This document shows, piece after piece, positions 1 through 43,068 of a DNA stretch of 43,068 nt. Numbering within the stretch: the first letter of the stretch is position 1; every line of letters begins with the position of its first letter. The translations under genes were made by a program, and so were the position numbers. Source of the stretch: Bacteroides sp. (GTDB lineage: Bacteria; Bacteroidota; Bacteroidia; Bacteroidales; GCA-2748055); contig DSEO01000377.1 in assembly GCA_011056635.1 (NCBI GenBank), positions 1 to 43,068 of the forward strand, given 5' to 3'. The notes beneath the pieces were generated by a model, which was not told where the DNA came from, did no database searches, and saw only the letters and a list, made by a program, of their open reading frames with translations.

Positions 1-35
1 CCGATGCTGAACAATCCTGTATCCTATTGATCCCA

Positions 36-1921
36 TCAGCGCTGGCGCAGCAGCACCATCCGGCCGGTCATGATTGTACCCGGACCGGTCTCCAGACGAT
101 AGTAATAGACACCGGGGCTCATTGCCGCCCGGTTCCGTCCCTGCCATCCCATGCTGAGTGGTGAACACCCTCTTCCCTGAAACCCTCTTCGATGACGCGC
201 ACCAACCTTCCCTGCAGATCATGAATTCCGATCCTCACGTCAGTTTGCAGGCGGAGCACATATTCGATGAAGGTTTTCTCACTGAAAGGATTGGGATAGC
301 ATGCGGATAACAGCATATTGGGGGTCAGGTCTTTCTGGTGCACCGTCCCACCAGAGGAACCCGTCAGTATGATCCGGTCGTCATACACCCTTCTCTCATA
401 CGCAGCATAGGTACTGTCCTGCTCACTGAATTTCGGGAATACATACACCGGTTCGAGAACGGCCTGCCAGGTATCCCCATCCACCTGAAAAATATTCACC
501 TCCAGGTGACCGTAATGCTTGCCCCCATCCACCAGGATCCCATCCTGCCAGATTTCGGGAACATCCCTGTGAACGAGGAATCGCTGGAAAGGATTGTCGG
601 TCCCCTCGTACGGGCCCCTCAGTCCATCGCCTCCCATACCCACATCATAGAAATGAATGGTATGCTCTTTTCCCTCTCCGTCAGGATCCATCTCCAATCC
701 CGGCACTTCTGATCGTTCCCACATTTCATCATGCCCGGAAATGACGGCATCCACACCATATTTCATAAAAAGCGGCGTGAGCATCCGGACGGGGACACCC
801 GACTGGTAATCCTGATGGATATCCTCACCGGGCGGATATCCATGCGGACCGGATGAATAAGGGGCATGGTGAAAAAAAACGAAAGTGAAATAACTGTTTG
901 CCTGAGAGGCTGCCAGTCTTTCCTCGAGCCATCCGTACTGTATGGACCCTGGCCCGAAGTCAGGGGCATTCCCGCCCAGGGTATCGTTTTCCCCGAGCAG
1001 CCGGAAGTTGGTATCCCAGTCGGATCCGTTGGGACTGTTGTTGCACAGATCCAGTACGATACATGTAACGGGGCCGTATCTGAGACTGTAGTAGCGGTCT
1101 TGCTGTTCGGGGTTGGGCGAATGGTTCGGGGGAAACTCAAAATAGGTCAGGAATCTCTTTACAGCCCGCTCGGAGCCGGGTTGTGCATACCCGTCCATAT
1201 GGCCTTCATAATATTCATGGTTTCCGGGTGCTGCCATCAGAGGTACCCGGCCGGCCAGGCTCAGTAATCCCGACGGATTGGTGTTGTGGCGCCAGAATTC
1301 ATCCCAGTCCCGCTGTTCACCCCCGCTTTCAACCAGGTCCCCCGCGATAAACACGAGGTCGGGTTCCCTCGAACGAATCACCGCCAGGTTATTCCGGTAG
1401 CCGGTGGTCTGGTCCACCAGGTAATAGCGCACACTGTCCTTCAAAGGATCTGCCCAGGAAGCAAAGTTACCGGTGGATTCCGGCTCGGTTTCCGCATCCG
1501 CATAAGCAATAAAACGGATGGGAACATCCCCTTCGGGAGCCGTCCGGAAATCCGATCTGAACACCGTGGTACCCTGGGTAATGATATATTCATAGATGGT
1601 GCCTGGGTCGAGATTTTCGATCCGGATGCTGTGAAGGTAAGGAATGGACGGAGCGTCCCCTTCGAAATAAATGGTGTCTTCCCAATCGGAGTACCGTATC
1701 GCTTCCGCAGGGATGGGATCGGATGGCAGCGTGATCCTCAGGTGCGATCCCTCCTTCCAGTAGGTACAGGAACCGGGCACAGGGTGTTCTGAAAACCAGA
1801 GGACCGACATTGCATCCGGCGCCGGATGCTGGAGGTAAGGGAAGACACGAAAATCATCCTGTGCGATCAGGATCGCAGAAAACACCCAGGTAACAAGCTG
1901 GATATGAAAGATCCGAAGCAT
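36..1921 (-). pseudogene. Secreted purple-acid-phosphatase-like metallophosphoesterase with T9SS type A C-terminal sorting domain, frameshifted near the 3' end
   Basis: The ORF at 119-1921(-) has metallophosphoesterase motifs (FIAGDLVESGG, APGNHEYY, FFHHAPYSSGPH, ISGHDE), an N-terminal signal peptide, and a CTD start (LLSACYPNPFSEKTFIEYVLR...WDGRDGTGRQ). It then hits a stop. The adjacent frame continues AMSPGVYYYRLETGPGTIMTGRMVLLRQR* and ends at 36. Confidence 0.8.
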
Positions 1922-1925
1922 GCAA

Positions 1926-2654
1926 TCAGCCTTTTACCGAAATATCATGCAGCCGTCTACTGTCAAGAATCTGAATGGTATGTCCTTCCAGGTGAATGAT
2001 CGCGTCTCTCTCCAGCTCTTTCAGTATCCGGATGGCACTGTCCTTCGACATACTTGTATAATCGGCTATATCCTGGCGGCTGATTTCGGCACCGATGGTG
2101 CTTTGTCCATAGATCTCCTCGGAGAGATAGATCAAAGCATCAGCGATCCTGCCGTGCATCTGTTTCTGGCTCAATCCCACCATACGCTCCAGTGCCCTGC
2201 TGTAGTTGTAACTGCAAAGAATGATGAACCGATCGGAAAACTGACTGTTCAGTGCCAGGACCTTTTTGAAATTCTCTGCCTGAATAAAGCAAACCAGCGT
2301 TTCCCTGACAGCAACCATGCTGTACCTGTATTTTTCATTGAGATAGACTCCGGGACCTCCCACCAGCTTCCAGGGTCTGACAAAATCAAGTATCAGTCTT
2401 CGGTCAAGATGCCCTTCGATATAAATCTTTGCAAAACCTTCCACAATGGAAACATAATAAGTTGCCTGGGTGCCCTGTTTCAGGATGACCTCCCCTTCAT
2501 GGAAGCGCACCGAATAGCGGTCCTTATTGATCAGGCTCAGTTCATCCCTGTTCAGCGGATGGAACAGGGGTGATCTTTCATTACACTGATCACACCCTGC
2601 ACACAACTTCCGAACACTGGAATTTTGATTATTGAAATATGGCGTGAGCGTCAT
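1926..2654 (-). CDS. Crp/Fnr family transcriptional regulator with N-terminal C-x2-C-x2-C cluster and Cys122
   Basis: cNMP-binding fold (FHEGEVILKQGTQATYYVSIVEGFAKIYI) plus C-terminal HTH (EISRQDIADYTSMSKDSAIRILKELERDAII). Cysteines at residues 18, 21, 24 and 122. Confidence 0.9.
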   Translation of the reverse strand: MTLTPYFNNQNSSVRKLCAGCDQCNERSPLFHPLNRDELSLINKDRYSVRFHEGEVILKQGTQATYYVSIVEGFAKIYIEGHLDRRLILDFVRPWKLVGGPGVYLNEKYRYSMVAVRETLVCFIQAENFKKVLALNSQFSDRFIILCSYNYSRALERMVGLSQKQMHGRIADALIYLSEEIYGQSTIGAEISRQDIADYTSMSKDSAIRILKELERDAIIHLEGHTIQILDSRRLHDISVKG

Positions 2655-2876
2655 GATTGATTAACTTACACGATACAATCTCCAAAATGAACCTGATAAA
2701 TGCAAGGTAAAGAAAAAAAATAAAACTGATTTGAGTCAATGATTTTACTGACCTATCTCGTTAAAAAACATATTATATGTCGATTTAAATATTTTTCCTC
2801 CATCTGCAAGAACTTCTATATTTAGTCATTGCTATTTGATCCGATTTCGTCCGGTTACAATATTAAAATTTGAAAC

Positions 2877-3221
2877 ATGAGAAGGCTGCTGTTTTTTTCC
2901 ACATGTATACTGGTGCTGTGTATGTCCGGTTGCGAGAAATACATCATAGAAAAGCCGGATATCCCCACGGGGATAGAATTTTCCACAGACATCCAGCCCA
3001 TTTTTGATAACAGGTGTTTAAACTGCCACAGCGGGATGATTGATCCTGACCTGAGCCCCGGGGAATCCTATGATGCGCTGATCGATGGCGGGTACGTGGA
3101 TACGGACGATCCGGAATCCAGTGAATTGTATACCAAGTTGACGACTGGCCATGGAAAAACCACGATCGAGGAACAACTTCTCATCCTTCAGTGGATTACC
3201 GAAGGAGCACTGAATAATTGA
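2877..3221 (+). CDS. Small monoheme c-type cytochrome lipoprotein
   Basis: Lipobox-like VLCMSGC, then IQPIFDNRCLNCHSG (one CXXCH), 114 aa. Confidence 0.8.
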   Translation: MRRLLFFSTCILVLCMSGCEKYIIEKPDIPTGIEFSTDIQPIFDNRCLNCHSGMIDPDLSPGESYDALIDGGYVDTDDPESSELYTKLTTGHGKTTIEEQLLILQWITEGALNN

Positions 3222-3239
3222 CAACAAAAATCTATCATT

Positions 3240-4082
3240 ATGAAGAAAAATACTTTTTTGATCTGTCTGGTTTGCCTGTGCATTTTTCTGTTTTCAGGCA
3301 ATGTGTTTTCCCAGGATGAGGAAGATCTTCCCATACGGCCTCCTTTCGAAACCATCAGCCTGATCGACAACCAGACCACTGTGAGCCCTTTCAAGGGGAC
3401 ATTCAATTTCGAGATCCAGCACCGGTTCTCTCAAATCCGGGAACTGGCCGACCTGTTCGGCATCTACGGAACAGCAAACACCAGGCTTGCCCTGGCATAC
3501 GGTGTCACCGACAGGATCATGGTCGGGGTAGGTACCACACGGGATTACATGTTACAGGACCTGGAATGGAAGTACGCTATCATGACACAGACAAGGTCAG
3601 GGAAAATTCCGGTCTCGCTCTCTTATTACGGGAATGCGGTACTGGATGCCAGGGGTGATGAAAACTTCGGACCGGAAGAAGAATACAGGTTTATTCACAG
3701 GCTTTCCTACCTCAACCAGCTGATCGTTTCCAGGAATTTTGCTGGGAAATTCAGCTTCCAGGTTGCACCCACATTTGTGTACCACAACGCGGTGCCGGAA
3801 GGCTACAGGAATGCCAATGCCTCCATCTATTTTGGAGGACGGCTGATGGTACTTGGTTTTCACTCCATTGTTTTTGAATATGACCAGCCACTGCTGATGC
3901 CGGAAGAGGATGTCTATCCGAATATTGCAGCAGGGGTGGAGTTCGGGACCAGCACCCATGCATTCAGGATCTTTGTGTCCAATTACAATGCCATTATCAG
4001 GAACAGAAGTATCGCATTCAACGGGAACAATCCCTTTGACGGTGATTATCAGTTTGGTTTCAATATTTCAGTAAGGTTCTGA
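3240..4082 (+). CDS. DUF5777-like outer-membrane beta-barrel protein
   Basis: Signal peptide (..LFSGNVFSQ), alternating amphipathic strands, C-terminal aromatic (FNISVRF). Overall sequence resembles DUF5777 proteins often found beside cytochromes. Confidence 0.75.
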   Translation: MKKNTFLICLVCLCIFLFSGNVFSQDEEDLPIRPPFETISLIDNQTTVSPFKGTFNFEIQHRFSQIRELADLFGIYGTANTRLALAYGVTDRIMVGVGTTRDYMLQDLEWKYAIMTQTRSGKIPVSLSYYGNAVLDARGDENFGPEEEYRFIHRLSYLNQLIVSRNFAGKFSFQVAPTFVYHNAVPEGYRNANASIYFGGRLMVLGFHSIVFEYDQPLLMPEEDVYPNIAAGVEFGTSTHAFRIFVSNYNAIIRNRSIAFNGNNPFDGDYQFGFNISVRF

Positions 4083-4087
4083 CAACT

Positions 4088-5065
4088 ATGAAGAAAATCC
4101 CGATACCAATGATTGCAGGGATCCTGCTGGCTGCATGCATCATGACCTTTGCACAGATTCCGGAAGCAGATACCTCCCGGATTAAATCCTCCTACTATGA
4201 GGTGAATGACTTCGTGGAGGAGAATGAAAACTGCCTGAAATGTCATGGCGAGGTCAAGTATGCCCTTGAGGATACGCTGTTCGGGAGGGTACTCACGCAA
4301 TACATGTGTCCTGCGGATATTCTGGACCGGGATGCGTTTTATACGGGTGTCCACAGGGCGTTCTCCTGTACAGATTGCCATTCCTATGACTACGAGACTT
4401 TCCCGCATCCCCTGGAGGCCAGACTTGAAGAAATGTACACATGCCTGGATTGCCATGGTTATGATGAAAATTTCGCACATTACAACTTCGAAGTGATCCA
4501 GGAAGAATTTGAGGCGAGTATTCACAATATCGATGAATTCAGCTGCTGGAAATGTCATGATCCGCATTCCTACAGAGCTTTCATAAGGAACTCCCAGGAT
4601 ATTGAGGAAGCCGTTCGCTATGACAACAACATGTGCCTGAACTGTCATTCCAATTTCGACCGGTTCATGCTGCTGACGGACAGGGAAGAGATCAACCTGG
4701 TGGAAAGTCACGACTGGCTCCCCAACCAGGTATCGCATTTCAGCAGCGTACGCTGTATTGAATGCCATACTGAGATCAATGACACCATCCTCGTGGCACA
4801 CAAGATACTTCCCAGAGAAGAAGCTGTGAAGAAATGCACCGAATGTCATTCCAGGAATTCACGCCTCATGCAGACCCTCTATAAATTCGAAGTAAAAGAA
4901 GGACGAAAGGGGGGATTCGTGAACGGAGTGATCCTGAATGATGCCTATGTGATCGGGGCCAATCAGAACGATTTCCTGAACTGGATCAGCCTGCTTGTAT
5001 TCGGACTGACCCTGGTTGTGATCCTGTTTCATACTGTGCTGCGCATTAGAAACAACAAAAATTAA
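4088..5065 (+). CDS. Heptaheme c-type cytochrome with C-terminal membrane anchor
   Basis: Seven CXXCH motifs (CLKCH, CTDCH, CLDCH, CWKCH, CLNCH, CIECH, CTECH). Signal peptide and C-terminal TM helix (WISLLVFGLTLVVILFHTVL). Confidence 0.9.
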   Translation: MKKIPIPMIAGILLAACIMTFAQIPEADTSRIKSSYYEVNDFVEENENCLKCHGEVKYALEDTLFGRVLTQYMCPADILDRDAFYTGVHRAFSCTDCHSYDYETFPHPLEARLEEMYTCLDCHGYDENFAHYNFEVIQEEFEASIHNIDEFSCWKCHDPHSYRAFIRNSQDIEEAVRYDNNMCLNCHSNFDRFMLLTDREEINLVESHDWLPNQVSHFSSVRCIECHTEINDTILVAHKILPREEAVKKCTECHSRNSRLMQTLYKFEVKEGRKGGFVNGVILNDAYVIGANQNDFLNWISLLVFGLTLVVILFHTVLRIRNNKN

Positions 5066-5071
5066 GCTTTC

Positions 5072-5695
5072 ATGGCCACAAAAAAAATATATCTCTATCC
5101 CGTCTGGGTCCGCCTCTGGCATATGATCAATGCGCTGATGATCCTGCTGCTGATCCTGACCGGGATCTCCATGCGTTACTCCACTCCGGAAAATCCCTTG
5201 ATCAGGTTCGATATCGCGGTAGGGATCCACAATGTGGCGGCATTCATCGTCACCTTCAACTACGGGATCTTTGTGATCGGCAACATCCTCACCCGAAACG
5301 GCAGGTATTACAGAAAATGGAGAAAAAACCTGGCCACCAACCTGTGGAAACAATTTGTGTTCTATGCGGTGGGTATATTCCGGAAGGAGCCGCACCCGTT
5401 CCCAATAAATGAGGAACAGAAATTCAATCCCCTTCAGAAATTTTCCTATGTGATCGTGATGTACCTGTGCATGCCCTTGCTGATCCTGTCAGGGCTCGGA
5501 CTGATGTTCCCCGACCTGATTGCATATAAAGTTTTTAATATCAGCGGTCTCGTTTTTTATGACGTGGTCCACATTATCCTGGGTTTTGTGATCAGCCTGT
5601 TTGTGCTGATTCACATCTATACATGCACCCTGGGAGACAAGCCCGGAACATTGTTTAAGAGCATGATCAACGGGTATCATGAAGAACATGAGTAG
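5072..5695 (+). CDS. b561-family cytochrome b subunit (PhsC/HyaC/FdnI-like quinone-reactive membrane subunit)
   Basis: Multiple TM helices with conserved His (YPVWVRLWHMINALMILLLILTG, VGIHNVAAFIVTF, VVHIILGFVISLFVLIHIYTCTLG). Confidence 0.85.
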   Translation: MATKKIYLYPVWVRLWHMINALMILLLILTGISMRYSTPENPLIRFDIAVGIHNVAAFIVTFNYGIFVIGNILTRNGRYYRKWRKNLATNLWKQFVFYAVGIFRKEPHPFPINEEQKFNPLQKFSYVIVMYLCMPLLILSGLGLMFPDLIAYKVFNISGLVFYDVVHIILGFVISLFVLIHIYTCTLGDKPGTLFKSMINGYHEEHE

Positions 5696-5746
5696 ATATT
5701 CAAATTTTTGCACGATATTTGTAATATATATGAAAACCAAAATCAA

Positions 5747-6169
5747 ATGACTATGAAAACCGTGAAACTTTTTATTGCAGGCATTGGGATCCTTCTGATC
5801 GGAGGAATGCTTGTTTCAATGACGATCCTTCAACAAAAACAGCCAGAACCATGGGAAGTCCCGGCCAAGTATAAGAACATGGAAAATCCTGTGGCAGCTG
5901 ATGACCAGAGTCTCATGCTGGGTGAAAGGCTATATAAAAAGAACTGTGCATCCTGTCACGGGAAGGAAGGCCTCGGTGACGGGGTAAAGGCCCGGACACT
6001 GGAGACTTTCTCGGGTGATTTTTCAGGGGAAGCATACCAGGGTCAGACCGACGGGGAACATTTTTACAAGACAAAATTCGGCCGCGGAGAAATGCCCGCC
6101 TATGAAAACAAGATCCCGGATGAAGACATCTGGCACATGGTCAATTATATGAGGACATTTAAAAAATAA
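5747..6169 (+). CDS. Monoheme class I-type cytochrome c
   Basis: N-terminal TM/signal, LYKKNCASCHGKEGLGDG, distal MPAYENKIPDEDIWHMVNYMRTF. Start moved from 5708 to the in-frame ATG at 5747 (5753 also possible). Confidence 0.88.
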   Translation: MTMKTVKLFIAGIGILLIGGMLVSMTILQQKQPEPWEVPAKYKNMENPVAADDQSLMLGERLYKKNCASCHGKEGLGDGVKARTLETFSGDFSGEAYQGQTDGEHFYKTKFGRGEMPAYENKIPDEDIWHMVNYMRTFKK

Positions 6170-6187
6170 ATACAGGGCGCACAAAAA

Positions 6188-6222
6188 AAAAGCCGTCCGG
6201 GAGTTTCCGGACGGCTTTTTTT
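6188..6222. terminator. Bidirectional rho-independent terminator between convergent cytochrome and rhodanese operons
   Basis: AAGCCGTCCGG-gagtt-TCCGGACGGCTT flanked by an A-run on one side and a T-run on the other. Confidence 0.9.
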
Positions 6223-6268
6223 ATTGAATAAATATCAGGATCGCCTGTTTTTGCAGGTATCAGACATA

Positions 6269-7258
6269 TTATTGTACATATTCATAACCCATGATCTGCG
6301 ATGCACTCCATTTGGAGACAGTCATATCGTTATAGATCATTCCGTTGGTCCCGAACAGCAACGATTTGGCTTCATACCCGAGAACCCGCAGGTATGCGGC
6401 CAGGTTGGCACTGTTCTGACCGGTATAACAGTATACCACGATGGTTTTATCCGCCGGCAGGGTTTTCAGGTCGGTCGCCAGCTTGATGCTCTGTTTCGGT
6501 GTATACTGGACAGCACCCTCGATATGTCCGGGATCCAGGTACTCGGCCTCGGGCCAGTAATTGACAATGTAATAGTTATCCAGGTTTGCATACACCTCGG
6601 TACTGGAGATGCTTGCCTCCCCGAATCCATCAGCCAGCACTTCATCCACACGTACTTCCAGGATTTCCTGGCCGGTTTCCTTTCCGGTGGAGAGCAGGGG
6701 CAGCTCACCCGCCGGTCCCTTCTCGGTAACCGTGGAGACAAACTGGGTGGAATAGGTGCTCTTGGTGTTGTTGTTCCATCGGTCGGCAAAATCCGCATGC
6801 CATGAACACATGCCGAATTTCATGGAATAAACCTTGTCATATCCCATGAGTCTTAGCAGGCATGTGGCCCAGCCTGCAGTCTGACCGGTGTAGCATACGA
6901 TGGATACTTCATCATAACCGGAAAGATCCACCGATTCAATGTGATTGAGAACGTCTCCTGCCGCCACGTTCACGGCATTTTCAATATGACCGTCCGCAAA
7001 ATCAGTTGCAGACCGGATGTCCATGATATACACCTTATTCAGCGTATTCAGGGTCCTCACCTGTTCCGCGCTCCTGATGGCCGGCATATCGGTGTTCACA
7101 TAATCCCCGGCAGTGGAATTCATTGATTCCAGGTACTCCACGAGCACCTCCGCTTCAATGATCGGATCCTCCTTTTCGCAGGAGACTACAAAAAAGAAGA
7201 GCAAAAGGATGCCTGGCATCCAGATTTTCATTTTTGTCATTGTTTTCATTCGTTTCAT
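6269..7258 (-). CDS. Double rhodanese-like domain lipoprotein
   Basis: Lipobox FFFVVSCEKED. Two rhodanese active-site loops: VSIVCYTGQTAGWA and VVYCYTGQNSANLAAYLRVLGYEA. Confidence 0.88.
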   Translation of the reverse strand: MKRMKTMTKMKIWMPGILLLFFFVVSCEKEDPIIEAEVLVEYLESMNSTAGDYVNTDMPAIRSAEQVRTLNTLNKVYIMDIRSATDFADGHIENAVNVAAGDVLNHIESVDLSGYDEVSIVCYTGQTAGWATCLLRLMGYDKVYSMKFGMCSWHADFADRWNNNTKSTYSTQFVSTVTEKGPAGELPLLSTGKETGQEILEVRVDEVLADGFGEASISSTEVYANLDNYYIVNYWPEAEYLDPGHIEGAVQYTPKQSIKLATDLKTLPADKTIVVYCYTGQNSANLAAYLRVLGYEAKSLLFGTNGMIYNDMTVSKWSASQIMGYEYVQ

Positions 7259-7314
7259 ATTTATTGTTCAACTTCTTCTGCAAAGTCTTCTTGGATGCAC
7301 ACTGCCCGCAGGGA

Positions 7315-8673
7315 TCAATCGGTCCATGAAGCCGGAAGTTTACCGTCCACAGTGATCTGCCCGGTGGCGGTAATTTCCCATTCAAGCAGATCCGCCTGGA
7401 ACAGATACAGCTGCTTGTTGACCAGAGAATCCCCTTCCGTGCGGATGTGACAATTGGAAGAACAGGTTTCGCCTCCCTCTGTCCGGTCGGTCCATTTTAG
7501 CAGGTTATGGGGGGTTGTATAATTGTAGGTGGGCAATACATCAAAATCTGCATAGGTCTCCACCCCGTATTCCTTCCAGTTATCCGGGGCTGCCAGCGTG
7601 CGGCGCACCAGCACAAAATCGTACCCTGCCCGGAGGTCCGGGATGGGATTGGCTGCTATTTTGAAATCCATGTATGCTGGGATCCTGGCTCCCTCCCCGT
7701 GCACATGACAGCTGCCGCAGTTATTATAATCCTGTGAATGGCAAACATGGCAGTTGAAATCATCATAATGCACGGAGTGGTAATTGTTGGAGGTTGCAAG
7801 ATTCGAATGACAATCCTCACAGGCGGGAAGTTCGGCATATGCATAACGCCTTTCCACGGGGTTACCGTCACCGTGCAACTCCTGGCCGTCATGGCAGGTC
7901 AGACAATCGAAGCCCATACCGGTAAGATGCGCATCGGGCTCGGTCCCCGCCGCCACACCCAGGTAAGCATGTCCTCCCCTGGATACGTGGCAGGCCACGC
8001 AAACATTGAGCATATCGGGTGTTTTGGTAAAATTGTGCCCCTTTGCAAGACCGCCTCCGGCGATGGCGGGACGGACCACATGGCAGTTTCCGCAGGTACC
8101 GTGACAGTGTGCACAGTTGTTGTTATATCCCTGGATCTGGTGCGCGGGCAGCTGATCAAATTCAGTGGCACCAGCAAGGCCGCTGCGCATGGCCACTTTT
8201 CTTTTCTGGCCTGTCCCGTTATGGATGCTGGAGGAAAACAGGCCGGTGATCCCCTGGTGGCAGCCTGCGCATTTTTCCTCATAGGACATGGACGGATGTG
8301 AGATCCAGTCCCCCGAATGGGCGAGCGTTTTTTCGCCCGTTTTACCATCCCCGTTATGGCAGCCTGTGCATCCGATCCCGTAATGACCCGATGACCTGAA
8401 GGATTCATATCCCGAACCCCCCAGAAAAACCCGGTCATAGGGCTCATAGTGCGGTGCCTCTCCCCCGCACCCCCCCACTGGAGCATCTGTGTCAGGGGTA
8501 TGGACCTCCATCAGCCGCTCGTAGTCCGTATGGCATCCTTCGCATGACGCTGCTGAAATCTTCCTGCTGTCTTTGTCCGGGATGGTATAACTGGTACAGC
8601 CTGCCATGAGCCAGGCACAAACCAGACACACCCCCATAAAACCCGATCCGATTTTCATCCTTCTTGCCGCCAT
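7315..8673 (-). CDS. Multiheme c-type cytochrome lipoprotein (10 CXXCH + 1 CX3CH)
   Basis: Lipobox LMAGC. CEGCH, CTGCH, CAGCH, CAHCH, CGNCH, CVACH, CLTCH, CEDCH, CHVCH, CGSCH, plus C-terminal CSSNCH. Confidence 0.92.
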   Translation of the reverse strand: MAARRMKIGSGFMGVCLVCAWLMAGCTSYTIPDKDSRKISAASCEGCHTDYERLMEVHTPDTDAPVGGCGGEAPHYEPYDRVFLGGSGYESFRSSGHYGIGCTGCHNGDGKTGEKTLAHSGDWISHPSMSYEEKCAGCHQGITGLFSSSIHNGTGQKRKVAMRSGLAGATEFDQLPAHQIQGYNNNCAHCHGTCGNCHVVRPAIAGGGLAKGHNFTKTPDMLNVCVACHVSRGGHAYLGVAAGTEPDAHLTGMGFDCLTCHDGQELHGDGNPVERRYAYAELPACEDCHSNLATSNNYHSVHYDDFNCHVCHSQDYNNCGSCHVHGEGARIPAYMDFKIAANPIPDLRAGYDFVLVRRTLAAPDNWKEYGVETYADFDVLPTYNYTTPHNLLKWTDRTEGGETCSSNCHIRTEGDSLVNKQLYLFQADLLEWEITATGQITVDGKLPASWTD

Positions 8674-8792
8674 TTGTTATATGTTTCGGTTGTACAATGA
8701 TCCGATATAAAGTTTGCTCATTTGCCTGAAATGCCAAAGCATTCCAACCTGTTATGAAAACCAAAACCAATTGATCTGCGCCTGTGAAAGAA

Positions 8793-8806
8793 TTGATCTG
8801 GATCAT
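8793..8806. promoter_or_regulatory. FNR/Crp-type binding site
   Basis: TTGAT-CTGG-ATCAT matches 9/10 half-site positions of the FNR consensus TTGAT-N4-ATCAA. It lies between the divergent genes starting at 8673(-) and 8854(+). Confidence 0.6.
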
Positions 8807-8826
8807 TTTATTATATGATTCTTTTG

Positions 8827-8834
8827 TATATTTA
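8827..8834 (+). promoter_or_regulatory. Putative Bacteroidota -7 element (TATATTTA) for the second Crp/Fnr gene
   Basis: 7/8 match to TAnnTTTG, 19 bp upstream of the ATG and about 30 bp downstream of the FNR-box centre. Confidence 0.45.
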
Positions 8835-8853
8835 ACCGGCTAAAACGAGCTGC

Positions 8854-9549
8854 ATGGATAACGCATTACGTTTTTCGGGATGTACGCTGAGTATGCACCA
8901 GTGCAAGTGTTTTGAAAAGCTTACCACGGAAGAACTGGATTTCCTGGAAGCCCACTCGGTATGGATCAAGTACAGGCGTGGTGAAATGATCTGCAAACAG
9001 GGCAGTTTCGTTTCCCATGTGATGTACATGGAAAAAGGGCTGGGTAAAGTGTTTCTGGATAACGGGGTTAACTCCCTGGTGTTGCGGATCATTCCCGATG
9101 GAAATTTCCTGGGGCTGGCAGCCGTGTCGGAAGAGCAGGGTACTTTCCCTTACTCCGGGATGGCATACGTTGATTCTGAGATCCGGCAGGTGGACATAAA
9201 AGCTTTCAGGCAACTGCTCAGGCAGAACAATGATTTTGCCAGAGAGATCATCGACATCCTTGCTGCCAACGCCATTCAGATTTACGGCAGGTTCTTCTGC
9301 CTGACATATAAACAGGCTTTCGGTCGCCTGGCCGATATTCTGCTCTGCCTGGCAGACAGGATCTACAGGAGCACGGAATTCGACCTGCCGCTCACCCGGA
9401 AGGAACTGGCCGAACTTTCGGGGATGAGTCCGGAAACAGTGATCCGGATGCTGAAAGAATTCAACGAAGAAGGGCTGATCAGGATGGATGGCAAATCCTT
9501 CCGCGTCATTGACTATACCCGCCTGAAAAAAATAAGCGAAACAGGCTGA
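8854..9549 (+). CDS. Crp/Fnr family transcriptional regulator
   Basis: cNMP-binding fold (YRRGEMICKQGSFVSHVMYMEKGLGKVFL) plus HTH (LTRKELAELSGMSPETVIRMLKEFNEEGLI). N-terminal Cys cluster C10, C17, C19. Confidence 0.9.
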   Translation: MDNALRFSGCTLSMHQCKCFEKLTTEELDFLEAHSVWIKYRRGEMICKQGSFVSHVMYMEKGLGKVFLDNGVNSLVLRIIPDGNFLGLAAVSEEQGTFPYSGMAYVDSEIRQVDIKAFRQLLRQNNDFAREIIDILAANAIQIYGRFFCLTYKQAFGRLADILLCLADRIYRSTEFDLPLTRKELAELSGMSPETVIRMLKEFNEEGLIRMDGKSFRVIDYTRLKKISETG

Positions 9550-9558
9550 GAAGAATAC

Positions 9559-9583
9559 CCTGACTACCCCTCGGTCAGCCTTT
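9559..9583. terminator. Possible weak terminator between the Crp/Fnr gene and the convergent hexaheme cytochrome
   Basis: CTGAC-tacccctcg-GTCAG followed by CCTTTTATTTT; short stem. Confidence 0.35.
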
Positions 9584-10647
9584 TATTTTCCCAGTGACTC
9601 CAGCGTGTTGGTAAGCAACGCCACAGTATATACCGGGTTGTGGATACCGTGACTGCGGTCCTCCTCCATCGTTTTAAAGTTTACAATGGCTCCGGCTTCA
9701 TCAGGTGACAGTACCAGGGGCGTGCCCGAACTGGCAATTACACTTCCCGATTCGGTCAACCACCCGTTGGTGACCATGATGGCCTGGATCTGGGCCATCA
9801 GGCCTTCCACCTCGGTCTGCAGATCATTGTAATCAAACTCCTCAAGACTCTGGTGGCATCCCACGCAACCGTTTATGTTTTCCTCCGTACTACCGTGGTA
9901 TTCGTAAGTCATGTTGAAAGTATGCCCCCCTGCTGTCACCCCGCCATACGGAACCTCTGCCATATGACACATTACACAGCCTGCGTTTGCATGGGCATGT
10001 GTTCCGGGAGCGGGATAGCTCTTCGAACCTTCAATTTCATATCCGCCCACGCCCCAAAGCGTATTGGCCTGCGGTCCATGGTGCGGTCCGTAACGGCTGG
10101 AAACAATGGACACATCTGCACCACCGGGGACCGGTAACGGGTTAAGCGCCAACGACTGATGACAGTTCACACAGAGGTTGTCCGACCCTCCCAGATCCAC
10201 TGTGGCATCTCCGTGCCTCAGATCTACGGCCGATGTAGTCACCAGCCCCCAGTCACTTTCATCATAATTATGGTGGATCAGATGACAGGTGCGGCAATTG
10301 ATCGGAGCAGGATCATCAATCGTATTGGCGGTTTCGAGCAGGCCCGTGGCCTGGACTTCAATGAATCCCTGGTGGGTATGGCAGACAGCACAGTCGGTGT
10401 GATTCCTGCCGTAGTTACCACCGGTCAGGTGATGTGAACTGAGCGTTTGCTGCTGTTTGGCCAGCAGGACCACTTCCGCATTATGACAAATGATGCACGT
10501 TTCGTTGGCATCCCGTCCGTCTTCTCCGTCTTCGCCATCCAGACCCGGAGGACCCGCCGGACCTTCACAGCTGCTCAGGAGGACAGCGCCTGCTATCAAA
10601 AGTGCAAATCCTCCCAGAAGACTGATCATTGATATATTCTTTTTCAT
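9583..10647 (-). CDS. Hexaheme c-type cytochrome lipoprotein with collagen-like Gly-X-Y linker
   Basis: Lipobox LLSSC followed by GPA-GPP-GLD-GED-GED-GRD. Six CXXCH motifs (CIICH, CAVCH, CRTCH, CVNCH, CVMCH, CVGCH). Confidence 0.9.
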   Translation of the reverse strand: MKKNISMISLLGGFALLIAGAVLLSSCEGPAGPPGLDGEDGEDGRDANETCIICHNAEVVLLAKQQQTLSSHHLTGGNYGRNHTDCAVCHTHQGFIEVQATGLLETANTIDDPAPINCRTCHLIHHNYDESDWGLVTTSAVDLRHGDATVDLGGSDNLCVNCHQSLALNPLPVPGGADVSIVSSRYGPHHGPQANTLWGVGGYEIEGSKSYPAPGTHAHANAGCVMCHMAEVPYGGVTAGGHTFNMTYEYHGSTEENINGCVGCHQSLEEFDYNDLQTEVEGLMAQIQAIMVTNGWLTESGSVIASSGTPLVLSPDEAGAIVNFKTMEEDRSHGIHNPVYTVALLTNTLESLGK

Positions 10648-11014
10648 GGTACCAGGATTTTGTCTTTAAAGATATCCTGACTGCCTTTACTGTTCAATGA
10701 TTCACAATAGAGATATATATCAGATTTCCCTGTTCTTTGCAGCATATTGATCGATACAGATCGGTTTGAACAGCGGAAAATCTCGATATTATCAAGCTGC
10801 AACATTGATATTCTGCTTATATACAGAGTATTATATATATTCCGCCATTTTTGCTATCGCCCCGCCCATGTACCGCATGATCTTCTTCCGCAGTAGAGCA
10901 ATGTCGTACAACACATCAAATCTAAAAGGAATCCTGATTTTTTCCCTTCATATCATGTCCGGTTCGAATAGAATGATTTACTTGTGACCCGGTCAGTGGT
11001 AAAATGAAACGAAC

Positions 11015-12733
11015 ATGAGCAGGATTCATCAAACATACCCCATCATTGCAATGCTTCTTGCTATCCTGCAGCTATGGGGTTGCGAACCGGAAGCTACAGT
11101 GATCAAAATTGCTGTTACCTCCGATATACATGGAATGATCTACCCGACAGATTTGATCAACCGTGAAAGTACGGACCACTCCCTTGCCCATGTATATCAA
11201 TATGTCAGACAGGCACAAAACAATGAAGATACCGTTCTGTTCCTTCTGGATAACGGGGACTTGCTGCAGGGACAGCCTGCGGTATATTATTATAACTTCA
11301 TCGATACGGTGCGGGAACACCTAGCGGTCCGTGTGATGAACTTCATGGGTTACCGTGCAGGAACAGTCGGGAACCATGATATTGAGGCGGGTCCGCAGGT
11401 ATACAACCGGGTCCGGAAATCATTCAAGTTTCCATGGCTGGCAGCCAATGCAGTATATGAAGGCACCACCCGCCCCTTCTTTCAACCCTATACCGTGCTT
11501 GAAGTCAACAAAAGGAAAATTGCCGTGCTGGGTTTGATCACTCCCGGAATCCCTGACTGGCTGCCGAAAAGTCTCTGGCCTGCAATGGAATTCAGGGACA
11601 TGGCAGAAACGGCCACGGATTATATTCCGCTGATCCGGGAAGCGGAAAACCCGGACCTGGTGGTGGGACTGTTCCATGCAGGAACGGATGCCGGCTACGG
11701 AGGGACCGGGGAGCCTTATCTGAACGAGAATGCTTCCCTTTTGGTGGCAGAAAATGTCCCGGGCTTTGATGTCATCTTTGCGGGACATGATCACCGGGTA
11801 TCCAGCCAGTGGGTGGTGAATGTTGCAGGAGACAGTGTTCTCGTGATGGATCCTGGAAGCCATGCCCGCCACCTGGCGGAAGTTACCGTTTCCTTCGGTC
11901 CGGATCACCCGAAAATCAGCGGCAGCATCATCCCCGTAAATCGTTACGCCCCCTCTGAGGAGTTCATGGACAAGTTCAGGGACGATTATATGAAGGTGAC
12001 CAGCTATCTGGATGATACCGTTTCCTGGCTGTCAGGTAGTATAGTTGCACTGGACGCCCTTTTTGGCCCTTCCAGGCTCACATCACTGCTGCACAGGATC
12101 CAGTTCGATGTGACCGATGCGGACCTGTCTTTCACTGCTCCCCTTTCTCTCACGGCACTCCTGAAAGAAGGACCGCTTCTGGTTTCCGACCTTTTCAAAC
12201 TATACCGGTATGAGAATATGCTTTATGTGATGCGTCTGAGCGGCCTGGAGATCGACAGCTACCTTGAATATTCAGCCGGGATGTGGTTTAACACCATGGA
12301 AAGCAGCGCAGATCATCTCTTGCTTTTCCAACCCGGGAACACTCCGGGCCGGCTTACCAGTCCCTATTATCATTTTTCCTCGGCAGCGGGTATCGATTAT
12401 ACGGTGGATGTGCGCCGCCCGGCGGGGGACAGGGTTTCGATCCAGGGCTTTTCCGACGGGACACCGTTTGAGGAATCAGCATTTTACCGGGTGGCCATGA
12501 ATTCCTACCGCGGGAGCGGAGGAGGCGGACACCTCACCAGGGGAGCGGGTATAGGCAAAGAAGCGCTTTCAGAACGCATTCTGTGGTCATCCGAGAAAGA
12601 TCTCCGCTATTATCTGATGGAATATCTTTCCAACCGGGACACAGTTCAGGTTGAACTGATGACAAACTGGTCATGCATCCCTTTGGAGTGGTCCGGGCAT
12701 GCCGCCGCCGCTGACCGAAAATTCTTTCAATAA
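11015..12733 (+). CDS. 5'-nucleotidase / UshA-like metallophosphoesterase lipoprotein
   Basis: Motifs AVTSDIHGMIYP, DNGDLLQGQP, VGNHDIEAG, IFAGHDHRVSS, plus C-terminal 5'-nucleotidase-type domain. Lipobox-like LQLWGC. Confidence 0.88.
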   Translation: MSRIHQTYPIIAMLLAILQLWGCEPEATVIKIAVTSDIHGMIYPTDLINRESTDHSLAHVYQYVRQAQNNEDTVLFLLDNGDLLQGQPAVYYYNFIDTVREHLAVRVMNFMGYRAGTVGNHDIEAGPQVYNRVRKSFKFPWLAANAVYEGTTRPFFQPYTVLEVNKRKIAVLGLITPGIPDWLPKSLWPAMEFRDMAETATDYIPLIREAENPDLVVGLFHAGTDAGYGGTGEPYLNENASLLVAENVPGFDVIFAGHDHRVSSQWVVNVAGDSVLVMDPGSHARHLAEVTVSFGPDHPKISGSIIPVNRYAPSEEFMDKFRDDYMKVTSYLDDTVSWLSGSIVALDALFGPSRLTSLLHRIQFDVTDADLSFTAPLSLTALLKEGPLLVSDLFKLYRYENMLYVMRLSGLEIDSYLEYSAGMWFNTMESSADHLLLFQPGNTPGRLTSPYYHFSSAAGIDYTVDVRRPAGDRVSIQGFSDGTPFEESAFYRVAMNSYRGSGGGGHLTRGAGIGKEALSERILWSSEKDLRYYLMEYLSNRDTVQVELMTNWSCIPLEWSGHAAAADRKFFQ

Positions 12734-12829
12734 TTGATATTTATTTATAGCTTTACAACCAGTGATTATGGAGACTCCACGGGGTTGTTAGCCTGAAGGA
12801 CCTCCACCATTGAAATATGATCTCGGCCT

Positions 12830-14389
12830 ATGGATGCGAAAGGAAGAAATTTCACCCGATTCGTTGAAAGGCAAAAGCGCTACGAAGCACAGCATGACAC
12901 CAGGGCAGCAGGGAAACAGCATGAAAAAGGCAAATTGACCGCCTGGGAAAGGATCCAGATACTTTTTGACGAAGACACTTTTGAGCAGATTGATACATTT
13001 GTCACCCCCCTGTCTGCCGAATCCGGTTTCGGAAAAGTGCAACAGACTTATGGGGACGGGGTGATCATCGGACACGGGCTGATCAGGGGCCGGCTTACCT
13101 TTGCCTATGCGCAGGACTTCACGGTAATGGGTGGCTCTCTCGGCTCGGTGCATGCAGCCAAAATCATGAAGATCCAGGATATGGCACTGAAAATGGGGGC
13201 ACCCATGATCGGGCTGATCGATTCGGGAGGCGCAAGGATCCAGGAAGGAGTGGCCAGTCTCGCCGGGTATGCGGGTATCTTCTACAGGAATGTACAATCA
13301 TCTGGCGTGATCCCGCAGATCTCCGTGATCCTGGGACCCGCCGCTGGGGGAGCCGTTTACTCTCCATCCATCACAGATTTTGTTTTCATGACCAACAAGA
13401 CCAGTTACATGTTTGTAACCGGACCCAATGTGGTGAAAGAGGTATTGAATGAGGATGTGACTTTTAACGACCTGGGGGGTGCAGAGGTTCATTCGAAGAA
13501 GAGCGGTGTGGCACAAATGGTTTACGAAGACGAAGAGAACACCCTGCTGGGTGTGCGGCAGTTGCTCTCTTACCTTCCATCCAATAACATGGAGAATCCG
13601 CCCGAGGTGGAACTTTCAGAGGATGATACCAAAGAAGTGGATGAAAAATTACGGGATATTGTACCGGATGATCCCAACAAACCCTACGATGTGAAAGATG
13701 TGATCAACCTCATCGTGGACAAACGTTCTTTTTTTGAGATATCTGCCTATTATGCACAGAACCTGGTTATCGGATTCGCACGCCTCAATGGGAAGGTGAT
13801 CGGGATCATTGCCAACCAGCCCAAGATACTTGCCGGCACGCTTGATATCAATTCTTCCACCAAGGGAGCTCGCTTTATCAGATTCTGCGATGCATTCAAT
13901 ATCCCGCTCCTGATCCTGGAAGATGTGCCGGGATTTTTGCCGGGTATCGACCAGGAGCATAACGGGATCATCCGGCACGGCGCAAAAATGCTGTATGCAT
14001 TCGCTGACGCTACTGTGCCAAGGATCACCGTGATCCTCAGAAAGTCATACGGAGGAGCATATTGCGTGATGAACAGCAAAAACCTGGGGGGGGACTTTAA
14101 TTTCGCCTGGCCCACCGCCGAAATTGCAGTCATGGGTCCGGAAGGAGCCGTGGCCATTTTATTCAGGAAAGAACTGGAAGAAACAGATGATCCGGTCACC
14201 CTGCGAAAAGAGCTTGCGACCAGGTACCGTAATGAAATCGCCAATCCTTACGTGGCCGATGAGAGAGGATTTATTGACGAGGTCATTGATCCCTCCCTCA
14301 CCAGGAAATTACTCATCCGGGCATTCGAAGCCCTGGAAAATAAGTTCGTCAACAACACCGCCAGAAAGCACGGCAATATTCCGCTTTAA
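12830..14389 (+). CDS. Acyl-CoA (propionyl-CoA type) carboxylase carboxyltransferase subunit beta
   Basis: Carboxyltransferase motifs (QDFTVMGGSLGSVHAAKI, GLIDSGGARIQEGV, ILGPAAGGAVYSP, DVPGFLPGIDQEHNGIIRHGAKMLYAF, SYGGAYCVM). Confidence 0.95.
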   Translation: MDAKGRNFTRFVERQKRYEAQHDTRAAGKQHEKGKLTAWERIQILFDEDTFEQIDTFVTPLSAESGFGKVQQTYGDGVIIGHGLIRGRLTFAYAQDFTVMGGSLGSVHAAKIMKIQDMALKMGAPMIGLIDSGGARIQEGVASLAGYAGIFYRNVQSSGVIPQISVILGPAAGGAVYSPSITDFVFMTNKTSYMFVTGPNVVKEVLNEDVTFNDLGGAEVHSKKSGVAQMVYEDEENTLLGVRQLLSYLPSNNMENPPEVELSEDDTKEVDEKLRDIVPDDPNKPYDVKDVINLIVDKRSFFEISAYYAQNLVIGFARLNGKVIGIIANQPKILAGTLDINSSTKGARFIRFCDAFNIPLLILEDVPGFLPGIDQEHNGIIRHGAKMLYAFADATVPRITVILRKSYGGAYCVMNSKNLGGDFNFAWPTAEIAVMGPEGAVAILFRKELEETDDPVTLRKELATRYRNEIANPYVADERGFIDEVIDPSLTRKLLIRAFEALENKFVNNTARKHGNIPL

Positions 14390-14397
14390 TTCCCAGC

Positions 14398-15897
14398 ATG
14401 AAGATCAACAGTATACTGATAGCCAACCGGGGAGAGATAGCTATCCGGATCATACGGACAGCCAGGAGAATGGGGATCACCACCTTTGTGATCAAAACCG
14501 ACAAGGAGCCCAATGCCTGGTACCTGGATGAGGCGGATCAGGTCATTGATTTCACGGAGAAATTGAACGATATTCCTGAATTTATGGATATCGAAAGGAT
14601 CATTGACAATGCCAGGAGATACCAGGTGGATGCCATTCATCCCGGCTACGGATTTCTGGCTGAAAATCCCGGGTTCGCAAGGAGGTGCGAGGAGGAGAAC
14701 ATCATATTCATCGGTCCTTCCCACGAAATCATCTATCAAATGGGGCACAAGACCATTGCCAAGGATCTTGCCAGAAAACAGAAGGTGCCCCTGCTGGATG
14801 GAAGTGAGGGTTCTGTTACCGGTTCAGAGGAAGCCAGGAAGATGGCGGACCGGATTGGATACCCGGTCATACTGAAGGCCTCCGCAGGAGGTGGTGGCCG
14901 GGGTATGCGCGTGGTTGAAAGGGAAAAGGACATGGATCGCATGTTCAATCTCGCATCCAAGGAAGCTGAAAAAGCATTCGGCAACGCTGAGATCTTCATC
15001 GAAAGATTTGTAAGGGATCCCCGCCATATTGAATTCCAGATCCTGGCTGACAAACATGGCCATGTGGTCCACCTGGGTGAACGGGAATGTTCCATTCAGA
15101 GAAAACACCAGAAATTGCTGGAAGAATCTCCATCTCCCGCGCTGACTCCGACTCTGCGCAAAAAAATGGGCGACGCAGCCGTCCGGATTGCCAGAAGTGT
15201 GAATTATTATTCGGCCGGAACGGTGGAATTCCTGCTTGATGAGGACAATCATTTCTATTTCATGGAGATGAACACCAGGATCCAGGTGGAACATCCTGTT
15301 ACCGAAATGGTTACAGGAATTGACCTGATCGAACAGATGATCCGGATCGCCGAGGGTGAGGAGCTTCCGTTCTCACAGAAAGAGATCAGGCTGAATGGAT
15401 GGGCCATTGAGTTCAGGATCAATGCAGAGGATGTCCAATCCGGTTTTTCTCCAAGCCTGGGGACCATTGAAAAGATCTCCTGGCCCGAAGATGAGCACGT
15501 CCGGGTGGATACCGGGGTGAGGGACGGCTCCCTGATCACGCCTTATTTCGATTCACTGATTGCCAAACTAATCATTCATGCGGAAGACCGTGAGAAGGCA
15601 TTACACGTTGCAAGCCTTGCCATCCGCAAATTCTGGATCAAAGGAACCAGGACAACACTGGCTTTTTGCAGGGCGGTACTGCAGAACAGGAATTTCAGGA
15701 AGGGGAAATTCAATACCTCTTTCCTGAGCAACGAACTGAAGATCCACTATCATCATGAGCCGGAGGAGGAAATGCTGGCGGCATTTTTTGCTGTCTACGA
15801 TTATGCAAGGGAAATACATGAGCACGAGGATAAATTACTTTACGCGGAGAAAGGGAAGGAAATCAATCCCTGGCTGCTCAAAAAAAGATTACGGTAA
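14398..15897 (+). CDS. Biotin carboxylase subunit of acyl-CoA carboxylase
   Basis: ILIANRGEIAIRIIRTARRMGI, ATP-grasp KASAGGGGRGMRVV, MEMNTRIQVEHPVTEMVTGIDL. Confidence 0.95.
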   Translation: MKINSILIANRGEIAIRIIRTARRMGITTFVIKTDKEPNAWYLDEADQVIDFTEKLNDIPEFMDIERIIDNARRYQVDAIHPGYGFLAENPGFARRCEEENIIFIGPSHEIIYQMGHKTIAKDLARKQKVPLLDGSEGSVTGSEEARKMADRIGYPVILKASAGGGGRGMRVVEREKDMDRMFNLASKEAEKAFGNAEIFIERFVRDPRHIEFQILADKHGHVVHLGERECSIQRKHQKLLEESPSPALTPTLRKKMGDAAVRIARSVNYYSAGTVEFLLDEDNHFYFMEMNTRIQVEHPVTEMVTGIDLIEQMIRIAEGEELPFSQKEIRLNGWAIEFRINAEDVQSGFSPSLGTIEKISWPEDEHVRVDTGVRDGSLITPYFDSLIAKLIIHAEDREKALHVASLAIRKFWIKGTRTTLAFCRAVLQNRNFRKGKFNTSFLSNELKIHYHHEPEEEMLAAFFAVYDYAREIHEHEDKLLYAEKGKEINPWLLKKRLR

Positions 15898-15909
15898 TCT
15901 GATCCTCCC

Positions 15910-16449
15910 ATGGTAAAAGAAGGAACGAAAATGAAAAAGTCCGGTGTACTGATTGCATTGAGTTCTGCAAACAGGGCGTTTGAGTTCAGAAACCCACTCC
16001 AGAAGCGCGTTAAGTACCAGGGAAAATACGTGGATATCAAATTACGGGAAGATCCGGATGGTTTTTCCTACATCGTATGGAAGAACAAGAAATATATGCT
16101 GGATGTGATAGAAAAGAACCAGAACCGTTATACAATCATGATCAACGGGGTCTGGTATTCTTTTACAGTGGAAACACCCTTTTCATTCAAACGCAGGAAG
16201 CGGCTGGACAAGGAGGGAAATTCATCCGCCAGGGTTGCCATTGAGGCACCCATGCCGGGGAAGATTATCGAGATACTCGTGGAGGAGGGAGCAGATGTGA
16301 AGGAAGGGGAACCCATTCTTATCCTGGAGGCCATGAAAATGCAGAACGAAATCGCCAGTCATGTGAAAGGGACTGTCCGTTCTGTATCGGTGAAAAAGAA
16401 CGACACTGTGATGAAAGACGATGTTTTGATGGACATTCAGATATCCTGA
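15910..16449 (+). CDS. Biotin/lipoyl-attachment (BCCP-like) protein
   Basis: C-terminal APMPGKIIEILVEEGADVKEGEPILILEAMKMQNEI with AMKM biotinylation site. Confidence 0.93.
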   Translation: MVKEGTKMKKSGVLIALSSANRAFEFRNPLQKRVKYQGKYVDIKLREDPDGFSYIVWKNKKYMLDVIEKNQNRYTIMINGVWYSFTVETPFSFKRRKRLDKEGNSSARVAIEAPMPGKIIEILVEEGADVKEGEPILILEAMKMQNEIASHVKGTVRSVSVKKNDTVMKDDVLMDIQIS

Positions 16450-17018
16450 TCTTTGAAATCCAGCCTGGTCAGCGGAGTGTATACGGGACCCCCCCTTCCC
16501 GGCTCGCTACGGTAAAAAACAAGTTTGTCCACCTGTACCTCTTCCCTGAACCGGTACCTCATGGCTTCAACGGATGCATGAAAAGCCGACGAATCCACGC
16601 GGTTTCTTATCCTCCCGATGGTCAGGTGGGGATGGAAAGGTTGTTCCTCCGGGGGGATCCCACTCTGCTGCAGTGCCGCATCAGTCATCTCCTTCAGCCT
16701 GAACAGGATTTCAGGCATCAGGAGACCGATCCACAGGACCCTCGGCTGCTTACGGTTCCCGAAGCTGCCGGGACTTTCCAGCAAAAGATGCTGTTTTACA
16801 GGAACCTCCACCACCTCTTTCAACGCATGAGAAATTTTCCGGATCTCAGATGGACGGGTGTCCCCGATAAACCGCAGTGTAATATGATACCTGGAGGGAT
16901 CCACCCAGCTTATTCTTTCTCCTGCCAGCATTTCCATCAATTCATCCCTAGCACTGAGGAAACGGGGACTCACCTGCAGGGGTACCCCCACAAATGTTCT
17001 ATAGTATCCATGATTCAT
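16437..17018 (-). CDS. thpR: RNA 2',3'-cyclic phosphodiesterase (2H family)
   Basis: Two HxT motifs: YHITLRFIGDT and HPHLTIGRIR. Confidence 0.88.
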   Translation of the reverse strand: MNHGYYRTFVGVPLQVSPRFLSARDELMEMLAGERISWVDPSRYHITLRFIGDTRPSEIRKISHALKEVVEVPVKQHLLLESPGSFGNRKQPRVLWIGLLMPEILFRLKEMTDAALQQSGIPPEEQPFHPHLTIGRIRNRVDSSAFHASVEAMRYRFREEVQVDKLVFYRSEPGRGGPVYTPLTRLDFKDQDI

Positions 17019-17077
17019 TGAGCGGGCGAACGATTTTCCGTAAATTAGCCATTACAAATCTATATATCTCCAACATC

Positions 17078-17740
17078 ATGAAAAAGTTTGCAGTGATATT
17101 GTCAGGATGCGGAGTATTTGACGGATCTGAGATCCATGAGGCGACCCTCAGCCTGCTGGCCCTCGCAAAACACGGTTGCCAGTATGAGATCTTTGCCCCT
17201 GATATCAAGCAGCACCACGTGATCAATCATCTCACCGGCAAAGAGATGAAAGAAGCAAGGAACGTACTTGTTGAATCCGCCCGCATCGCCCGGGGCAAAA
17301 TCAGCGACCTGAAAAAATTCAATGCCGATGCATTCGACGGTTTGATATTGCCCGGAGGATTCGGTGCTGCCAAAAATTTATCCACATGGGCATTTGACGG
17401 ACCCGAAGCTTCCGTTCTTCCGCAGGTGGAGGATGCAATCAGGGACATGGTATCCCGGAATAAACCGGTTGGTGCGCTTTGCATTGCACCGGTCCTCCTT
17501 GCCAGGATCTTCGGGCAAGTGAAGGTGACCATCGGGAATGATCCCGGGACCATCCGGGCGCTTGATTCCCTGGGGGCTTCCCATGTGAAAGCTGCACATA
17601 CAGAGGTAGTGGTGGACACAAAATACAATCTCGTAACCACACCTGCATACATGCTTGACGCCACCATCGATCAGATCGCCGAGGGAGCTGAAAAGGTGGT
17701 GAAAGCGATGACAGACCTGATGGACCATATCAGTACCTGA
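17078..17740 (+). CDS. elbB: Isoprenoid biosynthesis glyoxalase ElbB (DJ-1/PfpI-like)
   Basis: MKKFAVILSGCGVFDGSEIHEATLSLLAL, DGLILPGGFGAAKNLSTWAFDG, VGALCIAPVLLA. Start set at ATG 17078 rather than 16994. Confidence 0.92.
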   Translation: MKKFAVILSGCGVFDGSEIHEATLSLLALAKHGCQYEIFAPDIKQHHVINHLTGKEMKEARNVLVESARIARGKISDLKKFNADAFDGLILPGGFGAAKNLSTWAFDGPEASVLPQVEDAIRDMVSRNKPVGALCIAPVLLARIFGQVKVTIGNDPGTIRALDSLGASHVKAAHTEVVVDTKYNLVTTPAYMLDATIDQIAEGAEKVVKAMTDLMDHIST

Positions 17741-18533
17741 TCCTGGTTTTCGGCAGGGCCTCCGCCAGCCGTTCCACTTTTTCCGGAGTGATCTGATTCC
17801 CCCGGATATTCAATTCAATCAAAGAGCCGGAAAGGAGTGTGATTTCGGCGGGCAGGTCTGTGAGAAAATTGTCGGCCAGGTCCAGCTTCTCCAGATTTAC
17901 CAGGTTGCCGATGCTTCCCGAAATCCTGATCAGGTTGTTCCCGGCAAGACCCAGCACTGACAGGTTCTTCAGGCTGAAGAGTTGTTCGGGGATGTCCGAA
18001 ATGGAATTATTATTCAGTGAGAGCCGGGTAAGCTGGTCCATTTTTGCGATCCCTGCAGGTATTTCACGGATCATGTTATCGGAAAGATCCACCCTGCTCA
18101 ACAAGGGAAGAAGCAGGATCTGGGCCGGAAATTCATCCAGCGCATTCCCGTTTGCATAAAATCCCTGCAGGTAATGAAGCTGCGAGACCTCCCGGGGAAG
18201 TTCGGTCAGTTCATTCAAGGCAATGTCCAGCGATTGCAGGTAGGTGAACCGTCCGATATCAGGTGACAGCGAACCCATTCTTTGCCCGTACAGTACCAGC
18301 TTATAAACGTGTTCTGTACCGGCATCCAGGGCCTCGGGGATTCCTTCGTACCGTCTGGCCCTGTAAAGGTCCAGGGTCTCAAGGATCCTGGTGGTATCCG
18401 GAACAGGCTTATCTGCATCCATGATCGCACGGTCCTGTGCCTGTTGATCGGCAACCGGGGGGTTGCATGACATAAGCACCACGGTGCATATAATGCCCGG
18501 CCAAATAATAACCGGAATTAATTTCTTATTCAT
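17730..18533 (-). CDS. Leucine-rich-repeat lipoprotein
   Basis: Repeated LxxLxLxxNxL(T/I)xLP-type repeats. Start at ATG 18533 gives a signal peptide with lipobox VVLMSC; the listed ORF starts at 18596. Confidence 0.82.
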   Translation of the reverse strand: MNKKLIPVIIWPGIICTVVLMSCNPPVADQQAQDRAIMDADKPVPDTTRILETLDLYRARRYEGIPEALDAGTEHVYKLVLYGQRMGSLSPDIGRFTYLQSLDIALNELTELPREVSQLHYLQGFYANGNALDEFPAQILLLPLLSRVDLSDNMIREIPAGIAKMDQLTRLSLNNNSISDIPEQLFSLKNLSVLGLAGNNLIRISGSIGNLVNLEKLDLADNFLTDLPAEITLLSGSLIELNIRGNQITPEKVERLAEALPKTRIRY

Positions 18534-18551
18534 TACCCGTGTCATATCAGT

Positions 18552-18568
18552 AAATTTGTAACAAATTT
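18552..18568. promoter_or_regulatory. 17-bp perfect palindrome AAATTTGT-A-ACAAATTT in a divergent promoter region
   Basis: Direct reading. It also overlaps TAAATTTG (18551-18558), a perfect TAnnTTTG -7 match on the + strand. Confidence 0.5.
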
Positions 18569-18671
18569 GCCTGAATACCGTTGATATACCAGGCAAAGAT
18601 GAGCATTTGGGAATGGTTTTTGATAATTAATCAATGATTGATACTTTAAAACTTTGACAGATCCGGTGATC

Positions 18672-19274
18672 ATGAGGAATTTCAGGCTGCATCTGATCCT
18701 TTTCGCGGGTTTTTATTGCTCAGTGATTCAGGCTGATGCCCAGATTGATACATCCCATAACTGGGGCGTCACCAAGGGTGTGATCCAGGGCGCAGATACC
18801 ATCCCCATGATCATGCTTCCGGAGATCCGTGTATATCATGCCCAGGATTATGAATACCTCTTTTTGAAAAGAAAATACAGAAGATTGATCCATAATGTGA
18901 AAAGAGCTTATCCATATGCCAGGATCGCGGGTGACAGACTGAAAGAACTGGACCGTCATCTGGCCACCCTCCCGGGTGAAAAAGAAAGGAAAGCATACAT
19001 CGAAAGTGCGGAAAAGGAGATTATGGAACAGTTTGAAAGCCAGGTGAGAAAACTGACCATCGCCCAGGGCATCATCCTGGTGAAATTGATAGACAGAGAG
19101 ACCGGAAGAACCTCCTATGAAGTAATCAAGGACCTGAAGGGTGGCCTGACCGCCTTTTTCTGGCAGGGGATCGCCCGTATCTTCGGTAACAATCTGAAAG
19201 AGGAATATGACCCGGACCGGCAGGACCGGGTCATAGAGGACATTGTGCAGGGCATAGAACTCGGATTTATATGA
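18672..19274 (+). CDS. DUF4294 family secreted protein
   Basis: Signal peptide and overall similarity (MIMLPEIRVYHAQDYEYLFLKRKYRRLIHNVKRAYPYARIAGDRL ... LIKLIDRETGRTSYEVIKDLKG-like). Confidence 0.8.
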   Translation: MRNFRLHLILFAGFYCSVIQADAQIDTSHNWGVTKGVIQGADTIPMIMLPEIRVYHAQDYEYLFLKRKYRRLIHNVKRAYPYARIAGDRLKELDRHLATLPGEKERKAYIESAEKEIMEQFESQVRKLTIAQGIILVKLIDRETGRTSYEVIKDLKGGLTAFFWQGIARIFGNNLKEEYDPDRQDRVIEDIVQGIELGFI

Positions 19275-20924
19275 TTAATACACGATCAGCCTGCCTTCTG
19301 CGGCCCTGCTCCCGGCCCTGTCAAGCCGATACAGGTAAATACCAGGCTGCAGGTTCCCTTTCTGCAGCAGGAAGTTGTTGCCGGTGATGTGATCCATCTT
19401 CCGCACCGTACGGCCTGACATGTCGAACAGGCTGAAGTGGTGCACAACTCCGGTGGGATTATCGAATTCTACAGTCGCATGATCCAGAACCGGATTCGGG
19501 TAAATCAGTACGCTCGTCCCGGTAACCCCGGTCTTCCGGATCCCGGTGTACACATTTGCCCTGGCGTCCACCTCACCCATTGAAAGGGTCCATCCCCCGG
19601 CCCAGTTCTCATTGGGTTTGAAAGCACCGCGGTAGCCTACGACGGTAAACCAATCATCCATGCCTGTGAAATCTGCACCGGACACATCACCGCTGGCAGT
19701 GGGATTGACCGCATCCACACCCACATCCAGCACTTCATTGCCCGCCGAGGTAAAATAAGCCGCAAAATCTGTGTTGGCCTGGGCCGGGACCGTGAAGAGC
19801 TCATTGTCATTATCATCTTTCTCCGATACCACCTTGAAAATCCCAGCCGCGGTACCATCGGCAACATTCTGGAAGATGTTATTTTCCAGCTTCAGGATCC
19901 CCGCGTCCGCCCACTGGCTATAGGAACACTGTCCCACAGCGGATCCACTCCCGTCTTCACGGTACTCAATGTCAATCCCCCTGGACTGCTCTGCAAAAAT
20001 GGAATTGTAATATTCCCCTCCTGCATTGTCCCGGAAGGTAATCACCCGCTTTCCGGCCGATGCTCCCCGTCCCACATAGGTTACGTTGGAGAAAACCGGC
20101 TGTGCGAAAGGGGCTCCCAGCTCGTTGGAGCTCGGGCCGCCATCATGCTCACCCACCCGGTCCCCGTCATCCTGACCCTGAATGGCCGCCATGAACTGGT
20201 TTTTCCCGGCATAGCCTTCGTCATAATCAAAGGAGTCATCCCCCACCCATGCAACCAGGATGTGGTCGCAGTAAGGCGCTCCCCCGAACCACTCGACGCC
20301 GTCATCCGCATTGGAAACCACTTCAATATGGGAAAAAGTGGAACCGGATCCGACCGCCCCCAGGGTAAGCCCGTTGATCTCGTTGCCTTCTCCGATGTTG
20401 GTCCCCCCGTGACGGATGGATACATAGCGCATCGAACCCGAGTTGTCATCGGCCACAGTGGGATCATCACCATACAGCCCGCGGGTCTCCGATGTGGGGA
20501 TCCCTTCAATGGCTCTGGTGGCTGTAGCATTGTTGGTGGCTCCCCTGCCTAGAATGATCACTCCCCCCCACAGCCCGGTCGCCCTGTCGGCCACGGATCC
20601 CTCCAGGTCATCAGCTTCCGCGGTAAAAATGACCGGTGACTGGGCCGTGCCATTGGCATAAATCTTACCGCCTCTTGCCACAATCAGGGCAGAGGCGTTC
20701 TCTTCCTGACCCGGTTTCCCCTTCACCACCGTTCCTGCCTCAATGGTCAGGGTTTGTCCGTCACCCACAAATACAAGTCCATCCAGTATGTAAACATTTT
20801 CACCGGTCCATGTCACACTGGCGCCTGCAGCCTTCATATCGGCGTCGGTCACTGTGATTTCTGCGGCTGACAGACTGACGGTCCATGTGATCACCATTGC
20901 AATTAGCGTAAAAACTCTTTTCAT
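19275..20924 (-). CDS. Large secreted T9SS type A sorting-domain protein (beta-helix-like body)
   Basis: Signal peptide; LTIEAGTVVKGKPGQEENASALIVARGGKIYANGTAQSPVIFTAE body; CTD VLIYPNPVLDHATVEF...SGRTVRKM...LQPGIYLYRLDRAG...RLIVY. Confidence 0.85.
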   Translation of the reverse strand: MKRVFTLIAMVITWTVSLSAAEITVTDADMKAAGASVTWTGENVYILDGLVFVGDGQTLTIEAGTVVKGKPGQEENASALIVARGGKIYANGTAQSPVIFTAEADDLEGSVADRATGLWGGVIILGRGATNNATATRAIEGIPTSETRGLYGDDPTVADDNSGSMRYVSIRHGGTNIGEGNEINGLTLGAVGSGSTFSHIEVVSNADDGVEWFGGAPYCDHILVAWVGDDSFDYDEGYAGKNQFMAAIQGQDDGDRVGEHDGGPSSNELGAPFAQPVFSNVTYVGRGASAGKRVITFRDNAGGEYYNSIFAEQSRGIDIEYREDGSGSAVGQCSYSQWADAGILKLENNIFQNVADGTAAGIFKVVSEKDDNDNELFTVPAQANTDFAAYFTSAGNEVLDVGVDAVNPTASGDVSGADFTGMDDWFTVVGYRGAFKPNENWAGGWTLSMGEVDARANVYTGIRKTGVTGTSVLIYPNPVLDHATVEFDNPTGVVHHFSLFDMSGRTVRKMDHITGNNFLLQKGNLQPGIYLYRLDRAGSRAAEGRLIVY

Positions 20925-20981
20925 TGCCGTTTTAATTTTAGATTAAAAGAAAATGTTAAATGATTGTTTGTCCGGGACAGA

Positions 20982-23828
20982 TCAGTTTAACTGATAGGTA
21001 AGTCCCACTGAAAAACTTCTCCCGATGTTGTGTTTTCTGAAATACCCCTCCTGAGACCCGAAATCATAGGTCTGTTCCCAGTCGGGATTCAACAGGTTTT
21101 CAGCCGAGAATTTTATACTGAATCCTCCCCTGAACTGTTTGCTGATATGGAAATCGAGAAGCGGGAAAGGTTGCTCATACACGTCGGGAGTCGCTGCTTT
21201 ACTGACCAGGATGAGTTTTTCTCCCGATGTATTGAATCCCACACTGGCATCCCATCCCCGTTCAGTATGGTGATAGTTCAGGTAGGTGTTGACCACGTAA
21301 GGTGATTGTCCGAACATGGCCCGCTTTTCCGGCCAATCCGGATCGACCATCCTGGCGGAAGCCAGCCGCGTGGAGTCCTCAGCGACGACAGATTTCACGA
21401 GGGTCACGTTGGCACCCAGGGAAAAATGCCTCAGGAACGCTGCAAAATCAAGCTTTTTCCTGAATTCAAGTTCAATCCCGTAGAGCCTGGAGTCCCGGAT
21501 ATTCTCAAAATGGATTTCCGGATTGGCAGCCTCTTCCTTATCCCGCAATTCAATGGGGTTAACAAAGTGTTTATAGAAAGTACTGAAGGAAATGAGCTCT
21601 CCGGGACAAAGGAACCATTCCCAACGGATATCCGCATTATCCACCGTAGTCTTTTCCAGGTCCGGATTCCCTATCTTCCTGAGGCCTGACTTATAATCAT
21701 AGGAAGCATAAGGAGCAAGTTCACGGAAAACCGGGCGGGCCACCGTCCGGTTGTACCCGAACCTGATATTCATGTCCTCCCGGGGACTGTAAACCAGATT
21801 GACGGAGGGAAGAATATCCTGTTCCGTGAATCCCCCGTTGTCATAATCTTCCTGTTTTGTCGGATACCGAATGGTATCCACGAGATTCTCCACAAAAATA
21901 TCGGAGCCTTCGTACCGGGCGCCCCCGACAATCCGTAAATTTTCAGTCAACGGAAGATCGATGATTGCAAACAGGGCTTTCACTGTTTCCCTGCCTTGGT
22001 AGCTGTTTTTGTCGCTTGTCAGATTAGAATTTTCATAATAAACAACCTGCCAGTTTTCGGGCCAGATCAGGTTATCATCAGCCAGGAAACCTGCCGCAGT
22101 CCCATCAAAATCAATGGCTCCCTGGCGCTTAATGTCGAATTTATCCTCCTTTGAGAGGCGCTCTTTTTCGATATAGGCTCCTCCGAATTTCATCCTGGCA
22201 TTCCGGCCGGCAAATCTGAACGGCTGGTTATAACTGAACTTGAGATCCAGATTGGTCTCTGTCATTTCCCTGTAAAACCTTGCCGGCAGGTTGTTGAGCC
22301 GTACTTCATAACGGGTGTATTCCGATGTGGCACGGTCCTGCTCATAATCCATGAAGAAAAACCTGAGGTCGGGTTCATCCTGACCAGAAACAGTATAGGA
22401 CCCCAGCCAGTCGAAGGAAGCATTGCCCAGTCCGCCGATTACGTGTTTTCCCCGGGCCTGCAGCGAGGTAACAGAACGTTCAAGCCATCCCAGTTTTTTC
22501 TCTATGATGTTTTCATTATCCGGATCAGCCGCGGTCCCGATAAGATACCTGGAACTCTTCACCCCGCCCTGGTTCCTCATGGCTGTCAGCCCGACCATAT
22601 GATTGCTGCTGATTTTGTATGACAGATTGGCAAGTCCGGACCAGATCACCGATTCGGTGCCCAGGTTATCTTCGACCAGACGCTTTGCAGCAGGCACTTC
22701 CGGGGATGTAACAGTATACTTCTCATCCCTGCCCCCGGTGTACATATCGAATTCCCTGGAATAACTTGCCGACAGGTTAAAACCCAGATCCCTGCCGAAC
22801 AACGAAAACCTGTTCCCCATGGAGAAAGCGTAGGACTGATCCAGCGAGGATGAGATCAGGGTATTGTCCATATTCTTCGAAAACGCCCTGCTGATGATCC
22901 CGAGTGTATCATCGGCACCGGCGTAGATATATGGAAGCTGTCCGTCCCCGGTCAGGTTCTTCACCACTTCAGGGACAGACCGCGTACCGTCATCCATTCC
23001 GAGAACATCCAGTGAGCCCCCCTCATAGGAAAGAAAATCATTCCTGAGGTTGGAACGGGGATTGTATCCCAGTCCCGCCGAGAACTGCATGGTAAATTTC
23101 TCAGGAAAATCCCTGGTGATGATATTGACCAGTCCACCCGTGCTGCTGCCCGGAAGATCTGGTGAGAAGGTTTTATAAACCATCAGGTTTTCAATGATAT
23201 TGCTCGGGAACAGGTCCATCTGCACACTGTTTTTTTCAGGATCCAGCCCGGGTATCTGTGCTCCGTTGAGGGTGGTTGTACTGTACCGGTCGCTCAGTCC
23301 CCGCACATACACATATTTCCCTCCTTCCACAGAAATTCCGGTCACCCGTCTGAGGGCCGAAGCCGCGTTGCTGTCGCCCATTCTGGATATCTGTTGCCGC
23401 GATATCCCGTCCAGTACAGAAGGCAATTCTTTCTTCATCACCAGGACCGCGGCTTCGGTTTGCCCTCTGTTTCTCGCACTGACCACAACCTCCTGTATTT
23501 CATGGCTTGACAGATTCAGGTTGGCATTCAGTACTACCACATCTCCGGCGGAAACTTCCACATCCCGAAACACCATGGTTTCATAGGATACATAGGATGC
23601 TGTCACACTCACCATTCCGGCCGGTATACCTGCCAGCGAGAAATTCCCGTCAAAATCTGTTATGGTGCCGGTGGTGGTACCGGTCAAAAAAACGTTGGCA
23701 CCAATCAGCGCTTCCCCTGTGGAAGCATCCATGATTTTTCCCCGTATGGTACCCGAAGGATTGCCTGTCTGCGCAAAAAGCCCCGTTACACCGGCCAGAA
23801 TCAATAAACAGAAAAGTATCTTTTTCAT
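20982..23828 (-). CDS. TonB-dependent outer membrane receptor with carboxypeptidase-like N-terminal domain
   Basis: GTIRGKIMDASTGEALIGANVFLTGTTTGTITDFDGNFSL, plug domain (DSNAASALRRVTGISVEGGKYVYVRGLSDRYSTTTLNGAQIPG), C-terminal beta-barrel ending VGLTYQLN. Start set at ATG 23828. Confidence 0.93.
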   Translation of the reverse strand: MKKILFCLLILAGVTGLFAQTGNPSGTIRGKIMDASTGEALIGANVFLTGTTTGTITDFDGNFSLAGIPAGMVSVTASYVSYETMVFRDVEVSAGDVVVLNANLNLSSHEIQEVVVSARNRGQTEAAVLVMKKELPSVLDGISRQQISRMGDSNAASALRRVTGISVEGGKYVYVRGLSDRYSTTTLNGAQIPGLDPEKNSVQMDLFPSNIIENLMVYKTFSPDLPGSSTGGLVNIITRDFPEKFTMQFSAGLGYNPRSNLRNDFLSYEGGSLDVLGMDDGTRSVPEVVKNLTGDGQLPYIYAGADDTLGIISRAFSKNMDNTLISSSLDQSYAFSMGNRFSLFGRDLGFNLSASYSREFDMYTGGRDEKYTVTSPEVPAAKRLVEDNLGTESVIWSGLANLSYKISSNHMVGLTAMRNQGGVKSSRYLIGTAADPDNENIIEKKLGWLERSVTSLQARGKHVIGGLGNASFDWLGSYTVSGQDEPDLRFFFMDYEQDRATSEYTRYEVRLNNLPARFYREMTETNLDLKFSYNQPFRFAGRNARMKFGGAYIEKERLSKEDKFDIKRQGAIDFDGTAAGFLADDNLIWPENWQVVYYENSNLTSDKNSYQGRETVKALFAIIDLPLTENLRIVGGARYEGSDIFVENLVDTIRYPTKQEDYDNGGFTEQDILPSVNLVYSPREDMNIRFGYNRTVARPVFRELAPYASYDYKSGLRKIGNPDLEKTTVDNADIRWEWFLCPGELISFSTFYKHFVNPIELRDKEEAANPEIHFENIRDSRLYGIELEFRKKLDFAAFLRHFSLGANVTLVKSVVAEDSTRLASARMVDPDWPEKRAMFGQSPYVVNTYLNYHHTERGWDASVGFNTSGEKLILVSKAATPDVYEQPFPLLDFHISKQFRGGFSIKFSAENLLNPDWEQTYDFGSQEGYFRKHNIGRSFSVGLTYQLN

Positions 23829-24095
23829 GAATAGCATTTGATTCCTTTTATTCAATGTAAAGGAACTGCTGTCTTGTTAACTGAATGTGATGGGGATGTG
23901 ATAAGTATATTAAAATTCTGAACTGCCATTAACATTTTGTTCATATACCGGGCGGATGCCGGCCGGTGTTCGCATACAGATGCAGAAATCCCTATCCGGG
24001 ATCACGGAAGCGTGGATGGAGTCCTGCTTATTTCCGGCATGAACATTCAATCCCCGGATTTGTTTTTCATGTTGATACGCACGGAATGATTATCC

Positions 24096-24602
24096 ATGGA
24101 CGATCCGAGAAACAGACAATATACGAACGGAGAGATCACGGTTTTCTGGGAACCATCCAAATGCATCCATGCCACCACCTGTTTCAGGGAACTGCTTGAA
24201 GTGTTCAATCCCGGGAGGAGACCATGGGTCAATATGGAAGGGGCTTCTTCCCGGAAGATCATTGAGGTGGTGAATAAATGTCCCACCCAGGCCCTGACCT
24301 GGAAGTATAATTCGGATCTTTCCCGGGAAGAACAGGAATCCGTAAGTCAGAAAAACGGAACGAAAGATGAGGTGACCCCCGAAACCCTCACAGAGACGGA
24401 GGAACAGTCGAGGCCTGTCAGCATCAAGATCATGCGGAATGGTCCCATCATCGTGGAAGGGGAATTCAGGATCATCGGTCCGGAAGGTAATGAATTGAAA
24501 ACATTGAGAATGACCTCATTCTGCAGATGCGGGAATTCCGGGCGCATGCCATTCTGTGACGGCACGCACCGAAAAATTGGTTTTACAGATCACAACGGCT
24601 AA
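24096..24602 (+). CDS. Divergent 4Fe-4S mono-cluster domain + CDGSH iron-sulfur domain protein
   Basis: SKCIHATTCFRELLEVFNPGRRPWV...VVNKCPTQALTW, then CRCGNSGRMPFCDGTH (complete CDGSH signature). Confidence 0.88.
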   Translation: MDDPRNRQYTNGEITVFWEPSKCIHATTCFRELLEVFNPGRRPWVNMEGASSRKIIEVVNKCPTQALTWKYNSDLSREEQESVSQKNGTKDEVTPETLTETEEQSRPVSIKIMRNGPIIVEGEFRIIGPEGNELKTLRMTSFCRCGNSGRMPFCDGTHRKIGFTDHNG

Positions 24603-24605
24603 AGC

Positions 24606-24797
24606 ATGAGGCTCCAACAAGCACAGTTCAGAATTCTGAAAGACGGTCCCCTGGAGGTTACAGGCAACTTTGTAATATTGGATGCCCGGGGAGAGGAGAT
24701 TGAAAAGGAAGGCCCGGTCTACCTCTGCAGATGTGGTGGATCGCGTAACAAACCCTTCTGCGACGACACCCACAAAACTGGGAACTTTTCAGGCTGA
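24606..24797 (+). CDS. Short stand-alone CDGSH-type iron-sulfur protein
   Basis: CRCGGSRNKPFCDDTH; 63 aa, starting 4 bp after the previous stop. Confidence 0.8.
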   Translation: MRLQQAQFRILKDGPLEVTGNFVILDARGEEIEKEGPVYLCRCGGSRNKPFCDDTHKTGNFSG

Positions 24798-24880
24798 ACC
24801 AGCCCTTTCAGGAGAAAGGCCCGGATCCCCGCTCAGATAAATGAAAAAATTAGGTACATTTATCGGGAATAAAATCGGAT

Positions 24881-25606
24881 ATGAGAAGCATTCTCTGGAT
24901 CCTGCCGTTTTTCATCACATCGGGTATATACGCGCAGCAGAATTTTGCCAGTATCTCATTCGGGACCAGCATCCCACTGGGTGCATATGCCAAAACTGGT
25001 GATCTGTCATCCAATGGTTACGCATCTCCCGGAGGTGCCATTAAATTTGATGCAGGATATTTCCCCGTCTCATATCTGGGGATCGGCGGATCCTTCGCCT
25101 TCGGTTCGAACTATGCCCTTCGGGATTCCATGCTCAGCGATATGTTCCGGTACCTGGAAACGCATGCACAGTCTCCGCTGGTCATTCCCCAAGATGCAGA
25201 GGTCCTTTACGGAACCGGATTCTGGAATTATATCAGTTTGTTCATGGGTCCCCATTTTTCATTACGGCCATCCCGGAGACTCTATCTGGATCTCAGGGCA
25301 ATGGCTGGTGTGAGTATTCTGCGGCCACCCGGTCAGGATCTCAGGGTATCTTTCGATGAAACAGAGATTTTCTCCAGGGTGAGCACCAACAGTATTGCAT
25401 TCGGGTTTACAGCGGGCGGTGGCATGAGGTTCAAGCTCAATGATGCCCTTGCAATCAAACTGGGAGTGGATTACTTCCGGAGCAGATCCAGGTTCGATTT
25501 CAATTTTGACCTGTCCCGGGGAATGCTTGAAGAGATCCCTGATCTGGCATCAGACCTGCTTATAGAAACCCTGGAATTATCCGCAGGCCTGGCCTACTCA
25601 TTCTGA
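24881..25606 (+). CDS. Outer-membrane beta-barrel protein
   Basis: Signal peptide (..SGIYAQQNF), Gly/aromatic alternating strands, C-terminal LAYSF. Confidence 0.75.
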   Translation: MRSILWILPFFITSGIYAQQNFASISFGTSIPLGAYAKTGDLSSNGYASPGGAIKFDAGYFPVSYLGIGGSFAFGSNYALRDSMLSDMFRYLETHAQSPLVIPQDAEVLYGTGFWNYISLFMGPHFSLRPSRRLYLDLRAMAGVSILRPPGQDLRVSFDETEIFSRVSTNSIAFGFTAGGGMRFKLNDALAIKLGVDYFRSRSRFDFNFDLSRGMLEEIPDLASDLLIETLELSAGLAYSF

Positions 25607-25703
25607 TCCCTGCAGTCATTTAACAATTTTTTCCATACCGGAAAACGATCGGGTCCGTGCATGAAACATTAACCCATGTGTCATGTCGATCCGGCTGGTA
25701 GTT

Positions 25704-26990
25704 ATGGGACAGGAAGCATTTCTTCATTTTATCTGGAAAAAAAGGCTCTTCGATCCGCATCATCTGAAAACCACCTGCGGCAAATCGGTTGAAATTCTCA
25801 GGACGGGAGAGCTGAACATGCATGCAGGTCCTGATTTCTTCAATGCCCGGATAAAAATTGATGGCATTGTCTGGGCCGGGAATGTGGAGATCCATGTGCA
25901 CAGCTCGGACTGGATCAGGCACGGTCACCACCTGGATCCGGCCTTTAACAATGTAGTTTTGCATGTGGTCCGCGAACACGATTGCGATGTAACCAATTAT
26001 CTGCAACGACGCATCCCTGTCCTGGTGCTCCGCTACCCACCAGGCCTGGAATCGAGGTACCGGTTACTTAAGATCAGCGACCGATGGTTACCCTGTGGGC
26101 AGTTCATGAGGCACATTCCCCCCCCTCAAGTGCGGCAATGGCTCACCCATCTCCAAAAGGAAAGGGTGACCGATAAAAGCGGACGAATCCTTAAAATCTA
26201 TCAACGGAATGGGCAGGACTGGCAGCAGACTTTTTACCGCATACTGGCATCGGGTTACGGACTTCCCATCAACAGTCTTCCCTTCGAAATGACTGCAGCT
26301 TCTATTCCACTTGAAATGCTCATGGAACTAAGGGAGAGTCTTATTGACCTGGAGGCGATCTTGTATGGTCAGGCCGGGTTCCCTGGCAGCGCCGGGCATA
26401 AAAGTCCCTACTTAACCATGCTCCGGGAGAAACACCGGGCACTTGCGGAATATGTTTCCGGGGAAGCGGTACCCGGTCATCTGTGGAAATTCCTCAGATT
26501 GCGTCCGGCTTCATTCCCGACCGTCAGGATCTCCCAGTTTGCATCGCTTGTACACAGGCACTTTCCAATGCTGGATATGGTGCAATCATGCCAATCCGTG
26601 ACTGAACTGGAACAGATCCTGAGAACTGGTGCCAGTGAATACTGGAATACCCATTACCTTTTTGGGAAAAGTTCCCCGGGATCTGTGAAATACCTGGGGC
26701 AGCAGGCCTCAGGAACATTGATTATCAATACGATTGTTCCGTTTTTATCCATTTATGGAAAAGTCCAGCGCCGTAAAAATACCCTGGAATTTGTCCATGG
26801 AATCCTGGAAGGAATGAAGGCTGAATCCAATGAAATCATCAGGGAATGGAAAAATTATGGTTTTACCCCTTCCAGTGCAATGGAAAGCCAGGCTCTGATC
26901 CAGTTGCGCAAAAAATATTGCAGGCAGAGGCGCTGTCTTGAATGTCAGATCGGCGCTCTGTTTCTGGAGTCCGCTTTGATGGAAAGATAA
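25704..26990 (+). CDS. DUF2851 family protein
   Basis: HAGPDFFNARIKIDGIVWAGNVEIHVHSSDWIRHGHHLDPAFNNVVLHVV and C-terminal KYCRQRRCLECQIGALFLESAL. Listed ORF starts at 25683; MGQEAF at 25704 is preferred. Confidence 0.85.
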   Translation: MGQEAFLHFIWKKRLFDPHHLKTTCGKSVEILRTGELNMHAGPDFFNARIKIDGIVWAGNVEIHVHSSDWIRHGHHLDPAFNNVVLHVVREHDCDVTNYLQRRIPVLVLRYPPGLESRYRLLKISDRWLPCGQFMRHIPPPQVRQWLTHLQKERVTDKSGRILKIYQRNGQDWQQTFYRILASGYGLPINSLPFEMTAASIPLEMLMELRESLIDLEAILYGQAGFPGSAGHKSPYLTMLREKHRALAEYVSGEAVPGHLWKFLRLRPASFPTVRISQFASLVHRHFPMLDMVQSCQSVTELEQILRTGASEYWNTHYLFGKSSPGSVKYLGQQASGTLIINTIVPFLSIYGKVQRRKNTLEFVHGILEGMKAESNEIIREWKNYGFTPSSAMESQALIQLRKKYCRQRRCLECQIGALFLESALMER

Positions 26991-27093
26991 AAGCCCTTCC
27001 ACAGGATGATCACCCAGTCAATGAATTGATTATCTGGGCCATGGTAACCATGGATTTCTTTAATCCCCTTGTTGTGAAATCAAAAAAAATAAA

Positions 27094-27101
27094 TACCTTT
27101 G
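27094..27101 (+). promoter_or_regulatory. Bacteroidota -7 promoter element (TACCTTTG) of rpsO
   Basis: Perfect TAnnTTTG match 40 bp upstream of the rpsO ATG. Confidence 0.6.
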
Positions 27102-27140
27102 CATTTCGAATTTAGCACAGGTTTTTAAAGTACTCAGAGG

Positions 27141-27410
27141 ATGTATCTAACAACAGAGAAGAAAAAGGAACTATTCAAGAAGTATGGTAAATCCGAAACC
27201 GATACCGGATCAACCGAAGCCCAGATCGCAATATTTACGGAAAGGATCAATTATCTTACCCAGCATCTGCTTGCCAATAAGAAGGATTACAGCACACAAC
27301 GTGCCCTGCTGAAGCTTGTTGGGAAAAGAAGGAAATTGCTGGATTATCTGAAAGAAAAGGACATCGAACGGTATCGAAGCATTATCAAATCACTGAAAAT
27401 CAGAAAATAA
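27141..27410 (+). CDS. rpsO: 30S ribosomal protein S15
   Basis: 89 aa, KYGKSETDTGSTEAQIAIFTERINYLTQHL...RRKLLDYLKEKDIERYRSIIKSLKIRK. Confidence 0.98.
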   Translation: MYLTTEKKKELFKKYGKSETDTGSTEAQIAIFTERINYLTQHLLANKKDYSTQRALLKLVGKRRKLLDYLKEKDIERYRSIIKSLKIRK

Positions 27411-27426
27411 GCAAATCACCAGATGG

Positions 27427-27454
27427 AAAAGGCAATTATTTGATTGCCTTTTTT
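27427..27454 (+). terminator. Rho-independent terminator/attenuator between rpsO and pnp
   Basis: AAAAGGCAAT-tatttg-ATTGCCTTTTTT. Confidence 0.75.
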
Positions 27455-27482
27455 CATATTTCTAAGAATCTTAAAAAATACC

Positions 27483-29633
27483 ATGGATAAACCACAAGTT
27501 ATTAAGGAGACCATTGACCTCGGTGATGGTCGTTCCATCAGTATAGAGACCGGAGTGCTGGCCAAACAGGCCGACGGCGCAGTAGTTGTGAAAATGGGTG
27601 CCACCATGTTACTCGCCACTGTGGTGAGTGCCAGGGAAGCAAAGGAAGATGTTGATTTTATGCCGCTTTCGGTTGATTACAAGGAAAAATACGCTTCCCT
27701 GGGTCGCATACCCGGAGGATTTTTAAAACGTGAAGCAAGACCTTCAGATTATGAGGTGCTGGTGTCCAGGCTGGTGGACAGAGCGCTCCGACCCTTGTTC
27801 CCTGATGACTACCACGCGGAAACATTTGTCAATGTGACGCTTATGTCGGCAGAAATCGACACACCGCCGGATTCTCTTGCCGGTCTGGCTGCTTCGACTG
27901 CCCTGGCGGTTTCCGACATTCCCTTCCACGGTCCGATCGCCGAAGCCCGCGTTGCACGTGTCAATGGTAAATTTGTGATCAATCCATCATTCAGTCAGAT
28001 AAAAGTGGCTGACCTGGACATCATCGTGGGGGCGACAAGGGAAAATATCCTGATGGTGGAAGGTGAAATGAACGAAGTCCAGGAGGCTGATATGCTGGAA
28101 GCGATCAAGTTTGCCCATGAGGCCATCAAACCCATGTGTGATGCACAGATTGCCCTTGCGGAAAAGGCAGGGAAGAAGGAAAAAAGAGAATACAGCCACG
28201 AGGTGACCGATGAGGATCTGAGGAAGCGGATCAAAGATGAGTTATATGATGAAGTTTACAAAATAGCCACATCCAGGATCGCAGACAAACAGAAGAGAAG
28301 CGAGGCTTTCAAACAGGTGAAAGAAGATTTCATCGTCAGGCTCCGGGATGAGGCCGGTGAAGATGGTGAAGTGAATGAAATGCTGGTGGACAAGTACTAC
28401 CATGAGGTGGAAAAAGAGGCGGTCCGAAGTGTCATCCTAGACAAGAAATTCCGGCTGGACGGCCGTAAAACAGATGAGATCAGACCCATCTGGTGCGAAG
28501 TGGATTATCTGCCCGCCGCACACGGTTCGGCGCTATTTACCAGGGGCGAAACCCAATCCCTGACCACTGTCACCCTGGGCACCCGGCTTGATGAAAAAAT
28601 TATCGATGATGTGCTGAAAAAGGGCACGGAAAAGTTTGTGCTTCACTACAATTTCCCGCCTTTCTCAACCGGAGATGCAAAACCTTACAGGGGAGTGGGC
28701 CGAAGGGAAGTGGGGCATGGGAACCTTGCCCACAGGGCCCTGAAAAGGATGCTTCCGTCCGAAGATGAGAATCCATATGCGATCCGGATTGTTTCCGATA
28801 TCCTGGAGTCAAATGGTTCATCCTCCATGGCCACGGTGTGCGCAGGCACCCTGGCACTGATGGATTCAGGTGTGCAGATCAAAAAGCCCGTATCCGGAAT
28901 TGCCATGGGACTGATTACCGATCAGGATTCCGGCAAATTTGCTGTCCTTTCGGATATTCTGGGGGACGAAGATCACCTGGGCGACATGGACTTCAAAGTG
29001 GCGGGTACCCGTGACGGGGTTACCGCCACCCAGATGGATATCAAGGTGGAAGGGCTCTCCTATGAGGTGCTTTCACAGGCACTGGAGCAGGCCAGAGCCG
29101 GAAGGCTCCATATCCTGGATGTGATGAGTGAAACCATCGCGAAACCCAATCCCGATTACAAACCCCATACACCCCGGATCGAAAGGATCGAGATCCCCAA
29201 GGATATGATCGGCGCAGTGATCGGACCGGGTGGAAAGGTGATCCAGGAAATCCAGTCAACAACCAACAGTACCATTACCATCGAAGAGATTGATAACGTC
29301 GGACTGGTGGATGTGTTTGCAGTGGATAAAGCTTCCATCGACGCAGCCATGGACAGGATCAGGAAGATCATTGCCATTCCGGAACAGGGAACGGTGTACA
29401 GGGGCAAAGTGAAAACAATTACACCCTACGGCGCATTCGTGGAGATTCTTCCCGGAAAAGACGGGTTGCTCCATATTTCTGAAATTGAATGGAGAAGGCT
29501 GGAGAAAGTGGAGGAAGTGCTGAAGGAAGGAGACGAATTGGATGTGAAACTGATCGCCATCGATGAAAAGAACGGGAAACTCAAATTATCCCGGAAAGTG
29601 CTCCTGCCCAAACCCGAGAAAGAGAGCAGGTAA
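27483..29633 (+). CDS. pnp: Polyribonucleotide nucleotidyltransferase
   Basis: Two RNase PH domains, KH ([21 protein letters not shown]), S1 ([35 protein letters not shown]). Start moved to ATG 27483. Confidence 0.98.
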
Positions 29634-29666
29634 CAAAGTCTAAATTTTCTATCAATACAACTTGTT

Positions 29667-31781
29667 ATGAAGCAATTCGTAATTATCATTTTATTTCTTT
29701 CAGTCATGAGCTGCACGCAGCGACAAACTTTTGTTTATCCTGAAACGGCCAAAGTGGATACGGTGGACAATTACTTCGGTACCGCGGTCCCCGACCCCTA
29801 CAGGTGGCTGGAGGATGACAGGTCCGCCGAAACCGAAGCCTGGGTGAAGGCCCAGAACGAAGTCACATTTGCCTACCTTGACAGGATCCCATTCCGCAAC
29901 GAATTAAAGGAACGGATGACAGAGATCTGGGACTATCCCAAAATGGGATTGCCCGGCAGGGAGGGATCATACTATTTCTACAGCTATAACACGGGGCTCC
30001 AGAACCAGGATGTCATCTTCATTAAGAAGAGACTGGACGCAGAAGGAAAAGTATTCCTTGATCCGAATACATTTTCTGAGGACGGGACCGTGGCCCTTTC
30101 CGGATTCAGCGTGTCCAACGATACAAAATATGTGGTTTACGGGATCTCAAAAGCGGGATCCGACTGGAGGGAGTTTTTCGTGAAGGAAATTGTATCAGGC
30201 AGGGAGCTCGACGACCACCTTCAATGGATCAAATCTTCAGGCATGGCCTGGTTCGGGGATGGCTTCTTCTACAGCCGCTTTGATGAACCGGCAGAAGGGA
30301 ATGAACTGAAAGGGGAAAACCTGAATTCCAGGGTACTCTACCACCGCGTCGGAACCGGGCAAGCTGAGGATGTTCTGATTTACAAGGATGACCTGTACCC
30401 TGACCGCAGCTTCAGTATGGGAGTCACCGAAGACGAACGGTATATGATCCTGTATGTGACTGAAAGTACCAGTGGAAATGCCATTGCTTTCAGGAAGGCG
30501 GGACTGGCCAGCACGCCTTTTCACTGGCTGGACAAAGGTTTTGAGTACGATTATCACGTGATCGGGAACCAGGGAAGTGGGTTGTATGTACGGACCAACT
30601 ACCAGGCTCCACGTTACAAACTGGTCAGAATCGACCTGAACCGCCCGGAAAAGGAGCACTGGGTGGATATTATTCCCGAACATGAGCGCAATGTGCTGGA
30701 ATCCGTCAGACTTGCAGGAGGCAGGATCATTGCCGTTCACCTCCAGGATGCATACAATGTGGCCCATCTGTACGATCTTGACGGAACAATGCTCCACCAG
30801 CTTGAACTGCCCGGAATCGGTTCCATTAACGGGATCAGTGCAAAGATGAAAAATGACACTGCATTTTACAGTTACTCTTCATTTAATCAACCGCCCTCCA
30901 TATTCCTGTATGATATCAAAAATAACCGCTCAGAATGCTATTTTAAGCCCGAGGTGGATTTTGATACAGACGCATTTGAGACAAAGCAGGTGTTTTATTC
31001 CAGCAAGGACGGAACAAAGATCCCCATGTTCATTGTACACAAGAAGGGCCTTGAACTGAACGGGGACAATCCGACCCTCCTCTACGGTTATGGCGGTTTC
31101 AACATTACTTACACCCCCTCCTTCAGCACCACACGTGCTGTCTGGCTTGAAAAAGGCGGCGTCTTTGCCCTGGCCAATATCAGGGGCGGAGGCACATACG
31201 GAGAAGAATGGCACAAAGCGGGAACTTTGCTTCAGAAACAGACTGTATTTGATGACTTCATCGCCGCTGCTGAGTACCTCATAGACACTGATTACACTTC
31301 AAACAAGCGGCTTGCCATTTATGGCGGGTCCAACGGAGGACTGCTGATCGGCGCCGTAATCAACCAGAGACCCGATCTGTTTGCAGTGGCTGTCCCCATG
31401 GTCGGTGTCATGGATATGCTGCGCTTCCATAAATTCACGATCGGGCGTTACTGGACCATCGATTACGGGTCCTCCGATGACCCCGGGCAATTCCAGTACC
31501 TGTATGCCTACTCCCCGCTTCATAATATCTCCGCGGAAAAAGAATACCCGGCTGTGCTGGTCACCACGGGCGATCATGATGACAGGGTGGTGCCCGCCCA
31601 TTCCTTCAAGTACATCGCAACCCTGCAGGAAAAATATCAGGGAGATAAACCTGTAATGATCCGCATCAACACCGATGCAGGGCATGGTGCAGGGAAACCC
31701 ACATCAAAACTGATCGAGGAGTATGCCGATGTATGGTCCTTCATCTTTTATAACATGGACTATACACCGGAATTTAATTAA
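29667..31781 (+). CDS. S9A prolyl oligopeptidase family lipoprotein
   Basis: Lipobox VMSC; YGGSNGGLLIGA nucleophile, DHDDRVVP Asp, DAGHGAGKP His. Confidence 0.93.
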   Translation: MKQFVIIILFLSVMSCTQRQTFVYPETAKVDTVDNYFGTAVPDPYRWLEDDRSAETEAWVKAQNEVTFAYLDRIPFRNELKERMTEIWDYPKMGLPGREGSYYFYSYNTGLQNQDVIFIKKRLDAEGKVFLDPNTFSEDGTVALSGFSVSNDTKYVVYGISKAGSDWREFFVKEIVSGRELDDHLQWIKSSGMAWFGDGFFYSRFDEPAEGNELKGENLNSRVLYHRVGTGQAEDVLIYKDDLYPDRSFSMGVTEDERYMILYVTESTSGNAIAFRKAGLASTPFHWLDKGFEYDYHVIGNQGSGLYVRTNYQAPRYKLVRIDLNRPEKEHWVDIIPEHERNVLESVRLAGGRIIAVHLQDAYNVAHLYDLDGTMLHQLELPGIGSINGISAKMKNDTAFYSYSSFNQPPSIFLYDIKNNRSECYFKPEVDFDTDAFETKQVFYSSKDGTKIPMFIVHKKGLELNGDNPTLLYGYGGFNITYTPSFSTTRAVWLEKGGVFALANIRGGGTYGEEWHKAGTLLQKQTVFDDFIAAAEYLIDTDYTSNKRLAIYGGSNGGLLIGAVINQRPDLFAVAVPMVGVMDMLRFHKFTIGRYWTIDYGSSDDPGQFQYLYAYSPLHNISAEKEYPAVLVTTGDHDDRVVPAHSFKYIATLQEKYQGDKPVMIRINTDAGHGAGKPTSKLIEEYADVWSFIFYNMDYTPEFN

Positions 31782-31800
31782 TCCATAGACAAATACAGTG

Positions 31801-31843
31801 AAAAAACCTGGCGGATCTGACGGGGATGTCGCCAGGTTTTTTT
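31801..31843 (+). terminator. Rho-independent terminator
   Basis: AAACCTGGCG-N13-TCGCCAGGTTTTTTTA-type hairpin. Confidence 0.8.
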
Positions 31844-31877
31844 ATTTTAAGGGTCCCACCGGATATTCTTTATATTA

Positions 31878-32513
31878 TTGAAATACGATTATTTGGTTAT
31901 AGAGGGAAACATCGGGGCAGGAAAAACCACCCTGGCTGTCAAACTGGCTCAAGAAACGGGCAGCAGGCTGGTGCTTGAGCAATTCAGTGACAATCCGTTT
32001 CTGGCCAGGTTCTACGATGATCCTGAAAGGTATGCTTTCCAGCTTGAGCTCTCTTTCCTTTCGGAGCGGTACCAGCAAATCAAAAATGAGCTGGGATATC
32101 CCGAACTTTTCAAAGAAGGGGTGATCAGCGATTATTACCTGGCCAAATCATTCATCTTCAGTAAACACAACCTGAAGACCGATGAAATGAAGCTTTTCGA
32201 AAAACTATTCGCCATCATTCAACAGCAGATCCGGAGACCGGACCTGTATGTGTATCTGCATGTTTCCGTGGAAAAACTCCTGGAGAACATCAGAAACAGG
32301 GGAAGACCTTATGAGCAACAAATCAGACCCGAATATTTGCAGGAGGTTCAGGCAGGCTATTTCGGATTCTTTAAATCCAGTCCTGACCTGAAGATCCTGG
32401 TTGTTGATACGACGAATCTTGACTTCGCAAACAATGAATCGGATTATCAGCAGATCAGAAAACTGATCCTTGAAGGAGAATACAGAACCGGTATGAATAT
32501 GCTAATTTTGTAA
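31878..32513 (+). CDS. Deoxynucleoside kinase
   Basis: YLVIEGNIGAGKTTLAVKLAQ P-loop, dNK-family RNRGRPYEQ. TTG start. Confidence 0.88.
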   Translation: MKYDYLVIEGNIGAGKTTLAVKLAQETGSRLVLEQFSDNPFLARFYDDPERYAFQLELSFLSERYQQIKNELGYPELFKEGVISDYYLAKSFIFSKHNLKTDEMKLFEKLFAIIQQQIRRPDLYVYLHVSVEKLLENIRNRGRPYEQQIRPEYLQEVQAGYFGFFKSSPDLKILVVDTTNLDFANNESDYQQIRKLILEGEYRTGMNMLIL

Positions 32514-32631
32514 CAATTATAGGCTTAACACGTATATTTCTTTAATTTTATAAAAAACATTATTAAGTTTGTACTTGAGAAAAGAAACGATCCTCTGTAA
32601 TAATACATACTAAACAAATATCCAGAATGCT

Positions 32632-34350
32632 ATGAAAAACCTCAAAATCCTTGCGATTTTCATAATCGCAGCAGCAGTGCTCAGTAGTTGCGGCGGCCTG
32701 AACAAAATGGTCAAAGAGGCCGACCTCGTTAGCTACCAGGTAACCCCTGAAGTACTTGAAATGCACGGTGGAGTGGTGGATGTGACGCTGGACGTCAACT
32801 TCCCTGCCAAGTATTTCAATAAAAAAGCCGTTGTTACGCTAACCCCCGTGCTCAGGTATAAAAACGGGGAAAAAGAATTGAATTCACTTGTCCTCCAGGG
32901 AGAGGATGTCACCCAAAACAACAAGGTGATCAGTTATGACAATGGCGGGAAAGCCAGTATTTCAAACAAATTCAAGTTTGAAGACGAGATGCTGAGGTCT
33001 GAACTCTACTGTGACGTGAGTGCTGAGATGAAGGGGAAAACGGCGAAAATAGGAGACGTGAAGCTGGCGGACGGCATCATAGCCACATCCCAGCTGGTCA
33101 GCGTGGATCCCAAAGTTTTGATGTTCCAGGATAAATTTGAAAGGATCTTGCCTGAATCGTATGAGACCGATATCAAATATGTGATCAACAGGGCTGATGT
33201 CCGGAGCTCCGAGATCACCAAAGATGAGGTGAAGCAATTGAATGAAGTCCTCAAACAGACGCAGGAGAATGAACGTCTTGAGCTGAAAGAACTGGAAATT
33301 TCAGCCTATGCTTCCCCTGACGGACCGGTGGATCTCAACACCAACCTGGCAGCCCAGCGTAAGACCTCGGCAGACCGGTACCTGTCCGGCCAGATGAAGA
33401 GAGCAAACGTGGAAGTAGCTGATGAACTGATGAGCATGATGACCACACCGGAAGACTGGGAAGGATTCAAGAAGTTAATGGAAGAATCCAATATCCAGGA
33501 TAAAGAAATGATACTGAGGGTGCTCAGCATGCATTCCGACCCTGTGGTGCGCGAGCAGGAAATCAAAAACCTTTCTGCGGCATTTGAGGTGATTAAAGAT
33601 GAGATCCTGCCAAAACTCAGAAGATCCAAGTTCACGGTGAAAATGGAACATATCGGGTGGAGCGATGAGGAACTGAAGGACCTCTGGACCAGCAATCCTG
33701 ATACACTGAAACTCGAGGAACTGCTGTATGCGGCCACTCTCTTTGACAACAACGAAACCAAACTGGCCATCTACAAGAAAACTGCCAATGCGTTCCCGCA
33801 ATGTGCCCGCGCACACAGCAACATGGGTGCCGTACTCTACAAAATGGGGGATCTGAACGAAGCCGAAAAAGCATTCAAAGATGCCAAGGGGATCATGGAC
33901 CATGACATCCTGAATAACAACCTTGGGGCCATTGCCCTTAAGAATGGTGATCTCGAGGCTGCCAAAGAAGCTTTCACCGCCTCACTGGGTGCGGGGGAAA
34001 AGGTGAACTACAACCTGGGTATCGTCAACATCATGGAAGGTAATTATGATGCAGCGCTCAATAATTTCGGAAGCGAACCTTCATTCAATGCAGCGCTTGC
34101 CAAATATCTGAAGGGCGACGACGACGGTGCTTGGAGGACTGCAGCCAATATTTCCGATGATAACCCTCATCGCTATTATCTGCTTGCCGTGATTGCAGCC
34201 AACCAGGATAAGCCTGAGGTCGCTGTTGAAAACCTGAAACTGGCCATTGAGAAATCCGAGTCCCCCGGGATGCTGATTGAACGCATCATGAATGATGTTG
34301 AATTTGCCAAGATCAAGAATCTGGATGCCTTCAAGGCCATCCTTCAGTAA
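32632..34350 (+). CDS. TPR lipoprotein with embedded OmpA-like motif
   Basis: Lipobox VLSSC; ISAYASPDGPVDLNTNLAAQRKTSADRYL; C-terminal TPR repeats. Confidence 0.75.
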   Translation: MKNLKILAIFIIAAAVLSSCGGLNKMVKEADLVSYQVTPEVLEMHGGVVDVTLDVNFPAKYFNKKAVVTLTPVLRYKNGEKELNSLVLQGEDVTQNNKVISYDNGGKASISNKFKFEDEMLRSELYCDVSAEMKGKTAKIGDVKLADGIIATSQLVSVDPKVLMFQDKFERILPESYETDIKYVINRADVRSSEITKDEVKQLNEVLKQTQENERLELKELEISAYASPDGPVDLNTNLAAQRKTSADRYLSGQMKRANVEVADELMSMMTTPEDWEGFKKLMEESNIQDKEMILRVLSMHSDPVVREQEIKNLSAAFEVIKDEILPKLRRSKFTVKMEHIGWSDEELKDLWTSNPDTLKLEELLYAATLFDNNETKLAIYKKTANAFPQCARAHSNMGAVLYKMGDLNEAEKAFKDAKGIMDHDILNNNLGAIALKNGDLEAAKEAFTASLGAGEKVNYNLGIVNIMEGNYDAALNNFGSEPSFNAALAKYLKGDDDGAWRTAANISDDNPHRYYLLAVIAANQDKPEVAVENLKLAIEKSESPGMLIERIMNDVEFAKIKNLDAFKAILQ

Positions 34351-34375
34351 AATGCATTCATCAAACCCAATCATA

Positions 34376-34407
34376 AAAGCCGTCTCTTACCGGGACGGCT
34401 TTTTCTT
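34376..34407. terminator. Bidirectional rho-independent terminator
   Basis: AAAGCCGTC-tcttaccgg-GACGGCTTTTTC. Confidence 0.75.
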
Positions 34408-34444
34408 TTGTTCCTCGTGAAGCATCACGGTAGGAAAGACGAGG

Positions 34445-34975
34445 TCAGAGGGACATTTGCCTGAATATTTCCCAGATAACGATCCCGGCTGCCACGGCTA
34501 TATTCAATGAATGCTTCGTGCCATACTGCGGAATTTCAATGCAACGGTCGCTGATGTCCACCACATGCTGATCCACACCCCGGATCTCATGCCCGAATAT
34601 AACTGCATACTTTTGAGAAGGTGATGCCATCAGTTGTTCCAGGGAATCCCCGTCTTCCACCTGTTCAACGGCCAGGATCTGATACCCTTTCTTTTTCAGA
34701 TCAGCCACGGCATCCAGGGTATGCTCCCAGTAGGACCATGGTACAGTCTCCGTGGCCCCCAGTGCAGTCTTGTGTATCTCCCTGTGGGGCGGAGTGGCAG
34801 TAATGCCGCACAGCCGGATTCCCTCCAGCAGGAATGCGTCTGCGGTCCGGAATACGGACCCTATATTATTCTGGCTGCGGATATTATCCAGTACCACGGT
34901 GACCGGCAGTTTTTCCGCCCTTTTGTATTCTTCCACCGTCAACCGGTCAAGCTCTTCATTTAAAAGCTTTCTCAT
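34445..34975 (-). CDS. TrmH/SpoU family RNA 2'-O-methyltransferase
   Basis: VVLDNIRSQNNIGSVFRTADAF, VIFGHEIRGVDQHVVD, IPQYGTKHSLNIAVAAGIVIWEI. Confidence 0.93.
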   Translation of the reverse strand: MRKLLNEELDRLTVEEYKRAEKLPVTVVLDNIRSQNNIGSVFRTADAFLLEGIRLCGITATPPHREIHKTALGATETVPWSYWEHTLDAVADLKKKGYQILAVEQVEDGDSLEQLMASPSQKYAVIFGHEIRGVDQHVVDISDRCIEIPQYGTKHSLNIAVAAGIVIWEIFRQMSL

Positions 34976-35065
34976 GGCATTTGATTTTCCGTGAATTTAC
35001 TGATTTTCTTATTTTCAGATTGAGAACATCAAAAACCTTTTATCTTTACAAAAACCGAAATCTTT

Positions 35066-35107
35066 CGACTAACGACTCTCGACTAACGACTCTCGACTAA
35101 CGACTAG
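35066..35107. repeat. Six-copy heptamer tandem repeat CGACTNN in the sucC 5' leader
   Basis: CGACTAA CGACTCT CGACTAA CGACTCT CGACTAA CGACTAG; also readable as about 3 x 14 bp. Confidence 0.9.
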
Positions 35108-35109
35108 CT

Positions 35110-36300
35110 ATGAATATCCACGAATTCCAGGGAAAGCAGATATTGAAAACGTTCGGGGTGGCAGTCCCCGCAGGAGAAATTGCCCTGACACCCGGAGAGG
35201 CTTATGAAGCGGCCAGAAGAATTGCATCGGAAACCCGGGCGGAAACATGGGCGGTTAAAGCGCAGATCCATGCAGGGGGCAGGGGAAAGGGAGGCGGTGT
35301 AAAAATTGCAAGATCCCTTGAGGAAGTGAAAGAGCATGCCGGATCGATCCTGGGAATGAACCTGATAACCCACCAGACAGGCCCGAAGGGCAAAAAGGTG
35401 AACAAAGTGCTGATAGAACAGGGCATTTATTATCCCGGAGAAACCGAACCCGGGGAATTTTATATGAGTGTACTCCTGAACAGGGAATCGGGGAAGAATA
35501 CCATCATGTATTCCACTGAAGGCGGGATGGATATAGAAACCGTGGCTGAGAAAACCCCGGAACTGCTCTTCCGCGAGGAGATCGAAACGGCAACAGGGAT
35601 CTTGCCTTTCCAGGCAAGAAGGATCGCCTTTAATCTGGGACTGGAAGGGAAGGCCTTCAGGGAAATGGTGAAATTTGTCTCAGCGCTGTATCGTGCCTAT
35701 GATCAATCGGACGCATCACTGCTTGAAATAAATCCCGTATTCAAAACCTCCGACAACCGGATCATTGCCGCAGATGCCAAAGTAAATCTGGATGACAATG
35801 CGCTCTTCCGCCATCCCGAATATGAGGTTATGAGGGACCTCAGCGAAGAGGATCCCGTTGAGATCGAGGCCGGCAAACATAACCTGAACTTCATCAAGCT
35901 CGATGGAAATGTGGGATGCATGGTGAATGGTGCCGGACTTGCCATGGCCACCATGGATATCATCAAGCATTCCGGAGGGAAACCGGCCAATTTCCTGGAT
36001 GTGGGTGGTACGGCCAATGCCCGGACGGTTGAAGCAGGATTCAGGATCATTCTTCAGGATCCCAATGTGAAAGCGATCCTGATCAATATTTTCGGGGGTA
36101 TCGTCAGATGCGACCGGGTGGCCGAAGGAGTGGTGGAAGCATACAGGACCATCGGACAGATCGATATTCCGGTGATCGTAAGGTTGCAGGGAACAAACGC
36201 TGAAGAAGCCAAGGTCCTTATCGATCATTCAGGCCTCCGGGTACATTCGGCTATTACCCTGGGGGAAGCCGCAGAAAAGGTCAGGGAGCTTGTGAATTAA
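35110..36300 (+). CDS. sucC: ADP-forming succinate-CoA ligase subunit beta
   Basis: MNIHEFQGKQILKTFGVAVP, ATP-grasp, NVGCMVNGAGLAMATMDIIKHSGGKPANFLDVGG, ILINIFGGIVRCD. Confidence 0.95.
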   Translation: MNIHEFQGKQILKTFGVAVPAGEIALTPGEAYEAARRIASETRAETWAVKAQIHAGGRGKGGGVKIARSLEEVKEHAGSILGMNLITHQTGPKGKKVNKVLIEQGIYYPGETEPGEFYMSVLLNRESGKNTIMYSTEGGMDIETVAEKTPELLFREEIETATGILPFQARRIAFNLGLEGKAFREMVKFVSALYRAYDQSDASLLEINPVFKTSDNRIIAADAKVNLDDNALFRHPEYEVMRDLSEEDPVEIEAGKHNLNFIKLDGNVGCMVNGAGLAMATMDIIKHSGGKPANFLDVGGTANARTVEAGFRIILQDPNVKAILINIFGGIVRCDRVAEGVVEAYRTIGQIDIPVIVRLQGTNAEEAKVLIDHSGLRVHSAITLGEAAEKVRELVN

Positions 36301-37127
36301 ATGAGTTTCCTGCGTTTTAAAGCGCTTTCCATCTGTTTTTGCAACAGGAAGGCCTGTTCGCGTGCAGCCTTTTCAAATTTTTCCGTCACATCGGCATAGA
36401 TGATCGACCGGCTTGCATTGACCAGCAGTCCGCACCGGTCATTCATACCATATTCCGAGACTTCATCAAGTGCTCCACCCTGGATTCCGATCCCCGGCAC
36501 CAGGAGGAAATGTTCGGGGATCATCCTTCTGATGCGCTTCAGTTCATCACTCCTGGTAGCCCCCACCACATACATGATGTTGTTCACCGTTCCCCATTTG
36601 GAAGTGGTTGAAATAACCTGTTCGAACAGAAGCCCGTCCCCTGCTATTTCCAGTTGCTGGAAATCTTTGGAACCTTCGTTTGATGTGAGCGCCAAAATTA
36701 CAGCCCATTTTCCCTGGATCTCCAGAAAAGGGGAAATGCTGTCGTATCCCATGTAAGGTGAAAGGGTAATCGCATCACAGTCGAGGGTCCTGAAATACGC
36801 ACTGGCATACATCCTGGAAGTATTCCCGATATCTCCCCGCTTGGCATCGGCGATAATGAAAATGTCAGGATACTGTTTGCGAATGTAGGTGACGGTCATC
36901 TCCAGGCTCATATATCCCGCGGCTCCCATGTTCTCGTAAAATGCGAGGTTGGGCTTGTACGCCACCGCCAGGTCCCCGGTGGCATCAATGATGTGCCTGT
37001 TGAATTCAAATATGGGGTATTCCGTTTCAAGCAGCACCCTGGGGATCTTGTTGTAATCTGTATCGAGACCGATGCACAGGAAGCTTTTTTTTCGCTGGAT
37101 GCTCCGGAATAATTCTTCGGCGTTCAT
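36297..37127 (-). CDS. pyrF: Orotidine 5'-phosphate decarboxylase
   Basis: FLCIGLDTDYNKIP, FIIADAKRGDIGNTSRMYA, LLVPGIGIQGG. Start set at ATG 37127. Confidence 0.93.
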   Translation of the reverse strand: MNAEELFRSIQRKKSFLCIGLDTDYNKIPRVLLETEYPIFEFNRHIIDATGDLAVAYKPNLAFYENMGAAGYMSLEMTVTYIRKQYPDIFIIADAKRGDIGNTSRMYASAYFRTLDCDAITLSPYMGYDSISPFLEIQGKWAVILALTSNEGSKDFQQLEIAGDGLLFEQVISTTSKWGTVNNIMYVVGATRSDELKRIRRMIPEHFLLVPGIGIQGGALDEVSEYGMNDRCGLLVNASRSIIYADVTEKFEKAAREQAFLLQKQMESALKRRKLI

Positions 37128-37143
37128 GGTTGAATAATTTTTT

Positions 37144-38229
37144 TCAAAGACCACTTTCCTTCAACCGCTCTGCGTTCTCGGCCATCTGGAGTTTCTCGAT
37201 CATATCCTGAAGATCCCCGTTCATGATGGCCTGCAGGTTATACATTGTCAGGTTGATCCGGTGGTCCGTCACCCTCCCCTGCGGATAATTGTACGTCCTG
37301 ATCTTGGCTGACCTGTCACCCGTCGAAACCATGGTTTTTCTTTTCGAGGAAATTTTATCAATGCGCTTCTGGTATTCCAGGTTGTACAACCTGGTCCGCA
37401 ACTCCTTCATGGCTTTGTCCAGGTTTTTCAGTTGTGATTTCTCATCCTGACATGTAACCACAATTCCCGTGGGAATATGGGTAAGCCTGATGGCTGAATA
37501 GGTGGTATTCACGGATTGTCCGCCGGGACCTGAAGAGCAGTAAGTGTCCTTCCTGATATCTGACTGTTTCACTTCCACCTCAAAATCTTCCGCTTCGGGA
37601 AGCACTGCCACCGTGGCTGCTGAGGTATGTATCCGCCCCTGTGTTTCTGTCTGGGGAACGCGCTGTACCCTGTGCACTCCCGACTCATACTTCATGATCC
37701 CGTATACGCCTTCACCGTTTACAGTCATAATGATCTCCTTAAAACCACCCACGGTGCCTTCCGTAAAACTTGTGGTCGAAGCCTTCCATCCCCTGGATTC
37801 AAAAAACTTTGTATACATCCTGTAGAGATCCCCGGCAAAAATACTGGCTTCGTCCCCTCCTGTACCTGCCCTGATCTCCACAATTGCATTCTTATTATCT
37901 TCAGGATCTTCCGGCAAAAGAAGCATCTTGATCTCTCCTTCCATCAAGGCCTGCTTTTCCAGCAGGATCTCCAGTTCCTCCTTGGCCATATCCCTGAGTT
38001 CTTCATCATTTTCTTCTGTCAGGATCTCACGTGCACTGGAGATATTGCTGACCAGATTGCTGTATTGGTCATAGGCTTCAACCACCGGCTGCAGCTGCTT
38101 ATATTCCCTGTTCAGCTTCACGTAACGATCCATGTCAGCGGTCACATCCGGATCATTGATCATCTGTCCGAGCTCATCGAACCGGGTCTTTACTCCCCGT
38201 AAACGCTCCAATATCATATTCTCACTCAT
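37144..38229 (-). CDS. prfA: Peptide chain release factor 1
   Basis: EIRAGTGGDEASIFAGDLYRMY, CSSGPGGQSVNTTYSAIRLTHIPTGIVV (GGQ motif). Confidence 0.96.
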   Translation of the reverse strand: MSENMILERLRGVKTRFDELGQMINDPDVTADMDRYVKLNREYKQLQPVVEAYDQYSNLVSNISSAREILTEENDEELRDMAKEELEILLEKQALMEGEIKMLLLPEDPEDNKNAIVEIRAGTGGDEASIFAGDLYRMYTKFFESRGWKASTTSFTEGTVGGFKEIIMTVNGEGVYGIMKYESGVHRVQRVPQTETQGRIHTSAATVAVLPEAEDFEVEVKQSDIRKDTYCSSGPGGQSVNTTYSAIRLTHIPTGIVVTCQDEKSQLKNLDKAMKELRTRLYNLEYQKRIDKISSKRKTMVSTGDRSAKIRTYNYPQGRVTDHRINLTMYNLQAIMNGDLQDMIEKLQMAENAERLKESGL

Positions 38230-38250
38230 CTGATGGATCGATTTATCCGG

Positions 38251-39417
38251 CTAATATTCGAAGGTGCCCTGCTCACTCATGATGGACAGTTTTCGCTTAT
38301 CGGAAGGTTCACACCGTCCAACGATCTTTGCTTCCACCTGGTAGGCTTCCGCGATCCGGATCATTTCTATGGCAGTTTCTTCATCAGTGTATATCTCGAA
38401 ACGATGTCCCATATTGAAAACCTGATACATCTCCCTCCAGGCGGTACCCGATTCTTCCTGGATTAACCGGAATAACGGAGGTATGTCAAACAGGTTGTCT
38501 TTGATAATATGCACATGGCCTGCATAGTGCAGCACCTTGGTTTGCGCACCTCCGGAACAATGGATCATTCCGTGGATCTGCTTCCTGAAGTGAGTTAGTA
38601 ACTCCCTGACCACTGGGGCATAGGTCCGGGTGGGTGATAATACCAGCTTGCCTGCATCAAGGCCCAGTTCTTCAATTGTTTCAGTCAGACTTCTGCTGCC
38701 GGAATATACAAGATCGGGAGGCAAATCAGGATCGTAACTTTCGGGATATTTCCGGGCCAGGTAACCCCCGAACACATCATGCCTTGCCGAGGTGAGACCA
38801 TTGCTTCCCATGCCGCTGTTATATGTATTCTCATAACTTGCCCTGCCCGAGGATGAAAAACCTACAATCACGTTACCGGGAACAATGTTTGACTCGATCA
38901 CATCTGATCGATTCAGGCGTGCAATCACTGTTGAATCCACGATAATGGTCCTGACCAGGTCTCCCACATCTGCCGTCTCCCCGCCTGTACTGTAAATGGA
39001 AATCCCCTGGTCCCGGAGCTCCTGCAGTATTTCCTCGGTCCCGTTGATGATTGCAGAGATTACCTCTCCCGGTATTTTGTTTTTGTTCCTGCCAATGGTG
39101 GAAGACAACAGAATATTTTGTGTAACTCCCACACACAGCAGATCGTCCAGGTTCATGACGATGGCATCCCGGGCTATTCCTTTCCATACAGACATATCTC
39201 CGGTCTCCTTCCAGTACATATACGCCAGCGAGGACTTGGTCCCGGCTCCGTCTGCATGCATGACCAGGCAGGATTCCGGATCACCGGTCAGCATATCAGG
39301 AACGACTTTGCAGAAGGCCCGGGGAAACAGGCCCCTGTCCGAGTGCCGGAGGGCACCATATACATCTTCCTTCCCTGCGGAAACACCACGCTTCAGGTAC
39401 CGGGAAGAATCACCCAT
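38251..39417 (-). CDS. purM: Phosphoribosylformylglycinamidine cyclo-ligase (AIR synthase)
   Basis: HADGAGTKSSLAYMYWKETGDMSVWKGIARDAIVMNLDDLLCVG, YSTGGETADVGDLVRTI. Confidence 0.9.
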   Translation of the reverse strand: MGDSSRYLKRGVSAGKEDVYGALRHSDRGLFPRAFCKVVPDMLTGDPESCLVMHADGAGTKSSLAYMYWKETGDMSVWKGIARDAIVMNLDDLLCVGVTQNILLSSTIGRNKNKIPGEVISAIINGTEEILQELRDQGISIYSTGGETADVGDLVRTIIVDSTVIARLNRSDVIESNIVPGNVIVGFSSSGRASYENTYNSGMGSNGLTSARHDVFGGYLARKYPESYDPDLPPDLVYSGSRSLTETIEELGLDAGKLVLSPTRTYAPVVRELLTHFRKQIHGMIHCSGGAQTKVLHYAGHVHIIKDNLFDIPPLFRLIQEESGTAWREMYQVFNMGHRFEIYTDEETAIEMIRIAEAYQVEAKIVGRCEPSDKRKLSIMSEQGTFEY

Positions 39418-39422
39418 ACAGA

Positions 39423-41414
39423 TCAGTTTTTCGGGATATAATCGGTGGACAACACCCGGAATTCGGTCCTCCTGTTCACCTGGTGGGCTTTCTCCTGTAA
39501 TTCAGGACCTTCCAGCTGGTTGATGAAGCTCTCTGTGAGGACCTGCCCCAGCTTAAGGAAATCATACTGTTCTTTTATTTTCTCATCCACCACTTTCGGC
39601 TGTGTTTCGCCATATCCCCTGGCCTGTAACCTGTCAGCCGAAATACCTTTCGAAATCAGGTAATCCACCACCGACTGGGCCCTTTTCTGTGAAAGCTCGA
39701 TGTTGTCGGCAGGTGTTCCCCGCGAGTCGGTATGAGACATCAATTCGATGGTGACATTGGGATTGTCATTCAGGGTCTCCACCAGATTGTCCAGGGAAAC
39801 CATGGATTCCGGCCTCAGGTCCCATTTTGCAAAATCATAGAAAATATTAGGCAGGTCGATGACCCGTTCTGTTGAGGCGAGATAGATGGTGGCCTGGAAC
39901 TCCCTGCTCTGGTCCAATCCCTTGGTGGATTCTCTTACTTTACCGCTGAGATAACCATCCTGACTGGCGATGAATACGTAATCGGTAGCCGGCTTCAGCA
40001 TAAACCTGAAGGAGCCCTCGTCATCGGAGGTGGTTTCCACGGTGATCCCGTCACTGCCAACGGATCTTACCTTTGCTCCTCTCAAAGGTGCATCGGTTTT
40101 TTCATCCCGTACCTGCCCGGCCACTGAAAAATTCAGGGGTGGCAGCACAAAGGAATAAATTTCATCATTTCCCCTGCCTCTTCTTGCCGAACTGAAAAAT
40201 CCCCTTTCCTGTTCTTTTTCAAATGCGATCCCAAAATCATCCGCAGGAGAATTCATGGGAGGCTTCATGTTCTCCAGTATCCATCCCCCGGTCTCGTCCT
40301 GGGTGGCTTTATAAATATCCAGGCCCCCCAATCCAATCCGGCTGTCGGATGAAAAATAGAGCGTGCCATCCGGGTGTACATAAGGATAAACTTCGTTGCC
40401 CGGGGTATTGATACCCTCTCCAAGATTTTTGGGTTCTCCCCAGGGACCCTGCTGATTGTCCCTGGTCACCTTCCAGATATCATTCTCCCCGTGTCCACCC
40501 GGCATATCCGATACAAAATACATGGTCAGTCCGTCAGGTGAAATGGCAGGATGTGCATTGGTGATGCTGTCTCCCATGGTGTCAAATTCCACCTCGGGGT
40601 TTGTCCATTCATCTCCGCTGGCACTGGCCCGGTAGATCTGACAGCTCAGCTCCTGGTTTTTACCCTTCTTACAACGGGTAAAATAGATCACCGAAAAATC
40701 CGAGGTTAATGCCGGAGTACCATCCTCAAACTCAGAGTTAAGGCTTTCAACGGGAACCGGGACACTCCATTTTCCTTTCCGGTCCATTGTGGAAACGAAA
40801 ATATCAGCAAAATTCTGCCCGGTGGCACCATGGATCTCATTTCCGGCAGCATCCTCCCTGGTCGAGGTGAAGTAAACCTCTGTGGCGCTTTCATTGACGA
40901 ATGCAGGACTGAAGTCCCGCTCCCTGGAGTTGAAATAACGCATGTCTTCCACAATATAGCCCGTTGGATTTTCTATCCACTGGATGGCAGCCTGGCAGGA
41001 TTCAATGCCCGTTGAGCCCCGGGGATCATCGGGGACCAGTTCCTTGTATCTCTCAAATTCCGCTGCTGCTGCTTCATAATCCTCATTGATCATCAACGTC
41101 TGGGCATACCGCAGAAATATCACGGGATCCTGGTATTCGTCCCTGATCGCTTTCCTGTACCAGAGCTCGGCAGACCTGGCCTCCCCCATAATTCTGTAAC
41201 ATTCTCCTATTTTAAAAAGAATGGCCGTTTTCTGGTCACGGTCATTCACTTTATTATACGCATTTTTAAAAAGATCAATGGCTTCGAAATATTCACCGGC
41301 TTCAAAGGCTGCCTCGGCCCTGGCATCTTTCTGTTTCCTCTGCCCATCCACAGGCAGAGTAAGAAACATCAGGGCTACAATGAACAGTTGAACGGGTTTT
41401 CCGATATATAGCAT
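39423..41414 (-). CDS. TPR / PD40 beta-propeller / carboxypeptidase-regulatory / OmpA protein (PorE-like architecture)
   Basis: N-terminal TPR, PD40 blades (HPAISPDGLTMYFVSDMPGG, YPYVHPDGTLYFSSDSRIGLGGLDIY), CRD (VAGQVRDEKTDAPLRGAKV), OmpA (IELMSHTDSRGTPADNIELSQKRAQSVVDYLISKGI). Confidence 0.85.
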   Translation of the reverse strand: MLYIGKPVQLFIVALMFLTLPVDGQRKQKDARAEAAFEAGEYFEAIDLFKNAYNKVNDRDQKTAILFKIGECYRIMGEARSAELWYRKAIRDEYQDPVIFLRYAQTLMINEDYEAAAAEFERYKELVPDDPRGSTGIESCQAAIQWIENPTGYIVEDMRYFNSRERDFSPAFVNESATEVYFTSTREDAAGNEIHGATGQNFADIFVSTMDRKGKWSVPVPVESLNSEFEDGTPALTSDFSVIYFTRCKKGKNQELSCQIYRASASGDEWTNPEVEFDTMGDSITNAHPAISPDGLTMYFVSDMPGGHGENDIWKVTRDNQQGPWGEPKNLGEGINTPGNEVYPYVHPDGTLYFSSDSRIGLGGLDIYKATQDETGGWILENMKPPMNSPADDFGIAFEKEQERGFFSSARRGRGNDEIYSFVLPPLNFSVAGQVRDEKTDAPLRGAKVRSVGSDGITVETTSDDEGSFRFMLKPATDYVFIASQDGYLSGKVRESTKGLDQSREFQATIYLASTERVIDLPNIFYDFAKWDLRPESMVSLDNLVETLNDNPNVTIELMSHTDSRGTPADNIELSQKRAQSVVDYLISKGISADRLQARGYGETQPKVVDEKIKEQYDFLKLGQVLTESFINQLEGPELQEKAHQVNRRTEFRVLSTDYIPKN

Positions 41415-41523
41415 ATTCTCCCCTTTTTACAATTCGATAAAAGTACTTCTTTTTCTATGAATAAAAAACGTAAGATTTTGAACATTCGTACTGTAGCGGC
41501 TGAGAAGGCTTATTTAAAGCGAA

Positions 41524-41554
41524 TGAGGCTGTCCCAACAGCCGGGACAGCCTCA
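41524..41554 (-). terminator. Putative terminator hairpin downstream of glutamine synthetase
   Basis: TGAGGCTGTCCC-aacagcc-GGGACAGCCTCA, 12-bp perfect stem; no strong U-tract. Confidence 0.6.
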
Positions 41555-41581
41555 CTCAATAAACAAAGCCAGCTGCTGCTG

Positions 41582-43068
41582 CTAACTTGAAAAGAGTATT
41601 TCCCTGTACTTGGGAAGAGGCCACATTTCATCATCCACAATACGTTCAAGCTTGTCGATATGATAACGGATCTTGTCCAGGAATGGAGCTACGTTCTTTG
41701 AATAATTGCGTGCCTTCTCGTGAGAGTCTTTGATTTTATTGGCCACTTTCCTGGCTTCCACCATGTCATTCACCCCTCTCTTAATAATGGTCACATGGTC
41801 AGATATCTCCTTGATCAGTTCGATCCTGTTCTGGGCAATTGATTCATAGGACTCCCCGTAGATCTGTTTCATGTTAAGCACATTTTCCATCAATCTGTTC
41901 TGGTAATGTATCGCGGTGGGAACGATATGGTTGATGGCAAGATCGCCGAAAACCCTGGCTTCGATTTGAATATTCAGGATGTACTGTTCGAACATCACCT
42001 CAACACGGCCTTCCAGCTCCTTTTCAGTAAAAATGCCCAGATCAAAGAAAAGCTTCTTTGATTTTTCTGTCAGATAGGCAGAAAGGGCTTCCGGCACATC
42101 GGTCACATTGGTCAGACCCCGCTTTTTGGCTTCCTTTACCCATGCTTCACTATAGTTATCCCCCTCGAACCGGACGGGTTTGGAGGAAATGATATACTCC
42201 CTGAGGACCTGGAATATGGCTTCGTCTTTTTTTACACCCTTATCGATCAGCCCGTCCACATCCTTTTTAAACTGCCGTAACTGACCGGCAAGCACAGCAT
42301 TGAGAATGGCCATGGGTGAAGCGGGATTGCAGCTTCCTCCCACTGCCCGGAACTCAAACCGGTTTCCCGTGAAAGCGAATGGAGATGTCCTGTTCCTGTC
42401 GGTATTGTCCAGTAATATCTCGGGGATCTTACCAATATCCAGTTTCAGGGCGGTTTTTTCATCGGGCGACATCTTGTTGCTGGTCACCTGTTCCTCGATC
42501 TGGTCAAGCATTCCTGATACTTCCGTTCCCAGGAAGCAGGATATGATGGCAGGAGGTGCTTCATTTGCTCCCAGCCGGTGTGCATTGGAGGCCGAAGAAA
42601 TGGATGCCCTGAGGAGGTCCTGATGGTCATGAACCGCCTTGATGGTATTCACCACGAAAGTCAGGAACTGCAGATTCGTCTTGGGATTTTTTCCCGGGCT
42701 GTGAAGGATCACGCCGGTATCGGTAGACAGGGACCAGTTGTTATGTTTGCCGGTACCATTGACCCCCTGGAAAGGTTTTTCATGGAACAATACCCGGAAT
42801 CCGTGATGCCTGGCGATCCTTTTCATCAGATCCATCATCAGCACATTGTGGTCCACCGCCAGGTTGCATTCCTCAAAGATCGGGGCTACTTCATACTGGT
42901 TGGGAGCCACCTCGTTGTGGCGTGTCTTGATCGGGATGCCTAGCATATACGCTTCCGATTCCACATGGTGCATGAACGCTTCCACCCGTTCCGGAATGGA
43001 ACTGAAGTAGTGGTCATCCAACTGCTGATCTTTGGCAGATGCGTGGCCCATCAGGGTTCTTCCTGTCA
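41582..43068 (-). CDS. Type III glutamine synthetase (C-terminal part; 5' end beyond window)
   Basis: GIPIKTRHNEVAPNQYEVAPIFEECNLAVDHNVLMMDLMKRIA, FHEKPFQGVNGTGKHNNWSLSTDTG. The ORF is open to the window edge. Confidence 0.93.
   Translation of the reverse strand, partial: TGRTLMGHASAKDQQLDDHYFSSIPERVEAFMHHVESEAYMLGIPIKTRHNEVAPNQYEVAPIFEECNLAVDHNVLMMDLMKRIARHHGFRVLFHEKPFQGVNGTGKHNNWSLSTDTGVILHSPGKNPKTNLQFLTFVVNTIKAVHDHQDLLRASISSASNAHRLGANEAPPAIISCFLGTEVSGMLDQIEEQVTSNKMSPDEKTALKLDIGKIPEILLDNTDRNRTSPFAFTGNRFEFRAVGGSCNPASPMAILNAVLAGQLRQFKKDVDGLIDKGVKKDEAIFQVLREYIISSKPVRFEGDNYSEAWVKEAKKRGLTNVTDVPEALSAYLTEKSKKLFFDLGIFTEKELEGRVEVMFEQYILNIQIEARVFGDLAINHIVPTAIHYQNRLMENVLNMKQIYGESYESIAQNRIELIKEISDHVTIIKRGVNDMVEARKVANKIKDSHEKARNYSKNVAPFLDKIRYHIDKLERIVDDEMWPLPKYREILFSS

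Follow-up and report, generated by a model that had tools for sequence, protein, structure and literature searches.

The genes between positions 1926 and 10647 of the window (the whole analysed stretch of 43,068 nucleotides of Bacteroides sp. DNA) raise the questions whether they form one electron-transfer system, from which donor such a system would draw electrons and to which acceptor it would pass them. No earlier description of the cluster formed by HEPTA, CYTB and HEXA was found in the open-access literature; judged by sequence, its components appear akin to known CbcL-type and OcwA/NrfA-type proteins.

Composition of the gene block

All ten genes of the block were present as open reading frames. 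The number of CxxCH motifs was one in c1lip, seven in HEPTA, one in c1mono, ten plus one CX3CH in DECA and six in HEXA, as against a mean of at most 0.09 motifs in shuffled copies of the same proteins, and the five c-type cytochromes of the original prediction were thus recovered. Family profile searches likewise found the b561-type cytochrome b, the DUF5777 barrel, the double-rhodanese protein and the two Crp/Fnr regulators that it had named, and lipobox-type signals were detected on the three cytochromes (c1lip, DECA, HEXA) and the rhodanese protein (RHOD) taken for lipoproteins.

The block had also been regarded as a single contiguous island, which it is not: it consists of two separately conserved cytochrome modules of uncultured anaerobic Bacteroidales. 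Module 1 (CRP1, c1lip, BARREL, HEPTA, CYTB, c1mono, HEXA) is co-conserved and recurs across Bacteroidales. Module 2 (CRP2, DECA, RHOD) is conserved on its own, adjoining module 1 in the genus of the host and sitting on other contigs outside it. A hairpin followed by a T run (6190..6223, unstranded; read from the sequence) is likely to be a bidirectional terminator between the two convergent operons. In module 2, RHOD (6269..7258, minus strand) is a lipoprotein with two rhodanese domains and conserved Cys122 and Cys277 (profile and ortholog comparison), DECA (7315..8673, minus strand; motif count) is a lipoprotein for which no significant match was found in the PDB, and CRP2 (8854..9549, plus strand; cNMP and HTH_Crp profiles) is the Crp/Fnr-family regulator.

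A conserved, probably quinol-oxidising module

HEPTA (4088..5065, plus strand) was characterized by ortholog comparison and motif count as a protein with a signal peptide, seven CxxCH motifs, seven invariant distal His and a C-terminal transmembrane helix (residues 294-321, with invariant His315 and Arg319). Since the seven CxxCH motifs and the seven distal His were kept in at least 99% of 80 HEPTA orthologs, HEPTA probably serves electron transfer rather than catalysis. Directly after HEPTA in 73 of 73 loci lies CYTB (5072..5695, plus strand; profile match and ortholog comparison), a PF01292 cytochrome b561 protein (98.8 bits) with four membrane segments, whose His17, His53, His167 and His181, invariant in 74 CYTB sequences, would bind two b hemes as in the CbcL/MtrH/MtoC family. 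Its best NCBIfam match was PRK15006 (thiosulfate reductase cytochrome b) at 180 bits, below the cut-off of 204.

By sequence, HEPTA and the four-His CYTB resemble a CbcL-type quinol:cytochrome c oxidoreductase divided between two proteins. As in CbcL, MtrH and MtoC (PMC6295460), a multiheme c domain would work with a HydC/FdnI-type diheme cytochrome b, whereas HEPTA and CYTB are separate genes and so fall outside the one-polypeptide definition of that family. Further differences are that HEPTA carries seven hemes and a C-terminal membrane helix of its own, and that the nearest family of CYTB is that of the thiosulfate-reductase b subunit. The fused form occurs only as a separate neighbour, a CbcL-type protein with 19 hemes and a cytochrome b that follows CYTB in relatives of the same genus.

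Among GTDB species representatives, the putatively quinol-oxidising module is encoded at 383 loci or more; the 80 loci that were fetched came almost all from metagenome-assembled genomes (MAGs) of uncultured Bacteroidales and related Bacteroidota. The HEPTA-CYTB gene set was kept across families and down to about 40% identity, with BARREL upstream in 57 of 64 loci and c1lip in 55 of 64. In 32 of 42 wide loci the cluster was accompanied by c1mono (5747..6169, plus strand; profile and motif), a membrane-anchored monoheme class I cytochrome c with a Cytochrome_CBB3 domain, and in 14 of 42 by FeS-NrfD genes. Neighbouring genes encoded members of the acyl-CoA dehydrogenase family (32 loci), an EMO-like Fe-S protein (26), EtfA (23) and EtfB (20); these neighbours fit quinol as the donor. 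The expectation of a multiheme electron-transfer system that is conserved and includes a quinone-reactive-type cytochrome b was thereby supported.

Regulation and a possible internal electron sink

CRP1 (1926..2654, minus strand; cNMP and HTH_Crp profiles) is a Crp/Fnr-family regulator divergent from the operon. Its C21, C24 and C122 were kept in 94-98% of 49 orthologs, and C18 was shared by the window and relatives from the same genus, a cysteine set that is only suggestive of FNR; searches of the PDB with CRP1 returned general Crp/Fnr matches only. The palindrome CTGATTTGAGTCAA (2726..2739, unstranded), with two mismatches to TTGATN4ATCAA, lies 151 bases before the c1lip ATG at a position shared with same-genus relatives, and a second one, TTGATCTGGATCAT (8793..8806, unstranded), with one mismatch, lies in the divergent promoter region of CRP2 and DECA. 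Among orthologs, boxes with at most one mismatch preceded c1lip in 34 of 71 upstream regions (null 3.2) and HEXA in 27 of 44 (null 1.5), while the frequency before the internal genes HEPTA, CYTB and c1mono was near null and that before other genes was 3.6%. Such sites thus stand before transcription units in the orthologs, as in an FNR-type regulon; the pattern is weaker in the window, where the c1lip box has two mismatches and HEXA is without a good box. The boxes point to anoxia.

Other contigs of the host genome carry genes for NrfA and for an oxidase of the COX1 type, and the chain could serve these enzymes, which counts against the electron export that we favour below. HEPTA-CYTB would then act like alternative complex III and reduce c1mono, which would pass electrons to NrfA, a heme-copper oxidase or other periplasmic enzymes, with HEXA as an accessory; the frequency of c1mono and FeS-NrfD genes beside the cluster agrees with such a role. 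The presence of NrfA does not track that of HEPTA across relatives, however, and the indication of anoxia from the FNR-type boxes also argues against this explanation, which we consider improbable. A link of the cluster to NrfA or to molybdo-enzymes was rejected on the same kind of mismatch in presence patterns; PF00384 (molybdo-enzyme) had no match in the host genome (88% complete). A known terminal reductase beside these genes in related genomes was also looked for, and none recurred among the neighbours of the cluster.

The outer-membrane barrel

BARREL (3240..4082, plus strand) matched DUF5777 (PF19089) at 221 bits; no paper on this family was found in the open-access literature. The AlphaFold2 model (pLDDT 89) predicts an outer-membrane barrel of 12 strands, and its Foldseek matches were small porins and transport barrels (NanC, VhGalP, OmpG, FapF), which makes it NanC/KdgM-like. 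The MtrB barrel has 26 strands.

The analogy to porin-cytochrome conduits, in which the DUF5777 barrel would house a cytochrome on an MtrCAB-like path, draws on the strongly kept order of the barrel and multiheme genes and on the lipoprotein cytochromes. The cluster does resemble MtrCAB/Pcc in combining an outer-membrane barrel, an inner-membrane quinol module and lipoprotein cytochromes. Such a conduit has a barrel of more than 20 strands (about 26 in MtrCAB) that is able to hold a multiheme cytochrome, whereas the modelled BARREL looks too small for one of the Shewanella type, is not accompanied by an MtrA-like cytochrome and showed no homology. In most other Bacteroidota loci, moreover, DUF5777 is accompanied by a monoheme lipoprotein and YceI, and multihemes are absent. 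The present cluster shares with that set the barrel family and the type of monoheme lipoprotein, here c1lip (2877..3221, plus strand; motif, lipobox and ortholog comparison), but has HEPTA-CYTB in place of YceI. The analogy is thus not supported, its probability being very low, and no outer-membrane electron conduit was found in the system.

HEXA as a candidate terminal cytochrome

HEXA (9583..10647, minus strand; profiles, fold matches and ortholog comparison) is a hexaheme lipoprotein of about 350 residues with a collagen-like GP/GXDG linker after Cys27. Profile searches matched it to OcwA (E 7e-16), octaheme nitrite reductase (ONR; 1.6e-10) and NrfA (1.8e-10), hhalign against NrfA gave an E-value of 5e-7, and the top six Foldseek matches all lay in the NrfA/ONR/OcwA superfamily, with weak E-values (best 0.016). 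The C-terminal helices were present in the structure model (moderate confidence, pLDDT 73) and in the fold matches. By profile and predicted fold, HEXA is a member of this superfamily, with its heme core and C-terminal helical bundle. In the alignment, hemes 3-6 correspond to NrfA hemes 2-5, and heme 2 (C86-H90) takes the position of the NrfA active-site heme without a conserved distal ligand. An open heme is likely because only five distal His are invariant, one fewer than the six hemes, and the heme at the active-site position is probably the open one.

The block had been thought to hold no molybdopterin enzyme, nitrite reductase or terminal oxidase. No reductase family matched its genes above cut-off in profile searches, but HEXA belongs to a superfamily of terminal reductases, and since it is an OcwA/NrfA-type cytochrome with a candidate open heme, the cluster may carry a terminal reductase of its own. 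HEXA resembles the surface cytochromes OcwA of Thermincola potens (PMC6703420) and OmhA of Carboxydothermus ferrireducens (PMC7829351) by profile and fold, and has CxxCH at the heme aligned with the open heme 5 of OcwA; unlike these proteins, which carry nine and eleven hemes, it has six and is a diderm lipoprotein with a linker, of putative reductase activity. With NrfA and ONR it shares the C-terminal helices and an HNP-type distal His, whereas of the CxxCK heme with Arg, Tyr and His that defines NrfA, CxxCK is replaced by CxxCH, the catalytic Tyr is absent and the Arg is apparently missing (Ser in a manual alignment).

These substitutions, together with a true NrfA elsewhere in the host, make it doubtful that a periplasm-facing HEXA uses its open heme to reduce a small oxyanion or a compound like hydroxylamine, with the 12-strand barrel perhaps admitting the substrate. 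Such respiration of a soluble substrate would be consistent with the relation of HEXA to NrfA and ONR, with a His that most HEXA members have 5-9 residues ahead of heme 5 (near the position of the NrfA catalytic His), with the resemblance of BARREL to NanC/KdgM-type small-solute porins, and with the slow nitrite reduction by OcwA itself (PMC6703420). As the best profile and fold matches of HEXA are the cell-surface OcwA and OmhA, and as it lacks most of the catalytic residues of NrfA, we favour an acceptor outside the cell, or another unusual one, over nitrite. The usual lipoprotein export signal is absent from HEXA and c1lip, an absence without test power for the surface exposure of multiheme cytochromes that marks MtrCAB/Pcc conduits, because SusD controls mostly lack it too.

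Proposed electron export in Bacteroidales

We consider module 1 to be an anaerobically induced, quinol-oxidising system for respiratory electron export with HEXA as its terminal cytochrome, at a probability of roughly 0.55. CYTB, with two b hemes, would oxidise menaquinol and hand the electrons to HEPTA, a seven-heme wire that would be held at CYTB by its own membrane helix and would take the place of the iron-sulfur subunit in hydrogenase and formate dehydrogenase complexes. The small carriers c1mono and c1lip may then pass the electrons on to HEXA, presumably a lipoprotein of the outer membrane, whose one open heme would make it the terminal reductase.

A more tentative extension, which we regard as possible at best, is that menaquinol from fatty-acid oxidation feeds the split CbcL-like HEPTA-CYTB and, through it, OcwA-like lipoproteins with six hemes that stand on collagen-like stalks at the cell surface, in a new Bacteroidales form of extracellular respiration or interspecies electron transfer without an MtrAB/Pcc-type conduit. 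The literature on extracellular electron transfer in Bacteroidota yielded a single MAG from an anode that encodes six multihemes together with a barrel (PMC8258643), a gene set whose identity with the present cluster is only conjectural. The isolate Marinifilum caeruleilacunae carries the core genes and makes the pathway testable. Should the module serve respiration or deliver electrons to partners, the current view of how a large anaerobic group gains its energy would have to be revised.

Gene Content and Two Modules

All ten genes of the original prediction, which had described a single multiheme island at 1926-10647, were found at their predicted positions, and its heme motif counts hold (1, 7, 1, 10 plus one CX3CH, and 6), those of shuffled sequence being far lower. 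Pfam matches in the block were to Crp/Fnr regulators, DUF5777, cytochrome b561, Cytochrome_CBB3, two rhodanese domains and general multiheme families, and no NCBIfam equivalog scored above its cut-off against the ten genes. Outside the block, the metallophosphatase gene (119-1921) ends prematurely and its T9SS-type C-terminal tail (GVYYYRL...GRMVLLR) lies in another frame (window 1-125); there is therefore a frameshift near position 119, real or from assembly.

The single island did not survive comparison of loci. The heptaheme cytochrome (HEPTA) is followed directly by the b561-type cytochrome b (CYTB) in 73/73 named loci, with the DUF5777 barrel upstream in 57/64 and the monoheme lipoprotein c1lip in 55/64. 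Among 42 wide-flank loci we found a regulator like CRP1 (Crp/Fnr type) in 30, the hexaheme lipoprotein HEXA in 27, the membrane-anchored monoheme cytochrome c1mono in 32, CcsA-type cytochrome maturation genes in 24, and FeS and NrfD genes in 14. Of 79 relatives, 20 carry the 10+1 heme lipoprotein DECA, and most of these belong to the same family; outside the genus DECA and HEPTA are on separate contigs; the block is therefore two units that adjoin in this genus. CRP2 (Crp/Fnr regulator), DECA and RHOD (double-rhodanese lipoprotein) are conserved on their own: in ten further DECA loci CRP2 and RHOD each adjoin DECA in nine, and the exceptions, L197 (no CRP2) and L198 (no RHOD called), are each at the end of a contig. 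In the window a hairpin with a T run (6190-6223) divides the two convergent operons.

Distribution

The host genome (Bacteroidota, 3.55 Mb, 88% complete) comprises 382 contigs, the window being one entire contig. HEPTA was found in 32/79 same-order relatives and in 9/396 genomes sampled across the phylum, most of the nine being longer 13-heme homologues. A GTDB scan gave at least 383 HEPTA loci; the 80 fetched, which include the isolate Marinifilum caeruleilacunae, were almost all from Bacteroidales or Bacteroidota MAGs. The 13-heme homologues L146-L153 belong to one other Bacteroidota family, and some adjoin CYTB-like and NapC-like genes. Two loci labelled Chlorobiota (L080, L127) have HEPTA-CYTB without the barrel and other multiheme genes nearby.

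Regulation

The palindrome TTGATN4ATCAA, with at most one mismatch, was found upstream of c1lip in 34/71 loci (null 3.2) and of HEXA in 27/44 (null 1.5), many loci having it at a similar spacing to the start codon; its frequency was about the null at internal genes and 3.6% at other genes. Window variants are at 2726-2739 (two mismatches) and, between CRP2 and DECA, at 8793-8806 (one mismatch). Cys21, Cys24 and Cys122 of CRP1 are conserved in 94-98%, a set that resembles that of FNR but is no more than suggestive of an iron-sulfur cluster. A second palindrome (TATCA-N10-TGATA) overlaps or adjoins the FNR-type box upstream of c1lip in 21/63 loci.

Probable Quinol Oxidation by HEPTA-CYTB

Because HEPTA has seven heme motifs in 80/80 sequences and seven additional His kept in at least 99%, every heme can, as judged from sequence, be bis-His ligated, and a catalytic site is not indicated. 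Its C-terminal helix (294-321) bears invariant His315 and Arg319, and CYTB has four invariant His (74 sequences). HEPTA-CYTB is like the CbcL-type quinol-oxidising cytochrome (PMC6295460) but split into two proteins. Fused CbcL-like 19-heme and b proteins stand 3' of CYTB in same-genus relatives, where the window has c1mono. Such proteins (932-934 residues, cytochrome b C-terminal) are near the cluster in L033, L035, L043, L052, L058 and L059 and absent from the window.

HEXA, a Candidate Terminal Cytochrome, and Other Host Enzymes

Profile searches with HEXA matched OcwA (7e-16), octaheme nitrite reductase, NrfA and OmhA. In hhalign against host-group NrfA (E 5e-7), HEXA hemes 3-6 paired with NrfA hemes 2-5, so that the place of the NrfA active-site heme falls to HEXA heme 2; the NrfA Lys and Tyr are not kept, nor, by manual alignment, is the Arg. 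HEXA has five invariant distal His for six hemes. OcwA is a terminal reductase at the cell surface that also reduces nitrite slowly, and two of its hemes, 2 and 5, are open hemes bound at CxxCH (PMC6703420); we infer that HEXA heme 2 may be the counterpart of OcwA heme 5. In the AlphaFold2 model of HEXA (pLDDT 73) the C-terminal helices resemble those of the OcwA/NrfA superfamily, to which all of the best six PDB matches belong, with modest E-values. Several HEXA and c1lip family members have CX4CH in place of CxxCH at a heme site, at one heme in about half of HEXA members.

PF00384 molybdo-enzymes had no match in the 88% complete host genome, which has one true NrfA (contig C11) and one COX1-type oxidase (contig C168), both unlinked to the cluster. 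NrfA presence across relatives is not in step with that of HEPTA.

The DUF5777 Barrel

The barrel model has 12 strands (pLDDT 89) and structural matches to NanC, VhGalP, OmpG and FapF. DUF5777 occurs in 42/99 genomes across the phylum, and 30 of its loci had a c1lip-type protein nearby in 25 and a YceI-like protein in 24 (YceI identity by Pfam in L056). The general partner of the barrel is therefore a monoheme lipoprotein and not multiheme cytochromes, which counts against the proposed analogy to porin-cytochrome conduits. The set of barrel, c1lip-type lipoprotein and YceI, without multihemes, recurs across Bacteroidota (L001/L056, L230-L258); the host's own is on contig C66, 2394-4336 (L001/L056).

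Physiological Role

Beside the cluster in many relatives are acyl-CoA dehydrogenase (32 loci), EtfA (23), EtfB (20) and an Fe-S/CCG protein of the ETF:menaquinone oxidoreductase type (26); one locus (L098) has a FeFe hydrogenase set. The ETF and acyl-CoA dehydrogenase neighbours suggest that the module perhaps drains quinol produced by fatty-acid oxidation. The novelty is in the arrangement, the component parts being already known: a conserved multiheme chain, putatively quinol-oxidising and probably regulated by FNR, that includes an OcwA/NrfA-type lipoprotein of its own.
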